Positions 1 to 64,000 of a DNA stretch of 64,000 nucleotides are shown in pieces; the first letter of the stretch is position 1, and the number at the start of each line of letters is the position of its first letter. Both the position numbers and the translations under genes were made by a program. Source of the DNA: Sedimentimonas flavescens (GTDB taxonomy: Bacteria; Pseudomonadota; Alphaproteobacteria; Rhodobacterales; Rhodobacteraceae). The notes below the pieces were generated by a model. That model saw only the letters and a list, made by a program, of their open reading frames with translations. It made no database searches and was not told the DNA's origin. The DNA is taken from NCBI RefSeq assembly GCF_019264375.1, contig NZ_JAHVAI010000006.1, positions 1 to 64,000 on the forward strand, read 5' to 3'.

Positions 1-57
1 ACCCCCGCCAACGATCACTACATCATATTCCATCGACTCGCGGACGATCTCTGACAT
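1..57 (-). CDS. Electron transfer flavoprotein-ubiquinone oxidoreductase, N-terminal fragment
   Basis: Only the first 19 codons are inside the window; the gene continues beyond base 1. The reverse strand reads MSEIVRESMEYDVVIVGGG, which ends in the beginning of a GxGxxG dinucleotide-binding motif. This N-terminus matches the ETF-QO proteins of Rhodobacteraceae, flavin/4Fe-4S enzymes that pass electrons from acyl-CoA dehydrogenases to ubiquinone. A strong ribosome binding site (AAGGAG) sits 7 bases upstream of the ATG. The family call rests on a short fragment, so another FAD-dependent oxidoreductase cannot be excluded. Confidence 0.6.
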   Translation of the reverse strand, partial: MSEIVRESMEYDVVIVGGG

Positions 58-217
58 CAATGCGCTCCTTAAGGCTGACCTTTCGCGTGCTCTCGGCCCC
101 GTGAGTAGCTTACCTGAGGGAACGAAGCAATTGTGACGCAGCGACTTTGCGCAACATTCTTTCGCCTTCGCAGCAATCCAGGGCGCGGATTGGCACGCCA
201 AATTCGCAGTCGAACCC

Positions 218-247
218 TTGACACCCGCCCCGCCGTGCGGATTTACA
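218..247 (+). promoter_or_regulatory. Probable sigma-70 promoter of greA
   Basis: A perfect -35 hexamer TTGACA at 218-223 is followed after 17-18 bases by ATTTAC/TTTACA, a weak -10 element. It lies about 40 bases before the greA start codon. The -10 is poor, which is common in GC-rich alphaproteobacteria, so the call relies mainly on the -35 box and position. Confidence 0.45.
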
Positions 248-286
248 CTCGATGGGTGACAGAAAAAGGCCAGACCAAGGGCTTCC

Positions 287-757
287 ATGGAAAAGATACC
301 GATGACGCGCGCCGGGTACGATGTGCTCGACGAAGAACTCAAGGGCCTGAAGACGGTGGAGCGACCCGCCGTGATCAAGGCGATTGCCGAAGCGCGCGCG
401 CATGGCGACCTGTCGGAGAACGCCGAATATCACGCGGCGCGCGAAAAGCAGAGCTTCGTCGAGGGCCGCATCAAGGAGCTTGAGTCGATCCTCGGTCGTG
501 CCGAGGTGATCGACACCGCGCGCCTGTCGGGCTCGGTCAAGTTCGGCGCCACGGTAACACTGGTCGATGAGGACAGCGACGAAGAACGCACCTACCAGAT
601 CGTCGGCGAGGCCGAGGCAGATCTGGAACGCGGCCTTCTGAACATCAAATCCCCCCTTGCCCGCGCCCTGATCGGCAAGGACGAGGGCGACAGCGTCGAG
701 GTCCGCACGCCGGGCGGCGACAAGTCCTACGAAATCCTCTCGGTCCGTTTCCTCTGA
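287..757 (+). CDS. greA: Transcription elongation factor GreA
   Basis: GreA binds the secondary channel of RNA polymerase and stimulates cleavage of backtracked transcripts so that stalled elongation complexes can resume. The 156-residue length is typical. The N-terminal coiled coil (about residues 1-75) carries the conserved acidic tip in the segment [10 protein letters not shown], and the FKBP-like C-terminal domain (about 80-156) contains the [15 protein letters not shown] segment. The start at MEKIPMT is the usual GreA N-terminus. It stands alone behind its own promoter and is followed 27 bases later by an unrelated membrane protein gene. Confidence 0.97.
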
Positions 758-784
758 CCGAGCCGAGCTGAAAGGTGCCCCGCA

Positions 785-1822
785 ATGAGCGAGGCCAAAC
801 CCGATCCGATCCTGCCCGATGACGCCGCCCTGAGCGGCGTCCGCAGTCGTTTGCAGCCCGAGGCGCGCTTTGGCCGCTCGGAAGTGGTGGCGATTGTGCT
901 CAGCCTGCTGTGGCTGGCGCTTGTGGGCGGGTTCTGGGCGCTGATGCCTGCGACCGAGGGCGGCATGACCGCGCTTTCGGCGACCATGTCGCTGGTCGCG
1001 ATGGTGCTGCCCATCGTGATGATCTGGGTTGCCGCCGTCACCGCCCGCACCGCGCGCGAGATGCGCGCCGAGGCGCAGGCGCTGAAATCCTCGGTCGAGG
1101 CGATGCGCTCGGCATGGATCAACCAAAGCCACGCGCGCTCGGGGCAGATCGTTGAGAAGAAACTCGACGAGATCGCAGCGGCGGCGCGTCAGACCGAGAC
1201 TGCGATCGTCACCTTCACCTCGCGTCGCGATTCTTTGTCGACGCAGCCCTCGGCAGACCGCAAGGCCGCGCTGTCGGCCCCACGGCAGGCGGCACCGGGC
1301 GAGGACCAGCCCGCGCTGGCACTTGGCACGCCCGCTGAGGCGCTGGCCGAGCCGGTCTCGGTCGCCGATTTCATCCGGGCACTGAATTTCCCCGACAATG
1401 CCGAGGATCGCGAGGGCTTCCGCGCGCTACGCCGCGCGCTGGAAGACCGCACCATGGCCAAGCTGATCCGCGCGGCGCAGGACGTGCTGAACCTGCTGGC
1501 GCAGGACGGCATCTACATGGACGACCTGCGCCCCGACCGCGCCCGCCCCGAGCTGTGGCGCCGCTTCGCCCGTGGCGAGCGCGGCCGCGAGATGGCAGCA
1601 CTGGCGGGGGTTCGAGATCGCTCGTCTCTGGCGCTGACGGCGGGACGGATGCGCAACGACACGATTTTTCGCGATGCGGCGCACCATTTCCTGCGCCAGT
1701 TCGACCGCACCCTGACCGAGTTCGAGAAGAATGCCAGCGATCAGGAAGTCGCCGAAATGGCCGAGACGCGCACTGCCCGCGCCTTCATGCTGCTTGGCCG
1801 CGTCACCGGCACATTTGACTGA
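785..1822 (+). CDS. Conserved membrane protein with coiled coil, function unknown
   Basis: I do not recognise a named family for this 345-residue protein. It has a short cytoplasmic N-terminus, two hydrophobic helices at about residues 34-54 and 62-84, a predicted coiled coil at about 86-135 rich in Ala/Glu/Arg, a low-complexity Ala/Pro linker at about 150-190, and an alpha-helical C-terminal domain (about 195-340) with many charged residues. This architecture resembles membrane-anchored scaffold or structural proteins conserved in Rhodobacteraceae, but no enzymatic motif is visible. It follows greA by 27 bases and may be co-transcribed with it. It is convergent with the GNAT gene, with 3 bases between the two stop codons. 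Confidence 0.8.
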   Translation: MSEAKPDPILPDDAALSGVRSRLQPEARFGRSEVVAIVLSLLWLALVGGFWALMPATEGGMTALSATMSLVAMVLPIVMIWVAAVTARTAREMRAEAQALKSSVEAMRSAWINQSHARSGQIVEKKLDEIAAAARQTETAIVTFTSRRDSLSTQPSADRKAALSAPRQAAPGEDQPALALGTPAEALAEPVSVADFIRALNFPDNAEDREGFRALRRALEDRTMAKLIRAAQDVLNLLAQDGIYMDDLRPDRARPELWRRFARGERGREMAALAGVRDRSSLALTAGRMRNDTIFRDAAHHFLRQFDRTLTEFEKNASDQEVAEMAETRTARAFMLLGRVTGTFD

Positions 1823-1825
1823 CGC

Positions 1826-2410
1826 CTAGAGTTTGCGCACCATCACGAAAGACGTCTCGAAGTCGAAGATCAGCGCGGTCAGCCGGCTGTGGCGACGCGT
1901 CGCGACCTTGAATCCCAGCCGCTCGTAAAGGGCACGGGCGCGCAGGTTCTCGCCCACCACGTCAAGGCGCACCTCGCGGAAACCCCGCCGCTTGGCTTCG
2001 TCGCACAGGGCCTCGACCAATGCCGCACCAATCCCTGCGCCACGCCATTTTGTGGTCACCGCCAGCCCATCGACGATCATCGCGCGGGCGTCCTCGTCCC
2101 GTGACAGGATCGCCAGGCAGAGCCCGCGCCAGAGCGCGCCGAACCGGCCATAGACCGCGCGCAGATCGGACTTGTCGCCACCCACGAACGACCCCGATCG
2201 TGTGCGATAGCCAATCACGCCGATGAGGTTGCCCTCGCCATCCAGCGCGCTCAGGACGTGGTCTTCCGAGATCACCCGCTCGATAAACTCCAGCGCCCTG
2301 GCGCGCGGCCCCATCACGCGGCCAAGCTTGGCCCCGAAGGCCTGCCAATAGAGCACCGCTGCCTGCGGGCGCTGATCGGGGGCGAGGCCGAAATGGATCA
2401 TCACGCTCAT
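1826..2410 (-). CDS. GNAT family N-acetyltransferase
   Basis: This 194-residue protein carries the acetyl-CoA pyrophosphate-binding loop RGAGIGA at residues 123-129, preceded by the beta-strand segment VDGLAVTTKWRG, which is characteristic of GNAT acetyltransferases. The C-terminal part (NLRARALYERLGFK) is the usual final helix-strand of the fold. The substrate cannot be read from sequence. Its ATG overlaps the mobA stop codon by four bases (ATGA), so the two are translationally coupled; functional linkage to molybdenum cofactor synthesis is not established. Confidence 0.88.
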   Translation of the reverse strand: MSVMIHFGLAPDQRPQAAVLYWQAFGAKLGRVMGPRARALEFIERVISEDHVLSALDGEGNLIGVIGYRTRSGSFVGGDKSDLRAVYGRFGALWRGLCLAILSRDEDARAMIVDGLAVTTKWRGAGIGAALVEALCDEAKRRGFREVRLDVVGENLRARALYERLGFKVATRRHSRLTALIFDFETSFVMVRKL

Positions 2411-2979
2411 GCGCGCATCCTTGCCTCGGCCGCGACGAGATCATCGGGGGTGTTGATATTGGCGAAGGGGTCGGGCCGCACGTCGAAGGCCACCTCGGCC
2501 GCCCCGGCAAGGGCCACGCGCATCCGCCGCTCGCCCGAGGCAAACAGCTCGGTCAGCGCGGCGCGGTGCGCCACGGGCCAGAGCGCCGCCGTCGGATGTT
2601 GGCGGCCCTGCGACGCGGCCATGGCGGGTGCGCCCGCCGCGACAAGCCGCGCGACAAGATCATCCGGCAGGAAAGGTGTGTCGCAAGACGCCGTCACCAA
2701 TAGATCGGCGCCCTGCGCCTCGGCCCATTCCAGGCCGGCCAGAACACCCGCCAACGGCCCTTCGCCGCGATGACCGGGTGCGTCGGGCAGCATCGGGCAT
2801 CCAAGATCCGCGAAGCGCGCCGCATCGCCATTGGCCGAGATCGCAAGGCAGCCCACCTGCGGCGCCAGGCGGGCGGCGACATGGGCGATCAGCGGCCGCC
2901 CCGCCAAGGCCAGCAGCGCCTTGTCGGCCCCGCCCATGCGGCGGCCCTGCCCACCGGCAAGGATAAGACCTGCGATCAC
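2407..2979 (-). CDS. mobA: Molybdenum cofactor guanylyltransferase MobA
   Basis: MobA adds GMP to molybdopterin to form the guanine dinucleotide cofactor (MGD or bis-MGD) needed by DMSO-reductase family enzymes such as the formate dehydrogenase encoded at 30.5-33.4 kb. The 190-residue protein has the nucleotidyltransferase signature LAGGQGRRMGGADKAL at residues 7-22 and the conserved NINTPDDL near the C-terminus. I chose a GTG start at 2979 because the family begins directly before this motif and a G-rich ribosome binding site lies just upstream; longer in-frame extensions run antisense into the azlC gene. The stop overlaps the downstream GNAT start. Confidence 0.92.
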   Translation of the reverse strand: MIAGLILAGGQGRRMGGADKALLALAGRPLIAHVAARLAPQVGCLAISANGDAARFADLGCPMLPDAPGHRGEGPLAGVLAGLEWAEAQGADLLVTASCDTPFLPDDLVARLVAAGAPAMAASQGRQHPTAALWPVAHRAALTELFASGERRMRVALAGAAEVAFDVRPDPFANINTPDDLVAAEARMRA

Positions 2980-3094
2980 CTTTGCCCCCCTGACGCGGCG
3001 CCCCGCGATTGATCGGGTACAATGCCGGACTTGGCTTTTCTCTTCCCTAGCGCCTATGACTGGCGCAAGGACGCCCCTCAGACAAGCCCCGAAG

Positions 3095-3811
3095 ATGACC
3101 GACACACCCAAACTCGCCCCGGCCTTCTGGCGCGGTTTCCGCCACGGATTGCCCTTCATCCTGGTGATCGTGCCCTTTGGCCTGCTGTTCGGGGTGGCCG
3201 GGACCGAGGCGGGGCTCAACCTCGCCGAGGTCATGGGCTTCTCGATCCTTGTCATTGCCGGCGCATCGCAATTCACCGCCGTGCAGCTGATGAGCGACAA
3301 CGCCCCGGTCATCATGGTGCTGCTGACCTCGCTGGCGGTGAACCTGCGCATGGCGATGTATTCGGCCTCGCTCGCGCCGCATCTTGGCACGGCCCCGAGC
3401 TGGCAGAAATCGCTGATCGCCTATTTCATGGTGGATCAGGTCTATGTCATGTCGATCCAGGACTACGAAGCCCGGCCTGCGCAGTCGCGTGGCCAGAAGA
3501 TGGCTTACTACGCCGGGATATGCGCCGTGCTTTGCCCGCAATGGTACGTCTCGACCTGGGTTGGTGCGGTAGTCGGCAAGGCGATTCCGCCCGAGTTCGC
3601 GCTCGACTTCGCGGTTCCGATCACCTTCCTTGCCATGCTTGCCCCCGCGCTGCGCAGCCTCCCGCATGTCGCGGCGGCGGGCGTCTCGGTGGGGGTCGCG
3701 CTGGCGCTGGCCTGGATGCCGTCTGGGCTAGGGCTGCTGATCGCGGCGGTCGCCGCAATGGCCACCGGCGCGCAGGTTGAACAGTGGCAGAACCGCAAGA
3801 GGGCGGCGTGA
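3095..3811 (+). CDS. azlC: AzlC family branched-chain amino acid exporter subunit
   Basis: AzlC is the large membrane subunit of a two-component exporter of branched-chain amino acids and analogues such as 4-azaleucine. The 238-residue protein has six to eight hydrophobic segments and the family segment GASQFTAVQLM near residue 60, plus MAMYSASLAPHL. The start MTDTPK at 3095 was chosen because it leads directly into FWRGFRHGLPF, the normal AzlC N-terminus; an upstream in-frame ATG at about 3056 is possible. The TGA overlaps the azlD ATG by one base. Confidence 0.9.
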   Translation: MTDTPKLAPAFWRGFRHGLPFILVIVPFGLLFGVAGTEAGLNLAEVMGFSILVIAGASQFTAVQLMSDNAPVIMVLLTSLAVNLRMAMYSASLAPHLGTAPSWQKSLIAYFMVDQVYVMSIQDYEARPAQSRGQKMAYYAGICAVLCPQWYVSTWVGAVVGKAIPPEFALDFAVPITFLAMLAPALRSLPHVAAAGVSVGVALALAWMPSGLGLLIAAVAAMATGAQVEQWQNRKRAA

Positions 3812-4140
3812 TGGATTACTCCAAGGCCGAGATCTGGCTGATCATCGTGGTGCTGGGGATCGGCACCTTCTTCCTGCGCTATTCCTTCCTGGGATTGATC
3901 GGCAATCGCGCGCTGCCGGAATGGGCGCTGCGCTATCTGCGTTACACCCCGGTCGCGGTTCTGCCCGGCCTTGTCGCGCCGCTGGTTCTTTGGCCAAGCG
4001 CGACGCAAGGTGAGATCGACCCCGCCCGCCTGATCGCGGCGGGTGCGACGGTGCTGGTGGGGATCGTCACGCGCAACACGCTGGCCGCCATCCTCGGCGG
4101 GCTTGGGGCGCTTTACCTCGGGCTTTGGCTGATCGGCTGA
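3811..4140 (+). CDS. azlD: AzlD domain protein, small subunit of branched-chain amino acid exporter
   Basis: This 109-residue hydrophobic protein has four predicted membrane helices and the AzlD pattern (IGTFFLRYSF near the N-terminus and VTRNTLAAILGG near the C-terminus). It forms the two-gene exporter with AzlC, to which it is translationally coupled through a TGATG overlap. The ATG at 3811 is preferred over an upstream in-frame ATG at 3784 that lies inside azlC. The stop abuts the stop of the convergent lipoprotein gene with no bases between, so no terminator fits here. Confidence 0.9.
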   Translation: MDYSKAEIWLIIVVLGIGTFFLRYSFLGLIGNRALPEWALRYLRYTPVAVLPGLVAPLVLWPSATQGEIDPARLIAAGATVLVGIVTRNTLAAILGGLGALYLGLWLIG

Positions 4141-4773
4141 TCAGAGGTTCGGGCGTCCCGGGATCGGCTGGCGCGCCTCTTGCTGCTGGATCATCAGCAC
4201 GCCCGAGTTGTTGTCGGGATCGCCGTCGTGATGCAGCTTGTCGAGCGCGAGCGGGTATTTCGCGAAAGCATTGGCCAGCTTGATCGGAGAGAAGGTGCGC
4301 GGCAGCCCCTCGAAGCCCTGCACGCCTGTCAGCAAGGCGCTGACCGAGTTCGAGCACATCATCTTGCCCACGGCGCCATTGCCTTCGGCCCGCGCGGTCA
4401 GCGCCTCGGCCTGCTCCATGGTGATGAAAAGCTTCTGCTCACGCACGTCCCAGGTCTCGCGCGCATGGTAGTCGATGTAGAATTTCCGCATCCGCTCGGT
4501 GATGCCGTAATGCACATCGTTCCGCTCGGGCACCCAGGGATGATACCAACTGCCCGCCGGGTCGAACATGATGCGCTGATGGCCGTCGATCATCAGCGCG
4601 GAATGCCCGCCCGCGCCCGAGGTCGCACCGATCACCGTGTAAAGCGTAACGGAAGGCGGCTCTCCGGTCACGAAGGCCGCGCGGCGCACGTCCTCATCCG
4701 GGGCCCAAACGGAATCGCCACCGCAAGCCGCAAGAAACAGCGGAAGCAACAGGCAGATGATAAGTCGGCGCAT
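4141..4773 (-). CDS. Putative lipoprotein with possible papain-like fold
   Basis: The 210-residue protein starts with a signal peptide ending in the lipobox LAAC (Cys17), so it should be lipid-anchored in the envelope. The mature part contains GGHSALMIDG followed by MFDPAGSW, and later KMMCSNSVSALL. A His in a strand ahead of a Cys-Ser-Asn helix start is reminiscent of circularly permuted NlpC/P60-like or YiiX/LRAT-like papain-fold proteins, but this is only a motif-level resemblance. I do not assign a function. It lies 37 bases downstream of the cytochrome oxidase subunit IV gene on the same strand. Confidence 0.75.
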   Translation of the reverse strand: MRRLIICLLLPLFLAACGGDSVWAPDEDVRRAAFVTGEPPSVTLYTVIGATSGAGGHSALMIDGHQRIMFDPAGSWYHPWVPERNDVHYGITERMRKFYIDYHARETWDVREQKLFITMEQAEALTARAEGNGAVGKMMCSNSVSALLTGVQGFEGLPRTFSPIKLANAFAKYPLALDKLHHDGDPDNNSGVLMIQQQEARQPIPGRPNL

Positions 4774-4810
4774 CTGCCTGACCTCCTCGACTCTTTCTGC
4801 GGCTGCTCAG

Positions 4811-4945
4811 TCAGCCGCCTGCAAGTGCGAGAAACACCAGAAATACGATGATCGCAACCGCACTATAGGTCGTGAACTTGATAAATCCGGCGAATGTCTT
4901 TTCTTGGGCACGGATATCCATCGTGCCCGGCTTGTGTTCAGCCAT
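4811..4945 (-). CDS. ctaH: aa3-type cytochrome c oxidase subunit IV
   Basis: This 44-codon gene encodes MAEHKPGTMDIRAQEKTF followed by one transmembrane helix ending in LALAGG. The acidic/basic N-terminus with the MDIRAQEKTFAGF pattern and a single C-terminal helix is the signature of the small subunit IV of Paracoccus/Rhodobacter aa3 oxidase (PF07835 type). It packs against the oxidase core and is not required for catalysis in Paracoccus. A good ribosome binding site (GGGAGA) precedes the ATG. As is usual, it is not next to the other oxidase genes. Confidence 0.9.
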   Translation of the reverse strand: MAEHKPGTMDIRAQEKTFAGFIKFTTYSAVAIIVFLVFLALAGG

Positions 4946-4972
4946 GGGTCTCTCCCTAGTTCTCCCTGCCGG

Positions 4973-4991
4973 GCAAGCTAACCGAGCTTGC
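4973..4991 (-). terminator. Inverted repeat, possible terminator of the DUF6173 operon
   Basis: A perfect 7-base inverted repeat (GCAAGCT / AGCTTGC) with a 5-base loop lies 9 bases past the stop codon of the DUF6173 gene. There is no T-run on the reverse strand, so it is not a canonical intrinsic terminator; it may instead stabilise a 3' end. Confidence 0.35.
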
Positions 4992-4999
4992 AGGCCCTG

Positions 5000-5488
5000 T
5001 CACGCCTGTTGATCGTCCTCGCCCGAGAGGCCCCGCGCAAGGTGGAAACCGATGCGGCGCGGCGCCTCCTCTTCCTCGGCCTTGGGGATGGCGACCAGCA
5101 TGACGTTGAGCTGGCTGACGTGCTGAATCAGCTGGGTGCGCGCCCCACCCTCGTCGCGGCCATAGAAGGTCAGGATGTCGGGGGCGAAATAGCCGATCCC
5201 TTCGATCTGCAACACGCCCGCCTCCCCGCCGGTCAGGCCAAGCGCGATCTCTTCATCGGCGTTCAGCTGGCTCTCGAAATTCTGGATGTAGAGCACCAGC
5301 CTCTCATAGGCCCATTGAGCAGGGCTTTTCGCCTCGACCGGTTCGGCGGCGATGCCGGGTGGCAGAGGCAGGCACTCGGGCGTGGGTGGCGCATCGGCAT
5401 TGGTATGCACGACCCGCGCGCAGGGCAGCGCGCTTTCCTCGTGCGCCTCGGCGGTGGTGTGGATCACGGGCGGATCACGATGGGTCAT
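5000..5488 (-). CDS. DUF6173 family protein
   Basis: The 162-residue protein has a Pro/Ala-rich variable N-terminus (about 1-55) and a conserved core beginning SPAQWAYERLVLYIQNFE, followed by GLTGGEAGVLQIEGIGYF and TQLIQHVSQLNVML. I recognise this core from Rhodobacteraceae proteins annotated DUF6173; no biochemical role is known to me. It is the last gene of a three-gene unit, its start overlapping the MBL hydrolase stop by four bases, which suggests a link to acyl-CoA or thioester metabolism, but this is inference from position only. Confidence 0.75.
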   Translation of the reverse strand: MTHRDPPVIHTTAEAHEESALPCARVVHTNADAPPTPECLPLPPGIAAEPVEAKSPAQWAYERLVLYIQNFESQLNADEEIALGLTGGEAGVLQIEGIGYFAPDILTFYGRDEGGARTQLIQHVSQLNVMLVAIPKAEEEEAPRRIGFHLARGLSGEDDQQA

Positions 5489-6531
5489 GCAAGACTCCAG
5501 AGCCAGGTATCGTCCTCCCCAAGGGTGCGGCGGACCTGCCCGAGGTGCAAGAGGTGATTGAGATGCGCCACCGCCTCGACCAGCGCGAGGCCGTATTCCG
5601 GCTCGCCGATGGGGCGCTTGAACAGCGCCGGGAAACAGGCCGAGGCCGGGCGCGGGCCCTCGGCCAGAAGCGCGCGCAGTCGGCTCAGAGCGCCCTCGTG
5701 GTTCTCGATCATCTGGCGCAGGCGAAGCGGCAGGCCGGTGAAGGGTAGCTTGTGGCCGGGCAGGACAAGGTGACGCGCCTCGGCCAGCGGCTGGAAGCGA
5801 CGGCAGCTTTCCATCCAGTCGGCCACCGGATCGGCCATCGGCTCGGTCGCGTAAACGCCCAGATTGGCCGAGATCGAGGGCAGGAGCTGATCGCCGCCGA
5901 TCACCAGATCGTCGTCAAGCGACCAGAGCGTGGCGTGATCGGGCGCATGCCCCTCGCCGATCCGCACGATCCACTCGCGCCCGCCGACATGCAGCCGGTC
6001 GCCCTCTTTGATGCGGTGGAAGCCCAGCGGCAGCGGGTGGACGCAATCGGCAAAGTTGAAGGGGCGCTCAAGCGCGCGGCGCGCGTGCAGATCGGGGTCC
6101 ATGCCCGCGCGTTTCCAATAGGTCAGGGTCTCGGCCACCGGCACGGGCTGCGCATCGAGCGTCAGCATCCGCGCAAAAAGCCACGAGGTGCGGGTGGTCC
6201 AAAGCTCCGCCCCCCGCGACTGGAGCCACCCCGCAAGGCCGATATGGTCGGGGTGGTAATGCGTCACCAGCACCCGTGTCACCGGCTTGCCCGCCATCGG
6301 TCCGTCAATCAGGGCCTGCAATGCCGCGCGGCATTTCGGCGTGTCGATACCCGGATCGACCAGCGTCCAGCCATCGCCATCATCCAGCGCGAAGCAGTTG
6401 ACGTGATCAAGCGCCATCGGCAACGGCAAACGCGCCCAGAGAACTCCGGGCGCGACTTCGATCGCTTCGCCAAAGGCTGGCGGTTCGGCCCACGGGTAAC
6501 GCAGACCGCCCCGCTCGGCTGCGCCGCTCAT
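5485..6531 (-). CDS. MBL-fold metallo-hydrolase
   Basis: This 348-residue protein has the metallo-beta-lactamase metal motif HYHPDH at residues 91-96, a later His in GEGHAPDH, an Asp in IGGDQLLP and a His in LPGHKLPF, so both zinc sites look intact. The C-terminal ~100 residues form a helical extension ending in a winged-helix-like segment, as in LACTB2-like hydrolases. A thioesterase or glyoxalase-II-like hydrolysis is plausible given its position directly after an acyl-CoA dehydrogenase (ATGA overlap), but the substrate is unknown. The start at 6531 is fixed by that overlap; upstream extension would run into the neighbour. Confidence 0.88.
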   Translation of the reverse strand: MSGAAERGGLRYPWAEPPAFGEAIEVAPGVLWARLPLPMALDHVNCFALDDGDGWTLVDPGIDTPKCRAALQALIDGPMAGKPVTRVLVTHYHPDHIGLAGWLQSRGAELWTTRTSWLFARMLTLDAQPVPVAETLTYWKRAGMDPDLHARRALERPFNFADCVHPLPLGFHRIKEGDRLHVGGREWIVRIGEGHAPDHATLWSLDDDLVIGGDQLLPSISANLGVYATEPMADPVADWMESCRRFQPLAEARHLVLPGHKLPFTGLPLRLRQMIENHEGALSRLRALLAEGPRPASACFPALFKRPIGEPEYGLALVEAVAHLNHLLHLGQVRRTLGEDDTWLWSLA

Positions 6532-8219
6532 GCGCTCAGCTCTTCCACGCTCAGCGCATAAAGCCCTTCGGCACCTTCCTTGGCCTCGGCGAGCGCGGCG
6601 GCATATTGTGGCAGCAGGCGGCGGATATAGACCGCAGCCAGCTTGGCGCGGCCCGAGGCCCCACCCTCGGCCAGCGCGGCGCGCAGATGGTAATGCGCGC
6701 CCAGAACACGGGCGAAGGCACGCAGGTAGGGCACGGCACCGGCAAAACGGTCCTGCGTACCCTGACCCAGCATCCATTCGGTATGTTCGCGCAGCGACTC
6801 GGTCGCCTGCCAGACGTCTTCAGCGAGATCCGGCAGTGCCTCGCGCGCGGCCTTGGCCTCGTCCTCGATCTCTTGCAGCAGGCGGAAGGCGGCGCGGCCC
6901 TCGTCCATCATCTTGCGGCCGACAAGGTCCATGGCCTGAATTCCGTTGGTGCCCTCGTAGATCGCGGTGACGCGGACATCGCGGTAGAATTGCGCGGCGC
7001 CGGTTTCCTCGATGAAGCCCATGCCGCCATGCACCTGCACGCCCTGCTCGGCCACCCACATGCCGACATCGGTGCCATAGGCCTTGGCGATCGGGGTCAG
7101 CAGCGCGGCGCGCGCCTCCCAGTCCGCCTCGCCGGTGGCGCGGGACATATCTAGCGCGACCGCGCAGGCCATGGCGATGGTGCGGGCGGCGAAAACCTCG
7201 GCCTTCATCTCGGCCAGCATCCGACGCACGTCGGCGTGCTGGATGATCGGGGCGAACTGCACCCGCTCCTGCGCATACTCCAGCGCCTTCTGATAAGCGG
7301 CCTCGGCCACGCCGATGCCCTGCACGCCCACGTTCAGGCGCGCGTTGTTCATCATGGTGAACATGGCGGCCATGCCCTTGCCTGGCTCGCCGACCATCCA
7401 GCCGGTTGCGCCCTCAAAGCTCATCACACACGTGGGCGAGCCATGCAGGCCCATCTTGTGCTCCAGCGACACGACCTTGAGGCTGTTCGCGACGCCCGGA
7501 TTGCCATTCGCATCGGGGATGTATTTCGGCACCATGAAAAGGCTGATGCCCTTGGTACCCGGTGCCGCATCGGGAAGACGCGCCAGCACCAGGTGGCACA
7601 CGTTCGCCGTCACGTCCGAATCGCCCCAGGAAATGAAGATCTTCTGCCCGGTCACGGCATAGGTGCCATCGCCCATCGGCTCTGCCTTCGAGCGCACGGC
7701 CCCCACGTCCGAGCCCGCCTGCGGCTCGGTCAGGTTCATCGTGCCCGACCACTCGCCCGAGATCAGCTTGGGCAGGTAGAGCTCCTTGATCTCGTCCGAG
7801 GCGTGATGCTCCAGCGCCTCGATCTGGCCCTGCGTGAGCAGCGGGTTAAGCTGCAGCGCCAGATTCGCGCCCGACATCATGTCGTTGACGGCAACCGTCA
7901 TGGTCATCGGCAGGCCCATGCCACCGAATTCCTGCGGCCCCGAGATCGCAACCCAGCCACCCTCGGCGATCTGGCCATAGGCCTCCTTGAAACCGGGCGA
8001 GGAGCGCACGACACCGTTTTCCAGCCGGGCCGGGTGCAGATCGCCATTGCGCAACAGCGGCGCCATGACCTCATCGCACAGGCGCCCCGCCTCGGTCAGG
8101 ATCGCCTCGACCGTCTCGCCTGTCGCCTCTGCGAACAGTTCGGTCTCAGCCACGGGGGCAAGCGGCACCACCTTGTCGAGAATGAACCGCAGTTCGGAAA
8201 CGGGCGAACGGTAAGGCAT
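6528..8219 (-). CDS. Acyl-CoA dehydrogenase, DmdC-like long form
   Basis: This FAD enzyme dehydrogenates an acyl-CoA at C2-C3 and hands electrons to ETF. The 563 residues are longer than classical ~380-residue members and include a C-terminal helical extension, as in DmdC (3-methylmercaptopropionyl-CoA dehydrogenase) and related FadE forms. Visible elements are MNLTEPQAGSDVGA (substrate/FAD region near residue 160), FISWGDSD, QVHGGMGFIEE, and the probable catalytic Glu in AIYEGTNGIQ near residue 420. In roseobacters several paralogues exist and not all act on DMSP intermediates, so the exact acyl-CoA is uncertain. It leads a coupled operon with the MBL hydrolase and DUF6173 genes. Confidence 0.9.
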   Translation of the reverse strand: MPYRSPVSELRFILDKVVPLAPVAETELFAEATGETVEAILTEAGRLCDEVMAPLLRNGDLHPARLENGVVRSSPGFKEAYGQIAEGGWVAISGPQEFGGMGLPMTMTVAVNDMMSGANLALQLNPLLTQGQIEALEHHASDEIKELYLPKLISGEWSGTMNLTEPQAGSDVGAVRSKAEPMGDGTYAVTGQKIFISWGDSDVTANVCHLVLARLPDAAPGTKGISLFMVPKYIPDANGNPGVANSLKVVSLEHKMGLHGSPTCVMSFEGATGWMVGEPGKGMAAMFTMMNNARLNVGVQGIGVAEAAYQKALEYAQERVQFAPIIQHADVRRMLAEMKAEVFAARTIAMACAVALDMSRATGEADWEARAALLTPIAKAYGTDVGMWVAEQGVQVHGGMGFIEETGAAQFYRDVRVTAIYEGTNGIQAMDLVGRKMMDEGRAAFRLLQEIEDEAKAAREALPDLAEDVWQATESLREHTEWMLGQGTQDRFAGAVPYLRAFARVLGAHYHLRAALAEGGASGRAKLAAVYIRRLLPQYAAALAEAKEGAEGLYALSVEELSA

Positions 8220-8342
8220 TTGCTTCTCCCTTGCGCGCGGCTTGGCAAAGCGGACGGGCGCGCGTATGTCCTGAAATCACGAGGGCCAAGTTACCGCAAG
8301 GTCAGCCCCCTTCAACCACGAACGCAGCGTCACGAAAGCACG

Positions 8343-9305
8343 ATGGACAAGATAACCCGACGTCTCGCCCCCGATGCCGAGGGCCTCGCCCACGCGGCGG
8401 CTCTTCTGGCGGCGGGCGAGTTGGTCGCCTTCCCGACCGAGACGGTCTACGGGCTTGGCGGCGATGCGCGCTCGGGCACGGCGGTGGCGGGGATCTATGC
8501 GGCCAAGGGGCGGCCCAGGTTCAATCCGCTGATCGTGCATCTGCCCTCGCTGGACGCGGCCGAGAAGATCGCCGTGTTCGACGATCGCGCGCGTGCGCTG
8601 GCGGCGCGGTTCTGGCCCGGTCCGCTGACCATGGTGCTGCCACTGCGCCCCGAGGCAGGGATTTCCGATCTGGTGACGGCGGGGCTGGAGACCGTGGCGA
8701 TCCGTCTGCCCGCCCATCCGGTGGCGCGCGCGCTGCTTGAGGCCTTCGGCGGGCCGCTGGCAGCGCCCTCGGCCAACCCCTCGGGCAAGGTCAGCCCGAC
8801 CACGGCCGATCACGTGATCGAGGGGCTGAGCGGCCGCATCGCGGGTGTCGTCGATGGCGGCGCCTGCGCGGTGGGCCTGGAATCGACGATCCTCTCGCTC
8901 GATCCGCCGATGCTGCTACGCCCCGGCGGCGTGCCGGTCGAAGCGCTGGAGGCAGCCCTTGGCCAACCTCTGCCGACGGGCGGCGACGCGGCCAAGCCCA
9001 ATGCGCCGGGGCAACTTACCTCGCATTACGCGCCGGGCGCGCCGGTGCGGCTGATGGCTGAGGCGGCGCAACCCGGCGAAGTCTGGATCGGCTTTGGCCC
9101 GGATTGCGCGGGGGCGGATATCAATCTGTCATCCAAGGGCGATCTGGTCGAGGCGGCCTCGGGTCTGTTTGCGGCGCTGCGCGCAGCCGATGCGCTGGCG
9201 CAGGCGCGCGGTGCGCGCTCCATTGCCGTTGCGCCGATCCCCGAACGTGATCTTGGCCGCGCCATCAATGACCGGCTGCGTCGAGCGGCAGCGCCGCGCC
9301 CCTGA
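8343..9305 (+). CDS. sua5: L-threonylcarbamoyladenylate synthase, Sua5 type
   Basis: The enzyme makes threonylcarbamoyl-AMP from threonine, bicarbonate and ATP, the first step of the t6A modification at position 37 of ANN-decoding tRNAs. The YrdC domain (about residues 10-200) shows FPTETVYGLGGDA, the KGRPRFNPL segment and SANPSGKVSPT. A linker containing PGQLTSHYAP leads to a C-terminal Sua5 domain (about 225-320), so this is the long Sua5 form rather than short TsaC. It is divergent from the acyl-CoA dehydrogenase and convergent with yqgE. Confidence 0.95.
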   Translation: MDKITRRLAPDAEGLAHAAALLAAGELVAFPTETVYGLGGDARSGTAVAGIYAAKGRPRFNPLIVHLPSLDAAEKIAVFDDRARALAARFWPGPLTMVLPLRPEAGISDLVTAGLETVAIRLPAHPVARALLEAFGGPLAAPSANPSGKVSPTTADHVIEGLSGRIAGVVDGGACAVGLESTILSLDPPMLLRPGGVPVEALEAALGQPLPTGGDAAKPNAPGQLTSHYAPGAPVRLMAEAAQPGEVWIGFGPDCAGADINLSSKGDLVEAASGLFAALRAADALAQARGARSIAVAPIPERDLGRAINDRLRRAAAPRP

Positions 9306-9866
9306 TCAGGCGTGCCCTGCGGCCGCCGAAAGTGTGCGCGGGTCGATCCCCATATTGGCCAGCGCGCGGGTCCATTTCGTTGCATGATCGGGGCCAAGGG
9401 CAATATCGGCATCGCCCTCGGTGATCAGCCAGCCATTGTCGAGGATCTCGCTTTCCAGCTGCCCCGGCCCCCAGCCCGCATAGCCAAGCGCCAGCAGCGC
9501 GCGGTCCGGGCCGACGCCCGCAGCGATATCCTCAAGAATATCGCGCGTGGCACTCATCGACAGATCGCTGCTGACCTTCATCGCCTCGCTACGGCCCTGC
9601 CATTCGGGTGAATGCAGCACAAAGCCACGTCCGGTCTCGACCGGGCCGCCGAACAGGATCGGCGCGCGCTCAGGCCGGTCGGAGGCGGTGACGGGAATGC
9701 CCAACTGCTCCAGCAGGTCAGTCAGCGCGGGCTTGGGCAGCGGCTTGTTGACGATCAACCCCATCGCGCCTTCGGGTGTGTGGGCGCAAAGCGCCACCAC
9801 GGAATGCTCGAACCGCGGATCGCCCATGCCGGGCATCGCGATCAGAAGTTTGCCGGTCAGATCCAT
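9306..9866 (-). CDS. yqgE: YqgE/AlgH family protein
   Basis: The 186-residue protein begins with LTGKLLIAMPGMGDPRFEHSVV, shortened here in description, followed by GAMGLIVNKPL and later ILFGGPVETGRGFVLH; these are the defining segments of the UPF0301/AlgH family. Members are widespread and small, with no agreed enzymatic activity. The ATG at 9866 has an adjacent GGGAGG ribosome binding site. It abuts the stop of sua5. Confidence 0.93.
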   Translation of the reverse strand: MDLTGKLLIAMPGMGDPRFEHSVVALCAHTPEGAMGLIVNKPLPKPALTDLLEQLGIPVTASDRPERAPILFGGPVETGRGFVLHSPEWQGRSEAMKVSSDLSMSATRDILEDIAAGVGPDRALLALGYAGWGPGQLESEILDNGWLITEGDADIALGPDHATKWTRALANMGIDPRTLSAAAGHA

Positions 9867-10011
9867 CGCAACCTCCCGTGGTCATGCTTTCTATAAACCT
9901 GTGCCTGCATGGCCCGCAGATCAACCCCAGAACTGTTGCGGGCTTGCACCTCGCGAAAAGCTGTCGTGTTTGTGACTTTGCCTAAGGCATCGGCGGAAGT
10001 ATGCCCAATGC

Positions 10012-10800
10012 ATGACCAGACTCGCTGCCCTGCCCCTGTGCCTGATGATCGCTGCGCCCGCTTTGGCGCAGGAAGCCCCCCTTCCGCCCGGAATGGAGGT
10101 GATCGAGGTCATTGATGGCTGGCAGACCCCCTCGGGCGAGCGGATCGCTGCACTACGCATCGCGCTCGATCAGGGGTGGAAGACCTATTGGCGCAGCCCC
10201 GGCGATGCCGGCATCCCGCCCAGCTTCAACTTCACCGATTCGCGCAATGTCGCGGCTGTCGAGATGCACTGGCCCGCGCCCGAGGTATTCGACCAGAACG
10301 GCCTGCGCTCGGTCGGGTATCACGATGAACTGATCCTGCCGCTCGCGATCACGCCTGCCGACCCCACGCAGCCCGTGGCGCTTTCGGCAGACCTTGAGCT
10401 TGGCATCTGCCACGATGTCTGCGTGCCGGTCTCGCTTGAAGTCTCGAAGGATCTGCAAGGCCCCGGCGCCCCCAACGAGACGATCCGCGCCGCGATGACC
10501 GCGCAGCCCCGCCCGATCGAGGGTGGCGCGCGCTGCACGGTCGAGCCGATCGCCGACGGGATGCGCGTGACCGCGTTGATCGATCTGCCCGCTGATCAGG
10601 CGCGCGACGCCTTCCTTGAGCTCCGCTCGACCCCGATGTGGGTGTCGGATGCGGTCGCGCGGCGCGACGGCGATACGTTGATCGCCATGGCCGAGTTTGT
10701 GCCCGAGAACGCCAAGCCCTTCGCGCTGGATCGGAACGATCTGCGCATCACGGTGCTGTCGGAAAACGGCGCGCTGGAAATCAACGGCTGCCCGAACTGA
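10012..10800 (+). CDS. Periplasmic DsbD-alpha-domain protein
   Basis: A Sec signal peptide (residues 1-20, ending ALAQ) precedes a DsbD N-terminal-like domain containing GWKTYWRSPGDAG and the cysteine pair in GICHDVCVP (Cys133, Cys137). In DsbD the alpha domain receives electrons from the membrane domain and reduces periplasmic partners. Here the 262-residue protein has no membrane helices or thioredoxin domain, so it must obtain electrons from another protein or have another thiol role. This stand-alone form is common in alphaproteobacteria. It is followed, convergently, by the RND permease gene. Confidence 0.85.
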   Translation: MTRLAALPLCLMIAAPALAQEAPLPPGMEVIEVIDGWQTPSGERIAALRIALDQGWKTYWRSPGDAGIPPSFNFTDSRNVAAVEMHWPAPEVFDQNGLRSVGYHDELILPLAITPADPTQPVALSADLELGICHDVCVPVSLEVSKDLQGPGAPNETIRAAMTAQPRPIEGGARCTVEPIADGMRVTALIDLPADQARDAFLELRSTPMWVSDAVARRDGDTLIAMAEFVPENAKPFALDRNDLRITVLSENGALEINGCPN

Positions 10801-10803
10801 TCC

Positions 10804-13800
10804 CTAGCCCGCCCTGCGAAAGCGCCCCCTCAGCAGGCGCGGCGCGATCAGCCCGGTCGCGATGACCACCGCCGCGCTCAGCCCGACAAAGGCCGCATAG
10901 GCCGACCCCACGCCATCGCCCGAGTAAAGCGCACGCCCCAGCGTCAGCGCGAAGGCCAGCGCCACCGCGCCACTCGCACCCCACAGCACCCCGCGCAGCC
11001 GCGGCACGCGCGCGCCATGCCGCATGGCACGGACCTGACGCGAGACATCCAGTTGCACCGCCAGGGTCGCCGGCACGACGATCAGCACGATTACCATGCC
11101 GAAGCCAAGCCCATAGACCAGTGTGATCACCGTCGATTTCAGGAACAGCGCCTGGCTCGACTGCTCATAGAGCAGCGGCGCAAGGCCAAGGACCGTCGTC
11201 AGCGTGGTCAGCATCACCGGCCGCAGCCGGTCGGCCACCGCATCGACGATGGCGGGCACGAGGCCGCGCTTGACCGCATATTCATCGACCGTCGAGATCA
11301 GCACGATCGCATCGTTGATGATGATCCCCGACATGCCGATCGCGCCCACGACGGCGAACATCGACATCGGCAGATCCCAGACATAATGGCCCCAGATCGC
11401 GCCCACGAGGCCGAAGGGGATGACCGACATCACCACCACGGGCCGCGACCAGCTGGCGAAAATCCATGCCAACACAATGTAGATGCCAATCAGACACATC
11501 ACGAGGCCAAGGATCGCATCGGCCATGAAGTCGCGCTCTTCCTCGGCCGAACCCGAGAGTTGCCAGACCACGCCACGCTCTTCGGCGATGCGGGGCAGGA
11601 TCTCCTCTTCGAGCTGGCGGGTGATTTCATTGGCGCGCTCTGGGTCGTCCTCGGAGATGTCCCCGGTCACGGCAACCAGCCGCAAGCCGTTCTCGCGCCG
11701 GATGGTCGAGAAGCCGGTTTCGGAGCGGATCGTCACGATATCCGACAGCGGCACCCACCCACCCGAGGGGGTGCGCATCTGCATCCGCTCGACGAAATCG
11801 GCGGCCTGTTCCTCCTCGGGCATCTCCACGCGGATCGTGGCCGAGCGCACCCCGTCGGGGTAGCTCGCCGCCTCGGTGCCGTTGAGCCGCGCGCGCAGCT
11901 CGCGCGAGAGCGCGTCGATGTCAAAGCCAAGCGCCACGCCCTGCGGCGTAAGCGAAACGATCAGCTCTTCCTTGTCATAGGCGAGGTTATCCTCAAGCGC
12001 AGAGACCTCTGGGAAGGGCGTGAGCGCGACTTTCAGATCCTCGGCAGCGGCCTTCAGCTCGCGGCTTTCCGCCCCGGTGAATTGCACCGAAAGCCCGTCC
12101 GAGGACGGCCCCATCCGGTAGCCGCGGAAGCTGAGCTCCTCAAGCAACGTATGCCGCGCGGTCTCTTCCTGGAGCCGCGCGATGAAATCGGAACTGGAAT
12201 AGGGCCGATAATCGCTGTCGATCAGTTCGACGGAAATCGAACCCAGCAGATCCGTATCCTTGCTGTCGGCCGAGGCCAGCGCCCGCCCCGAAGCACCGCC
12301 GATCTGCGCCAAAGCGTGCTCGACCGGGTTGGTGCCGAACTCAGCCTCGTATTCACGCCCGACCTTTTCCACCCCCGCCTGAAGGTTGCGCATCATCGCG
12401 AGCGTATCGTCGCGCGACGCGCCCGAGAGCATGGCGAAGGATCCGGTCACCGTCGATTGCTCGGGCGGGTTGAAAAAGCGCCACTGCACCTTGCCCGAAA
12501 TCAGGAACGACACCTGCCAGGCCAGAAGCGCGATCGCCGCCGCGATCACCGGATAGCGCGCGCGCAGCACAAAGCGCGTCATTGGCCGCATCAGGCGCAC
12601 CCGCACCCATTCCAACCCCTTGTTCACCTGACGCGAAGGCCAGTCGTACCACTTGCCTTCGGCCGTCTGACTCAGCGCGTGGGCCATGTGATTGGGCAGG
12701 ATCAGGAAGCACTCGATCAGCGACGCCAACAGCACCGCGATGACCGTATAGGGAATATCGAGGATCATCGTCCCCATCTGCCCGCCGATGATGATCAGCC
12801 CGGCGAAGGCGATGATCGTGGTCAGCGTCGAGGCAAAGACCGGCGCGGCCATGCGCCGCGCGCCCTGTTCGGCGGCCAGAACCGGGTGTTCGCCCAGTTC
12901 GCGCGCCCGAAAATCGGCATGTTCGCCCACCACGATGGCGTCATCGACGACGATACCCAATGTCAGGATCAGCGCGAAAAGCGAGATCATGTTGATCGTC
13001 ATGCCCGAGACATACATGACCGCCAGCGCCGCAGCCATCGAGGTGGGAATACCCATCGCCACCCAAAAGGCCGTGCGCGCGTTTAGGAACAAGAAGAGCA
13101 AGAGCAGCACGAGGCCAAGCCCCATCACGCCATTGCCCACCAGCAGCTCAAGCCGCTGCGTGATCGCCTCGGAGCGGGTGCGCATCAGGTCGATCGAGGC
13201 GCCGGCGGGCAGAGTCGGCTCCATCGTCGCGATGACCTTCTCCACCTTGTGCTGCAAGGCGATCGCATCGCCTTGGGCCGAGCGTGAGACGTTGATCGTC
13301 ATGGCGGGCTGGTCGCCGACGTAATAGGCCCGTGCGCGGTTCGCGCCCTCGACCCGGACCAGCGCCACATCACCCACGGTCAGTTGCGAGCCATCCGGGT
13401 TCGAGCGCAGCACCAGCCCCGCGATCTCACGCGCGTCCCGGCGCTCTTCGCCGGTGCGCACACGGGCCGCGCCACCTGCCACATCGCCCGCCGGGCTGGT
13501 GGCGGCCTCGGCCGCGATCAGCGCCACGATCTGCGACAGAGTGACATCGTATTTCATCATCGCCGTGGTCGGCACCTCGACCACGGTCTGCGGCGCGGCT
13601 ATGCCCTGCACTGTGGTGCGCGTCACCCCCTCGGCGTAAAGCCGCACGACCAGCTCATCGGCCAGCCGCCCCAGTTGCTCGGGCGAGAGCGGGCCGGTGA
13701 TGGCGATATCGGTCACCGTGTCACGCCAGACGCCGCGGGTGACCTCGGGTTCTTCGGCGGCCTCGGGCAGATCGCTGGCGGCGGTGATTGCCTGCTCAAC

Positions 13801-14235
13801 ATCGTTGACGGCGCGGCCCATGTCCCAGCCGGGCTCGAATTCCAGCGTGATCCGGGCCGAGCCTTCAGTCGCGCGGCTTTCCGAGGCCTCGACCCCCTCG
13901 ACCGCGATCAGCGAGGGTTCAAGCACCTGCACGATGGCGCGGTCCACATCCTCGGCCCCCGCGCCCTCCCATGCGACGCGCACGTCGATTTCCTCGACGA
14001 CGGAATCCGGGAAGAACTGCGCGCGCATCTTGGGCATAACCGCGACGCCAAGGCACAAAAGCACCACCAGCACGATATTGGCCAGCGTCCGGTGCCGGGT
14101 GAACAAGCCGATGATCCCGCGCGGGGGCGGCAGTTCATCGCCAGGGCGCACGAAGCTGCCCGAGGCTTCGGCAGCGGCAAGGGCGGCGGCATTCGCCTCG
14201 GCGCCCAGATCGGTCGGGGTCTCGGGCGCGCTCAT
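10804..14235 (-). CDS. RND efflux transporter permease subunit
   Basis: This 1143-residue inner-membrane pump of the AcrB/MexF (HAE-1/HME-like) superfamily exports substrates using the proton gradient. It has the typical twofold plan: a first membrane helix after residue 45, a large periplasmic loop, a helix bundle including GIVVDDAIVVGEH (the proton-relay Asp pair), a second periplasmic loop (from about 580) and a second bundle with GIIINDAIVLIS and LTTVLGLAPLL. An unusual ~40-residue Ala-rich hydrophilic N-terminus precedes the first helix. It follows its adaptor with a 3-base gap. No outer-membrane channel gene is adjacent, so TolC must come from elsewhere. Confidence 0.95.
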   Translation of the reverse strand: MSAPETPTDLGAEANAAALAAAEASGSFVRPGDELPPPRGIIGLFTRHRTLANIVLVVLLCLGVAVMPKMRAQFFPDSVVEEIDVRVAWEGAGAEDVDRAIVQVLEPSLIAVEGVEASESRATEGSARITLEFEPGWDMGRAVNDVEQAITAASDLPEAAEEPEVTRGVWRDTVTDIAITGPLSPEQLGRLADELVVRLYAEGVTRTTVQGIAAPQTVVEVPTTAMMKYDVTLSQIVALIAAEAATSPAGDVAGGAARVRTGEERRDAREIAGLVLRSNPDGSQLTVGDVALVRVEGANRARAYYVGDQPAMTINVSRSAQGDAIALQHKVEKVIATMEPTLPAGASIDLMRTRSEAITQRLELLVGNGVMGLGLVLLLLFLFLNARTAFWVAMGIPTSMAAALAVMYVSGMTINMISLFALILTLGIVVDDAIVVGEHADFRARELGEHPVLAAEQGARRMAAPVFASTLTTIIAFAGLIIIGGQMGTMILDIPYTVIAVLLASLIECFLILPNHMAHALSQTAEGKWYDWPSRQVNKGLEWVRVRLMRPMTRFVLRARYPVIAAAIALLAWQVSFLISGKVQWRFFNPPEQSTVTGSFAMLSGASRDDTLAMMRNLQAGVEKVGREYEAEFGTNPVEHALAQIGGASGRALASADSKDTDLLGSISVELIDSDYRPYSSSDFIARLQEETARHTLLEELSFRGYRMGPSSDGLSVQFTGAESRELKAAAEDLKVALTPFPEVSALEDNLAYDKEELIVSLTPQGVALGFDIDALSRELRARLNGTEAASYPDGVRSATIRVEMPEEEQAADFVERMQMRTPSGGWVPLSDIVTIRSETGFSTIRRENGLRLVAVTGDISEDDPERANEITRQLEEEILPRIAEERGVVWQLSGSAEEERDFMADAILGLVMCLIGIYIVLAWIFASWSRPVVVMSVIPFGLVGAIWGHYVWDLPMSMFAVVGAIGMSGIIINDAIVLISTVDEYAVKRGLVPAIVDAVADRLRPVMLTTLTTVLGLAPLLYEQSSQALFLKSTVITLVYGLGFGMVIVLIVVPATLAVQLDVSRQVRAMRHGARVPRLRGVLWGASGAVALAFALTLGRALYSGDGVGSAYAAFVGLSAAVVIATGLIAPRLLRGRFRRAG

Positions 14236-14238
14236 GTC

Positions 14239-15699
14239 TTAGCCCCCGATCCGGGATTCGAGCCGCTCGACCACCTCAAGCGGCACGACTTCCTGCTGCA
14301 ACTGGGCGAGGATACGGGTCTTTGTATCGGCTGCCATCCGGGTATTGCCCTCGACAAAGGCGATCAGACGGGCGCGCCGTTCTGGGTCAAGCGTGATGGT
14401 CTGCGGCAATTGCACCTGACCCTGATTGGGGCGCAAGGGTCGCAGCTTGAGGCCCGAGCCCAAAAGCGGTGTGCGCTCGGCCACGATCTCCTGCCCGCTC
14501 GCGAGCGTCGCTGCGCGGATAATTACCGCATCGCCCTGACGGCGCAGCACGGTGACATCGGCCTCGGACAGACGCTCGTCCGGCCCCAGTACCAGCACGC
14601 GGCTATTGGCATCGACCGCCGGGGCGGGCACGAGGGCCACGTTTTCCAGAACCGGCTCGGACAGGCTGACGGTCACGAAATCGCCCGCGCGCAGGCCCGC
14701 ACCATCCTCGATCCGGGCGAAAAGCAGGCGACCCGCCATCCCCGCCTCGACCTCGGCACCGACGCGCACAAGGGTCGCGCGCGCCTCAAGCGGCACGCCT
14801 TGCAGATCAAGCCGCACACGCACCGGCGCCGGGATCAGAACGCCGCTCGCATCGGTCAGGCGCGCGTATTGCGCATTCGAAACGCGGAAGACAACCTCAA
14901 GCGCCGAGGGGTCGATCAGTTCGGCCAGTTTCTCGTTGTTCGACACAAGACCGCCCTGCACGGCGGTCACACCCGCCAGTTGCCCATCGAACTCGGCACG
15001 AATTTCGGTTTCAGCCAGTTTGCGCTCTGCCTCGGCCAGCGCGATCTCGGCGCGGCGCAGGCTGTTGCGCGCCTGATCAAGACCCGCCTCAGCCCCCGAG
15101 AGCGCCGAGCGTTTGTTCAAGACGGCTTGTTCCGCCGCGCTTAGGGCGATCTCGGCGATCTCGGTATCAACTGCACGGCCGATCCCACGCGCATCGATCT
15201 CGGCCTGACGCTCGCGCGCGGCCCGGCGCAGATCGGCCTGCCGCACGGCAGCCGCCAGATCGTCGCCCGCGATGACCAGCGTGCGCTCTGCCAGCGCCAG
15301 CGCGGCCTGCGCCTCGGCCAGTGAGGCTGCTGCGGAATCGCGCGCCGCCAGCGTCTCGGCGGGGTCAAGGCGGACCAGAAGCTCCCCGGCAGAGACCTGA
15401 GCACCTTCCTCGAAATTCGGTGCAAGCTCGGCCACGGTGCCCGCGGCGCTCGCACGCAACTCCAGCCGGCGGGTGGAGCGCACCTCGCCATAGGCGGTCA
15501 GTTCCGGCGTGAGGGTGGTGAAGTCGAGCGCGATCACATTGGCGGCAAAGACCCGCTCGCGCGTCGCGCCGGGAAAGGCGCCTTTCTGCCCGCGGGCATC
15601 GATCGCGGATTTCACGGTGAACCCCGCCGTGGCCAATAGCCCCAGCGTCAGCGCCAGAAGAAATAGCCCCATCAGGCTGCGCGTGAGAAACCGCATCAT
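14239..15699 (-). CDS. RND efflux periplasmic adaptor subunit
   Basis: The 486-residue membrane fusion protein has one N-terminal membrane anchor (about residues 8-30), a lipoyl half-motif around GTVAELAPNFEEGAQVSAGELL, a long coiled coil (about 120-235, Ala/Glu/Arg rich), the second lipoyl half FDGQLAGVTAVQGGLV and beta-barrel domains. It links the permease at 10.8-14.2 kb to an outer-membrane channel. Two Met codons open the frame; 15699 is the first. A promoter and a leader hairpin lie directly upstream. Confidence 0.92.
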   Translation of the reverse strand: MMRFLTRSLMGLFLLALTLGLLATAGFTVKSAIDARGQKGAFPGATRERVFAANVIALDFTTLTPELTAYGEVRSTRRLELRASAAGTVAELAPNFEEGAQVSAGELLVRLDPAETLAARDSAAASLAEAQAALALAERTLVIAGDDLAAAVRQADLRRAARERQAEIDARGIGRAVDTEIAEIALSAAEQAVLNKRSALSGAEAGLDQARNSLRRAEIALAEAERKLAETEIRAEFDGQLAGVTAVQGGLVSNNEKLAELIDPSALEVVFRVSNAQYARLTDASGVLIPAPVRVRLDLQGVPLEARATLVRVGAEVEAGMAGRLLFARIEDGAGLRAGDFVTVSLSEPVLENVALVPAPAVDANSRVLVLGPDERLSEADVTVLRRQGDAVIIRAATLASGQEIVAERTPLLGSGLKLRPLRPNQGQVQLPQTITLDPERRARLIAFVEGNTRMAADTKTRILAQLQQEVVPLEVVERLESRIGG

Positions 15700-15714
15700 C
15701 CAGTCCTTGCCGAG

Positions 15715-15743
15715 GCGGGGCCGTCCCCGCGCTGCGAATTATA
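15715..15743 (-). promoter_or_regulatory. Promoter -10 box and leader hairpin of the RND efflux operon
   Basis: On the reverse strand a perfect TATAAT occupies 15743-15738, about 40 bases before the adaptor start; the region 17 bases upstream has no good -35 hexamer, which suggests activator dependence or an extended -10. Between the -10 and the start, GCGGGG / CCCCGC (15715-15730, 4-base loop) can form a hairpin near the expected transcript 5' end. A small dyad CCAC-N8-GTGG lies upstream near 15775-15795 and could be an operator. Confidence 0.45.
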
Positions 15744-15823
15744 TATCTCTGTCCTGCTTTAGGGCGAGGATACCCACATTCCTACGTGGCGGAAGGCCGC
15801 GTCCGTCGCCAGTCACACGATTT

Positions 15824-16636
15824 TCAGAGCGTATCGAGCCGCGCCCGCAAGCTGAGCAGGTCGGCCCAGGCCTCGCGCTTGGCGCTTGGCTGGCGCAGCA
15901 GGTAGGCCGGATGGGTCATCGGCAGGGCCGGACGCCCGAAGGCCTCGGCCCAGGTGCCGCGCAGGCGCAGGATGCCGCGCTTGTCCAGCGCCGCGGCGCA
16001 GGCGGCATTGCCCATCAGTACGATCACGTCGGGATCGGCGAGTTCGACATGGCGCGCCAGGAAGGGCAGCATCTGCGCGATCTCGGCAGGCTCGGGGTCG
16101 CGGTTGCCCGGCGGGCGCCAGGGCAGGACATTGGCGATATAGATCCCGGCCAGCGCATCGGGCGCACCGCGCGACAGACCGATGGCAGCAAACATCCGGT
16201 CGAGCAACTGCCCGGCGCGGCCGACGAAGGGCTTGCCCTGAATATCCTCATCGCGGCCCGGAGCCTCGCCGATGATCATCACCCGCGCAGCCGGGTTGCC
16301 ATCGGAAAAGACCGTATTCTTCGCACCTTTCTTCAGATCGCACAGATCATAACCCGCAATCGCCTCGCGCAGATCGTCGAGCGTTTTCGCACGCCCTGCG
16401 ATCTCGCGCGCCACCGCGACCGGGTCGGGGCCGTCGTCCACCACGCGCAGCACGGGCTGCGACCGGGCGGGTTCGGGGGCAACGGCCGCGGGCTTGAGGC
16501 GCTCGATCGTGTCGGGCAGGGCGTAGCAATCGACCGGCTCATCGAGAATCGCCTCATCCGCGCCCAACTCGATCTGCCATTCAAGGGCAGCAAGCGCGGC
16601 GTAGTAATCCAGTTCGGGGCGGCCCTGAGTCTCCAT
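15824..16636 (-). CDS. Uracil-DNA glycosylase family 4-like, lacking most iron-sulfur ligands
   Basis: The 270-residue protein removes uracil from DNA if it acts like its family. After an ~85-residue N-terminal extension come motif GEAPGRDED (residues 123-131), [25 protein letters not shown] and the DNA-intercalation motif MTHPAYLLR (240-248). In family 4 enzymes a 4Fe-4S cluster is held by CxxC near the N-terminus, by the Cys of CRPP and by a fourth Cys soon after. Here these positions read YDLC (96-99), WRPP (173) and QML (189), so only one of four ligands remains. The gene is divergent from pyrB. Confidence 0.85.
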
Positions 16637-16746
16637 GCGCCCAAGCTATGCGCCGCACGCCAATAGGTAAAGCCGCGCCCTTCGCGCTGGACGCGCCCGC
16701 GCCCTTTTGCCATAAGCGACCCCGGACAACATCGGAGGCACGCGCC

Positions 16747-17712
16747 ATGGCATTTCGCGCAAGGCACCTTCTTGGCATCGAGCATCTCAGCCAGGAGGAC
16801 ATCCGCACCGTCCTCGATCTGGCCGACCGCTATGTGGACCTGAACCGGCGCACGGTAAAACGCACCGACGTGCTCGAAGGCATGACGCAAATCAACATGT
16901 TCTTCGAGAACTCGACCCGCACGCAGTCGAGCTTTGAGCTGGCCGGCAAGCGCCTTGGCGCGGACGTGATGAACATGTCGATGCAGACCTCTTCGGTGAA
17001 GAAGGGCGAGACGCTGATCGACACGGCGCTGACGCTGAACGCAATGCATCCCGATCTGCTGGTCGTGCGCCATCAGAACTCGGGCGCGGTCGATCTGCTG
17101 GCGCAGAAGGTGAACTGCGCGGTGATCAACGCGGGCGACGGCAAGCACGAGCACCCGACGCAGGCGCTGCTCGATGCGCTGACGATCAAGCGCGCGAAGG
17201 GCCGTATCCAGCGCCTGACCGTGGCGATCTGTGGCGATGTGGCGCATAGCCGCGTCGCGCGCTCGAACCTGATCTTGCTGGGCAAGATGGAAAACCGCGT
17301 GCGCCTTGTAGGCCCGCCCACCCTGATGCCCGCCGGAATCGGCGAGTTCGGCTGCGAGGTCTATGAGGACATGCGCGAGGGCCTGAAGGACGCCGATGTG
17401 GTGATGATGCTGCGCCTCCAGAGAGAGCGGATGGACGGCGGCTTCATCCCGTCCGAGCGTGAGTATTTCCACCGCTACGGGCTCGATGCCGAAAAGCTGG
17501 CCTGCGCCAAGCCCGATGCCATCGTCATGCACCCCGGCCCGATGAACCGCGGCGTCGAGATCGACGGCACCATCGCGGACGACATCAACCGCTCGGTCAT
17601 TCAGGAGCAGGTCGAGATGGGCGTGGCGGTGCGTATGGCGGTGATGGATCTGCTGGCACAGAACCTGCGCGCCGACCGTGGCCGCGCATTGACCGAGGAA
17701 ACCTATGCCTGA
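16747..17712 (+). CDS. pyrB: Aspartate carbamoyltransferase catalytic subunit
   Basis: PyrB condenses carbamoyl phosphate and aspartate in the second step of pyrimidine synthesis. The 321 residues contain the carbamoyl-phosphate loop STRTQSSFE (about 51-59), the lid-loop Lys in [28 protein letters not shown] and HPGPMNRG. The start at [10 protein letters not shown] has a GGAGG ribosome binding site; the longer frame upstream lacks support. The stop overlaps the next gene by 8 bases, and a dihydroorotase-like gene follows, as in bacteria where ATCase forms a complex with a pseudo-dihydroorotase. No pyrI regulatory subunit is present. Confidence 0.96.
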
Positions 17713-18190
17713 GATCAAGCGCGACGAGGTTCTGAACTATCGCCCCGGCCCGGACAGCGAACTGCCGCTGGACGAGGGCGAGAAGATCACCGCCATCTTC
17801 CTGGCCGACAACCGGCGCTACTGGGTTGACCACGTGCTGCTCGGTATCTTCGGTATCGTGCTGGTCTCGGCGATCCTGCTCTACATGGGCAAGACCGACC
17901 AGATCGCCATCGCCGCCGCCGCCATCGCGGTGGGCATGGCGGCGCGCGCGGCCTGGTTTCGCTCGGAAGCCTTCGCGCGGCGCTGGCAACTGACCGACCG
18001 GCGCCTGATCGGCCCGCAGGGGCGGCAGGTGATGCTGCTGGAAATCCAGACCGTACGCCGCCTGATGGGCGATGTGCAGATTGTGACCAACTCGGGCGCC
18101 AAGCATCTGATTCGCCACCTGGCCGACAGCGAACCCGTGCTGGAGGCTATCGAGACGGCCCGCGCCAAACGCGCGAAAAAGGTGCGCTGA
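17705..18190 (+). CDS. PH-like domain membrane protein between pyrB and the dihydroorotase gene
   Basis: The 161-residue protein has a polar N-terminus with [12 protein letters not shown], two hydrophobic helices (about residues 42-60 and 62-78) and a beta-rich C-terminal part starting WQLTDRRLI and continuing [19 protein letters not shown]. The W-x-L-T-x-R-R-L pattern after two helices is typical of bacterial PH-like (bPH/YdbS-like) membrane proteins. No function is known; its 8-base overlap with pyrB and 13-base spacing to the dihydroorotase-like gene show it is part of that transcript. A link to pyrimidine synthesis is unproven. Confidence 0.82.
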
Positions 18191-18203
18191 AGGAGACTGC
18201 CCC

Positions 18204-19481
18204 ATGACCCTGTTTCTTGCAAACGCCCGCCTGATCGACCCCGAGGCCCTGACCGAGATCGAGGCGAACCTGGTCATCGACAACGGGATCATCGCCGCCA
18301 TCGGCGCCATGTCGGCGCCGCAGGGCGCGACGGTGATCGACTGTAGCGGCAAATACCTCGCGCCGGGGATCGTCGATCTGGGCGTCAAGATCGGCGAGCC
18401 GGGCGAGCGCCACAAGGAAAGCTTCCGCACCGCAGGCCAGGCCGCCGCCGCCGGGGGCGTGACCACGATCATCGCGCGCCCCGATACCTCGCCCGCCATC
18501 GACACGCCCGAGACGCTGGAGTTTGTCACCCGCCGCGCGGCGCAGGCTCCGGTGCGCATTCACCACATGGCCGCGCTGACCAAGGGCCGCGAAGGCCGCG
18601 AGATGACCGAGATCGGCTTTCTCATGGATGCGGGCGCCGTGGCCTTCACCGATACCGACCATGTCACCACCGACACCAAGGTTCTCAGCCGTGCGCTGAC
18701 CTATGCGCGTAGCCTTGGCGCGCTGGTCATCGGCCACCCGCAGGAACCGGGGCTGACCAAGGGCGCTGCGGTCACCTCGGGCAAGTTTGCCAGCCTGCGC
18801 GGCCTGCCCGGCGTCACCCCGATGGCCGAGCGCATGGGACTTGAGCGCGACATCGCCCTGATCGAGATGAGCGGCGTGCGCTACCATGCCGACCAGATCA
18901 CCACCGCCCGCGCCCTGCCCGCGCTGGCCCGCGCCAAGGCGGCGGGTCTGGATGTAACGGCGGGCGTCTCGATCCATCACCTGACGCTGAACGAATATGA
19001 CGTCGGCGATTACCGCACCTTCTTCAAGATGACGCCGCCGCTACGCTCGGAAGAGGATCGGCTGGCGGTCGTGCAGGCCGTGGCCGACGGGCTGATCGAC
19101 GTGATCTGCTCGATGCACACGCCCGCCGATGAGGAAAGCAAACGCCTGCCGTTTGAAGACGCGGCCTCGGGCGCGGTGGGGCTGGAGACCTTCCTGCCCG
19201 CAGCGATGCGGCTTTTCCATGCCGGATATCTAAGCCTGCCGCAGTTGTTCCGCGCCATGTCGCTGAACCCCGCCAAGCGCCTTGGCCTGCCGCAGGGCCG
19301 CATGGCCGAGGGGGCGCCTGCCGACCTCGTTCTCTTCGACGCGGATGCGCCTTTCGTTCTGGACCGCTTTACTCTGCACTCGAAATCGAAGAATACCCCC
19401 TTCGACGGCACCCGGATGGAAGGCAAAGTTCTTGCCACATTCGTCGGCGGGGTGCAGGTTTATAACAACGATAACGAATAA
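18204..19481 (+). CDS. Dihydroorotase-like protein, probably non-catalytic (PyrC'/PyrX type)
   Basis: The 425 residues align with class I dihydroorotases along their length (APGIVDLGV, GGVTTIIARPDTSP, SIHHLTLNEYDV near 258-268, PPLRSEEDR, AVGLETFLPA). However, the zinc-binding HxHxRxPG motif is replaced by DLGVKIGEPG (58-67), and the catalytic TDHAP segment reads SMHTPADE (about 302-309), losing the Asp. Active enzymes need these residues. Pseudo-dihydroorotases of this kind in Pseudomonas and relatives are required for assembly of the PyrB complex. I therefore infer a structural role with PyrB and expect an active dihydroorotase elsewhere. A GGAG ribosome binding site precedes the ATG. Confidence 0.85.
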   Translation: MTLFLANARLIDPEALTEIEANLVIDNGIIAAIGAMSAPQGATVIDCSGKYLAPGIVDLGVKIGEPGERHKESFRTAGQAAAAGGVTTIIARPDTSPAIDTPETLEFVTRRAAQAPVRIHHMAALTKGREGREMTEIGFLMDAGAVAFTDTDHVTTDTKVLSRALTYARSLGALVIGHPQEPGLTKGAAVTSGKFASLRGLPGVTPMAERMGLERDIALIEMSGVRYHADQITTARALPALARAKAAGLDVTAGVSIHHLTLNEYDVGDYRTFFKMTPPLRSEEDRLAVVQAVADGLIDVICSMHTPADEESKRLPFEDAASGAVGLETFLPAAMRLFHAGYLSLPQLFRAMSLNPAKRLGLPQGRMAEGAPADLVLFDADAPFVLDRFTLHSKSKNTPFDGTRMEGKVLATFVGGVQVYNNDNE

Positions 19482-19500
19482 ATCGAGGCGAGGGGCAGTA

Positions 19501-20109
19501 ATGCCGGGAATTGAGAACGGGCCCGTGTTGATCGGGCTGGTAGCCGTTTTGGGCTATCTGCTGGGGTCGGTGCCCTTCGGGCTGGTGATCGCCCGGCTGT
19601 TCGGTCTGGGCGATCTGCGCCAGATCGGCTCGGGCAATATCGGTGCGACCAACGTGCTGCGCACCGGCAACAAGCCGGCGGCGCTGGCCACCTTGCTGCT
19701 CGATAGCGGCAAGGGCGCCATCGCCGTGCTGATCGCGCGCCACTTCCTGGGCGAGACCGCCGCGCAGGTCGCGGGCGGCGCGGCCTTCCTGGGGCACCTC
19801 TACCCGATATGGCTCAGCTTCAAGGGCGGCAAGGGCGTGGCGACCTTCCTTGGCACGATGCTGGCGCTGGCCTGGCCCGTGGGAATCGCCGCCTGCCTCG
19901 TGTGGTTGGCTACGGCCTTCGTCAGCCGGATCTCGTCGCTCTCGGCGCTGGTCGCTGCTGCGGCGACGGTCCCGTTGGCCTACTTCCTCGACCATCGCGA
20001 TCTGATGCTGCTGGCGGCCGGACTTGCCGTTTTGATATTCTGGCGTCACCGCCAGAATATCCAGCGCCTCGCCACCGGGTCCGAGCCCCGGATCGGCAAG
20101 AAGGGTTGA
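19501..20109 (+). CDS. plsY: Acyl-phosphate glycerol-3-phosphate acyltransferase PlsY
   Basis: PlsY transfers an acyl group from acyl phosphate to glycerol-3-phosphate, the first step of membrane phospholipid synthesis. The 202-residue membrane protein shows the three conserved cytosolic loops: SGNIGATNVLR (motif 1), GHLYPIWLSFKGGKGVAT (motif 2) and WRHRQNI near the C-terminus (motif 3). It follows the dihydroorotase-like gene by 19 bases and is probably co-transcribed with it; this pyrC-plsY neighbourhood is common in alphaproteobacteria. It is convergent with moaE with no spacer. Confidence 0.95.
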   Translation: MPGIENGPVLIGLVAVLGYLLGSVPFGLVIARLFGLGDLRQIGSGNIGATNVLRTGNKPAALATLLLDSGKGAIAVLIARHFLGETAAQVAGGAAFLGHLYPIWLSFKGGKGVATFLGTMLALAWPVGIAACLVWLATAFVSRISSLSALVAAAATVPLAYFLDHRDLMLLAAGLAVLIFWRHRQNIQRLATGSEPRIGKKG

Positions 20110-20553
20110 TCACCAGCGTTTGAGGGCGTCCTCGTCGCTGTCCTTGGCGGCGACCCAGTCGGTTTCGCCGCCCAGCCCGTGTTCCTTCTTCCAGAACGGC
20201 GCCCGGGATTTGAGGTAATCCATCAGGAACTCGGCCGCGGCGAAGGCATCGCCCCGGTGCCGCGCGGCGGTGGCGACCATCATGATCTGCTCGCCGATGC
20301 CAAGCCGCCCGTGACGGTGAATGACCAGCGCATCGACAAGGTTCCAGCGCGCGATAGCCTCTTCGGTGATCTTGGTGACCGCACGTTCGGTCATGCCGGG
20401 ATAGTGCTCCAGCTCCAGCGCCCGCATACGGCCCGTGTCGTCGCGCACCACGCCGATGAAACTGACCACCGCACCCACATCCGCGCGCCCGACCCCGAAG
20501 GCCGCCATCTCGGCGGCGAAGTCGAACGGGGCCTCTTGCACCGAGACCTTCAT
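20110..20553 (-). CDS. moaE: Molybdopterin synthase catalytic subunit MoaE
   Basis: MoaE with MoaD converts cyclic pyranopterin monophosphate to molybdopterin by inserting the dithiolene sulfurs. The 147-residue protein contains VVSFIGVVRDD, LELEHYPGMTE, VIHRHGRLGIGE and the catalytic Lys region FWKKEHG; all are family hallmarks. One base separates it from moaD upstream. Together with mobA here, it supplies the cofactor for molybdoenzymes such as FdsA. Confidence 0.95.
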   Translation of the reverse strand: MKVSVQEAPFDFAAEMAAFGVGRADVGAVVSFIGVVRDDTGRMRALELEHYPGMTERAVTKITEEAIARWNLVDALVIHRHGRLGIGEQIMMVATAARHRGDAFAAAEFLMDYLKSRAPFWKKEHGLGGETDWVAAKDSDEDALKRW

Positions 20554-20554
20554 C

Positions 20555-20803
20555 TCAGCCGCCGGTCATCGGCGGAAAAAAGGCCACCTCGCGCACGCCC
20601 GCCAAAGACGCGTCGAATTCCGACAGTTCCTGGTCAAGCGCCACACGCAGCGCGGAGGTATCGGCAAAAGCAGCCTCGTAGCGCGGCTCGCGCGCGCGGA
20701 GTTCCGTGACCAGTTCGGCCACCGTCGCGGCGCCAGTCTCGACGCTTTCGCGGGCCTTGCCGATGCGTTCGCGCACCCAGGCGAAATAGAGAACCTCAAT
20801 CAT
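20555..20803 (-). CDS. moaD: Molybdopterin synthase sulfur carrier subunit MoaD
   Basis: MoaD is a ubiquitin-fold sulfur carrier whose C-terminal Gly-Gly is thiocarboxylated. The 82-residue product ends in FFPPMTGG, the required Gly-Gly terminus. I place the start at 20803 (MIEVLYFAWVRER) rather than the ATG two codons upstream, because the GGGAG ribosome binding site is 7 bases from it but only one base from the other. The gene overlaps the end of pgsA. Confidence 0.93.
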   Translation of the reverse strand: MIEVLYFAWVRERIGKARESVETGAATVAELVTELRAREPRYEAAFADTSALRVALDQELSEFDASLAGVREVAFFPPMTGG

Positions 20804-21425
20804 GGTCATGCTCCCGCAGATAGGGCAGCGCCTTGCGGAAATAATCCCATCCGGTGATCGCGGTCAGCAGCGCCGCGACCCAGATCAGGCCAAGCCCGAC
20901 ATGCGTCGCCAGATCGGCCATCGAGGCGCCGGTCGGCAGATCGCCCTCGCCCGCGCGGGGGGCGCGGCCTTCCTCGATGTACTTCAGCCCGGTGCCGAGG
21001 AAGAGGACCGCAATCGCCACCATCTGCGTCGTGGTCTTCCACTTGGCAAGTTTGGTGACCTTGAGCTTGCCGGCATCCGCGCCAAGAAACTCGCGCAGCC
21101 CCGACACGAAGACCTCGCGGAAAAGGATCACGGTGGCGGGCAGGATCAGCCAGGGGTTCATGCCGGAATAACCCGTCAGCACCACCAGCGCGATCACAAC
21201 CATAGCCTTATCGGCAATCGGGTCGAGCATGGCGCCGAACTTGCTTTCCTGCTTCCACAGGCGCGCAAGGTAGCCGTCGAACCAGTCGGTCACCGCGGCG
21301 CTGACAAACAGCGCCAGCGCGAACCAATCCGCCCAGGGACGCGAGAAATAGAGAAACATCACCGCGACGCCGGGCGCGGCGATCAGGCGAAGAACCGTCA
21401 GGATATTGGGCAGCGTCCACTTCAT
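20796..21425 (-). CDS. pgsA: CDP-diacylglycerol-glycerol-3-phosphate 3-phosphatidyltransferase
   Basis: PgsA makes phosphatidylglycerol phosphate from CDP-diacylglycerol and glycerol-3-phosphate. The 209-residue membrane protein carries the CDP-alcohol phosphotransferase motif DWFDGYLARLWKQESKFGAMLDPIADK (given here only by its key residues: D-W-F-D-G, A-R, G and D-x-x-A-D near residues 47-73). The N-terminus LPNILTVLRLIAAP is typical. It is the first gene of a pgsA-moaD-moaE unit with overlapping ends. Confidence 0.95.
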   Translation of the reverse strand: MKWTLPNILTVLRLIAAPGVAVMFLYFSRPWADWFALALFVSAAVTDWFDGYLARLWKQESKFGAMLDPIADKAMVVIALVVLTGYSGMNPWLILPATVILFREVFVSGLREFLGADAGKLKVTKLAKWKTTTQMVAIAVLFLGTGLKYIEEGRAPRAGEGDLPTGASMADLATHVGLGLIWVAALLTAITGWDYFRKALPYLREHDHD

Positions 21426-21467
21426 CCGCGCACCCTAGCCGCGCGGATGCGGAAGGAAAAGGGGGTG

Positions 21468-22526
21468 TTAACGCGGCGGGTCGGTGTAGTCATGCACTTG
21501 CCCCCGCCAGTCGGTCACGCGCCAGCTTCCGGGCGTGGCGCCGGGGGTAAAATGATCGGCCGTCACCGGCACCTTGCCAAAGCCGCCCGGAATATCGAGC
21601 ACATAGCTCGGCAGCGCCGTGCCGCTGATCTGCCCGCGCAGGGACCGCATCAGCGCGCGCCCCTCGTCGATCGTGGTGCGGAAATGCGAGGTGCCGGGCG
21701 CGAGATCGCAGTGATGCAGGTAGTAGGGCTTGATGCGCAGGGCCAGCAGCGCGCGGAACAGATCGCTCAGCGCACCGACCGAGTCGTTCACGCCCCGCAG
21801 CAGAACCGATTGCGAGAGCATCGGTACCCCGGCTTCGGCCAGGCGCGCGATGGCGGCGTGGGCCTCGGGCGTGAGTTCCTGCGCGTGGTTGGTGTGGACG
21901 ACCAGCCAGACGGTCGGGCGGGCACCGCGCAGCACCTCGCACAGCGCGGGTGTGATGCGCCCGGGGGCCACGACCGGCACGCGGCTGTGAAAGCGGATCA
22001 GATCGACATGATCAATGGCCGAAAGCCGCGCCAGAACCTCACCCAAGCGCCGCACGGAAAGCGTCAGCGGATCGCCCCCGGTCAGGATCACCTCGCGGAT
22101 CGCGGGGGTCGCGGCGATATAGTCCAGCGCCTCGGCCAGCGCCTCCTCGGCCAGCGGGCCGGTCTCGCCCACGGTTTCACGGCGGAAGCAGAAACGGCAA
22201 TAGACATCGCAGGTCTTGGTGATGTGCAAGATCACCCGGTCGGGGTAGCGATGCGTCAACCCGCGCACCGGGGCATGGGCATTATCGCCTATCGGATCAA
22301 GGAGTTCCTCGGGCCGAATGGTCAGTTCGGCGCCCGAGGGCACGAATTGCGCGGCGACCGGATCGGAGGGGTTGTCGATAGCCGCCTGCATCGCGGGGGT
22401 CAGGCGGATGCGGAACGCCTCGGCCACGCGCGCGATTGCTGGCAGCTCGGCCATGGGCACCAGTCCGGCCGTTGCCAGATCCTCGGGGCGCGTCAGGGCG
22501 CGGTGGGGGGGGGTTGCATCGTTCAT
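21468..22526 (-). CDS. Lysine 2,3-aminomutase-like radical SAM enzyme (KamA/EpmB family)
   Basis: The 352-residue protein has the radical SAM cluster motif CDVYCRFCF (Cys106, Cys110, Cys113), the SAM-binding ILTGGDPLTL, FHSRVPVVAP and the PLP-site region around SQSVLLRGVND. The length is close to EpmB (EF-P lysine mutase, ~340) and shorter than clostridial KamA (~416), yet the C-terminal LPSYVLDIPGGFGKVP, with the substrate-binding Asp, is of the KamA type. Either free lysine or EF-P-directed beta-lysine formation is possible. No EF-P or EpmA gene is adjacent. It is downstream of uvrC on the same strand, 33 bases away. Confidence 0.88.
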   Translation of the reverse strand: MNDATPPHRALTRPEDLATAGLVPMAELPAIARVAEAFRIRLTPAMQAAIDNPSDPVAAQFVPSGAELTIRPEELLDPIGDNAHAPVRGLTHRYPDRVILHITKTCDVYCRFCFRRETVGETGPLAEEALAEALDYIAATPAIREVILTGGDPLTLSVRRLGEVLARLSAIDHVDLIRFHSRVPVVAPGRITPALCEVLRGARPTVWLVVHTNHAQELTPEAHAAIARLAEAGVPMLSQSVLLRGVNDSVGALSDLFRALLALRIKPYYLHHCDLAPGTSHFRTTIDEGRALMRSLRGQISGTALPSYVLDIPGGFGKVPVTADHFTPGATPGSWRVTDWRGQVHDYTDPPR

Positions 22527-22559
22527 GGGCTGGCGCGCTACGCCGCAGCGGGGCGTCCG

Positions 22560-24455
22560 TCAACCCCGATCATTGAAGTAGTTCCAGATCGTCTCGGCCA
22601 TGGCCTGCGAAATGCCCGGCGCCTCCATCAGATCGGTCAGCCCCGCGCGGCTGACCGCCTTGGCCGAGCCGAAATGCGCCAAGAGCGCGCGCTTGCGCGT
22701 CGCGCCCACGCCGGGGATCTCATCGAGCGGGTTGGCCATCGTGGCCTTGGCGCGCTTGGCACGGTGCGCGCCGATCGCCCAACGGTGGGCCTCGTCGCGC
22801 AGGCGCTGGATGTAATAGAGAACCGGGTCCTGCCGGGGCAGCGCGAAGGGGCGCTTGCCGGTGCGGTGGAACTCTTCCTTTCCGTGGTCGCGGTCGATGC
22901 CCTTGGCGACGCCGACCATCGCAATATCGGCCACGCCCATTTCGGTCATGACCTCCTGCACCGCCGAGACCTGCCCCGCCCCACCGTCGATCAGCAGCAG
23001 GTCCGGCCATGCCTCGCCCTTGCGCTCGGGGTCTTCCTTGAGCAGCCGGGCAAAGCGGCGCGTCAGCACCTCTTTCATCATGGCGAAATCGTCGCCGGGG
23101 GTCAGCTCATCGCCCTTGATGTTCCACTTGCGATACTGACTTTTGAGAAACCCGTCGGGGCCCGCCACGATCATACCCCCCACCGCGTGCGCGCCTTGGA
23201 TGTGGGAGTTGTCGTAGACCTCGATCCGCTCGGGCGGTTTCGGCAGGCCGAAAGCCTGCGCCACACCGGCCAGAAGCCGCGCCTGCGCCGCCGATTCCGA
23301 CATCCGCCGACCAAGGCTTTCGCGGGCGTTACGCAACGCGTTCTCGACCAGTTCGGCCTTCTCGCCGCGCTTGGGCACGGCGATCTCGACCCGGCGGCCC
23401 GCGCGTTCCGACAAAAGATCGACCATCAGGTCTTCATCCTCGATCGGATGCGACAGCAGGATCAGCCGCGGCGGCTCCTTCTGGTCGTAGAACTGGGCAA
23501 GGAAGGCCTCGAGCACCTCGGCCTCTTCCGCGCCCGAACCGGTGCGGGGATAGAAGTCATGGTTGCCCCAGCTTTGATGCGCGCGGATGAAGAAGACCTG
23601 CACGCAGGCCTGCCCACCCTCCATATGCAGTGCGACCACATCGGCCTCGGCCACGCCGCGCGGGTTGATGCCCTGGCTTTGCTGCACATTGGTCAGCGCC
23701 TGAATCCGGTCGCGCAGCGCGGCCGCGCGTTCGAACTCCAGCGCCTCGGAGGCGGCCATCATCTCGCCCGCCAGTTCCTGCTGGATGGTGGTGGACTTGC
23801 CCTCAAGGAAGCGCTCGGCATCGGCCACGGTGCGGGCATAGTCACCCTCCGAGATCTTGCCCACGCAGGGCCCCGAGCAGCGCTTGATCTGGAATTGCAG
23901 GCAGGGCCGGGAGCGGCTGGAAAACACCGCGTCCGAGCAGTTGCGCAGCTGAAAGACGCGCTCAAGGTGGTTCAGCGTCCGGTTCACCGCGCCAGCCGAG
24001 GCGAAAGGCCCGAAATAGGCACCCTTGACCGTGCGCGCACCGCGATGCTTGCGGATCATCGGAAAGGCGTGATCCTTGGCGATGACGATATAGGGAAAGC
24101 TCTTGTCGTCGCGCAAAAGCACGTTGTAGCGCGGCTTGAGCTGCTTGATCAGGTTCTGCTCTAGTAGCAGCGCCTCGGTCTCGGTTCGCGTTGTGAGGAA
24201 CATCATATAGGCGGTTTCCGAGATCATCCGCGCGATCCGCGCCGAATGACCCGAGGGCCGCGCATAGTTCGACACCCGCGCCTTGAGGTTGCGCGCCTTG
24301 CCGACGTAGAGTACCTCCTGGCTTGCGTTCAGCATCCGGTAGACGCCGGGCGAGCCATCGAGCCGGGTGACGTAATCGGCAATCAGCGCATGGCCCTTCA
24401 GCCGCGCGGCCGGCCGATCGGCGTTATCCTCTGGGAATGTCTCGGGTTGCGTCAT
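22560..24455 (-). CDS. uvrC: Excinuclease ABC subunit UvrC
   Basis: UvrC makes both incisions flanking a lesion in nucleotide excision repair. The 631 residues show an N-terminal GIY-YIG nuclease ([25 protein letters not shown]), four Cys around [11 protein letters not shown] and [13 protein letters not shown], a UvrB-binding UVR segment ([18 protein letters not shown]), the RNase H-like nuclease ([20 protein letters not shown]) and C-terminal helix-hairpin-helix repeats ([25 protein letters not shown]). Its upstream region is the AT-rich island with a DnaA box described separately. Confidence 0.97.
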
Positions 24456-24750
24456 TGCCGGGGTCGATTCTCCGTTGTGCCTGCAATCTTACGCAGCATC
24501 TTTCAAGAGGGAAGCTTTCCACGGTTTCTGTGGATAACTCTGTTGGGAAGTTTTGGAGATCACGGATTCTCCCTTATTTCACGAGCGCCTCAACGAACTG
24601 CCTAAAAATTAGGCAAATATCTAACATATTGATATATATGTGAAAATTTTTCCACTTCTGACAAGTGACTGAAACCATTGGCAGATTCGTAACAGCTTTG
24701 TTACATGACGCCCGAAGGTGGACAAGTTGCCGCAGCGTTCGCTGATCGGG
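24456..24750. promoter_or_regulatory. AT-rich intergenic island with DnaA box and palindromes upstream of uvrC
   Basis: These 295 non-coding bases contain a perfect DnaA box, TGTGGATAA (24529-24537, consensus on the reverse strand), weaker box-like sites TTTTCCACT (24648-24656) and GGTGGACAA (24717-24725), three GATTC sites (GANTC, the CcrM methylation target) at 24466, 24565 and 24684, a 7-base palindrome TGCCTAA-AAA-TTAGGCA (24599-24615), and GTAACA-GCTT-TGTTAC (24689-24704). The stretch 24595-24655 is far richer in A/T than anything else in the window. It must include the uvrC promoter; origin-like or cell-cycle control is a hypothesis. Confidence 0.55.
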
Positions 24751-25527
24751 TCACTCAACGCCCAGGACATCGGGGGTTTTCCAGCCTAGATGCTGCCCGC
24801 CATCAACGCACAACAACTGCCCCGTAACCCCATGCGCATCGAGAAAATATCCAAGCGCCGCACAGATATCGCCGGGGTCGGCGCCACGCTCCAGAATGGT
24901 TGCCGCGCGCTGGCGGGTGAAGTGGCTCTCGGACTGGCGCGCGCCCTGCATGGTCGGCCCCGGCCCGATCGCGTTCACGCGGATATCGGGCGCCAGCGCC
25001 TGCGCGGCGGTCTGGGTCAGCGCCCAAAGCCCGGCTTTCGAGAGGCTGTAGGTCATGAACTCAGGCGTAGGCTTGCGCACCCGCTGGTCTATCATGTTGA
25101 CCACCAGCGCCTCGGCGCGCGGCTCGGCCCCGCCACGATTGGCCTTGGGGGCCTGCGCGGCGAAGGCCTGGATCAGCACGAAGGGCGCACGCAGGTTGGA
25201 CTCGAAATGCCGGTCCCAGCCCTGACGTGTGGCGGTGCGGATGTTGTCATATTCGAAGATCGAGGCGTTGTTGATCAGCAGATCGAGCGGCCCACCAAGG
25301 GCGCGCGCGGCGGCATCTACCAGCGCGGCGGTCTGCGCCTCCTCCAGCAGGTCGGCCTGTACGGTGACCGCATTCACGCCAAGCGCGCGGGCTTCGGCGG
25401 CGACCGCCTCCGCCTCGGCGGCCGACGCGTTGTAATGGATCGCCACATCATAGCCGCGCCCCGCCAGATAGAGCGCCATCGCACGCCCCAACCGCTTCGC
25501 CCCGCCTGTGATCAATGCCCGCGCCAT
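24751..25527 (-). CDS. Short-chain dehydrogenase, pteridine reductase/FolM-like
   Basis: The 258-residue SDR has the NAD(P) motif TGGAKRLGRAM (residues 7-17), NNASIF and the catalytic YSLSK. The usual catalytic Ser is replaced in VNMIDQRV by Asp, as in pteridine reductases and FolM, and the C-terminal VDGGQHL is typical of this subgroup. I infer a role in reducing dihydrofolate or dihydromonapterin, but the substrate is not proven. The gene sits 7 bases downstream of the antiporter gene and probably belongs to that transcript. Confidence 0.82.
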   Translation of the reverse strand: MARALITGGAKRLGRAMALYLAGRGYDVAIHYNASAAEAEAVAAEARALGVNAVTVQADLLEEAQTAALVDAAARALGGPLDLLINNASIFEYDNIRTATRQGWDRHFESNLRAPFVLIQAFAAQAPKANRGGAEPRAEALVVNMIDQRVRKPTPEFMTYSLSKAGLWALTQTAAQALAPDIRVNAIGPGPTMQGARQSESHFTRQRAATILERGADPGDICAALGYFLDAHGVTGQLLCVDGGQHLGWKTPDVLGVE

Positions 25528-25534
25528 CTGCCCC

Positions 25535-26488
25535 TCACACCATGCCCGACGTCATCAGGAAGACAACATAGGCCGCATAGACCACAGTAAAGCCGATACC
25601 GATCATCCGCGTGAAGGGCCAGCGGTAGAAAATCAGCGGCGCGATCAGCAGACTCGCGCCCAGCATCACCCAAAGGTCGAAGCGCAGCATCTGTTCGGGC
25701 ACGGGCAATTGGCCAACCAGCCCCGACACCCCAATGATGCACAGCAGGTTGAAGATGTTCGAGCCGATCACGTTGCCAAGGGCCACATCCGCCCGCCCCC
25801 GGATTGCGGCATTGACCGAGGTCGCGAGTTCCGGCAGCGAGGTTCCCACCGCCACCAGCGTCAGGCCGATCACCGCCTCGGAAATACCGTAGGCCCGCGC
25901 GATCGAACTGGCACCGTCCACCAGGAAATCGGCACCGATCGGCAGGCCGATCAGGCCGAGCACGATAAAGAGCCCGATCTTCCCCCAGGGCATATGAATG
26001 TCTGCGCCCTCGATCTCTTCCTCGGCGCGGCTTGCGCGATGGCTCAGAGCCTCGCGGATCTGCCGGAACAGGATCAGCGCAAGGGCACCCAGCAACACCA
26101 GCGCATGCGGCCATCCCAGCGGCCCCATGAAGCTCAGCAATATGAACAGCAGGCTCGCACCCAGCATGATCACATAGCTTTCGCGGGTGTCATGCTCGTC
26201 TGTGCGGATAGCCGAGATGATCGCAGGCAGGCCCAAAACCAGCAGGATATTGGCCGTGTTCGAGCCGACTACGTTGCCAAGTGCAATCGCGGGCGCGCCC
26301 TCAAGGACGGCCGCGACCGAAACCATCATCTCGGGCGCCGAGGTACCGAAGGCCACGACGGTCAGGCCCACGATCAGCGCCGGGATCCCCAACCGCAGCG
26401 CCAGCGCGACCGAGCCTTTCACCAGCACGTCGCCCGCCACCACAAGCAGGCCGAGGCCCGCAGCTATCTTCACCAGATCGACGAGCAA
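25535..26488 (-). CDS. Calcium/sodium antiporter (CaCA family)
   Basis: The 317-residue membrane protein is built of two inverted repeats, each with a cation-binding alpha motif: GTSAPEMMVSV with GNVVGSNTANILL (first half) and GTSLPELATSV with GNVIGSNIFNLL (second half). This is the YrbG-like K+-independent Na+/Ca2+ exchanger pattern. The start is a TTG placed immediately after the stop codon of the upstream small zinc-ribbon gene, in the same frame, with AAGGGGG 5 bases upstream; translation likely depends on re-initiation. Confidence 0.9.
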   Translation of the reverse strand: MLVDLVKIAAGLGLLVVAGDVLVKGSVALALRLGIPALIVGLTVVAFGTSAPEMMVSVAAVLEGAPAIALGNVVGSNTANILLVLGLPAIISAIRTDEHDTRESYVIMLGASLLFILLSFMGPLGWPHALVLLGALALILFRQIREALSHRASRAEEEIEGADIHMPWGKIGLFIVLGLIGLPIGADFLVDGASSIARAYGISEAVIGLTLVAVGTSLPELATSVNAAIRGRADVALGNVIGSNIFNLLCIIGVSGLVGQLPVPEQMLRFDLWVMLGASLLIAPLIFYRWPFTRMIGIGFTVVYAAYVVFLMTSGMV

Positions 26489-26665
26489 TCATGCCCCCTT
26501 GTCATTCCCGCAGGGGCAGGGCCCCGCACCGATTTTGGGTCGCCCGCAGCGCGGACAGCGCGCGGCGATACGCGGACGGCCTTTGCCGCCCGGCAGTCGC
26601 AGCTTGCCGAACATGGCCAGCACGGCCATGGCAACCAGAAACAATGTCATGCCCTTGATCAGCAT
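26489..26665 (-). CDS. Small membrane protein with C-terminal zinc ribbon
   Basis: This 58-codon gene encodes an N-terminal hydrophobic helix (about residues 5-20) followed by a basic linker and a CxxC-x9-CxC cluster at Cys37, Cys40, Cys50 and Cys52 (segment RCPRCGRPKIGAGPCPCG). The arrangement looks like a membrane-tethered zinc ribbon. It lies between the S49 peptidase, whose stop is 3 bases away, and the Ca/Na antiporter, which starts on the codon after its stop, so all three are co-transcribed. I do not know a function. Confidence 0.82.
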   Translation of the reverse strand: MLIKGMTLFLVAMAVLAMFGKLRLPGGKGRPRIAARCPRCGRPKIGAGPCPCGNDKGA

Positions 26666-26668
26666 CGC

Positions 26669-27493
26669 CTAGAGCCCGAACCGCGCCCAAAGCGCGCGCT
26701 CCTCTGCGGCCTCGATCATGGCGCTGGCGGCATCGGCTCCGAACCCCGCACCGAAACGGCGCAGGAAGGACTGACGCGGGCCGTAGGGGATGAAGCGCAC
26801 CTTATCGCCGTAAAGCTGCTTGAGCTTGGGAACCGCATGGGCCAGGCCATCGACCAGCCCCACCTCGATCGCCTGCCGCCCGGTCCAGATCTCGCCAGTG
26901 AACAGGTCAGCGCCCTCTTTCAACCGCCCGATCCGGCGCGCGCTGACATGATCCTTGAAGCTGACATGCATATCCTCAAGCAGTCTGTTGAGGCGTTCCA
27001 CATCCTCGGGTTTTTCCGGGCGGAACGGATCGAGGAAGCTTTTCGAGCCGCCAGCCGTATGCACTCGCCGCTCGATCCCGTGGCGGGCGATCAGCCCGTC
27101 CAGCCCGAAGCCCGCCGAGATCACGCCGATCGAGCCCACGACCGAGGTCGCATCGGCCCAGATGTCATCGGCCGCGCAGGCCAGCCAGTAGCCGCCCGAA
27201 GCCGCAACATCCTCGACAAAGGCATGGACGGGCAGCCTGGTTTCCTCGGCCAGCCGCCGGATGCGCCCCGCGATCAGCGAGGATTGCACCGGCGAGCCGC
27301 CGGGCGAGTTCACCAAGAGCGCGACGGCCGTCGGTTTGCCCCTTCGAAAGGCGCGCTCCAACAGCGGGGCGAGCGCGGCATCGGAGAGGCCCTGCGCCCC
27401 GGGCCGGGTGACGCCAATGGCGCCTTGCAGCCGCACGAGGGCCACGCGCGGGGGCCGGTTCGGCCCAAAGGGGAAGAAGCGTTTGAGATCCAT
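26669..27493 (-). CDS. S49 family peptidase (SppA-like)
   Basis: The 274-residue protein belongs to the ClpP-fold S49 serine peptidases, which degrade signal peptides or membrane-associated peptides. The nucleophile is Ser99 in VAASGGYWLA, and Lys151 in GGSKSFLDPF is the likely general base, a Ser-Lys spacing of 52 as in Bacillus SppA. SPGGSP (63-68) forms part of the oxyanion region. There is no clear signal peptide, so it may be cytosolic or peripherally attached, similar to short SohB-like forms. It heads a unit with the zinc-ribbon, antiporter and FolM-like genes. Confidence 0.9.
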   Translation of the reverse strand: MDLKRFFPFGPNRPPRVALVRLQGAIGVTRPGAQGLSDAALAPLLERAFRRGKPTAVALLVNSPGGSPVQSSLIAGRIRRLAEETRLPVHAFVEDVAASGGYWLACAADDIWADATSVVGSIGVISAGFGLDGLIARHGIERRVHTAGGSKSFLDPFRPEKPEDVERLNRLLEDMHVSFKDHVSARRIGRLKEGADLFTGEIWTGRQAIEVGLVDGLAHAVPKLKQLYGDKVRFIPYGPRQSFLRRFGAGFGADAASAMIEAAEERALWARFGL

Positions 27494-27600
27494 GCGACCG
27501 ATGTAGGGGTCGGGAACAGGGGGAACAAGCGCCCCGGACGGGATTTGGGAAAAATACGCCCCCTCTGGCGCGGCGGCGCGCGCTTGGATAGCGTGAAGGC

Positions 27601-28470
27601 ATGATCGACAAGCTCGAGATGTTCATGATCCTCGCGCGCGAGGGCCATTTCGGCCGCGCGGCCGAGGCCTATGGCGTGACGCAGCCCACGCTCAGCTCGG
27701 CCATCCGCGCGCTTGAGGAAAGCCTGGGAGTGCAACTGGTGTGGCGCGGGGCGCGCTATCAAGGCCTGACCCCCGAGGGCCAGCGCGTGCTGGAGCATGC
27801 CCGCCGCATCGTGGGCGAGGCCCGCGCCATGCAAGATGAGATGCGCGAGGCCCGCCACGGCGTCGCCGGCCATCTGCGCATCGGCGTGATCCCCACCGCC
27901 CTACCGCGCATCGCCCGGCTGACCGCCCCGTTCCTGGCGCGCAACCGCTCGGCGCGCGTGACGCTGCTGTCCCGATCGTCAGCCGAGATCCGCGAAGGGA
28001 TCGCCACGCAGGAGTTGGACGCGGGCATCACCTATCTCGACGGCGCGGGTCTGGGCCGGATGGAAGAGGTTGCGCTCTGGCTGGAAACCTATCGGCTGGT
28101 CGAGCGTGCGCCCGATGACGCCGCTCTGCCCTGGGCCGAGGCCGCCGCGCGGCCCCTGTGCCTTCTGACCCCCGACATGCAAAACCGCCGCCTGATCGAC
28201 GGGCATCTGGCGGCGGCGGGCGCGCAGGCCGCGCCCCGGGTCGAGTCGAACTCCACCATCGCGCTGCTCAGCCACGTCGCCACCGGCGAGTGGTCGGCGA
28301 TCCTGGCCGAGGCGCTGTGCGAGGGCTTTGCCCTGCCGCCCGGTTGCCGCGCCCGCACGCTGATCGCGCCCGAGGCCGCGCATCGCGTGGGCCTCGTGGT
28401 CGAGCACCGCGCGACTTACACGCCAAGCCTGCGCGCCCTGATTGCCGAAGCGCATCGCATCGCGGATTGA
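27601..28470 (+). CDS. LysR-type regulator of the formate dehydrogenase operon
   Basis: The 289-residue protein has an N-terminal winged helix-turn-helix (MFMILAREGHFGRAAEAY, TQPTLSSAIRALEESLG) and a LysR effector-binding domain. It lies 90 bases upstream of fdsG in the same direction. The palindrome TGATAG-N7-CTATCA overlaps its stop codon and is placed for activation of the fds promoter, so I infer that it regulates fdsGBA-fdhD-fdsD, possibly in response to formate. The corresponding LysR gene is also next to fds in other bacteria. Confidence 0.9.
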   Translation: MIDKLEMFMILAREGHFGRAAEAYGVTQPTLSSAIRALEESLGVQLVWRGARYQGLTPEGQRVLEHARRIVGEARAMQDEMREARHGVAGHLRIGVIPTALPRIARLTAPFLARNRSARVTLLSRSSAEIREGIATQELDAGITYLDGAGLGRMEEVALWLETYRLVERAPDDAALPWAEAAARPLCLLTPDMQNRRLIDGHLAAAGAQAAPRVESNSTIALLSHVATGEWSAILAEALCEGFALPPGCRARTLIAPEAAHRVGLVVEHRATYTPSLRALIAEAHRIAD

Positions 28471-28486
28471 TAGGTTTTTTCTATCA
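28468..28486. promoter_or_regulatory. Palindromic LysR-type operator upstream of fdsG
   Basis: TGATAG (28468-28473) and CTATCA (28481-28486) are perfect inverted half-sites separated by seven bases. The core ATAG-N7-CTAT matches the T-N11-A pattern of LysR recognition sites and is the same arrangement used by OxyR-like regulators. Its centre is about 60 bases before the transcription start predicted from the promoter at 28505-28533, the classical position of a LysR recognition site. Confidence 0.6.
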
Positions 28487-28504
28487 CTTAACGGGGCATA
28501 CGAA

Positions 28505-28533
28505 TTGCCGACCCTATCGACCCACGCTACCTA
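28505..28533 (+). promoter_or_regulatory. Predicted fds operon promoter
   Basis: TTGCCG (28505-28510) and TACCTA (28528-28533) are separated by exactly 17 bases and lie about 30 bases before the fdsG ATG. Both hexamers deviate from consensus, which fits a promoter needing the LysR activator. An excellent ribosome binding site (GGAGGAGA) follows at 28550-28557. Confidence 0.45.
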
Positions 28534-28560
28534 AGGCTCAGCCAACCCCGGAGGAGAGCC

Positions 28561-29013
28561 ATGTTCGACAGCGCGCGCCTAGCGCAGATCCTGCACGCCC
28601 ATGAAGGGGTCGAAGGTCCGCTCCTGCCGATCCTGCACGATATTCAGGAAAGCTTCGGCCATATCCCCGAGGCCGCGCTGGAGCCGATCGCCGAGGCCCT
28701 GCGCCTGAGCCGCGCCGAGGTGGTGGGCGTCGTCGGCTTCTACCACGATTTCCGCAAGACCCCGGCAGGCGCGCATGTCATCAAGCTTTGCCGGGCCGAG
28801 GCCTGCCAGTCGATGGGAGGCGCCGCGCTGCAAGCCCGGCTTGAGGCCGCGCTTGGCCAGAAGATGGGCGAGACGAAGAACGGCGTGACGCTGGAGGCGG
28901 TCTATTGTCTGGGCCTGTGCGCCTGCGCACCTGCGGCCATGGTCGATGACCGGCTGGTCGGACGGCTCGATGCCGGGCGGGTGGATACCATCGCCCAGGA
29001 GGTGCGCGCATGA
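28561..29013 (+). CDS. fdsG: NAD-dependent formate dehydrogenase gamma subunit FdsG
   Basis: FdsG is a NuoE/HoxE-like 2Fe-2S protein of the soluble, molybdenum-containing, NAD-reducing formate dehydrogenase. The 150 residues contain the cluster ligands in CRAEACQSMGG and YCLGLCACAP (four Cys in the C-x4-C and C-x3-C arrangement). It starts the fdsGBA-fdhD-fdsD operon; its end overlaps fdsB by four bases. Confidence 0.95.
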   Translation: MFDSARLAQILHAHEGVEGPLLPILHDIQESFGHIPEAALEPIAEALRLSRAEVVGVVGFYHDFRKTPAGAHVIKLCRAEACQSMGGAALQARLEAALGQKMGETKNGVTLEAVYCLGLCACAPAAMVDDRLVGRLDAGRVDTIAQEVRA

Positions 29014-30536
29014 AGGTCTGGGTCCCCGCCGATGCCGCCGCCCGCGCCTGTGGCGCCGATGAGGTCGCCTCCGCCATCACCGCCGCCGCCAAACAGCGCG
29101 GCGTCACGGTCGAGCTGATCCGCAACGGCACGCGCGGCATGGTCTGGCTTGAACCGCTGGTCGAGGTCGAAACGCCAGAAGGCCGCCGCGCCTTCGGCCC
29201 GATGACCCCCGAGGATGTGACCGCCCTGTTCGACGCTCCCGACAGCCACCCCAAGGCGCAGGGCCTGACCGAGGAAATCCCCTTCTTCAAACGCCAGACC
29301 CGCCTGACATTCGCACGCTGCGGCCGGATCGACCCGCTTTCGCTGATGGATTACGAGGCCGAAGGCGGCCTTGCCGGTCTGCGCGCGGCCCTCGCCCGCC
29401 CCCCCGCTGAGATCGTCGAGGAGATCGTGGCCTCGGGCCTGCGCGGTCGCGGCGGCGCGGGCTTTCCCACCGGCATCAAGTGGCGCACCGTTCTGGGCGC
29501 CAAGGCCGCGCAGAAATACATCGTTTGCAATGCCGATGAAGGCGACAGCGGGTCATTCGCCGACCGGATGCTGATGGAGGGCGACCCCTTCTGCCTGATC
29601 GAGGGCATGGCCATCGCGGGCCTCGCTACCGGGGCCACGCAGGGCTACGTCTATATCCGCTCGGAATACCCCGACGCGATCCGCGTGATGCGCGCGGCGG
29701 TCGAGGCCGCCACCCGCGCGGGTATTCTTGGCGCTGACGTGATGGGGTCTGGCCGCGCCTTCCGCATGGAGATCCGCGTCGGCGCGGGCGCCTATGTCTG
29801 CGGCGAGGAAACCTCGCTTCTAAACTCGCTCGAAGGCAAACGCGGTGTGGTGCGGGCGAAACCGCCGCTGCCCGCGCTGGAAGGGTTCATGGGCCGCCCG
29901 ACGGTGGTCAACAACGTGCTCAGCCTGGCGGCCGTGCCGTGGATCATGGCGCATGGCGGCGCGGCCTATAACGCCATCGGCATCAACCGCTCGCGCGGGA
30001 CGATCCCCTTGCAGATCGCGGGCAACGTCAAGCATGGCGGGCTGTTCGAGACGGGCTTTGGCATCACCTTGGGCGAGATCGTGACCGAGATCGCGGGCGG
30101 CACCGCGTCTGGCCGACCGATCAAGGCGGTGCAGGTGGGTGGGCCCTTGGGCGCCTATCACCCGGTGTCGGAGTTCGACCTGCCCTTCTGCTATGAGGAA
30201 TTCGCGGGCCAGGGTGGGCTTGTCGGCCACGCCGGCATGATCATCCATGACGAGGGTGCCGACATGCTGGCGCTTGCGCGCTTCGCCATGGAGTTCTGCG
30301 CCATCGAGAGCTGCGGCAAATGTACCCCCTGCCGGATCGGCGCGGTGCGCGGGGTCGAAACGCTCGACCGTGTCGCGGCGGGCGACCCGACCGCGCTGCC
30401 GCTGATCGAGGACCTGTGCAACACGATGCAGCTTGGCTCGCTCTGCGCGCTTGGCGGCTTTACCCCCTACCCGGTTCTGTCGGCGATCCGGCATTTCCCC
30501 GAAGAATTCACCCCCATGCGGGAGGCTGCGGAATGA
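29010..30536 (+). CDS. fdsB: NAD-dependent formate dehydrogenase beta subunit FdsB
   Basis: FdsB binds FMN, a 4Fe-4S cluster and NAD and is the diaphorase part of the enzyme. The 508-residue protein has an N-terminal thioredoxin-like region (about 1-80), then the NuoF-like core with LRGRGGAGFPTG and CNADEGDSGSF (NAD/FMN binding) and the cluster ligands SCGKCTPCRIG plus the later Cys in DLCNTMQLGSLC. Its TGA overlaps the fdsA ATG (ATGA). Confidence 0.96.
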   Translation: MKVWVPADAAARACGADEVASAITAAAKQRGVTVELIRNGTRGMVWLEPLVEVETPEGRRAFGPMTPEDVTALFDAPDSHPKAQGLTEEIPFFKRQTRLTFARCGRIDPLSLMDYEAEGGLAGLRAALARPPAEIVEEIVASGLRGRGGAGFPTGIKWRTVLGAKAAQKYIVCNADEGDSGSFADRMLMEGDPFCLIEGMAIAGLATGATQGYVYIRSEYPDAIRVMRAAVEAATRAGILGADVMGSGRAFRMEIRVGAGAYVCGEETSLLNSLEGKRGVVRAKPPLPALEGFMGRPTVVNNVLSLAAVPWIMAHGGAAYNAIGINRSRGTIPLQIAGNVKHGGLFETGFGITLGEIVTEIAGGTASGRPIKAVQVGGPLGAYHPVSEFDLPFCYEEFAGQGGLVGHAGMIIHDEGADMLALARFAMEFCAIESCGKCTPCRIGAVRGVETLDRVAAGDPTALPLIEDLCNTMQLGSLCALGGFTPYPVLSAIRHFPEEFTPMREAAE

Positions 30537-33409
30537 AGGACTTCATCATCCCCGACGCGAACTGGTCGAAGGACATGGGCACGCCTGCACGCAGGGGCGC
30601 ACCGGTGCATCTGACCATCGACGGCATGGCGATCACGGTGCCCGCAGGCACCTCGGTCATGCGCGCGGCGGCCGAGGCCGGGATCACCATCCCCAAGCTT
30701 TGCGCCACCGACAGCCTTGAACCCATCGGCTCGTGCCGGTTGTGCATGGTCGAGATCGAGGGGATGCGCGGCACGCCCGCCTCCTGCACCACGCCGGTGA
30801 CCGAGGGCATGCAGGTCCGCACCCAGACCGAACAGTTGGCCACTCTGCGCCGCGGCGTGATGGAGCTTTACATCTCGGACCACCCGCTTGATTGCCTGAC
30901 CTGCGCGGCCAATGGCGATTGCGAGTTGCAGGACATGGCCGGTGCCGTCGGCCTGCGCGAGGTGCGCTATACCCCCGGCGAGAACCATTTCGAGGCCCGC
31001 CAGAATGGCGAGGCAAACCCCTGCTACATCCCCAAGGATGTCTCGAATCCCTATTTCAGCTATGACCCGGCCAAATGCATCGTCTGCATGCGCTGCGTGC
31101 GGGCCTGCGAAGAGGTGCAGGGCACCTTCGCGCTGACCATCGAGGGGCGCGGCTTCGACGCCCGCATCGCCACCGGGGCAAGCGATTTCCTCAGCTCGGA
31201 TTGCGTCAGCTGCGGCGCCTGCGTGCAGGCCTGCCCGACCGCGACGCTGGTCGAGAAATCGGTCGAGGAGATCGGCACGCCCGAACGCTCGATCGTCACC
31301 ACCTGCGCCTATTGCGGCGTGGGCTGCAGCTTCGAGGCACAGATGCGCGGCGATACGCTGGTGCGCATGGTGCCCTGGAAGGGCGGCGAGGCGAACCGCG
31401 GCCATTCCTGCGTCAAAGGCCGCTTTGCCTGGGGCTATGCTACCCACAAGGACCGCATTCTGAACCCGATGATCCGCGACAGCATCGACCAGCCCTGGCG
31501 CGAGGTCGGCTGGCAAGAGGCGCTCGACTTCGCCGCCGGGCGGCTCAAGGCCATTCAGGCCAAGCATGGCAAAGATTCGGTCGGCGTCATCACCTCGTCG
31601 CGCTGCACCAACGAAGAGACCTTCCTGGTGCAAAAGCTCGCGCGCGCAGTCTTTGGCACGAACAATACCGATACCTGTGCGCGGGTCTGCCACTCGCCCA
31701 CCGGCTACGGGCTGAAGCAGACCTTCGGCACCTCGGCCGGCACGCAGAATTTCGACTCGGTCGAGCAGACCGATCTGGCACTGGTGATCGGCGCGAACCC
31801 GACCGACGGCCACCCTGTCTTTGCCTCGCGGCTGCGCAAGCGGCTACGGGCGGGTGCGAAACTGATCGTTGTCGATCCGCGCCGGATCGACCTGCTGGAA
31901 ACCCCGCATATGGGCGACGGCTGGCACCTGCCGCTGCGCCCCGGCACCAACGTCGCCGTGCTGACCGCGATGGCCCATGTCATCGTGACCGAAGGGCTGA
32001 CCGACGACACCTTCATCGCCGAGCGCTGCGATCTGGACGAATGGGCCGACTATTCCGAGTTCGTGCGCAGCCCCGACTATGCCCCCGAAGCCGTCGAGGC
32101 CCTGACCGGCGTATCGGCCGCCACGATCCGCGAGGCTGCCCGCGCCTATGCCGCCGCCCCCAATGCCGCGATCTACTACGGGCTTGGCGTGACAGAACAT
32201 TCGCAGGGCTCGACCACCGTTATCGCCATTGCCAACCTTGCCATGATGACCGGCAATATCGGGCGAGAGGGCGTGGGCGTAAACCCGCTGCGCGGCCAGA
32301 ACAACGTGCAGGGCTCCTGCGATATGGGCTCGTTCCCGCATGAGCTGCCGGGCTATCGCCATGTCTCGGACGATACCGCCCGCGCGATCTTCGAAAAGGC
32401 CTGGGGCGTGACCCTCGACCCCGAGCCGGGCCTGCGCATCCCCAACATGCTCGACGCTGCGGTGTCGGGCGCGTTCAAGGGCATCTACATCCAGGGCGAG
32501 GACATCCTGCAATCCGACCCCGACACGCGCCACGTCTCGGCCGGTCTGGCGGCGATGGATTGCGTCATCGTGCATGACCTCTTCCTGAATGAGACGGCGA
32601 ATTACGCGCATGTCTTCCTGCCCGGCTCGACCTTCCTCGAGAAGGACGGCACCTTCACCAATGCCGAGCGCCGCATCAACATGGTGCGCCGTGTGATGGC
32701 GCCCAAGAACGGCTATGCCGACTGGGAAGTGACCCAGATGCTGGCCAATGCCATGGGCGCGGACTGGCACTACACGCACCCAAGCGAGGTGATGGTTGAG
32801 ATCGCCGCGACGACGCCGGGCTTTGCCAATGTGACCTACGAGATGCTGGACGCGCGCGGCTCGGTCCAGTGGCCCTGCAACGATGCGGCGCCCGAGGGCT
32901 CGCCCATCATGCATGTCGATGGTTTCGTGCGCGGCAAGGGGCGCTTCATTCGTACGGCCTACGTGCCGACCGACGAGCGCACCGGCCCGCGCTTCCCGCT
33001 CTTGCTGACCACCGGGCGAACCCTGTCGCAATATAACGTGGGCGCGCAGACCCGGCGCACCGCGAACAGCGTCTGGCACGAGGAAGACCGGCTCGAGATC
33101 CACCCGCATGACGCCGAGGTGCGCGGCATCAAGGAAGACGACTGGGTGCGGCTGGCCTCGCGCGCGGGCGAGACCACGCTGCGCGCGACGATCACCGATC
33201 GCGTCTCGCCCGGCGTCGTCTACACCACCTTCCACCACCCGAACACGCAGGCCAATGTGGTCACCACCGACAATTCGGACTGGGCGACGAACTGCCCCGA
33301 ATACAAGGTGACCGCCGTGCAGGTGGGGCTGTCGAACGGCCCCTCCGACTGGCAGGAGGATTACGCGGCCCTGTCGGAAGCCTCGCGCCGGATCGAGGCT
33401 GCCGAATGA
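30533..33409 (+). CDS. fdsA: NAD-dependent formate dehydrogenase alpha subunit FdsA
   Basis: FdsA oxidises formate to CO2 at a bis-MGD molybdenum centre. The 958 residues begin with a NuoG-like 2Fe-2S domain (CATDSLEPIGSCRLC), a His/Cys cluster site (HPLDCLTCAANGDC), two 4Fe-4S sets (CIVCMRCVRAC and CVSCGACVQAC), another cluster in CAYCGVGCSFE, then the molybdopterin domains. The catalytic ligand is Cys386 in RVCHSPTG, so this is the cysteine and not the selenocysteine type. Start is fixed by the ATGA overlap with fdsB; the end overlaps fdhD. The cofactor needs mobA and moaD/E, also in this window. Confidence 0.97.
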   Translation: MKDFIIPDANWSKDMGTPARRGAPVHLTIDGMAITVPAGTSVMRAAAEAGITIPKLCATDSLEPIGSCRLCMVEIEGMRGTPASCTTPVTEGMQVRTQTEQLATLRRGVMELYISDHPLDCLTCAANGDCELQDMAGAVGLREVRYTPGENHFEARQNGEANPCYIPKDVSNPYFSYDPAKCIVCMRCVRACEEVQGTFALTIEGRGFDARIATGASDFLSSDCVSCGACVQACPTATLVEKSVEEIGTPERSIVTTCAYCGVGCSFEAQMRGDTLVRMVPWKGGEANRGHSCVKGRFAWGYATHKDRILNPMIRDSIDQPWREVGWQEALDFAAGRLKAIQAKHGKDSVGVITSSRCTNEETFLVQKLARAVFGTNNTDTCARVCHSPTGYGLKQTFGTSAGTQNFDSVEQTDLALVIGANPTDGHPVFASRLRKRLRAGAKLIVVDPRRIDLLETPHMGDGWHLPLRPGTNVAVLTAMAHVIVTEGLTDDTFIAERCDLDEWADYSEFVRSPDYAPEAVEALTGVSAATIREAARAYAAAPNAAIYYGLGVTEHSQGSTTVIAIANLAMMTGNIGREGVGVNPLRGQNNVQGSCDMGSFPHELPGYRHVSDDTARAIFEKAWGVTLDPEPGLRIPNMLDAAVSGAFKGIYIQGEDILQSDPDTRHVSAGLAAMDCVIVHDLFLNETANYAHVFLPGSTFLEKDGTFTNAERRINMVRRVMAPKNGYADWEVTQMLANAMGADWHYTHPSEVMVEIAATTPGFANVTYEMLDARGSVQWPCNDAAPEGSPIMHVDGFVRGKGRFIRTAYVPTDERTGPRFPLLLTTGRTLSQYNVGAQTRRTANSVWHEEDRLEIHPHDAEVRGIKEDDWVRLASRAGETTLRATITDRVSPGVVYTTFHHPNTQANVVTTDNSDWATNCPEYKVTAVQVGLSNGPSDWQEDYAALSEASRRIEAAE

Positions 33410-34206
33410 CCCTGCCGCGCGGAGCCACGCAGATACCACTGGCAGGCGGCGCTTCCGAGGTGCTGGCCGAAGAGGTGCCGGTGGCGCTGGTCTATGACGG
33501 CGTGACGCAGGCGGTGATGATGGCCACGCCTGCGGATCTGGAGGACTTCGTTCTGGGCTTTGCGCTGAGCGAGGGGCTGATCGAAGCACCATCCGAGATT
33601 GTCCGCACCGAGATCGTGCCGCAGCAGCGCGGGATCGAGGCGCGGGCCTGGCTGGCGGCCCCTGCAGGTGCGCGCTTCAAGGAACGGCGTCGCGCAACCA
33701 CCGGGCCGGTCGGCTGCGGGCTATGCGGTATCGACAGTCTCGAACAGGCTTTGCGCCCGCTGCCGCGGGCGCCCCGGGGCGGGGGCGCCGGGCTGGCGTC
33801 CGGCGCCCCCGCCCGTGCCCTCGCCGCCCTGCGCACGGCACAACCGTTGCAGGACGCGACGCACGCGATCCATGCCGCCGGGTTCTGGACTGAGGACGGC
33901 GGGCTTGCGCTGCTGCGCGAGGATGTTGGGCGGCACAATGCGTTGGACAAACTGGCCGGCGCGCTGACACGCGCGGGGATTGCGCCCGCGAATGGGGCGA
34001 TCGCGATGACCTCGCGCATCTCGATCGATCTGGTGCAAAAGGCGGTTACCATCGGCGCGCGGGCGCTGATCGCGCCCTCAGCGCCCACTGCGCTGGCCGT
34101 GGCCGAGGCACGCGCGGCCGGGTTGCACCTGATCGCGCGCGCTCCGAGCACCGAAACCCTGATCGATTACACCGCGCCCGAGCGCACCGAGGAAGACGCC
34201 GCATGA
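33406..34206 (+). CDS. fdhD: Formate dehydrogenase accessory sulfurtransferase FdhD (FdsC)
   Basis: FdhD/FdsC binds the bis-MGD cofactor and transfers sulfur from a cysteine desulfurase to it, which is needed for active formate dehydrogenase. The 266 residues contain the CGLC motif (Cys104, Cys107) and the conserved REDVGRHNALDKL and MTSRISIDLVQKA. Both ends overlap neighbours by four bases. A Gly/Ala/Pro-rich linker at about residues 123-140 is encoded by a perfect 15-base inverted repeat listed separately. Confidence 0.95.
   Translation: MTLPRGATQIPLAGGASEVLAEEVPVALVYDGVTQAVMMATPADLEDFVLGFALSEGLIEAPSEIVRTEIVPQQRGIEARAWLAAPAGARFKERRRATTGPVGCGLCGIDSLEQALRPLPRAPRGGGAGLASGAPARALAALRTAQPLQDATHAIHAAGFWTEDGGLALLREDVGRHNALDKLAGALTRAGIAPANGAIAMTSRISIDLVQKAVTIGARALIAPSAPTALAVAEARAAGLHLIARAPSTETLIDYTAPERTEEDAA
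33777..33814. repeat. Perfect 15-base inverted repeat inside fdhD
   Basis: GGGCGGGGGCGCCGG (33777-33791) and its exact reverse complement (33800-33814) are separated by 8 bases. The stem is entirely G/C, so a very stable hairpin would form in the mRNA or in single-stranded DNA. It falls in the variable linker of FdhD, where insertions are tolerated. It could be a palindromic element or an accident of high GC. Confidence 0.6.
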
Positions 34207-34421
34207 GCACCGACAAGCTGATCCGCATGGCCAACCAGATCGCCACCTTCTTCGAGGTGCAGCCGGGCGACGGGGCTGCGGCCACGGCCGCGCATATCAA
34301 CGATAACTGGTCGCCGCCGATGCGCGCGACGCTTCTGGGAATGATCGCGAACGGCTCGCCCGAATTGCACCCGCTGGTCGTGGCGGGCGCGAAACTGATC
34401 CGCCCCGCACCAAGCCGCTAG
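34203..34421 (+). CDS. fdsD: Formate dehydrogenase delta subunit FdsD
   Basis: This 72-residue protein (start MSTDKLIRMANQIATFF, then AAHINDNWSPPMR) matches the small FdsD subunit found at the end of fdsGBA(C)D operons; it is a peripheral subunit or assembly factor of the complex. Its start overlaps the fdhD stop by four bases. The convergent gene on the other strand ends 15 bases further on, leaving no room for an obvious terminator. Confidence 0.93.
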   Translation: MSTDKLIRMANQIATFFEVQPGDGAAATAAHINDNWSPPMRATLLGMIANGSPELHPLVVAGAKLIRPAPSR

Positions 34422-34436
34422 GCACGGGCCTTCGGG

Positions 34437-34760
34437 TCAGGATTGCAGGCGCTCGACCTGGGCGCGCAGCTCTTCCGCCTCATGGCGCGCGGCGCGCAAG
34501 CCATCCATCGCGGCGCGCAGCTCGGCCTCGGTCTGGGCAAGCTGATTGCTCAGCTCGGCCTCGCGCGCCTCGATATAGGTAACGGCCTGATCGCGAGTTT
34601 CCTCGGCCTCGTGCAGGGCCTGGGCCATCTGCTCCAGCTCGCCCATGTCGGCCTGGGTCACGCGGGTCAGCCGGTGGATCAGCCACGAGGCGAACCAGCC
34701 CAGACAGAAGGCGACGAAGAGGATGATCGCGGTGGCGAAGACGAATTCTGTGCGGTTCAT
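34437..34760 (-). CDS. Small membrane-anchored coiled-coil protein, function unknown
   Basis: The 107-residue protein has one N-terminal hydrophobic helix (about residues 5-28) followed by a continuous heptad-like region from residue 38 to the end, rich in Glu, Ala, Gln and Arg. It would be an inner-membrane coiled coil facing one compartment. It lies 13 bases downstream of the large OmpA-family gene and is probably co-transcribed with it, suggesting a cell-envelope role. No family was recognised. Confidence 0.75.
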   Translation of the reverse strand: MNRTEFVFATAIILFVAFCLGWFASWLIHRLTRVTQADMGELEQMAQALHEAEETRDQAVTYIEAREAELSNQLAQTEAELRAAMDGLRAARHEAEELRAQVERLQS

Positions 34761-34773
34761 GGCGCGGTCATCC

Positions 34774-36831
34774 TCAGTTCTGCTTGGGGATCAGGTTGTC
34801 CGGACGCGGCTTGGGCCGGGCCTTGGCTTCGGAGGCGGGGGAGACGGGGATTTCCACAGCCTCTTGCCCGACGACATCGCCCTCGGGCGCAGGCTCTTCC
34901 ATCGGAGCCGCGTCCTCCATAGGCGGTGCTTCGCCCTCGGGCAGGACCTCAGCGGGGTCTGCCTCGGTCATCTCGGGCGCAGCGGTTTCCGGAGCGGTCG
35001 CTTCGGGGAGCTCTTCCTCGATCGGCTCTCCATCCAGCAGCACGAACTCGATGCGGCGGTTCGCTTCGCGGCCTTCCTCGGTGTCATTGTCGGCCAGGGG
35101 CTGCGTCTCGCCATAGCCCTTGGCGGTGATGTTGCCCACCAGAACCCGGCGGTCGCGCAGCGCGCTCAGCACGGCGGCGGCGCGTTCCTGTGACAGGTTC
35201 AGGTTCATCTCGTCGCGGCCCTGACTGTCGGTATGGCCCGCCAGTTCCATGCGGAAACCCTGACAATCCTTCATAGCCGCGGCCAGGGCGTCGAGCGTTT
35301 CGGCCCCGTCAGCGGCAATGGTCGAAGAGCCCGGCTCAAAGCTGATCTTGTGCTGCGCCAGAACCCCGTTCAGCCGCGCTACGCATTCGGGCCCGTCGGG
35401 CAGCGCCAGCACCGGGTCAAGCCGCTTGTCGTAGCGCACGTCAAGCTCCATCGCGGCCGCCTCGCCCAGATGCCCCGAGAGGATCCGCGCCACCGCATCC
35501 GAAGCCTGCGGGTTGCCGCTGATGCCGGTGACACGCACGACATCGGGGCGCACGACGACGCGGCCCTGCTCAACCTCGCCCAAGGCTTCCAGCGCCGCCA
35601 GAACCCGGGTGGGCCAGCCAGCGGGCAGATCCGCATCGACGCGGGTCGCGCCATAGACCGCTTCGAACCCAAACTGGGCGCGGGCGAAGTTCTCGACCAG
35701 CCCGCGCTCGCGGTCGTCGAGCACCCGGCCGCGCAGCGTGACCCTACCGGTCTCGCTCAGGATCGCCGAAAACTCGGGAACACCCTCCGATGCATCGGGT
35801 TTCTTCTGCAACTCGGCCTTCAGCGAGAACACCTCGGGCAGATTCGATTCCAGCTCGCCCACGGCCTTGTCGAAGGTCTCCGGCGTGACGCTGTCAGCGG
35901 CGATCAGCGCGATATCGGCATCCGAATAGGTGATCGTGCCCGAACCCATCTCGTTGAGCGCGCCGATCCCCATCTCTACGGCGGCCGCCCAATCGGGCGA
36001 GGGCGTGCCCATACCGAGGGTACAACCAAGCGTGCCCTTCGCCCCGGCACCCCGGGCGGCGGCCAGGATGCGGTCGCGCGCGCGCTCTGTATCAGCCGAG
36101 CAGGCGTCGAAGCGCGCGCCCTCTTCGTCGATAAGGAATCGCAGGGTGAAAGGCGTGATCACCGGACGCGGCGCCGAGATGTCGAAGCTCAGCTTCAGAT
36201 CGGCCGGGCGACGGCGCGCCAGCGATGTCTCGATACGCGCCTTTTCTTCGGGGCTGTCGGTGATGGCCGTGACAAAGACCTTGCCCGGCTCGACCGAGAT
36301 CTTCGAGCGCGGAACGGTGCGCAGCGTTGCGGTGGCGAACGCGACAGCCTCGTCCCAACCCGGCGGGGCGGGGTAGTCGGCCGAGGCGAGCATGTCGGTA
36401 ACGGTGCCCTCACCCACCAGCGCGCGCAACTCCTCGATCAGGGCCGTGCGGTCCACCCCGGCGGGCACCAGCCCGATCAGCGAGATGCCGTCATCGTTGC
36501 GCAGCACCTCGAGCGAGAAATCCGGCGCCACCAGCGCCTGCGTGCTTTCCACATCTGTATTGTCCACGACGCGCGCCCCATCGACCAACGTGCTGGCCAA
36601 GGTCAACGCGCGGAACCGGTCGGCCTCGGAGGGCGCGGTGCCTAGCAAGATGACCTGCAAACCATCGGTCTGCACCCGCACCCAGCTGTGGCCCGCAGCC
36701 TCCATCGCCAGTCGCACAGCATTGCGCGAACGGATCTCGATCACCGTGGCCGAACCGCCTGCGATCAGCCCCGAGAGCACGAAAGCCGTGGTAAAGGCTG
36801 CGGTGGTCAGGATCGTGTTGCGCAGGCGCAT
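34774..36831 (-). CDS. Large OmpA-family protein with BON-like repeats
   Basis: After an N-terminal hydrophobic segment (about residues 5-28; signal or anchor) the 685-residue protein contains several repeated BON-like alpha/beta modules (for example around LQVILLGTAPSEADRFRAL, GRVTLRGRVLDDRERGLV and VRVTGISGNPQASDAV). A C-terminal OmpA peptidoglycan-binding domain (about 505-620) follows, with ISFEPGSSTI, LAGHTDSQGRDEMNLNLS and ANRRIEF. The last ~65 residues are Glu/Pro/Ala-rich and disordered. It probably ties the envelope to peptidoglycan. The start MRLRNTIL at 36831 was preferred because a longer frame adds 22 residues that do not resemble a signal. Confidence 0.85.
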   Translation of the reverse strand: MRLRNTILTTAAFTTAFVLSGLIAGGSATVIEIRSRNAVRLAMEAAGHSWVRVQTDGLQVILLGTAPSEADRFRALTLASTLVDGARVVDNTDVESTQALVAPDFSLEVLRNDDGISLIGLVPAGVDRTALIEELRALVGEGTVTDMLASADYPAPPGWDEAVAFATATLRTVPRSKISVEPGKVFVTAITDSPEEKARIETSLARRRPADLKLSFDISAPRPVITPFTLRFLIDEEGARFDACSADTERARDRILAAARGAGAKGTLGCTLGMGTPSPDWAAAVEMGIGALNEMGSGTITYSDADIALIAADSVTPETFDKAVGELESNLPEVFSLKAELQKKPDASEGVPEFSAILSETGRVTLRGRVLDDRERGLVENFARAQFGFEAVYGATRVDADLPAGWPTRVLAALEALGEVEQGRVVVRPDVVRVTGISGNPQASDAVARILSGHLGEAAAMELDVRYDKRLDPVLALPDGPECVARLNGVLAQHKISFEPGSSTIAADGAETLDALAAAMKDCQGFRMELAGHTDSQGRDEMNLNLSQERAAAVLSALRDRRVLVGNITAKGYGETQPLADNDTEEGREANRRIEFVLLDGEPIEEELPEATAPETAAPEMTEADPAEVLPEGEAPPMEDAAPMEEPAPEGDVVGQEAVEIPVSPASEAKARPKPRPDNLIPKQN

Positions 36832-36897
36832 GTCGTCTGTGCCTCCCGGGCGGCTTGCGTTGCGCACCGTCTTAAGGGCGCAACCCCTTGGGATCAA

Positions 36898-37866
36898 TTA
36901 CACGATTGCGCCAACGGCAAGAAACAGCGCAACGATCAGCCCGGTATCGCGGTTCGAGCGGAACAGCCGCAGGCAATTGTCGGGGTCATCGATGTCCAGT
37001 TGCCGCATCTGTCCATAGAGGTGCCAGCCAAAGGCCCAGGGAGCCGCCGCGCAGATCGCGAGCGTCAGCCCCGGCACCCGCGCGGGCAGCAGCGCCCAGA
37101 GGATCGCCGCCGTCATCAATATGACCGACCCGATCAGGAAGGCGTTGAGCCATCTGGCGCTATCGGCACCGAACAGCCGGGCGGTGGACTTCACGCCAAT
37201 CAGCGCGTCATCCTCCTTGTCCTGATGGGCGTAAATCGTGTCGTAAAAGAGCGTCCAGACCAGTCCGGACAGGTAAAGCAGCACGGCCGCCGGGTGCAGA
37301 CTGCCCGAATGCGCCACCCAACCCACCAGCGCCCCCCAGTTGAAGGCGATGCCCAGGAAGACCTGCGGCCACCAGGTGAAGCGCTTTGCGAAGGGATAGA
37401 TCGCCACCGGCACCAGCGCGGCGATGCCCAACAGAATCGTCGCCCAGTTGAAGGTGAACAGAATCAGCGCCGAGACCGCCACCTGCGCCCCGAGCCAGAT
37501 CAGCGCCTGGCGCACCGTCACCTGCCCCGACGGAATCGGGCGCGAGCGCGTGCGCGCCACCTGCCCGTCAATATTCCGGTCGGTGATGTCGTTCCAGGTG
37601 CAGCCCGCGCCGCGCATCAGCACCGAGCCGATCGTGCAGCCCACCGCCAGCCACAGATCCGACAGGCGCGGCGCATCCACCGCCGCCGCCAGCGCGATGC
37701 CCCACCAGCAGGGCAGCAGCAAAAGCCACGTCCCGATCGGGCGGTCGGCGCGGCTCAGCCGCAGGTAGGGTCGCCAGGCTGCCGGGGCGTAGCGATCGAC
37801 CCAATTGCCCTTGACCGCATCCGCAACCTGCCCCTGAGGCTCTGGCTTTTCGATTGTGCCGGTCAT
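36898..37866 (-). CDS. ubiA: 4-hydroxybenzoate polyprenyltransferase UbiA
   Basis: UbiA attaches the polyprenyl chain to 4-hydroxybenzoate in ubiquinone synthesis. The 322-residue membrane protein has the two Asp-rich motifs, NDITDRNID (near residue 92) and DTIYAHQDKEDD (near 214), embedded between about eight to nine helices, and the RPIGTWLLLLPC N-terminal helix. It is divergent from rsmE with 11 bases between the start codons. Confidence 0.95.
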   Translation of the reverse strand: MTGTIEKPEPQGQVADAVKGNWVDRYAPAAWRPYLRLSRADRPIGTWLLLLPCWWGIALAAAVDAPRLSDLWLAVGCTIGSVLMRGAGCTWNDITDRNIDGQVARTRSRPIPSGQVTVRQALIWLGAQVAVSALILFTFNWATILLGIAALVPVAIYPFAKRFTWWPQVFLGIAFNWGALVGWVAHSGSLHPAAVLLYLSGLVWTLFYDTIYAHQDKEDDALIGVKSTARLFGADSARWLNAFLIGSVILMTAAILWALLPARVPGLTLAICAAAPWAFGWHLYGQMRQLDIDDPDNCLRLFRSNRDTGLIVALFLAVGAIV

Positions 37867-37877
37867 AAGTTCGCCCC

Positions 37878-38603
37878 ATGGAACGTGCCAAGATCAGATT
37901 GTGTGTAGAGCACCCTTTGGGTGAGGGGCAAGCCGTGCCGCTGAACGAGGCGCAGGCGCATTACCTTTTCGGGGTGATGCGGCAGGGTCCGGGCGCGCGC
38001 GTCGCGCTGTTCAACGGACGCGACGGCGAATGGACGGCCGAGGTTGCCGAGGCCGCCAAGAAGCGCGGCACGCTGATTTGCCTCGGTCAGGCCGCGCCGC
38101 AGCTAAACCCGCCCGACCTGTGGCTCATCTTCGCGCCGATCAAGAAAGAGCGCACCGACTTCATCGTCGAGAAAGCGGCCGAGCTTGGCTGCGCGCGCAT
38201 CCTGCCGGTGCAGACCGAATTCACCAACGCCGGCCGCATCAAGCAAGATCGCCTTCAGGCCCATGCGATGGAGGCCGCCGAGCAATGCCTGGGCACCTTC
38301 GTTCCGACCGTCGATGACATGGCCTCCCTGCGCAAGCTGCTCGACGGTTGGGACCCTGCGCGCCGCATCCTGTGGGCCGACGAAAGCCTTGCGGGCGCCG
38401 CCGAGACGCTGGCTGGCCTGACGCCCGGCCCCTGGGCCATCCTGATCGGCCCCGAGGGCGGTTTTTCCGAGTCCGAGCGGGCAAAACTGCGCGCCCTGCC
38501 TTTCGTCACCCCGGTCAGCCTTGGCCCGCGCATCCTGCGCGCCGATACAGCCGCCTGCGCGGCGATCACGCTCTGGCAGTCGGCACTTGGGGATTGGCGA
38601 TGA
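37878..38603 (+). CDS. rsmE: 16S rRNA (uracil-1498-N3)-methyltransferase RsmE
   Basis: RsmE methylates U1498 in the decoding region of 16S rRNA. The 241-residue SPOUT-fold protein has an N-terminal PUA-like domain and the C-terminal knotted domain with KKERTDFIVEKAAELG, LIGPEGGFSESE and LGPRILRADTAA, which form the SAM-binding knot. Its stop overlaps the next gene (ATGA). Confidence 0.95.
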   Translation: MERAKIRLCVEHPLGEGQAVPLNEAQAHYLFGVMRQGPGARVALFNGRDGEWTAEVAEAAKKRGTLICLGQAAPQLNPPDLWLIFAPIKKERTDFIVEKAAELGCARILPVQTEFTNAGRIKQDRLQAHAMEAAEQCLGTFVPTVDDMASLRKLLDGWDPARRILWADESLAGAAETLAGLTPGPWAILIGPEGGFSESERAKLRALPFVTPVSLGPRILRADTAACAAITLWQSALGDWR

Positions 38604-39103
38604 TCCGCCCAGAACTGCGCGCGACCCTGACACGCCATGCCGAGACCGCGGTGGCCTTGGCGGCAACCGCGCTTGGCCTCTGGATCGCCTCGCGCGGCGG
38701 CTACATCCTGATCCCCTTCGGGCTTGCGATGGCGGCGGTCTGCCTTGGCTGGGCCGCGCTCGCGTTTCGCCGCGCGCGTTTCGCCCGCCCGGTGTCGAAC
38801 CCCGGCCTTGTCGATCTCGACGAGGGGCGTATCGGCTATTACGGCGCGGGTCAGGGGCTTGGCGGTTATGTCGCACTCGAAGACCTGACCGAGATCAGGC
38901 TGCTGAACCTCTCAGGCACGCAATACTGGCGGCTCAAGTCCTCTGACGGGCAGGCGATCATGATCCCCACGGCGGCGGCGGGCGGCGAGAAACTGTATGA
39001 CGCATTCGCCACCCTGCCCGGTATCGACATGGGGGCGCTGACGGTCGCTCTTGATCGGCGCATTGCCGCACAAAGCCTGTGGACCCGCCCCGCGACGCAC
39101 TAA
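38600..39103 (+). CDS. Membrane protein with PH-like C-terminal domain, function unknown
   Basis: The 167-residue protein has two membrane helices (about residues 16-35 and 38-58) and a C-terminal beta-rich region starting VDLDEGRIGYYGAGQGLGGYVALEDLTEIRL (described by its key residues G-R-I and L-x-x-L-T-E-I-R). Such two-helix plus PH-like architecture is seen in several small alphaproteobacterial membrane proteins, including the one at 17.7 kb. It is translationally coupled to rsmE. No function can be assigned. Confidence 0.75.
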   Translation: MIRPELRATLTRHAETAVALAATALGLWIASRGGYILIPFGLAMAAVCLGWAALAFRRARFARPVSNPGLVDLDEGRIGYYGAGQGLGGYVALEDLTEIRLLNLSGTQYWRLKSSDGQAIMIPTAAAGGEKLYDAFATLPGIDMGALTVALDRRIAAQSLWTRPATH

Positions 39104-39165
39104 CTTGACACCGGGCGCCGATAGCGCCACCTGTTCCTTCCCGGTTCCGTAAGAAAGGCAAGCCC

Positions 39166-40539
39166 ATGTCCATTCCCCAGCAAGGCGGTGGCCCTATCGA
39201 GCGGTTCGAGCAACTGGCCGAGTTTCTTGCCTCGGGCGAGAAGCCGCGCGATGCCTGGCGGATCGGGACCGAGCATGAGAAATTCGGCTATTGCCAGGAT
39301 GTGCTCAAACCGCTGCCCTATGACGGCCCGCGCTCGATCAAGGCGATGCTCGAAGGGCTGCGCGACGAGTTCGGCTGGACCCCGGTCTATGAGCAGGACA
39401 ACATCATCGGGCTGAGTTTCCCCGACGGATCGAATGTCAGCCTTGAGCCTGGCGGGCAGCTGGAACTGTCGGGAGCGCCGCTCGAAACCATCCACCAGAC
39501 CTGCGACGAGGTGAACGAGCACCTGCGCGAGGTGCAGACCATCGCCGACCGCATCGGTGCGCGCTTCATCGGGCTTGGCGCCGCGCCGGAATGGCACGCG
39601 GACGAGATGCCGATGATGCCCAAGGGCCGCTACCGGTTGATGACCGACTACATGGACAAGGTCGGCACCATGGGCAAAACGATGATGTATCGCACCTGCA
39701 CCGTGCAGGTGAACCTCGACTTCGGGTCCGAGGCCGACATGGTGCAGAAGATGCGCGTGGCGCTGTCGCTGCAACCAGTGGCGACGGCGCTCTTTGCCAA
39801 CTCGCCCTTCCTTGATGGCAAGCCCAACGGCATGAAATCGTGGCGCGCCAATATCTGGCAAAACCTCGACCCGGCGCGCACGGGCATGCTGCCCTTCATG
39901 TTCGACGAGGGCGCAGGCTATGAAGCCTATGTCGATTACGTCCTCGATGTGCCGATGTATTTCGTCTACCGCGACGGCAAGTATATTAACGCGCTCGGCC
40001 AGTCGTTCCGCGACTTTCTGAAAGGCGAGCTGCCCGCCCTGCCGGGTGAAAAGCCCACGCTTTCAGACTGGGCCGATCACCTGACCACCGTTTTCCCCGA
40101 AGCGCGCTCGAAGAAATATATCGAGATGCGTGGCGCCGATGGCGGCCCGTGGCGCCGGCTGTGCGCGCTGCCCGCGCTCTGGGTCGGGCTGATGTATGAC
40201 CAATCCGCGCTCGATGCCGCCTGGGATCTGGTGAAGGGTTGGGACCACGAGACCCGCGAGGCCCTGCGCCGCGCGGCGGCCAAGGATGCGCTGCAAGGCG
40301 AGGTCAACGGGATCAAGCTGCATGACATCGCGCGCGAAACGGTGGCAATCGCGAAATCGGGCCTCAAGGCGCGGGCGCGCCCCGGTGCGGGCGGGCTGAT
40401 CCCGGATGAGACGCATTTCCTCAACGCGCTTGAGGAATCGGTCGAGACCGGCCGGGTTCCGGCCGATGAGCTGCTCGAAAAATACCACGGCGAATGGAAC
40501 GGCGATCTGAGCCGGATCTACGCCGAATACAGCTACTGA
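39166..40539 (+). CDS. gshA: Glutamate-cysteine ligase, plant/alphaproteobacterial type
   Basis: This enzyme joins glutamate and cysteine in the first step of glutathione synthesis. The 457 residues match the class of GCL shared by alphaproteobacteria and plants (RIGTEHEKFGY, LEPGGQLELSGAPLETIHQTC, KGRYRLMTDYM, MMYRTCTVQVNLDF). A perfect -35 hexamer TTGACA at 39105-39110 lies in the 62-base upstream gap, but no good -10 accompanies it. It ends 3 bases before the convergent DUF805 gene. Confidence 0.95.
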   Translation: MSIPQQGGGPIERFEQLAEFLASGEKPRDAWRIGTEHEKFGYCQDVLKPLPYDGPRSIKAMLEGLRDEFGWTPVYEQDNIIGLSFPDGSNVSLEPGGQLELSGAPLETIHQTCDEVNEHLREVQTIADRIGARFIGLGAAPEWHADEMPMMPKGRYRLMTDYMDKVGTMGKTMMYRTCTVQVNLDFGSEADMVQKMRVALSLQPVATALFANSPFLDGKPNGMKSWRANIWQNLDPARTGMLPFMFDEGAGYEAYVDYVLDVPMYFVYRDGKYINALGQSFRDFLKGELPALPGEKPTLSDWADHLTTVFPEARSKKYIEMRGADGGPWRRLCALPALWVGLMYDQSALDAAWDLVKGWDHETREALRRAAAKDALQGEVNGIKLHDIARETVAIAKSGLKARARPGAGGLIPDETHFLNALEESVETGRVPADELLEKYHGEWNGDLSRIYAEYSY

Positions 40540-40542
40540 TCG

Positions 40543-41004
40543 CTAGCCGCGCGACACCTTGGGGACTGAGCTTTCACCCCAGGGGTTGCCGCCTGCACCA
40601 CCCGCCCCGCCCGAGCCGCCGCCAAAGCGGTTCGCGCCGGGCTGCGAGGGCTGGACGTAGAAATACAAGAGCACCAGCCAGCCAAAGAGCGGGATCAAGG
40701 CCGCCAGAAGCCACCAGCCCGACTTGTCGATGTCATGCAGGCGGCGCACCGCTGCCGCCAGCGTCGGCAGTAGCATCGCCAGCGAGAAGATCCCGCCAAG
40801 CGGCCCGCCCCGGTCTTCATAGGACCACATGCCCGGGCCGCGCGTCATGTGGCCAGTGCCGAAGATGATGTTGTCGAGGATCCCGAGCGCGATCTGGCAC
40901 AGGAAGATGAAGAGCACGAAATACCAGTACTCCGAGCGCGCAGCGCGCCCCGAGAATGTCGCGTATTTCGACAGGCAAGTGCGAACGGCGCTTTTGAAAT
41001 CCAT
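40543..41004 (-). CDS. DUF805 domain membrane protein
   Basis: The 153-residue protein begins MDFKSAVRTCLSKYATFSGRAARSEYWYF (key residues: F-S-G-R-A-x-R-x-E-Y-W), the DUF805 signature, and has three to four membrane helices with LPTLAAAVRRLHDIDKSGWW. The C-terminal tail is Gly-rich. DUF805 proteins such as YhaH are inner-membrane proteins of unknown role. I chose the start at 41004 on the basis of the family N-terminus and a GGAGG-like site; the longer frame is an extension into the neighbouring region. Confidence 0.88.
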   Translation of the reverse strand: MDFKSAVRTCLSKYATFSGRAARSEYWYFVLFIFLCQIALGILDNIIFGTGHMTRGPGMWSYEDRGGPLGGIFSLAMLLPTLAAAVRRLHDIDKSGWWLLAALIPLFGWLVLLYFYVQPSQPGANRFGGGSGGAGGAGGNPWGESSVPKVSRG

Positions 41005-41068
41005 CTTGGCCTCCAATCCTGGGGGCCATTTCACCACCGTTGCGGCGGTTTTCCAATGGCTCTTGCGC

Positions 41069-42115
41069 CTAAAGGTTATCCTCGACCCGGAAGCCCTCGG
41101 GGATGGCGTCGTGCCCGTCCAGCACCAGATCGGCCATGACCTGCGCGACCTTGGGCGCCATGCCAAAGCCGATCTTGAACCCACCATTGGCGATGAAATG
41201 CCCCGAACGGCCCGGCCATTCGCCTAGCATCGGCGCGCGCGAACGCGCCCGCGGCCGCACGCCCGCCCAACGATCCACCACCTCGGCGCCCTCCAGCACC
41301 GGGCAGAGGCGGCGCGCCTTGGCGATCAGATCGTCAAGCTGCGCGTCGGTCGTGTCGGGCGCATCGAAATCGCGCTCCGAGGTCGAGCCGATCGCCACCG
41401 TGCCATCGGCATGGGGCACGATATGCACGCTTTCGGCATAGACCTGCGGCACCGCGCCAGCATCGAAGCGCAAGAGCGCCGACTGCCCCTTGATCCCGCC
41501 GCCCACGGTCTTGTCGAAGGCCGCGTTCAATTCCAGCAACCCCTGCCAGCCGGTTGCGTGGATCACCGGGCCGATCTCGGCGCCGTCACCGATCACGATC
41601 TCACCACCCAAAGCGGTGATCGCGGCAGCCAGCGCCGCGCCGGCTGCACGCGGGGCCGCCCGTGCGCTTAGCGTGTCATGGACCACAAGGCCCGTGGGCG
41701 AGAGCGGCGCGAGGGCGCCAAACTCGGACAGGGGCGCCACGCGCCAGACCGCCGCATCACCCCAATGCGCGGCGGCCCCCGCCGCGCGTTCTTCGGCCCG
41801 TGTCACGGCGGCGGCATCGGCCAAGGGCTGAATCCGGCCAAGCCGCGCGTAACCCGTATCCTTGCCGCCCGCCTCGCGCACGCCCGCCCAGAAGGCTTCG
41901 GCCATCAGCAGGCTTTCCAACTGGAACTGCTTCTTGGGGTTCCAGTTTTCGGGCACATGCGGGGCCAGCGCGCCCACCGTCCCGCCTGATGATCCGGCAC
42001 CAAGCCGCGCCGACTCGATCAGGCGCACCTTCACGCCCCGGCGCGCGAGCTCATATCCGCAGGCCAGACCGAAGGCCCCGCCGCCGCGCACTGTCACCCA
42101 TTCGCCTCTTGCCAT
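41069..42115 (-). CDS. FAD-dependent oxidoreductase of the DAO family, possible MnmC oxidase half
   Basis: The 348-residue flavoprotein has the N-terminal FAD-binding GGGAFG motif (residues 11-16), ESARLGAGSSGG, and a C-terminal FIANGGFKIGFGMAP, the DadA/glycine-oxidase/MnmC(o) pattern. It is divergent from mnmD with only 55 bases between start codons. In E. coli, MnmC fuses an oxidase domain of this family to the methyltransferase, so this could be the missing C-domain partner. A D-amino-acid or glycine oxidase remains possible. Confidence 0.82.
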   Translation of the reverse strand: MARGEWVTVRGGGAFGLACGYELARRGVKVRLIESARLGAGSSGGTVGALAPHVPENWNPKKQFQLESLLMAEAFWAGVREAGGKDTGYARLGRIQPLADAAAVTRAEERAAGAAAHWGDAAVWRVAPLSEFGALAPLSPTGLVVHDTLSARAAPRAAGAALAAAITALGGEIVIGDGAEIGPVIHATGWQGLLELNAAFDKTVGGGIKGQSALLRFDAGAVPQVYAESVHIVPHADGTVAIGSTSERDFDAPDTTDAQLDDLIAKARRLCPVLEGAEVVDRWAGVRPRARSRAPMLGEWPGRSGHFIANGGFKIGFGMAPKVAQVMADLVLDGHDAIPEGFRVEDNL

Positions 42116-42170
42116 CGCCTGCCCCTTTCGCCAGTGTCGCGCGGACCTTTCGTGCAAGGCACTACCCCCG

Positions 42171-42839
42171 ATGACCCTCCCTGACCAGAGCCAAGCCGCG
42201 CTCGACTGGCGCGACGGATCGACACCTGTTTCGACGCGCTTCGACGATCCCTATTTCAGTCTCGCCAATGGTCTGGCCGAGACGCGACATGTCTTTTTGG
42301 CGGGCAACGGCCTGCCCGAGCGGCTGTGTCCGGGGTTCCAGATCGCCGAACTCGGTTTCGGCACCGGGCTGAACCTGCTCGCCACGGCGATTTCGGCAGG
42401 CGACGTGCCGATCCGCTTCACCTCCTTCGAGGCCTTCCCGATGTCGGCCCCCGAGATCGCCCGCGCCCTGACCGCCTTCCCCGAGGCGCTGGCCGTGGCC
42501 GCGCCCTTCCTTGAGGCATGGGGGCAAAGCCGTACCCGCTTCAGCATCGGCGCGATTGAGGCCGAGGTGATCCTGGGCGATGCGCGCCAGACCCTGCCTG
42601 CATGGCAGGGCCGCGCCGATGCCTGGTTCCTCGACGGCTTCTCCCCCGCCAAGAACCCCGAGCTATGGGGCGAAGATCTGATGGCCGAGGTCGCGCGTCA
42701 CACCGCGCCGGGCGGCACCTTCGCTACCTATACCGCCGCGGGCTTCGTGCGCCGCGGCCTTGTCGCCGCGGGCTTCGCGGTCGAGCGCGCACCGGGACAC
42801 GCCGGCAAGCGCCACATGAGCCGGGGCGTCAAGCCGTGA
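42171..42839 (+). CDS. mnmD: tRNA 5-methylaminomethyl-2-thiouridine methyltransferase MnmD
   Basis: MnmD performs the last methylation of mnm5s2U34 in tRNA, the activity of the N-terminal half of E. coli MnmC. The 222 residues have the SAM-binding QIAELGFGTGLNLLA (about 52-66), TSFEAFPM, LGDARQTLP and DAWFLDGFSPAKNPELW. No oxidase domain follows; the coding sequence stops with a GTGA overlap into the EamA transporter gene. A FAD oxidoreductase that could supply the other activity is divergent upstream. Confidence 0.93.
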   Translation: MTLPDQSQAALDWRDGSTPVSTRFDDPYFSLANGLAETRHVFLAGNGLPERLCPGFQIAELGFGTGLNLLATAISAGDVPIRFTSFEAFPMSAPEIARALTAFPEALAVAAPFLEAWGQSRTRFSIGAIEAEVILGDARQTLPAWQGRADAWFLDGFSPAKNPELWGEDLMAEVARHTAPGGTFATYTAAGFVRRGLVAAGFAVERAPGHAGKRHMSRGVKP

Positions 42840-43705
42840 GAGAGCAGAACCTGCGCGCCGGGATCGGCATGATGGTCGCCACGACCGTCGTCTTTGCCCT
42901 GCAAGATGGTATCTCGCGCCACCTCGCGGGGACCTATAACACCTATATGGTGGTGATGATCCGCTACTGGTTCTTCGCGCTTTTCGTGCTGGCGATCGCC
43001 GCGCGCAGCACCGGTGGGGTCCGAGGGGCCGTGCGCTCTCACCATCCGTTCCTACAAGCGTTCCGCGCGCTGCTGCTGGTGGCCGAGATCTATGTGATGA
43101 TCTACGCCTTCGTGCATCTGGGGCTGATCGACACCCATGCGGTCTTTATCTGCTACCCGCTTCTCGTGGCCGCCCTCTCGGGCCCGGTTCTGGGCGAGAA
43201 GGTCGGCTGGCGGCGCTGGAGCGCAATCGCCATCGGCTTTCTGGGCGTGCTGGTCATCCTCGAACCCGGCTCGGGCATGGTCTCGGTCGGCGCGGCGGTG
43301 CCGCTGCTCGCAGCGGCGATGTTCGCGCTTTACGGGCTTCTCACGCGCTATGTCGCGCGCAAGGACGCAGGCGAGGTGTCGTTCTTCTGGACCGGCATGG
43401 TCGGTGCGCTGTTCGCAACCGCCGTCGGCATGTGGTTCTGGCAACCGATGAGCGGCACCGACTGGCTCTGGATGGGCGTGCTATGCCTGACCGCCGTGGC
43501 GGGTCACTGGATGCTGATCCGCGCCTATGAGATCGCCGAGGCCTCTGCGCTGCAACCCTTCGCCTATCTGCAACTGGTCTGGGGCGCGGCCATGGGCATG
43601 AGCATCTTCGGTGATACGCTGCGCCCCAACGTAGCGCTTGGCGCGGCCATCGTCGCGTCGGCGGGATTGTTCACGCTGTGGCGTGCGCGGCAGGTGGCGC
43701 GTTAG
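42836..43705 (+). CDS. EamA/DMT family transporter
   Basis: The 289-residue protein has ten predicted membrane helices arranged as two EamA repeats (for example GFLGVLVILEPGSG near the end of the first repeat). These drug/metabolite transporters export or import small solutes; the substrate is not predictable. It starts with GTG at 42836, overlapping the mnmD stop. Its TAG overlaps the stop codon of the convergent lytic transglycosylase gene. Confidence 0.9.
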   Translation: MREQNLRAGIGMMVATTVVFALQDGISRHLAGTYNTYMVVMIRYWFFALFVLAIAARSTGGVRGAVRSHHPFLQAFRALLLVAEIYVMIYAFVHLGLIDTHAVFICYPLLVAALSGPVLGEKVGWRRWSAIAIGFLGVLVILEPGSGMVSVGAAVPLLAAAMFALYGLLTRYVARKDAGEVSFFWTGMVGALFATAVGMWFWQPMSGTDWLWMGVLCLTAVAGHWMLIRAYEIAEASALQPFAYLQLVWGAAMGMSIFGDTLRPNVALGAAIVASAGLFTLWRARQVAR

Positions 43706-45639
43706 GGCGCAAGCCCGCGCAACTCGTCCGAAAATTTCACCGCAGGCTTGCCAAGCCGCGCGCGATAGACCGGCAGGCTTTCGGCCACCCGCATGACGTA
43801 ATTGCGGGTCTCGGTGAAGGGGATCATCTCGATCCAGTCCACGACATCAGCGGTGGGCAGGCGCGGATCGCCGCGCTCCTCGATCCAGCGGCGCGGACGT
43901 CCGGGGCCCGCGTTGTAGCCCGCCGCCACCAGCACCGGCGAGGCCCCGAATTCGTCGCGCAACTTGGCGAGATAAGCGCCTCCAAGCCGCGCGTTATAGG
44001 TCGGGTCCGAGGTCAGCCGTCCGGCCTCGTAGGGCAGGCCCAATTGCGCGGCCATCATCTTGGCGGTGCCCGGCATCAACTGCATCAACCCGCGCGCGCC
44101 CGCATGGCTGACCACAGCGGGGTCGAACTCGCTCTCGCGCCGGGCAATGGACAGCGCCAGTTCCTCGGGCACGCCCAGATCATGCGTTGTCAGATCCGGA
44201 ATCGGGTAATAGGCCGAGACCAGCACACCCCCCTCATTCGCGGCACGCTTGGCAAGGCTCAGCGCCAGATAGGCGTTCTTCCACTCAAGCGCGAGATCGG
44301 CCAGCGGCGCGATTTGGTCGGTGGGCAGGCTTTCCTCGAGATGCAGCAAGAAGCGCTCGGCCAATGCCTCCTGCCCCGCTTCGTTTAGAAGAAGCGCGGC
44401 CTGAAACACCGAATGCCCGGTGTAGCTGCCCTGCCGCCAGTCGGGCAGCGCGGGCGGCGCGGCGAAGGCCGGATCGAGCGGCACACCCGCGCGTTCGGCC
44501 GACAGCAGGCCGTAGAAGGCCGTCTGCCAACGCGCACCCTCGGTATAGGCGGCCTGCGCCTCGACCGGCTTGCCCAGACGTTCCAGTGCGCGGCCACGCC
44601 AATAGGCCCCGCGCGAGGCACTGATCGGGCTTTGCACGGCGGCGCTGAAAGCCTCGAAATGCTGCAACGCGACCGGCGCATCGCCCAGCTTCAGCGCGGC
44701 ATAGCCCGCCAGCCATTCCAGCTCGGCATAATCGCCGCCCTGCGCCTCCAGGCGATGGCGCGCCGCAACCTTATAGGCGGTGCGCGCGTCGCCCGCACGC
44801 AGGAACCAGCGCGCAAGATTGCCGCGCAGCTTGCTCCACAGCTTTGGGTCGCCCAGACTCTGCGCATCGGCCGAGCGTTCGAGTACAAGATCCGCCGCAG
44901 CCCCTTCAAGGTCATTGCGCCAGCGCCACATGGCCCGGTCAAGCGCAAGCCCGGGCGAGCCCAGCATCCGCTCGGGCACCGCCGCCACCAGCGAGTCCAC
45001 GCCTTTTTCGCGCGCCTGCAAGGCGATCCGCGCTGCTGCAACTGCCCGCGTGCCGGAGGTCACAAGGTCAAGCATCCGCCGCGCCTGATCAAGCGCACCC
45101 GCGTCCAGCATCGCCTGCATCCGCCCGCCGTGATGCTCGGCCAGAAGATCGCCGTGACGCGCCACGAAAGCGGCCTGCTCGTCCGCGCTCATTTCCAGAT
45201 TGCGCCAGGCAACCGCGGCCACCGTCCCGGCGCGCTCTGCCTGCCCCGTAGCCTGCAAAGCTTCAACCAGCGCAATCGCGCCCTCACCGGTCTGCGGCGC
45301 ACCGTGCGAGAAATAGGCGATCACCTGATCGGCAGGCGCCCCGGCCAGCGTGGCTTCGCCCTTGCGGCGCAACAACTCCATCCCTGGCCAATCGGCGCGA
45401 CGGCGGCTGAAGTCGGCGTAATCGACAAATGCACCCTCGCCCGCGCGCAGCCTGTGCCACTCGACGATATCGAAGGCAATCGGCCCCGCTATGCGCGCAT
45501 TGGATTGCGCTTTGTCCCAGTCGCCCGCCCCAACCGCCCGCATGGCCACGGCAAGGGCCTGCGGATCGTCCGCGCGGGCAGGCGCGGCAATGGCAAGGGA
45601 CGCGGCCAGCAAGGCCGCTAGGGTAAGCTGTCGGATCAT
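43702..45639 (-). CDS. slt: Soluble lytic murein transglycosylase
   Basis: This periplasmic enzyme cleaves peptidoglycan between MurNAc and GlcNAc to form anhydro ends. The 645 residues include a signal peptide (1-23, ending ARA), a long helical U-shaped superhelix (about 25-480) and a C-terminal goose-lysozyme-like SLT domain with ARRESEFDP (catalytic Glu), [13 protein letters not shown] and [10 protein letters not shown]. It is divergent from dapA. Confidence 0.95.
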
Positions 45640-45698
45640 GGCCTGCTCGGGTGTTTTCCCCTTCCTGCCCGTTCAGGGGGGTCGATGCAATTCACAAG

Positions 45699-45727
45699 TT
45701 GGCAAGGGCGCGGCGCTCGCCTATGTT
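45699..45727 (+). promoter_or_regulatory. Predicted dapA promoter
   Basis: TTGGCA (45699-45704) and TATGTT (45722-45727) are separated by exactly 17 bases, about 50 bases before the dapA start. Both hexamers are near consensus. It sits in the 136-base gap between divergent slt and dapA. Confidence 0.6.
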
Positions 45728-45775
45728 CCGCGCGATTTCAACGGGCGAATCCGCCCACTTCTCAAGGAGCGTGTC

Positions 45776-46648
45776 ATGTTCAAAGGGTCCTTCCCCGCAC
45801 TCATCACTCCGTTCAAGAACGGCGAGCTGGATCTGGACACGCTCAAGAAACTTGTCGAGTGGCATATCGAGCAGGGCAGCCACGGCCTCGTGCCGGTGGG
45901 CACCACGGGCGAAAGCCCGACCCTGAGCCATGACGAGCATAACCGCGTGATCGAAGAGGTCGTGAAGGCCGCTGCCGGGCGCATCCCGGTCATCGCCGGC
46001 GCGGGCTCGAACGCGACCGCCGAAGGGGTGGAGCTGATCCGCCACGCCGAGGCCGCCGGGGCCGATGCGGCGCTGGTCGTCACGCCCTATTACAACAAGC
46101 CGACCCAGGGCGGCATGATCGCGCATTTCACCGCGATGCACGATGCCAGCACTCTGCCGATCGTGATCTACAACATCCCCGGCCGCTCGGTCGTGGACAT
46201 GCTGCCCGAAACCATGGGCGAGCTGGCGAAACTGCCGCGTATCGTCGGCGTCAAGGACGCGACCGGCGATCTGGCGCGCGTGGCCAAGCAGCGCCTGACC
46301 TGTGGGGCGGATTTCGTCCAGCTCTCGGGGGAGGATGCGACGGCTGTGGGCTTCAATGCCATGGGCGGCGTCGGCTGCATCTCGGTCACCGCGAACGTCA
46401 CGCCCAAGCTTTGCGCGGAAATGCAGGAAGCAACGCTGGCCGGCGACTATGCCAAGGCGATGGAGTATCAGGACAAGCTGATGCCGCTCCATATCGCGAT
46501 CTTCCTTGAGCCGGGTGTGGCCGGGGCCAAATACGCGCTCTCGAAACTCGGAATGTGCTCGGCCGAGGTGCGCCTGCCCCTCACCGAGCTTTCGGACGCG
46601 ACCAAGACCAAGATTGACGCGGCCATGCGCCACGCTGGCCTGATCTGA
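45776..46648 (+). CDS. dapA: 4-hydroxy-tetrahydrodipicolinate synthase
   Basis: DapA condenses pyruvate and aspartate semialdehyde in lysine and diaminopimelate synthesis. The 290 residues have the TIM-barrel signature GTTGESPTL (about 43-51), [12 protein letters not shown] with the catalytic Tyr, IYNIPGRSV and the Schiff-base Lys in [10 protein letters not shown]. The start at 45776 is supported by AAGGAG upstream. A strong terminator follows. Confidence 0.96.
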
Positions 46649-46671
46649 TACACCGCTGTATCGGAACGAAG

Positions 46672-46700
46672 AGAGGGGGGCTTTGCCCCCCTCTTTGCTT
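46672..46700 (+). terminator. Intrinsic terminator of dapA
   Basis: AGAGGGGGGC (46672-46681) pairs perfectly with GCCCCCCTCT (46685-46694) around a TTT loop and is followed by TTGCTTT. This is a clear Rho-independent terminator 24 bases past the dapA stop. Confidence 0.85.
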
Positions 46701-46713
46701 TCGCAAATTCACC

Positions 46714-46776
46714 CCCCAAGGTATTTGGACCAAGAAGAAAGACATACCGTTTCTTCTTGGCGGAAATACCTCGGGG
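46714..46776. repeat. Long imperfect inverted repeat between dapA and the glutamine-synthetase-like gene
   Basis: The arms run about from 46712 to 46740 and from 46750 to 46777. The inner 11 bases, CCAAGAAGAAA (46730-46740) and TTTCTTCTTGG (46750-46760), are perfect; the outer parts (CCCCCAAGGTATTTGG and its partner) match with a few mismatches. I recall very similar sequences in intergenic spacers of many Rhodobacteraceae genomes, so this is probably a copy of a dispersed palindromic repeat. Confidence 0.65.
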
Positions 46777-46778
46777 GT

Positions 46779-46797
46779 CCGGGGGCAGCGCCCCCGG
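46779..46797 (-). terminator. GC-rich hairpin, probable terminator of the glutamine-synthetase-like operon
   Basis: CCGGGGGC and GCCCCCGG form a perfect 8-bp stem with an AGC loop (46779-46797), 11 bases past the stop of the convergent gene. No T-run follows on the reverse strand, so termination may depend on the stem alone or on the adjacent long inverted repeat. Confidence 0.5.
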
Positions 46798-46808
46798 CCT
46801 TGGCCTGT

Positions 46809-48188
46809 TCAGACCGTGTGCAGGTACAGCTCGTAATCCACATCCGAGATCCAGCTCGCAACCCGCGCGTATTCGGCCGCCTTGATCGCGGTGAAGGTGC
46901 GATGCATGTCCTCGCCGAGCGCATCCTTCAGGAAGGCCGAGTTCTGGGCCGCGCGGATCGCCTCGCGCCAGTCGCCGGGGATCGGCAGATCGTCTGACCC
47001 CTCGTAGCCGTTGCCCGTCGTCTCGGGGCCCGGATCGATACCGTGTTTCAGCCCGTGACGGATCCCGGCCAGGACGGTTGCCGCAACCAGGTATGGGTTC
47101 GCGTCGACGCCCGAGGGGCGATGCTCGACCCGGCGCGCGGCCACGGCGCCCGCCGGGATGCGCAGCGCGACCGAGCGGTTGTTCACCCCCCAGCTGGGCG
47201 AGACCGGCGCGTAGGACTGGTTGGCAAAGCGCCGCCAGCTGTTGCCATGCGGGGCGAAGACCAGCATCGACTCGCCCATCGTCTGGCGCAGGCCGCCGAT
47301 CGCGTGGCGGATTGTGTCGGTCCATTCGCCCTCGACCGCCTCGGCAAAGACGTTGCGGCCCCTATCGTCTTGCAGCGAGACGTGGAAATGCATGCCAGAG
47401 CCTGCGTATTTCTCGATCGGCTTGGCCATGAAGCAGGCCACCACGCCGCGACGGCGCGCCTGCATCCGCACGATCCGCTTCAGGCGCACCAGATCGTCGG
47501 CGGCCTCCATCACATCGGTGCGGTAATGCAGCGTCAGCTCATACTGCCCCGGTGCATATTCCGAAATCACCGTCTCGGCCTTGATCCCCATCGCCTCGGC
47601 GGCGCGGTAGATGTCGGAGAAGAGCGGCTCCATCCCGTGCAGGTGATCGACCGAATAGACCTCGGTCCATTCGGAACGGCGGCCATCGAGCACCGCCGCC
47701 GCCGGGCGCACCCCCTGCGAGCGGTCGGGGTCGAGCAGGAAGAACTCCAGCTCAAAAGCGCCCGCGGGCTTCAGCCCCTCGGCCGCCATAGCGTCGATCT
47801 GGCGTTTCAGCGCGTGGCGCGGGTCCGAGGTCATCTCGGCGCCGTCGAGGTGATACATGCTCATCAGTACCTCGCCCCGCGCGGGGTTGGTGCCGTAGAG
47901 CGGCTTCAAGGTGCCCGGGATCGGCCAGGCGCGCAGGTCACCGTCGCCCTGATCCCAGATCAGGCCGGTCTCGTGTACGTCCTCGCCCACGATATCGAGG
48001 CCGAGGATCGAGATCGGCAGGTGGCGGCCCGATTTGTAAAGGCCCAGCAGTTCGTGGCGGCGGATGATCTTGCCGCGCCCGATGCCATTGGCATCGTGCA
48101 GCACGATGTCGAAGGCCTCGATCTCGGGGTGGAGGGCGAGAAAGTCTTCGGCTTCCTGAACGGTGGAGCCGGTCGGAGAGTTGGTCAT
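46809..48188 (-). CDS. Glutamine synthetase family protein (gamma-glutamyl ligase)
   Basis: The 459-residue protein has the glutamine synthetase catalytic fold: the metal-site strand FELEFFLLD, the SGMHFHVSL segment, FAPHGNSWRRF and the C-terminal ALRIPAG... RVEHRPSGVDANPYL region. It resembles PuuA/GlnT-like gamma-glutamyl ligases that conjugate glutamate to amines (putrescine, ethanolamine, methylamine, etc.) rather than biosynthetic GlnA, whose adenylylation loop is absent. It follows the class III aminotransferase gene by 2 bases. The amine substrate is unknown. Confidence 0.9.
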   Translation of the reverse strand: MTNSPTGSTVQEAEDFLALHPEIEAFDIVLHDANGIGRGKIIRRHELLGLYKSGRHLPISILGLDIVGEDVHETGLIWDQGDGDLRAWPIPGTLKPLYGTNPARGEVLMSMYHLDGAEMTSDPRHALKRQIDAMAAEGLKPAGAFELEFFLLDPDRSQGVRPAAAVLDGRRSEWTEVYSVDHLHGMEPLFSDIYRAAEAMGIKAETVISEYAPGQYELTLHYRTDVMEAADDLVRLKRIVRMQARRRGVVACFMAKPIEKYAGSGMHFHVSLQDDRGRNVFAEAVEGEWTDTIRHAIGGLRQTMGESMLVFAPHGNSWRRFANQSYAPVSPSWGVNNRSVALRIPAGAVAARRVEHRPSGVDANPYLVAATVLAGIRHGLKHGIDPGPETTGNGYEGSDDLPIPGDWREAIRAAQNSAFLKDALGEDMHRTFTAIKAAEYARVASWISDVDYELYLHTV

Positions 48189-48190
48189 TT

Positions 48191-49561
48191 TCAGGTCTCG
48201 AACAAATGGCCCAGCACATCGGCGAAGGCGGCGACCAGGCGGTCGATCTGCGCTTTCGTGGTGACAGGGCTGATCAGCATCATGTTGTGGAAAGGCGCGA
48301 TCAGGCAGCCGCGGTTCAGCAGCCCGCGATGGATCGCGGCCTCAAGCGCGGGCTTGTGCGCGCCCTCGGCCTCGGCGCCGTTTTGCAGCGGGCCGGGCGC
48401 GCAGATGAACTCTACCCGCGCGCCGACGCGCACCACATGCCAGGGCGCTCCGAAGCGTTCGACCTGCTTTGTGAGCCCCGCGCTTAGTCGCGCGGCACCC
48501 GCCTCCATCCGGGCATAATTCTCGGGCGTCATCACCTCGGAGAGGTTCGCCACGAGGCAGGCAAACTGCATCGGGTTGGCGGAAAGCGTCGTTCCCATGC
48601 CGGAATGCCCCGAAGGGCGGCTCGCGTCATAGTCGGCAAAGCGCGCGGCAACCGCATCGCTGACGCCCCAGACGGCCGTGGGCATCCCGCCCGCCACGCA
48701 TTTTCCGACGACGAAGATGTCGGGGTTCAGCCCGTGCACACGGGTATAGCCGCCAAGGCCCGAGCTGATCGTATGCGTCTCGTCGATGATCAGGAGCGCA
48801 TCGTAGCGCGTCGCCAACTCGCGCAGCCCGGCGTGGAAGCCCGGCGCGGGTAGCACCATGCAGGAGTTGGTCATCACCGGCTCGGTCAGGATCGCGGCGA
48901 CATCGCCCTTGGCCAGCGCCGCCTCGACCGAGGCGAGATCGTTGAACTCGGCCGCAACGGCAAGCTTCGTCAGATCTGCGACCTGCCCCACAAGGCCCGG
49001 TCGGGCCTCGGTCACGCCATCATGCAGGTGCACCATCGCGTCGTCCACGGTGCCGTGATAGCAGCCGTTGAACACCAGAACCTTGGTCTTGCCGGTCACC
49101 GCGCGGGCCACGCGCAGCGCGAAGCGGTTGGCGTCGGTCGCCGTGGTGGCGATCTGCCAGCGCATGGGGCCGAACCGCTCCGAAAGCAACTGTCCGGCGG
49201 CCAGCGCGGCCTCGGTCGGCAGCATATAGGTCAGGCCCTGACCCGATTGCGCCCGGATCGCGCGCGCGACGGGGGGCGGCGAATGGCCGAACATCGAGCC
49301 CGTGTCGCCCAGGCAGAAATCGTCGATGCGATGGCCGTCGATATCCTCGATCACCGAGCCCTTGGCCCGCGCCACCAGCATCGGAAACGGTTGCGGCCAG
49401 TCGCGCATCCAGTGCATGGGCACGCCGCCCAGATAGCCCTTGGCACCTGCATCCAGTGCCGCGCGGGTGCGCGGACGGGCCGCGCGATACCGCTCGCCCT
49501 CAAATGCCGCGAATTCCGCGATCCGCGCCGCGCTGACGCCGCCGATCATATCCTGTCCCAT
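48191..49561 (-). CDS. Class III pyridoxal-phosphate aminotransferase (GSAM-like)
   Basis: The 456 residues have the fold-type I aminotransferase elements: FNGCYHGTVDD, LLIIDETHT (PLP-ring Asp) and VVGKCVAGGMP (Schiff-base Lys). The arrangement resembles glutamate-1-semialdehyde aminomutase and beta-amino-acid or diamine transaminases. I placed the start at MGQDMIGG (49561) because of the strong GGGGGAGG ribosome binding site; 11 further codons upstream are possible. With the gamma-glutamyl ligase-like gene it likely forms a pathway for degrading an amine or amino acid. Confidence 0.9.
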   Translation of the reverse strand: MGQDMIGGVSAARIAEFAAFEGERYRAARPRTRAALDAGAKGYLGGVPMHWMRDWPQPFPMLVARAKGSVIEDIDGHRIDDFCLGDTGSMFGHSPPPVARAIRAQSGQGLTYMLPTEAALAAGQLLSERFGPMRWQIATTATDANRFALRVARAVTGKTKVLVFNGCYHGTVDDAMVHLHDGVTEARPGLVGQVADLTKLAVAAEFNDLASVEAALAKGDVAAILTEPVMTNSCMVLPAPGFHAGLRELATRYDALLIIDETHTISSGLGGYTRVHGLNPDIFVVGKCVAGGMPTAVWGVSDAVAARFADYDASRPSGHSGMGTTLSANPMQFACLVANLSEVMTPENYARMEAGAARLSAGLTKQVERFGAPWHVVRVGARVEFICAPGPLQNGAEAEGAHKPALEAAIHRGLLNRGCLIAPFHNMMLISPVTTKAQIDRLVAAFADVLGHLFET

Positions 49562-49613
49562 GATACCTCCCCCGGGATAATCCGGCAGAGCCAATCATGC
49601 CGCCATTACGCCG

Positions 49614-50027
49614 TCAACGGGCCTCGTCACGTTCCGCTTCGGCAGCCTCTTCCAGCTCTTCGGCCGAGGTGTCGGAGAGCGGCGTGAAAACGGCCCAGTC
49701 GCCCTCGCCCTCGGGCCTGGTCAGGGTGGTGCGATCGACATTGCGCAGCAGGTTCGCCTTGGCGAGGAAATGCGCGCTGATCGGGGCGGTCAGGAAGATG
49801 AACAGCGTGATCATCAGCTCATGCAGGGTCAAGCTGTCGCGGAACGCTGCGAAATAGATCATCGAGGCGATCAGCACCGCGCCCACGCCAAGCGTCGCGG
49901 CCTTGGTCGGCGCGTGCAGCCGCGTCATCGGGTCGGGCAGCTTGACCAGCCCGAAACTGCCAACAAGGCCGAAGAAGCCGCCGATCACCAGCAGCGCCGA
50001 AATCAGGATTTCCCAGAACAGATCCAT
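49614..50027 (-). CDS. mnhG: Mrp-type Na+/H+ antiporter subunit G
   Basis: The 137-residue protein has three membrane helices with the MnhG/PhaG pattern (GGFFGLVGSFGLVKLPDPMTRLHAPTKA, key residues L-P-D-x-x-x-R-x-H-x-x-T-K) and a ~40-residue acidic C-terminal tail. It is the last gene of the mrp operon and is part of the hetero-oligomeric antiporter. The start is at 50027; the longer frame runs into subunit F. Confidence 0.93.
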   Translation of the reverse strand: MDLFWEILISALLVIGGFFGLVGSFGLVKLPDPMTRLHAPTKAATLGVGAVLIASMIYFAAFRDSLTLHELMITLFIFLTAPISAHFLAKANLLRNVDRTTLTRPEGEGDWAVFTPLSDTSAEELEEAAEAERDEAR

Positions 50028-50034
50028 AGCGCCC

Positions 50035-50304
50035 TCACTCGATGATATCGCCGCGCAGCAGGAACTTGCCATATGCCACGGTCGCCACGAACCCGGTCAT
50101 CGCATACAGGATCGATGCCTCGAAGAAGATCGCCGTCCCCTCCCAGATTCCAAACAGCACCAGAAGCGCGATCGCATCCACCGCCATCGTGTCGAGCGCG
50201 AGCACCCGGTCGGTCACGCCCGGGGCGCGCACCACGCGATAGAGGTTGAACAAGAGCGCCAGCGCGAAGCATCCGATGGAGAAATAGAGCGCATAGGTGA
50301 TCAT
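50035..50304 (-). CDS. mnhF: Mrp-type Na+/H+ antiporter subunit F
   Basis: This 89-residue protein with three membrane helices shows the MrpF/MnhF/PhaF features (LYRVVRAPGVTDRVLALDTMAVDA). It overlaps the end of subunit E by four bases (ATGA). The Mrp complex exchanges monovalent cations for protons at the inner membrane. Confidence 0.93.
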   Translation of the reverse strand: MITYALYFSIGCFALALLFNLYRVVRAPGVTDRVLALDTMAVDAIALLVLFGIWEGTAIFFEASILYAMTGFVATVAYGKFLLRGDIIE

Positions 50305-50792
50305 TCGAAAATCTCCTTCAGCCGGCGCTCGTAGCGCTCCTTGATCTCGTCGCGTACGCCGTCGGGGTCGGGCGCGTGCAGGCAATGCACCAGCAGGCTG
50401 TGCCCGTCGGCGGACAGTTCGGCCGTCAGCGTGCCCGGCGTCATGGTGATGGTGCCCGCCAGAACCGTGATCGCCTCGGGTTCATGCAGGTCGAGCGGCA
50501 CGGTCACCCAGGCCGGTCGCAGCTTGTCGTTGGGCACGAAGAGCACGATCTTCGCAACCGCGATGTTCGACTTGATGATGTCCCACATGACGATGGCGAT
50601 ATATTCCACGATGCCGGGAAAATTGCGGATCACCGGCCGGTCGGGCCAGTAGGGCGCGGTGATCCACGGAATCACGAGGCCCATCAGCAGCCCGAACACG
50701 AGCGAGTTGATCGTATATGCGTTGGCCAGCAGCAGCCAGACCACCGTCAGGAGCAGGGTCAGATGCGGGTGCGGCAGGAATCTCTTCAGCAT
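50301..50792 (-). CDS. mnhE: Mrp-type Na+/H+ antiporter subunit E
   Basis: The 163-residue protein has two N-terminal membrane helices and a cytoplasmic domain containing AKIVLFVPNDKLRPAWVTVPLDL and TMTPGTLTAEL, as in MnhE/PhaE. The ATG at 50792 with GGGAGGA 4 bases upstream is preferred over a TTG five codons earlier. Confidence 0.92.
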   Translation of the reverse strand: MLKRFLPHPHLTLLLTVVWLLLANAYTINSLVFGLLMGLVIPWITAPYWPDRPVIRNFPGIVEYIAIVMWDIIKSNIAVAKIVLFVPNDKLRPAWVTVPLDLHEPEAITVLAGTITMTPGTLTAELSADGHSLLVHCLHAPDPDGVRDEIKERYERRLKEIFE

Positions 50793-50803
50793 CGCGTCCT
50801 CCC

Positions 50804-52435
50804 TCAATATCCGCTGGCCGGCTCAGCCGGGGCGTCAGTGCCGTGATCCTCGGCGGGTGCGTGGCTCTCGGCGGGTTCGTCCGCGTGGCTGTCCTCATGC
50901 CCCGAGGTCGCGGCCCAGGCCCGCTCATAGGCGCCCACCATCACCGCATCGATATAGGCCGAGGGCGTGTAGAGCTGCTGCGCCGTGGCATTCAGCCAGG
51001 CAGTTGTCGGGCCGGCAAAAACCGTCAGCGCAACAAGCCCCGCGATCAGCCCTCCGGTCGCGGTGAAGGCCAGACCCGGCGAGCTTGCGTCCTTGGTGGG
51101 CTCCGGCTGATCGCCCGCAGCGGCGTGGGCCTTCCAGAACACGGTCGAGCCCGCACGACCAAAACCCACGATGGCGATGAGCGAGGTCACCAGCACGACG
51201 CCCCAGAGCCACCACTGGCCGCGCGTCGCATCGAGGATCATCAGCTTGCCGATGAAGCCTGACAGCGGCGGCATCCCGGCCATGGCGATAGCGCCCGCAA
51301 AGAACATCCCCGCGATCAGCCCGGCGTTGCGAATGGGCGGCACCGGCGTGATCGCAAGGCCCGCCGCCCCGCGCCGCTCGCGCACCAGATCGACGATCAG
51401 GAACAGCGCGGCCGCAGCCAGCGTCGAATGCACCATGTAGTAAAGGCCCGCGCCGGTCGCGCCTTCGGTGAATTGCGCGAAGGCCAGCATCATCGTGCCG
51501 ACCGAACCGATCACCGAATAGGCCACGGTGCGCCCCATGTCGCGCGCGCCCAGAACGCCGATCATGCCGATGATCAGGCTGATGGCGGCGGCGGGCAGAA
51601 GCACCTCCTGCGCGAGCCAGCCGATCGTGCCGCCCGCCGGGAAGACCAGAGTATAGATCCGCACGATGGCATAGACGCCGACCTTGGTCATGATCGCAAA
51701 CAGCGCCGCCACCGGACCGGGCGCGTTGGTATAGGTCGCGGGCAGCCAGAACTGAAACGGCACCAGCGCGGCCTTGACCGCGAAGACCAGCATCAAAAGC
51801 CCCGCGCCGACGCGCAGAAGGCCTGTCTCGCTGGCCGGCATTACCGCCACTTTCTGCGCCAGATCGGCCATGTTCAGCGTACCGGTGACCGAATAGATCG
51901 TGCCGAGCGCGAACAGGAACAGCGTCGAACCCGCGAGGTTATAGACCACATATTGCACGCCCGCCTTCAGCCGCGCCTCGCCGCCCGAATGGATCATCAG
52001 GCCATAGGAGGCAATCAGCAGCACCTCGAAGAAGACAAAGAGGTTGAACGCATCCCCCGTCAGGAAGGCGCCGTTGATCCCCATCATCTGGAACTGCATG
52101 AGCGAATGGAAATGCCACCCCCGCTTGTCCCATCCCGAGCCGATCGAGTAGAGCACGACAGCAAGCCCTAGCACCGAGGTTAGCAGCAGCATCAGGGCCG
52201 AGAGACGGTCGAGCACCAGGACGATGCCGAAGGGCGCCTCCCAGTTGCCAAGGCGGTAGACCTCGGGACCATTTGTGCTGGCCGAAACCGCCAGCGCGAT
52301 CGCCAGCGCGACCAGCGCGGTCATCCCCGCGACCGAGAAAACCCGCTGCGAGCGCAGATCGAAGCGCATCCACAGCACGATGAGCGGCGCCAGAAAAGCC
52401 GGCAGAACGACCGGTGCGACGATCCAGTGATCCAT
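50804..52435 (-). CDS. mnhD: Mrp-type Na+/H+ antiporter subunit D
   Basis: This 543-residue membrane protein belongs to the NuoM/NuoN-like proton-translocating family (LMQFQMMGINGAFLTGDAFNLFVFFEVLLIASYGL, key Glu in FFEV; LVFAVKAALVPFQFWLP with the conserved Lys; and GTMMLAFAQ). The C-terminal ~50 residues are Glu/His-rich. Its ATG overlaps the subunit C stop by one base (TGATG); a GTG one codon upstream is also possible. Confidence 0.94.
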   Translation of the reverse strand: MDHWIVAPVVLPAFLAPLIVLWMRFDLRSQRVFSVAGMTALVALAIALAVSASTNGPEVYRLGNWEAPFGIVLVLDRLSALMLLLTSVLGLAVVLYSIGSGWDKRGWHFHSLMQFQMMGINGAFLTGDAFNLFVFFEVLLIASYGLMIHSGGEARLKAGVQYVVYNLAGSTLFLFALGTIYSVTGTLNMADLAQKVAVMPASETGLLRVGAGLLMLVFAVKAALVPFQFWLPATYTNAPGPVAALFAIMTKVGVYAIVRIYTLVFPAGGTIGWLAQEVLLPAAAISLIIGMIGVLGARDMGRTVAYSVIGSVGTMMLAFAQFTEGATGAGLYYMVHSTLAAAALFLIVDLVRERRGAAGLAITPVPPIRNAGLIAGMFFAGAIAMAGMPPLSGFIGKLMILDATRGQWWLWGVVLVTSLIAIVGFGRAGSTVFWKAHAAAGDQPEPTKDASSPGLAFTATGGLIAGLVALTVFAGPTTAWLNATAQQLYTPSAYIDAVMVGAYERAWAATSGHEDSHADEPAESHAPAEDHGTDAPAEPASGY

Positions 52436-52779
52436 CACTTCTTCTCCTCCGGCCCGAGATCGATCCGGTCATCGCCTGCCTCGATGAAGGCGCCAAGCGA
52501 CAGCATCACCACCACGGCCGTCATCCCGAACGAGATCACGATGGCGGTCAGAACCAGCGCCTGCGGGATCGGGTCGGTGTAACCGGCGGTCTCGGCGCCC
52601 GCATGGCCGAGGATCGGTGGCAGGTTGACCGCCAGCCGTCCGGTGGCGAACAGGAAGATGTTCACCGCGTAGGACAGCATCGCCATGCCCAGAACCACCG
52701 GGAAGGTCCGTAGCCGCAGGATCAGATAGATCCCCGCGGCGGTCATGATGCCGACAGCGCTTGCAACCAGAGCTTCCAT
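52435..52779 (-). CDS. mnhC: Mrp-type Na+/H+ antiporter subunit C
   Basis: The 114-residue, three-helix protein is a NuoK homologue (GIYLILRLRTFPVVLGMAMLSYAVNIFLF; DPIPQALVLTAIVISFGMTA), the hallmark of MrpC/MnhC. It starts on the last base of the subunit A stop codon, and its own stop overlaps subunit D. Confidence 0.94.
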   Translation of the reverse strand: MEALVASAVGIMTAAGIYLILRLRTFPVVLGMAMLSYAVNIFLFATGRLAVNLPPILGHAGAETAGYTDPIPQALVLTAIVISFGMTAVVVMLSLGAFIEAGDDRIDLGPEEKK

Positions 52780-55706
52780 TATTGTTCCTCCCCACGCGCT
52801 TTCAGCCAGCGGCGCGGCAGCGGTGTGCCCTCAGGGTAAGCTACCGAGGAAACCGCCGCGACCTCGCGCGCCTCGGGTTTCTCGGCCACGATATGGGCAC
52901 CTCTTTCCTCATCCAGCACGGCTGCGCGCCGGGCCAGACGGCTCAGCCCGCCCAATGCCAGCAGCACCGAGCCGACGACCCCCAGGAACACGCCCAGATC
53001 GAAGCCCGCCGCCGTGGCCAGTTCGAACTTCTCAAGCCCGGGCAGTTTGAAATAGCCGAAGTCCGAGGTCAGGAACGGCATCCCGTTGAACCAGGCACCG
53101 GCGCCGGTGATCCCGGCGGCCAGCACCCCGCAGGCGATCAGCACATGGTAGTAAACCTTCTGCCGCGCCTGGGTCCAGGCAAAGCCCGAGGCCATGTATT
53201 GCATGACCAGCGCGATAGCGACCACAAGACCGGCGATGAACCCCCCGCCCGGCAGGTTGTGCCCGCGCAGGAAGATGAACACGCCAACCAGCAGCGCGAT
53301 GGGCAGCAACACACGCGTCGCCACCAGAAGCATCAGCGGGTGCTTGTCGCCGCCGCGCAGCATGTCGGGGCGCCATGCGATCAGCTTCTTCGAAGCCGTG
53401 CCATTCAGGAGCGCCTCAGTCAGCGCAAAGATCACCAGCGCGGCGATGCCGAGCACCGTGACCTCGCCGTAGGTATCGTAGCCACGGAAGTCCACGAGGA
53501 TCACGTTCACGACGTTGTCGCCGCCGCCCAGCTTGTAGGAGTTTGCCAAATGGTAGTTCGACATTGTCTCGAAGGCGAAGTCGCGCACCATCAGCGCATA
53601 GATCAGCGCGCCGATCCCGAGACCGCCCGCAATGGACAGCACCGCGTCGAAGCCCTGCTTGAGGCGGCTCGACTCGATCTTGGTCGTCTTGGGCAGGAAG
53701 TTCAGCGCCAAAAGCATCAGCACCGCCGTCACGATCTCGACCGAGATCTGCGTCAGCGCAAGGTCGGGCGCCGAGAGATAGATGAAGCAGATCGATACGA
53801 TCAGGCCGACGATCGAGATCAGCACCAGCGCAAGGAAGCGGTTATGGTGGAAGGCGACAACGCAGCCCGTGGCGGTGATCAGCATCACCCAACCCACCAG
53901 CGCGACCGGCGTGATCGGCAGCATCTCACGCGTGGCAGGGCCCTGCGTGCCGCCGCTCCAGGCCCAGACGCCCACTGCGATCGAGGCCAGCGTGAACATC
54001 ATCAGGTAGCGCGCCATCGAACCGTTGTGCAGACCCGAGGTGATCCAGCTTGCCACGCAGGCGCAGCGCGCCACGATCCAGTCGAAGATCGCCTTGGCCT
54101 CGGGGCGCGGGGCGGCCTCCCACATGCGCTTGAGGGGGGCAAAGCTGAGCAGCAGCACGATACCGCCAGCCGTCGCGATCATCGACATGACGAGCGCCGG
54201 GGTCAGCCCGTGCCAATGTTTGATCGGATGCATGTGCAGCCCGCCGCCGACGACCGCATCGGCCGCCATCTGCACCACCGGCCCGGCGAAGGTCATCGGC
54301 ATCAGGCCGATCAGCACCACCAGCACGACAAGGAAAGCAGGACTCAGCCACATGCCGAAATTCGGATCATGCGGTTTGTGCGGATAGTCGTCGCGCACCG
54401 GGCCGAAGAAGCCATGCACTATGAAGCGGAACGAATAGGCGGCCGAAAACAGCGCCGCGATCACCGCGACCAGCGGCACCAACCACGCCGCACCCGCCCA
54501 GACGGTATGCGCGGCCTCCTCAAGCATCAGTTCCTTCGACAGGAAGCCATTAAAGAGCGGGATCCCCGCCATCGACAGCGCCGCGATGGTGGCGATGGTC
54601 GCCGTCACCGGCATCAGGTGGCGCAACCCGCCGAGGCGCTTCAGGTCGCGTGTATGGGTTTCGTGATCGACGATCCCGGCACTCATGAACAGCGCGGCCT
54701 TGAAGGTCGCGTGGTTGATGATGTGGAAGACCGCCGCCACTGCGGCCGTCTTGGTGCCAAGCCCCAGCAGGAAGGTGATCAGGCCCAGATGCGAGACGGT
54801 CGAGAAAGCCAGCAGCGCCTTCAGGTCATCCTTGAAGAGCGCGATCTTGGCGCCGATCAGCATGGTAATGAGGCCGGTCGTGGCGACGATGTAGAACCAC
54901 TCGGGCGTGCCCGAGAGCACCGGCCACAGCCGCGCCATCAGGAAGAGCCCCGCCTTCACCATGGTGGCCGAGTGCAGATAGGCCGAGACCGGCGTCGGCG
55001 CGGCCATCGCATGCGGCAGCCAGAAATGGAACGGGAACTGCGCCGACTTGGTGAAGGCCCCGCCCAGGATCAGGATCAGCGCCGGCAGATAAAGCGGGCT
55101 GGCCTGGATCGCGGCCTTCTGCGTCAGGATGACCGAGATGTCGTAGCTGCCCGCGATGTTGCCCAGGATCAGCATCCCCGCGATCATCGAAAGCCCGCCA
55201 AGGCCGGTCACCGTCAGCGCCATACGCGCGCCCTGTCGACCCTCGGGCAGGTGCTTCCAGAACCCGATCAGCAGGAAGGACGACAGCGACGTCAGCTCCC
55301 AGAACACCAGCAAAAGCAGGATGTTATCTGACAGAACGATGCCCACCATCGCGCCCTGAAACAGCAGAAGATAGGTGTAGAACTGCCCCGCCGGATCGGC
55401 CTTGGTCAGGTAGAAGCGCGCATAGATGATGATCAGGATGCCGATCCCCAGGATCAGCGTCGCAAACAGCATCCCCAGACCGTCGATCATGAAATTGGCA
55501 TTCAGGCCAATCGCGGGCAGCCATTCGAACCGCGCCTGCACGACCTCGCCACGCATCACTGCGGGCAGGTGCAACAACAGCCCCAGCAGTGCCAGCCCCG
55601 AGGTCAGCCCCGCCGCGAACGCGGTATTCGAGCGACCCGTTCGGATCAGGATACCCGGCAGCAAGGCTCCGAGGAAGGGAAGGGCGGCGATAAGGGCAGG
55701 CGACAT
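52779..55706 (-). CDS. mnhA: Mrp-type Na+/H+ antiporter subunit A fused to subunit B
   Basis: The 975-residue protein comprises a NuoL-like N-terminal half (VFWELTSLSSFLLIGFW with the key Glu; FTKSAQFPFHFWLPHAM with Lys; HIINHATFKAALFMSAG), a NuoJ-like region (about 600-780) and a C-terminal MnhB domain (about 790-940: LLVATRVLLPIALLVGVFIF, HNLPGGGFIAGLV). No separate mrpB gene exists, so A and B are fused as in PhaAB of Sinorhizobium. The start MSPALIAALPF at 55706 was chosen over a 46-residue extension that is not membrane-like. First gene of the mrp operon. Confidence 0.95.
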   Translation of the reverse strand: MSPALIAALPFLGALLPGILIRTGRSNTAFAAGLTSGLALLGLLLHLPAVMRGEVVQARFEWLPAIGLNANFMIDGLGMLFATLILGIGILIIIYARFYLTKADPAGQFYTYLLLFQGAMVGIVLSDNILLLLVFWELTSLSSFLLIGFWKHLPEGRQGARMALTVTGLGGLSMIAGMLILGNIAGSYDISVILTQKAAIQASPLYLPALILILGGAFTKSAQFPFHFWLPHAMAAPTPVSAYLHSATMVKAGLFLMARLWPVLSGTPEWFYIVATTGLITMLIGAKIALFKDDLKALLAFSTVSHLGLITFLLGLGTKTAAVAAVFHIINHATFKAALFMSAGIVDHETHTRDLKRLGGLRHLMPVTATIATIAALSMAGIPLFNGFLSKELMLEEAAHTVWAGAAWLVPLVAVIAALFSAAYSFRFIVHGFFGPVRDDYPHKPHDPNFGMWLSPAFLVVLVVLIGLMPMTFAGPVVQMAADAVVGGGLHMHPIKHWHGLTPALVMSMIATAGGIVLLLSFAPLKRMWEAAPRPEAKAIFDWIVARCACVASWITSGLHNGSMARYLMMFTLASIAVGVWAWSGGTQGPATREMLPITPVALVGWVMLITATGCVVAFHHNRFLALVLISIVGLIVSICFIYLSAPDLALTQISVEIVTAVLMLLALNFLPKTTKIESSRLKQGFDAVLSIAGGLGIGALIYALMVRDFAFETMSNYHLANSYKLGGGDNVVNVILVDFRGYDTYGEVTVLGIAALVIFALTEALLNGTASKKLIAWRPDMLRGGDKHPLMLLVATRVLLPIALLVGVFIFLRGHNLPGGGFIAGLVVAIALVMQYMASGFAWTQARQKVYYHVLIACGVLAAGITGAGAWFNGMPFLTSDFGYFKLPGLEKFELATAAGFDLGVFLGVVGSVLLALGGLSRLARRAAVLDEERGAHIVAEKPEAREVAAVSSVAYPEGTPLPRRWLKARGEEQ

Positions 55707-56166
55707 CTTTCTGGTCCGTTCTCCGGCGGGCCTTTGGAGGCGCACACCCCCGTCCGCTGTGACAGGCCGCGCGCGCCAAGCCTGTGGCGCTAGTGTTATC
55801 CCTAAGTGCGAAAGCCACCCCCGACTGTCAAGCATAACCGCCATGAAATCGGCGCGTGACGTCCGCTAACATTCGCCCGCCCGGCGCGACTCAGTGCTTG
55901 GGTGCGGCGCGCGGCGTTGCATGCGTCCGCCGAACACCACGCTGGATCGCGACAGAAAATGCCCGGAAAACGGGCTGCCAAGCAATAAATTGCCGACCAT
56001 TTGCTGCGGAGCGGCAACAACCCGCGGAAAGCTGCATTTCACATGCAGTTGACCCTTCTGTAACGCAATGCTCTCTTGCAAGTTTTTCAGCACTATGCGT
56101 AAGAAATTGGCGACAAGGCTGCCTGCGGGTGGCCTTTAGAACTATCTGAGATACCTTGGAAAATAA
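55707..56166. promoter_or_regulatory. Non-coding region upstream of mrpA and opgG with three stem-loops
   Basis: This 460-base divergent region has no convincing coding sequence. It must carry promoters for both mrp and opg operons. On the opg side three inverted repeats follow each other: GCCCG-GAAAA-CGGGC (55961-55975), TTGCCG-N16-CGGCAA (55990-56017) and CTGCAT-TTCAC-ATGCAG (56032-56048). The last 120 bases before opgG are distinctly AT-richer than the surroundings and contain TTGCAA followed 17 bases later by a poor -10. No reliable promoter could be fixed. Confidence 0.45.
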
Positions 56167-57792
56167 ATGTCTGTAGCCCGGCCTCTTTCCGCATCTCTCT
56201 TGACCCGTCGCCGCCTGATCGCCGCACTCAGTGCGGGCGGAGCGCTTGCCTGCACCACAGCACTTCCGCGCATGGCCTTCGCGCAGGAAACGCCAGCCCC
56301 TGCGCCTGTCGTTGCTGCGCCGCAGCAAGCGTTCAGCTTCGACGCCCTGTCCGAGGAAATGCGCGCGCTTTCGACGCAGCCTCCGGTCTCGGTCCAGATC
56401 CCTGAAAGCTTCCTGTCGGGTCTGACCTATGACGACTACCGCCTGATCCGCTTCAATCCCGAACGCGCGCGTTTCGCCGAGATCGAGGGCGCACAGTTCC
56501 AGTTGCATGCCTTCCACATGGGCTGGCTCTTCAAGGAGCCGGTGCTGCTTTACGAGATCAACGACGGCCAGGCCCGGATCATGGGCTTCGACACCGACGA
56601 TTTCATCTATGAGCGCGAGGCACGCGACCACGTGCCCGAACATGCGCAGCTGCCCGGCGTTGCCGGCTTCCGCCTGCACAACCCGCTCAACCGCCCCGAT
56701 ATCTTCGACGAGTTGGTGGCCTTCCAGGGTGCCTCCTATTTCCGCGCCCTCGGCCGCGGCTCGGCCTATGGTCTTTCGGCGCGTGGCCTTGCGGTTAACA
56801 CCGGCCTTCCGGTGGCCGAGGAGTTCCCCCGCTTCACCCGCTTCTACATCGAGCGCCCGATGGGCGGCGCCGAGCAGATCGTGGTTCATGCCGCAATGGA
56901 AAGCGCCTCGCTGACCGGCGCCTATCGCTTCGTCATCACGCCCGGCGCCGAGACGGTGATGGACGTGACCGCCCGCCTCTTCTTCCGGTCCGACATCGAA
57001 CAACTTGGCGTCGCGCCACTGACCTCCATGTTCCTGTTCGCCGAGCGCAACCGCCACGAATTCGACGACTTCCGCCCGAACGTCCATGACAGCGACGGTC
57101 TGGGCATCGTGCGCGCGGATGGCGACATGTTCTGGCGTCCGCTCTCGAACCCCTCGCGCCTTGCGTCGAGCTATTTCGCCGAGACCGCTCCGAAAAGCTT
57201 CGGCCTGTACCAGCGCGACCGCGAGTTCGATCACTATCAGGACGCCGCCGCCTTCTATGAGAAGCGCCCCTCCTGCGTGGTCGAGCCGATGGGCGACTGG
57301 GGCCGCGGCGCGATCCGTCTGGTCGAGATCCCCTCGGATCTCGAGGTCAACGACAATATCGTCGCCTTCTGGGTGCCCGAGGGTGCCGTCAAGGCTGGCG
57401 AGAGCCGCGAATTCGCCTACCGCCTGCGGTGGGGCGATCTGCCCTATGACGGGCGCGACGACCGCGCGCATGTGCTGGAAACCCGCGCCGGGATCGGCGG
57501 CGTCTCGGGCGTCGAGAACACCGAGGGCACGCGCAAATTCGTCATCGACTTCAAGGGCGGGATGCTGGGCAACCTGCCGGGCGACGCGGGCGACGCGCTG
57601 AAGATCGTGACCACCGTCACCAACGGCGAGATAGAGACCCAGACGCTGTCGCATATCTGGGGCACCGACATCTGGCGGCTCGTGCTTGACGTGGCCGCCC
57701 CGAAAGGCGCAACCGTGGAGCTTTCCGCGCATATCGCGGGCTACGGCCGCAAACTGACCGAAACCTGGCTTTATCAATGGATCAAGGCATGA
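56167..57792 (+). CDS. opgG: Periplasmic glucan biosynthesis protein OpgG (Tat-exported)
   Basis: OpgG/OpgD proteins act in the periplasm on the osmoregulated glucan backbone. The 541-residue protein has a twin-arginine signal (TRRRLIAALSAGG at residues 13-25, cleavage near AFA-Q at 39/40) and then the MdoG domain: YDDYRLIRFNPERA, GWLFKEPV, SAYGLSARGLAVNT, FTRFYIERP and SDGLGIVRADGDMFWRPL. A Tat signal is more usual for OpgD than for E. coli OpgG, but the operon order follows Rhodobacter sphaeroides opgGIHC. The stop overlaps opgI. Confidence 0.94.
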   Translation: MSVARPLSASLLTRRRLIAALSAGGALACTTALPRMAFAQETPAPAPVVAAPQQAFSFDALSEEMRALSTQPPVSVQIPESFLSGLTYDDYRLIRFNPERARFAEIEGAQFQLHAFHMGWLFKEPVLLYEINDGQARIMGFDTDDFIYEREARDHVPEHAQLPGVAGFRLHNPLNRPDIFDELVAFQGASYFRALGRGSAYGLSARGLAVNTGLPVAEEFPRFTRFYIERPMGGAEQIVVHAAMESASLTGAYRFVITPGAETVMDVTARLFFRSDIEQLGVAPLTSMFLFAERNRHEFDDFRPNVHDSDGLGIVRADGDMFWRPLSNPSRLASSYFAETAPKSFGLYQRDREFDHYQDAAAFYEKRPSCVVEPMGDWGRGAIRLVEIPSDLEVNDNIVAFWVPEGAVKAGESREFAYRLRWGDLPYDGRDDRAHVLETRAGIGGVSGVENTEGTRKFVIDFKGGMLGNLPGDAGDALKIVTTVTNGEIETQTLSHIWGTDIWRLVLDVAAPKGATVELSAHIAGYGRKLTETWLYQWIKA

Positions 57793-58004
57793 CCGCACAT
57801 ACCCTCCCCACGGCGGCTACCCCGATCGACTATCTGGCCTCCCTGACCCCGGCGGATCTGGTTGCCGGCCCCTGCGCGCTGCCGCAGGCGCCGATGGCCA
57901 TGCCGCCGCAGGTGATCGAGGCCCAGATCGGCCTGATGCGTCGCCTCTTCGGCAGCCTGCTGCCGCACCACCCCGCAGCCCCGTCGGCCGGGGCTGGCCT
58001 CTGA
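57789..58004 (+). CDS. opgI: Small protein OpgI of the glucan operon
   Basis: The 71-residue product (MTAHTLPTAATPIDYLASL..., Pro/Ala-rich with QVIEAQIGLMRRLFGSLLP near the end) sits between opgG and opgH, with a 4-base overlap on one side and a 4-base gap on the other. In R. sphaeroides a small opgI gene occupies exactly this place; its role is not known to me. Because proteobacterial OpgH has a long cytosolic N-terminus that is missing from the OpgH here, OpgI may be that part split off. Alternative start at 57777 in the same frame. Confidence 0.8.
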   Translation: MTAHTLPTAATPIDYLASLTPADLVAGPCALPQAPMAMPPQVIEAQIGLMRRLFGSLLPHHPAAPSAGAGL

Positions 58005-58008
58005 GATC

Positions 58009-59796
58009 GTGACGCGGACCGCGCGCCTCGGGCTTTACGCCCTGCGCGGGCTTGCGCTCGCGCTCAGCCTGATTGCCGGGCTGGGTGCCTTTGTGCTGTT
58101 CCTGCAGTTCGGTGAGGCCGACGGGCTCGATACGCTGGATATCCTGCGCGCGCTCTTGATCCTGATCTCGACCCTCTGGCTGGCCTGGGGCGCGGTGCAG
58201 GCACTGATCGGCCTGACCTCCTTCGCGCGCCCGCCCGTCTATGACCCGAGCGCCCCGATCCGTGGCCGTTCGATCGTGCTGGTGCCGGTCTATAACGAGG
58301 ACCCGCTGGCGACCTTCTCGCGCGTTGCCGCCATGGATGCCTCGCTGGCCGCGACCGGCGATCCGACGCAGGTGCATTTCGCCATTCTCTCCGACACCCG
58401 CAACGAGACCATCGCCCGCCGCGAAGTGCAGATGTTCGCGCATCTGGTGCGGGACCGCGACGGGATGGGCCGCTTCTTCTACCGCCGGCGCGAGCAGAAC
58501 GTGGGCAAGAAGGCCGGCAATATCGAGGATTTCATCACCCGTTCGGGCAGCGCCTATGATTACGCCGTGATCCTGGATGCCGACAGCCTGATGGAAGGCG
58601 AGACGATCCTCCAGATGATCCGCCGGATGGAGGCAGAGCCGCGCCTTGGCCTGCTGCAAACCCTGCCCAAGGTGATCCGCGCGCGCTCGCGCTTTGGCCG
58701 GGCGATGCAGTTCTCGGCCTCGTTCTTCTCGCCGGTCTTCGCACGCGGTCTGGCCATGATGCAGGGCGAGACCGGCCCGTTCTGGGGTCATAACGCCATC
58801 GTCCGCGTGCGCGCCTTCGCCGAAAGCTGTGGCCTGCCCGCGCTGAAGGGCAAGCCCCCGTTCGGCGGCCATGTCATGAGCCACGATTACGTCGAGGCCG
58901 CGCTTTTGGCGCGCGCAGGCTGGATCGTCCGGCTTGACGACGACCTTGGCGGCAGCTTCGAGGAAGGCCCCGAGAATATCGTCGATCACGCCAAGCGCGA
59001 CCGCCGCTGGTGTCAGGGCAACCTGCAACACTCGCGCATCATCGGCGCGCCGGGGCTGCGGGCCTGGTCGCGCTTTGTCTTTGCGCAGGGCATCATGGCC
59101 TATATCGCGCCGTTGTTCTGGCTTGGCTTCATCCTGGCCTCGATCGCCGCGCCGCTGATGGCCCCGCCGCCCGATTACTTCCCCGAGCCCTACTGGCCCT
59201 TCCCCTATTTCCCGCCGTCCGAGGCGTCGAAAGCGGTGGGACTGGCCATCGGCATCTTCGGCCTGCTGCTGCTGCCCAAGATCCTGATCGCCGCCCGCGC
59301 CGCCTGGACCGGCCGCGCGCAGGGCTTTGGCGGATCGGGGCGCGCCTTCGCCTCGACGCTGGGGGAGCTTGGGTTCTCGTCGCTCACCGCGCCGGTGCTC
59401 TTGATGTATGCCACCCGCTCGGTCTTTCAGGTGCTTCTGGGCCGCGATGGCGGCTGGCCCACCAACAACCGCGGTGATGGCACACTGAGCCTGCGCGACA
59501 GCCTCGCCGCCTCCTACTGGATCGTGGCGATCGGCCTTCTGGGCCTGATCGCCACCTATGCCTTTGCGCGCGGTCTGTTCCTGTGGCTGCTGCCGGTGGG
59601 CGGGCCGATGATCTTCGCGCCGGTGCTGCTGTGGTGGTCCTCGCGCCCCTCGACGGGCCAGTTGATGGGCGTTCCGACCGAGTATTCCCCCGCACCGGTG
59701 ATGCAACTGCATGATACGATTTTCGAGCGCTGGACCGCCGCGCTTGACCAGATCGAGGCACCCTCCCCCGCCGCGCCGGAGAAGATCCATGCCTAA
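58009..59796 (+). CDS. opgH: Glucan glucosyltransferase OpgH
   Basis: OpgH is the inner-membrane GT2 glucosyltransferase that makes the periplasmic glucan backbone from UDP-glucose. The 595-residue protein starts with GTG at 58009 directly before the first helix. It shows the GT2 motifs VPVYNEDPLATF, NVGKKAGNIEDF, ILDADSLMEG (D-x-D), HDYVEAALL (catalytic Asp region) and DRRWCQGNLQH (Q-x-x-R-W type). About eight membrane helices flank the catalytic domain. It is shorter than E. coli OpgH (~850) mainly at the N-terminus. Stop overlaps opgC by 8 bases. Confidence 0.95.
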   Translation: MTRTARLGLYALRGLALALSLIAGLGAFVLFLQFGEADGLDTLDILRALLILISTLWLAWGAVQALIGLTSFARPPVYDPSAPIRGRSIVLVPVYNEDPLATFSRVAAMDASLAATGDPTQVHFAILSDTRNETIARREVQMFAHLVRDRDGMGRFFYRRREQNVGKKAGNIEDFITRSGSAYDYAVILDADSLMEGETILQMIRRMEAEPRLGLLQTLPKVIRARSRFGRAMQFSASFFSPVFARGLAMMQGETGPFWGHNAIVRVRAFAESCGLPALKGKPPFGGHVMSHDYVEAALLARAGWIVRLDDDLGGSFEEGPENIVDHAKRDRRWCQGNLQHSRIIGAPGLRAWSRFVFAQGIMAYIAPLFWLGFILASIAAPLMAPPPDYFPEPYWPFPYFPPSEASKAVGLAIGIFGLLLLPKILIAARAAWTGRAQGFGGSGRAFASTLGELGFSSLTAPVLLMYATRSVFQVLLGRDGGWPTNNRGDGTLSLRDSLAASYWIVAIGLLGLIATYAFARGLFLWLLPVGGPMIFAPVLLWWSSRPSTGQLMGVPTEYSPAPVMQLHDTIFERWTAALDQIEAPSPAAPEKIHA

Positions 59797-61003
59797 GACC
59801 CACGCCCCCCTACCGACCGGTGCCCGCGATCCGCGGCTTGATTTCTTCCGCGGCCTGTCGCTGGTGATGATCTACCTCAACCATGTGCCCGGCACGATCT
59901 ACGAGATGCTGACCTCGCGCAATTTCGGGCATTCGGATGCGGCCGAGGCGTTCGTCTTCATGTCGGGCGTCGCCGCCGCGCTGGCCTATGGGCCCAAGCT
60001 CAAGGACGGGTTGAACATCCCCGCCTTCCGCAAGATCTGGGGCCGGTCCTGGCTGCTTTACATGGTGCATATCGTCACCGCGATGCTGGCCATCGCCATC
60101 GTGGCCACCGCCGCGAAATGGTATGGCGGCGAGGCGCTGCTGACCCGCAACGCCTTCAAACCGCTCACCCAAGACCCTCTGGCCTTCCTGATCGGGATCG
60201 CCACGCTTGGCCACCAGTTGGGCTATGTGAACATCCTGCCGATGTACGCGGCGCTTCTGCTGGCCGCGCCCTTCCTGATCCGGTTGGGGCAGCGCAACCC
60301 GATGGGATTGCTGGGCTTTACTATCGGCTTCTGGGTGCTGACGGGGATGCTGCGGCTCAATTTGCCGAACTACCCGTTTGAGGGCGGCTGGTTCTTCAAC
60401 CCCTTCGCCTGGCAGCTTCTGTTCAGCCTTGGCATCCTGACCGGCCTTGCCCTGCGCAAGGGCGAGCGGTTCGTGCCCGTCAAGCGCGGCCTGATCTGGC
60501 CTGCCGTCGCGTGGCTCGGGTTTTGCGCGATCTGGGTGAAGTCGGACTACCTGATGGCCACGCTCGGCCATGTCTCGTGGCAGCTGCGCCAGTGGGACGT
60601 GCCCTTCTTCCTGGTGGATTTCGACAAGACCTTCGTGTCGGGCCCGCGCCTCCTGCATATCCTTGCGCTGGCCTATGTGCTCAGCCTGCCCGGCATCGTG
60701 CCCGCCATCGCCGCCTCGCGCGTCATGGCGCCGGTGCGCCTGATGGGCCGCCACGGCCTGCCGGTCTTTGCCATGGGCACGGTGCTGGCGATCCTCGCGC
60801 AGGCGATCAAAGAGGTGCACCCGGGCGGTTTCGTGCAGGATAGTGTGCTGATCCTCGGCGGTCTTGGCCTGCAATACGGTTTCGCCCGCACCCGCGAGTG
60901 GCTGCGCAGCACCGATCACGCCAAGGCCCCGGCGCCGGTCACGCGCCCGGTGCAGGACATGCCCGCAGCGGCGCCACGCCTGCGCGCCAAGCCAGCGCGC
61001 TGA
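59789..61003 (+). CDS. opgC: OpgC protein, succinyl transferase for periplasmic glucans
   Basis: OpgC adds succinyl groups to the glucans in Rhodobacter. The 404-residue protein has about ten membrane helices and starts DPRLDFFRGLSLVMIYLNHVPG followed by GHSDAAEAFVFMSGVAAALAYG (key residues R-x-x-F-F-R-G and F-x-F-x-S-G), the OpgC acyltransferase pattern. The C-terminus is a basic, Pro/Ala-rich tail. It ends opgGIHC and its stop abuts the stop of the convergent LysR gene. Confidence 0.93.
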   Translation: MPKTHAPLPTGARDPRLDFFRGLSLVMIYLNHVPGTIYEMLTSRNFGHSDAAEAFVFMSGVAAALAYGPKLKDGLNIPAFRKIWGRSWLLYMVHIVTAMLAIAIVATAAKWYGGEALLTRNAFKPLTQDPLAFLIGIATLGHQLGYVNILPMYAALLLAAPFLIRLGQRNPMGLLGFTIGFWVLTGMLRLNLPNYPFEGGWFFNPFAWQLLFSLGILTGLALRKGERFVPVKRGLIWPAVAWLGFCAIWVKSDYLMATLGHVSWQLRQWDVPFFLVDFDKTFVSGPRLLHILALAYVLSLPGIVPAIAASRVMAPVRLMGRHGLPVFAMGTVLAILAQAIKEVHPGGFVQDSVLILGGLGLQYGFARTREWLRSTDHAKAPAPVTRPVQDMPAAAPRLRAKPAR

Positions 61004-61888
61004 TCACAGCATTGCGCAGCGCGTTGCCATTTCCTTGAGAACCTTCAGCGCCGCCTGAACCTTGGGCGTGCGGTGCAGGTCCACATGGGTCACCAGCCAA
61101 AGCGGCGATTCCCATTCCGGCCGCGGTCCCATCACCTCGACCAGATGTGAGGCCGCGCGGGCCTCAATCGCTGGCAGGAAGCCAAGCCCCACCCCGTTGC
61201 GTACTGCGGCACGCTGACCCTCCGGGTCATTGGCGCGCAAGACCACCTGTTCGGGTGGGATATGCTGCGCCATCCACACGAAGAACGGCGCGCGGCTATC
61301 GCGCTGCTCGGCGCCAATGAAGCGGTGGCTGGCCAGCGTCTCTTCGGTTGGCATCCCGTTGCGCTCGATGTAATCGTCGCTGGCATATAGCCCGACCAGA
61401 TGCGCACCAAGCGCCTGCACCACGTTATCGGGCTCGGTCGGGCGCGAGCCCGCGCGGATCGCCACATGCGCCTCGCCATATTCCAGCCGGAACACGCGCT
61501 GGTCGGTCAGGTAGCGGATGCGCAGGCCGGGGTGGTCCGCCATCAGCGCACTCAGCGCGGGCAGCACGAAACCTGACACGGTCGGCAGCGAGGTCACGAT
61601 CAGCTCGCCGGTGATTTCTTCGCCCGCACCCGCGATCCGCGCGGCAAGTTGCGCGAACTGATCCTCGGTCGCCTTGCCGACGGAAAGAAGCTGCTGCCCC
61701 GCCTCGGTCGGCGTATAGCCGCGGGGGTGGCGCTGAAACAGCTTGGCGCCCAGCCGGGTCTCCAGCGCGTCAACGTGGCGGATGACGGTTGCGTGGTGCA
61801 CGCCCAGCACCTCCGCGGCGCCAGAAACCGTGCCCACCCGCGCCACCTGATAGGCCGTCCGGATCTCGTCCCAATTCTCCAATGGCAT
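61004..61888 (-). CDS. LysR family transcriptional regulator divergent from azoR
   Basis: The 294-residue protein has the LysR helix-turn-helix (IRTAYQVARVGTVSGAAEVLGVHHATVIRHVDALE, key residues A-A-x-x-L-x-x-x-x-x-T-V-x-R-x-x-x-x-L-E) and the effector domain starting LIVTSLPTVSG. The start MPLENWDE at 61888 was preferred over a 27-residue extension. It is divergent from azoR with 113 bases between, so it probably controls that gene, perhaps in response to quinones or electrophiles. It lacks recognisable redox-active Cys pairs. Confidence 0.9.
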   Translation of the reverse strand: MPLENWDEIRTAYQVARVGTVSGAAEVLGVHHATVIRHVDALETRLGAKLFQRHPRGYTPTEAGQQLLSVGKATEDQFAQLAARIAGAGEEITGELIVTSLPTVSGFVLPALSALMADHPGLRIRYLTDQRVFRLEYGEAHVAIRAGSRPTEPDNVVQALGAHLVGLYASDDYIERNGMPTEETLASHRFIGAEQRDSRAPFFVWMAQHIPPEQVVLRANDPEGQRAAVRNGVGLGFLPAIEARAASHLVEVMGPRPEWESPLWLVTHVDLHRTPKVQAALKVLKEMATRCAML

Positions 61889-62001
61889 ATGTGCACCTAC
61901 GAACAAAACAAGTGCAATCATGCCAGTTGAGTTCACGAACGCAAGAGACAATCTATTCCGCAGATGCAAACGACCTCCTCCCAGCCGAAAGACACATACA
62001 C
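61889..62001. promoter_or_regulatory. Divergent control region between lysR and azoR
   Basis: This 113-base region is the probable operator for both genes. It contains TGCAC at 61910-61914 (reverse) and GTGCA at 61890-61894, an inverted pair spaced 15 bases apart near the lysR start, and an A-rich tract between them. No consensus promoter was fixed; TTGAGT near 61927 with AATCTA 17 bases later is a weak azoR candidate. Confidence 0.35.
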
Positions 62002-62574
62002 ATGACCAAAGTTCTGCGGATCGACAGCTCGATCAAAGGCCCCGCCTCGGTGACCCACAAGCTCACCGACTCGATCCTTGCCCGCCTCGGCGGCGAGGTA
62101 ACCGAGCGTGACACCACCACCATTCCGCTGATCGACGGCACCTGGATCGGCGCCGCCTATACCCCGGCAGAGAACCGCACCGCCGCGCAGAAAGCGACGC
62201 TCGCGCTGTCGGACGAGTTGATCGCGGAGATCAAGGCCGCCGACGTGCTGGTGATCGGCATGCCGATCTACAACTTTGGCGTGACCGGCCCGCTCAAGGC
62301 CTGGATCGACCAGATCTGCCGCGTGGGCGAGACCTTCCGCTACACCGAGAACGGCCCGCAGGGCCTTGCCGGCCCAAAGCGCGTGATCGTGGCCTATGCC
62401 TCGGGCGGCGTGCCGCTCGGCTCGGCGGTTGATCTCGCCTCGGCCTATATCAAGCAGGTTCTGGCCTTCATCGGCATCACCGATGTGAGCTTTGTTGCCG
62501 CCGAAGGCGTGGCCGCCGACGAAGCCGCGGCGGTGGCCCGCGCCGAGGCGCAGATCGAAAAGCTCTCGGCCTGA
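62002..62574 (+). CDS. azoR: FMN-dependent NADH-azoreductase AzoR
   Basis: AzoR reduces quinones and azo compounds with NADH through FMN, mostly as a detoxifying quinone reductase. The 190 residues have the flavodoxin-like start VLRIDSSIKGPASVTHKL (phosphate-binding Ser residues), GMPIYNFGVTGPLKAWIDQI and the ASGGVPLGSAVD segment, all typical. A LysR gene is divergent and a strong terminator follows the gene. Confidence 0.94.
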   Translation: MTKVLRIDSSIKGPASVTHKLTDSILARLGGEVTERDTTTIPLIDGTWIGAAYTPAENRTAAQKATLALSDELIAEIKAADVLVIGMPIYNFGVTGPLKAWIDQICRVGETFRYTENGPQGLAGPKRVIVAYASGGVPLGSAVDLASAYIKQVLAFIGITDVSFVAAEGVAADEAAAVARAEAQIEKLSA

Positions 62575-62580
62575 TCTCCC

Positions 62581-62669
62581 CCGCGCCGCGCGTCCCCGCC
62601 ATCCCGTGTTCAGCAGGCGGGGGCGGCGCGGCGCTGCAAAGCCCCTCGGTTGACTCCGGGGGGCTTTTT
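62581..62669 (+). terminator. Long GC stem and intrinsic terminator after azoR
   Basis: Two stems follow the azoR stop. The first pairs CCGCGCCGC and CCCCGCC (62581-62600, with a 4-base bulge) with GGCGGGGGCGGCGCGG (62616-62631). The second pairs AAAGCCCCTCGG (62638-62649) with CCGGGGGGCTTT (62656-62667) around a 6-base loop, one G-T wobble, followed by a T-run to 62669. The second is a classical Rho-independent terminator. Confidence 0.85.
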
Positions 62670-62682
62670 GCTTAAGGAACCC

Positions 62683-62811
62683 CAGATTCCCCGGAGGCAG
62701 ATTCCTCCGGTCCCCGCATGAAGCAGGGATCGCCACCAGTCAGCGCGTTGCGCCCACTGGTGCGCTTGTCGTTTGTTCGCCGGGTTTGCCGGCCACCTGA
62801 AGGAGGTGCCG
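62683..62811 (+). promoter_or_regulatory. Hairpin-rich leader of ffh that covers the ribosome binding site
   Basis: Between the azoR terminator and ffh lie an 8-base direct repeat CAGATTCC (62683 and 62698), a perfect hairpin CCGGAGG-CAGATT-CCTCCGG (62691-62710), a nested stem CACCAGT/ACTGGTG (62734-62740, 62756-62762) that encloses GCGC-GTT-GCGC, and finally GGCCACCT-GAAGG-AGGTGCC (62791-62810), which places the strong AAGGAGGTG site in loop and stem. This suggests control of ffh translation; no known riboswitch was recognised. Confidence 0.45.
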
Positions 62812-64000
62812 ATGTTCGAAAGTCTCTCAGAACGCCTTGGCGGCGTATTCGAGCGCCTGACGAAACAGGGCGCACTTTCGGCCGACGACGTGCGCACCGC
62901 GCTGCGCGAGGTCCGCGTGGCATTGCTTGAGGCCGACGTTTCGCTGCCGGTCGCGCGCGACTTCATCAAGGCGGTCGAGGCCAAGGCCACCGGCGCCGCC
63001 GTTACCAAATCGGTCACCCCCGGCCAGCAGGTCGTCAAGATCGTCCATGACGAGCTGATCGCCATGCTCTCGGGCGACGGCGAGGCCGATGCGCTGAAAA
63101 TCGACAACCCGCCCGCGCCGATCCTGATGGTCGGCCTTCAGGGCTCGGGGAAGACCACCACCACCGCAAAACTCGCCCGCCGCCTGCGCGACCGCAATGG
63201 CAAGCGCGTGCTGATGGCCTCGCTCGACATCTACCGCCCCGCGGCGATGGAGCAGTTGGCGATCCTGGGCCAGCAGATCGGCGTCGACACCCTGCCGATC
63301 GTCAAGGGCGAAAGCGCCGTGCAGATCGCCAAGCGCGCCAAGCAACAGGCGACGCTCGGCGGCTACGACGTCTACATGCTCGACACCGCGGGCCGCCTGC
63401 ATATCGACGAAGTCCTGATGGACGAGGTTCAGGCCGTGCGCGACGCGGTCAACCCGCGCGAGACGCTTCTGGTCGTCGACGGCCTGACCGGTCAGGTCGC
63501 CGTCGAGGTCGCGCAGGAGTTCGAGGACAAGGTCGGCATTTCGGGCGTCGTTCTGACCCGGATGGACGGCGACGGGCGCGGCGGTGCGGCGCTCTCGATG
63601 CGCGCCACCACCGGCAAGCCGATCCGCTTCGTGGGTCTTGGCGAAAAGATGGACGCGCTGGAGACCTTCGAGGCCGAGCGTATCGCGGGCCGCATCCTCG
63701 GCATGGGCGACATCGTCGCCCTGGTCGAGCGCGCGCAGGAAGTGCTGGAGAAGGAACAGGCCGAGCGCATGGCGAAGCGTTTCGCCAAGGGCCTGTTCAA
63801 CATGAACGACATGAAGGGCCAGCTTGAGCAGATGCTCAAGATGGGCGGCATGCAGGGCGTGATGTCGATGATGCCGGGCATGGGCAAGATGGCCAAGGCC
63901 GCCGAGGACGCGGGCTTTGACGACCGCACCATCCGCCGCCAGATCGCGCTAATCAACTCGATGACCAAGCTTGAGCGCGCCAAGCCCGAGATGCTGCAAG
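62812..64000 (+). CDS. ffh: Signal recognition particle protein Ffh, truncated by window end
   Basis: Ffh binds signal sequences and 4.5S RNA and delivers ribosomes to the FtsY receptor. The visible 396 codons contain the N domain (1-85), the GTPase G domain with GLQGSGKTTTTAKLA (G1), DIYRPAAMEQL, DTAGRLHIDE, LTRMDGDGRGGAALS and the beginning of the methionine-rich M domain (MLKMGGMQGVMSMMPGMGKM). The frame is open at base 64000, so the C-terminus lies outside. It has an unusually strong AAGGAGGTG ribosome binding site sequestered in a hairpin. Confidence 0.96.
   Translation, partial: MFESLSERLGGVFERLTKQGALSADDVRTALREVRVALLEADVSLPVARDFIKAVEAKATGAAVTKSVTPGQQVVKIVHDELIAMLSGDGEADALKIDNPPAPILMVGLQGSGKTTTTAKLARRLRDRNGKRVLMASLDIYRPAAMEQLAILGQQIGVDTLPIVKGESAVQIAKRAKQQATLGGYDVYMLDTAGRLHIDEVLMDEVQAVRDAVNPRETLLVVDGLTGQVAVEVAQEFEDKVGISGVVLTRMDGDGRGGAALSMRATTGKPIRFVGLGEKMDALETFEAERIAGRILGMGDIVALVERAQEVLEKEQAERMAKRFAKGLFNMNDMKGQLEQMLKMGGMQGVMSMMPGMGKMAKAAEDAGFDDRTIRRQIALINSMTKLERAKPEMLQ

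Follow-up and report, generated by a model that had tools for sequence, protein, structure and literature searches.

The analyzed window comprises positions 1 to 64,000 of the forward strand of the Sedimentimonas flavescens contig NZ_JAHVAI010000006.1. Close to its end, the region between azoR and ffh holds a promoter, three hairpins (P1 to P3) and a U-rich tail (Table 1). At least three further hairpins between the azoR hairpin and ffh had been proposed in the original prediction, which is borne out by P1, P2 and P3. The first two bases of P2 are common to P1.

Table 1. Features in and around the region between azoR and ffh (positions of the window; rpsP follows beyond its end)
Feature	Position	Strand	Basis
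azoR (name from the original prediction), upstream gene	62002..62574	+	ORF list
Terminator-like hairpin with T run of azoR, enclosing the −35 hexamer of the next promoter	62638..62669	+	Sequence, stem, fold
−35 hexamer TTGACT	62650..62655	+	TTGAC conserved across Rhodobacteraceae loci
Candidate −10 hexamer TAAGGA, spacer 17 nt	62673..62678	+	Sequence; start predicted near 62684
Hairpin P1 (CCGGAGG...CCTCCGG), outside the Rfam model	62691..62710	+	Fold, alignment; RNAalifold consensus without P1
Hairpin P2 (GGUCCCC...GGGAUC)	62709..62731	+	Covariation; class-wide control
Hairpin P3, core of RF01793	62734..62762	+	Rfam match 62719-62770; covariation
C-C mismatch in P3, with adjoining A-C (62742/62754)	62741/62755	+	Sequence
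U-rich tail, conserved (majority of the class-wide alignment CnUUUUnnGUUUGG)	62763..62776	+	T fraction after P3
Shine-Dalgarno sequence AAGGAGG of ffh	62800..62806	+	Inside a weak, unconserved hairpin (62793-62808)
ffh (SRP54), first gene of the operon	62812..64000, running past the window end	+	ORF list
rpsP	65226..65411, same contig, after ffh		Profile PF00886

The whole window was searched against Rfam 15 using cmscan. The only match reaching the gathering score was RF01793 ("ffh"), with 62.8 bits (cut-off 35) over model positions 1-52 of 52. Both traits of this family, a bulged hairpin with two conserved cytosines and a position upstream of ffh, are present in the window. Matches to anti-hemB, Atu_C7 and snoU82P in 62400-63000 were below their own Rfam cut-offs. 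The family is typed as 'Gene; sRNA' in Rfam and spans P3 and part of P2.

The ffh motif was described as one hairpin with a bulge, which precedes ffh and has two cytosines in nearly every example (Meyer et al., 2009; PMC2704228). According to this description, the motif was found in the sequenced Rhodobacterales, Sphingomonadales, Rhizobiales and Pelagibacter, not in Rhodospirillales and Caulobacterales; a role in the regulation of ffh was called possible and no resemblance to SRP RNA was seen. The original prediction had known of no described leader with this layout for ffh, which has to be corrected, since the element is this motif. Corbino (2005; PMC1273637) was rejected as the source of RF01793, as the word ffh is absent from its text. 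The element in the window shares with the published motif hairpin P3, the two conserved bulge cytosines, the position upstream of ffh and the occurrence in Alphaproteobacteria, whereas P1, P2, the promoter and the tail are added here to the single hairpin, which had been assigned to ffh, and rpsP is the gene constantly found with the RNA. The leader does exist as a structured element but belongs to a family already described; what is new is its partner gene. No link between RF01793 and rpsP was found in open-access papers, subscription journals being mostly outside the search.

Transcripts from this place have been described. In S. meliloti, a transcript of 115 nt between dapF and ffh was sequenced (Sm5, identical to SmelC778; PMC2573895, PMC2873474), so that the suggestion that a small RNA originates here is possible. 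An 'ffH leader RNA' is named among the sRNAs of Bartonella bacilliformis (PMC7717549). A table for Mesorhizobium huakuii gives an RF01793 match in the intergenic region IGR_Pb-19 (MH_s5), which by its label is apparently located on a plasmid (PMC5596092).

Promoter, hairpins and tail of the leader

The candidate promoter was compared across 80 Rhodobacteraceae ffh loci, which are the best 80 of 491 matches. TTGAC was identified upstream of P1 in 79 of these best 80 loci, and in 74 of them it precedes the CGGU that closes P1 by 56-62 nt. For the locus without TTGAC (L184), just 40 bases were available upstream of P1. From TTGACT and TAAGGA, the transcript start is predicted in the region of 62684. 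Transcription starting solely downstream of 62790, which would speak against a leader, is unlikely because TTGAC is kept upstream of P1, mostly at a fixed spacing. A sigma-70 consensus scan of the window listed no promoter at TTGACT/TAAGGA.

The azoR terminator had been called clear. A hairpin with a T run is indeed present, but it encloses the −35 hexamer and is absent from the list of the consensus terminator scan of the window. The azoR hairpin is thus not simply upstream of the leader unit. The hexamer of the ffh operon promoter sits in the loop of this hairpin. TTGAC enclosed by a stem of 6 or more pairs, with a T run behind it, was observed in 8 of the best 80 loci (L109, L111, L113, L116, L118, L119, L122 and L125), from which it follows that terminators enclosing a promoter occur repeatedly, in several genera.

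The sequence 62671-62820 folds more stably than its shuffled versions (z −2.12), 6 of 200 shuffles being as good. For 62575-62811, which includes the terminator hairpin, z was −4.38 and none of 200 shuffles was as good. P3 is visible by eye in all of the best 80 of 491 loci. For the covariation analysis, 79 Rhodobacteraceae sequences were aligned using MAFFT (alignment A1), with the window in place of L109 and with L119 omitted, which is identical to L116 as printed. In the cells of P1, P2 and P3, 96.4% were paired, compared to 88.2% for shuffled and 34.7-55.2% for slid sequences. Changes on both sides of a pair were found in 128 cells (shuffled 36.6, slid 3-19). The structured 5′ leader and the compensatory changes expected in aligned relatives are therefore confirmed for the stems, less so for P1.

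Both-sides changes occurred in six of eleven P3 pairs, three of four P2 core pairs and two of six P1 pairs; 88.0% of the P1 cells were paired, and the 5′ strand of P1 is partly shifted in the alignment. P2 and P3 clearly covary. P1 is the weakest-supported part of the leader, since the RNAalifold consensus omits P1 in favor of a longer P2 next to P3. The CGG ending P1 (62708-62710) could pair in P1 or extend P2 (CGGU with AUCG). This extended P2 is paired in 99.6% of the cells in A1, and its four outer pairs never vary in Rhodobacteraceae, which is why covariation cannot settle between P1 and the extended P2. A switch between the two is possible. The direct repeat CAGATTCC reported before is present at 62683 and 62698, but the aligned relatives, inspected by eye, do not have both copies.

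A class-wide alignment of P3 (A2) consists of 100 rows, namely 103 stretches, of which 99 are distinct, plus the window; L006 and L095 were left out as their P3 was missed by the scan. Here, 11 of 12 P3 pairs changed on both sides, with 173 such cells compared to 56.2 for shuffled and 6-27 for slid sequences. A hairpin with a score of at least 5 ending 0-4 nt (mostly 1 nt) 5′ of P3 was found class-wide in 63 of 96 sequences, compared to 22.5% of the shuffled upstream sequences (mononucleotide shuffles).

Both cytosines of the C-C mismatch (C62741 and C62755) are invariant in the 100 rows of A2; outside A2, the first of them is a U in L095, L122 and L158. The pair beside the mismatch was C-G in 23, U-A in 9, G-U in 7, G-C in 4 and A-U in 1 of the 100 rows, whereas 56 rows showed a non-standard combination, by eye mostly A-C. 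Conservation is highest at bases that are paired or belong to the mismatch, and the loop of P3 differs in both length and sequence among the rows of A2.

Downstream of P3, the T fraction was 0.55 at nucleotides 3-12 and 0.25 at nucleotides 15-24. The T content of the first stretch was higher in 136 and lower in 12 of the 157 analyzed sequences. The tail after P3 is thus U-rich class-wide, as would suit an intrinsic terminator or attenuator, but in the window a terminator scan gave 2 sites with 1.0 expected, which is not clearly above chance.

The distance between P3 and the start of ffh ranges between 17 and 231 nt, with a median of 61 nt (175 loci, including one misplaced P3 in L158 and the genome of the window itself as L004). 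A Shine-Dalgarno-like sequence of at least 4 bases was found in all 80 analyzed loci, which are the window's own genome and 79 relatives. Its median unpaired probability was 0.515 (window 0.55), and in 13.75% of the loci it was below 0.3. The original prediction had described the Shine-Dalgarno sequence as trapped in a hairpin; its pairing varies among the 80 loci, and the conserved pairing which a translational switch masking this sequence would need was not found among them. Direct masking is unlikely, since the pairing is unconserved and the distance from P3 to the start codon is so variable.

As the comparison of the sequences shows, the promoter, P2, P3 and the tail are conserved, and base pairs are maintained by compensatory changes; P1 is less supported.

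Linkage of the RNA to rpsP and ffh

The RF01793 model found a match in 106 of 385 alphaproteobacterial genomes. Using a broader, class-wide model built from A2 (R1), the RNA could be identified in 237 of the 385. Ffh is encoded within the examined stretch in 99 of the 106 RF01793 loci. The remaining seven are three contig ends (L069, L088 and L094), with an Ffh-like frame beginning in L069 and L094, and four loci of one family (f49), in which the gene next to the RNA is rpsP.

For the location of rpsP, the profile PF00886 was used. A match is present in 231 of the 237 genomes with the RNA, the six genomes outside this number being G021, G099, G230, G245, G276 and G351. In 230 of the 231, rpsP is found downstream of the RNA, on the same strand of the same contig; in the exception (G172), the RNA is located about 43 nt from the contig end. 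The RNA position was taken from the RF01793 match instead of R1 in 19 genomes. The distance between the RNA match and the S16 match is 1390-5078 nt in 224 genomes, which therefore leaves room for ffh, and 45-308 nt in six. In these six genomes from three families, ffh is absent between the RNA and rpsP (gaps of 45, 50, 50, 58, 82 and 308 nt). As only three families are concerned, the six cases go back to three evolutionary events at most.

Among the 237, no case was seen in which the RNA accompanies ffh while rpsP demonstrably lies at another place. In the rpsP-less loci L138, L139, L141, L153 and L170, the sequence ends at most 2.4 kb from the ffh start. In L145, which contains the RNA and ffh, no rpsP was seen by eye over the 6.2 kb beginning at ffh. 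Several acetyltransferase-like ORFs stand in a row behind ffh in this locus (6509-10975, by eye), and one GNAT gene (PF13302) occupies this place in L109; in some Rhodobacteraceae, acetyltransferase genes seem to accumulate between ffh and rpsP.

The f49 family consists of four alphaproteobacterial genomes of 1.3-1.4 Mb (G049, G174, G270 and G347, with the loci L063, L052, L035 and L040) which are 93-97% complete. All four carry the RNA, and none has a match to TIGR00959 (Ffh), PF00448 (Ffh and FtsY) or RF00169 (4.5S RNA). The genomes G098 and G207, searched alongside, were positive, the 4.5S RNA match of G207 being below the family cut-off. The absence of the 4.5S RNA is the weakest of the three, because RF00169 finds a match in just 11 of 14 control genomes. 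In L063, a divergent dapF-like frame is followed by a TTGACT promoter, the RNA (RF01793 score 38.5 bits, above the cut-off), rpsP, rimM, trmD and rplS, an order determined by eye and for rpsP also by PF00886. The fold of the f49 RNAs is kept with compensated changes, for example an A-U in place of G-C in the inner stem, which L044 and L107 also show. The whole SRP pathway has apparently been lost in this family, and in L063 ffh seems to have been removed from its place between leader RNA and rpsP. A bacterial family in which ffh, ftsY and 4.5S RNA all go undetected is unusual in its own right; no SRP loss of this kind was found in open-access papers.

In the two other families, ffh is located elsewhere in the genome. 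In G089 (L209), the RNA lies 82 nt before rpsP-rimM-trmD-rplS (Pfam). Its match is weak (27.1 bits) but in the right place, and a P2-like hairpin, a TTGACA promoter and the tail were recognized by eye. The ffh gene of G089 is on another contig, and R1 gave no match around it (L210) up to E 5. In G282, the RNA (40.1 bits) is found 308 nt before rpsP, which is followed by the same genes rimM, trmD and rplS (L211); no Ffh is encoded within 12 kb around the RNA, and Ffh is present elsewhere in the genome. In the genome G020, two separate contigs (C4 and C1) carry ffh and rpsP; at E 0.001 no RNA was found, and the sole sub-threshold match (11.4 bits, L213:171-205) lies about 1 kb from rpsP.

No match to TIGR00959 at E 0.001, FtsY included, was obtained for 15 genomes; genomes in which the match does not exceed the level of FtsY are more numerous and not counted here. 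Besides the four f49 genomes, 11 of the 15 are without the RNA (G017, G054, G130, G149, G223, G232, G254, G286, G312, G328 and G341). Three of these 11 have a size of 0.6-0.8 Mb and three are 57-84% complete. G341 is also without rpsP, though the RNA was found in further members of its family.

According to this linkage, the RNA goes with rpsP, not with ffh, which would often stand first in the operon but be dispensable there.

Possible ligand and mode of action

The RNA most likely serves the ribosomal operon and not ffh, because rpsP is downstream in nearly all genomes and the RNA survives in bacteria lacking ffh. With its linkage and covariation, it is a conserved structured RNA at the 5′ end of a ribosomal protein operon. 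On balance, it is probably a cis-acting leader of the alphaproteobacterial (ffh-)rpsP-rimM-trmD-rplS operon, to which a ribosomal protein, most likely bS16, would bind.

The transcript from about 62684 would fold into P1 (or the extended P2), P2 and P3. A ribosomal protein of the operon, preferably bS16 and alternatively bL19, would bind P2-P3 around the C-C mismatch when exceeding the rRNA, and this binding would lower the expression of the whole downstream operon, ffh included. Control may take place at the leader end, by premature termination or RNA processing at P3 and the U-rich tail, rather than by masking of the Shine-Dalgarno sequence, since the distance to ffh is not fixed and the pairing of that sequence is unconserved. 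Termination or processing at this site would also explain the S. meliloti RNA of about 115 nt. A narrower version is put forward tentatively, as possible rather than probable: RF01793 could be the missing autoregulatory element of the trmD operon, with bS16 at the C-C helix, termination after the tail and release of a leader of about 100 nt.

Leaders of other ribosomal proteins (L19, L20, S15, S4 and others) are structured 5′ RNAs of ribosomal protein operons and usually limited to one lineage. The RNA studied here shares their 5′ position; it differs in that its operon mostly begins with the SRP gene ffh. In all known cases, the ligand of such a leader is the product of a regulated gene, and in multi-gene operons of E. 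coli and B. subtilis the ligand gene is mostly not the first one (PMC7247131). A candidate S16 leader of Flavobacteria, likewise a structured RNA upstream of rpsP-rimM with proposed S16 binding (2020; PMC7247131), is similar by its description and belongs to another phylum. For the trmD operon, information on regulation is lacking according to a 2024 review (PMC10931766). Mimicry of the 16S rRNA 3′ end or of 16S 5′-domain helices was considered and dropped, because the matching leader bases vary. The same applies to P1 as an antisense RNA to the 4.5S RNA loop, as the P1 sequence changes in other families (by eye).

The RNA could instead be a trans-acting small RNA sharing the operon promoter, with P3 and the tail as its terminator and ffh and rpsP transcribed by read-through. 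The S. meliloti transcript (PMC2873474), the listing among the B. bacilliformis sRNAs (PMC7717549), the U-rich tail and the sRNA typing in Rfam are consistent with this. However, the RNA follows rpsP through three rearrangements, as expected for a cis-acting element, and no obvious seed is present, since the most conserved bases are paired or mismatched and the P3 loop varies. A trans-acting RNA is therefore considered fairly unlikely.

A variant of the cis-acting leader, in which bL19 (rplS), RimM or TrmD and not bS16 reads the RNA, is rather unlikely. An L19 leader exists in Firmicutes as a precedent for bL19, and rimM, trmD and rplS follow rpsP in all three breaks of linkage (L063, L209 and L211). 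Because these genes stay together there, bS16, bL19, RimM and TrmD are inseparable by linkage. That rpsP stands closest to the RNA where ffh is missing speaks for bS16, as does the candidate S16 leader in Flavobacteria (PMC7247131), neither point being decisive.

The fixed relation of promoter and P1, together with the free distance to the gene, would also suit a general stabilizer of the mRNA 5′ end or a promoter-linked riboswitch for a small molecule, with no ribosomal protein as ligand. A pure stabilizer would need neither the near-invariant C-C mismatch nor the close spacing of P2 and P3, and no metabolic gene partner was seen for a riboswitch, which makes both quite improbable.

Autoregulation, with Ffh or SRP binding the leader and adjusting its own synthesis, is very unlikely: ffh is the next gene in most genomes, and Meyer et al. 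(2009) considered a role in its regulation possible, but the RNA is kept before rpsP in the f49 family, in which no SRP was detected, and in the two families with ffh apart, which also makes the earlier idea of a leader for the SRP protein unlikely. The assumption that the RNA occurs only where ffh is present fails in f49, in which all four genomes have the RNA and none has a match to Ffh, FtsY or 4.5S RNA. Some weight is left to it because the 11 other genomes without ffh are also without the RNA, which taken alone would fit a link to ffh. A GGAA-type loop is a motif of SRP RNA. P3 is without it, and the pair adjoining the C-C mismatch is free to change. R1 gave no match in the 4.5S RNA locus of the same genome (L002) up to E 5 with filters off, for which reason SRP RNA mimicry was rejected. 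With the bacterial SRP RNA (RF00169), the leader is connected by the name of Ffh only.

Since 2009, the RNA has been filed under its usual next gene, whereas the linkage in 231 genomes points to rpsP-rimM-trmD-rplS instead. If the reading as a cis-acting leader of the ribosomal operon is right, it would provide a testable regulator for this operon and serve as a warning against naming leaders after the first gene. The SRP protein would then be under ribosomal feedback in many Alphaproteobacteria, and, if the narrower version with bS16 is true, a ribosome-assembly protein would also determine how much SRP protein is made in most of the class.
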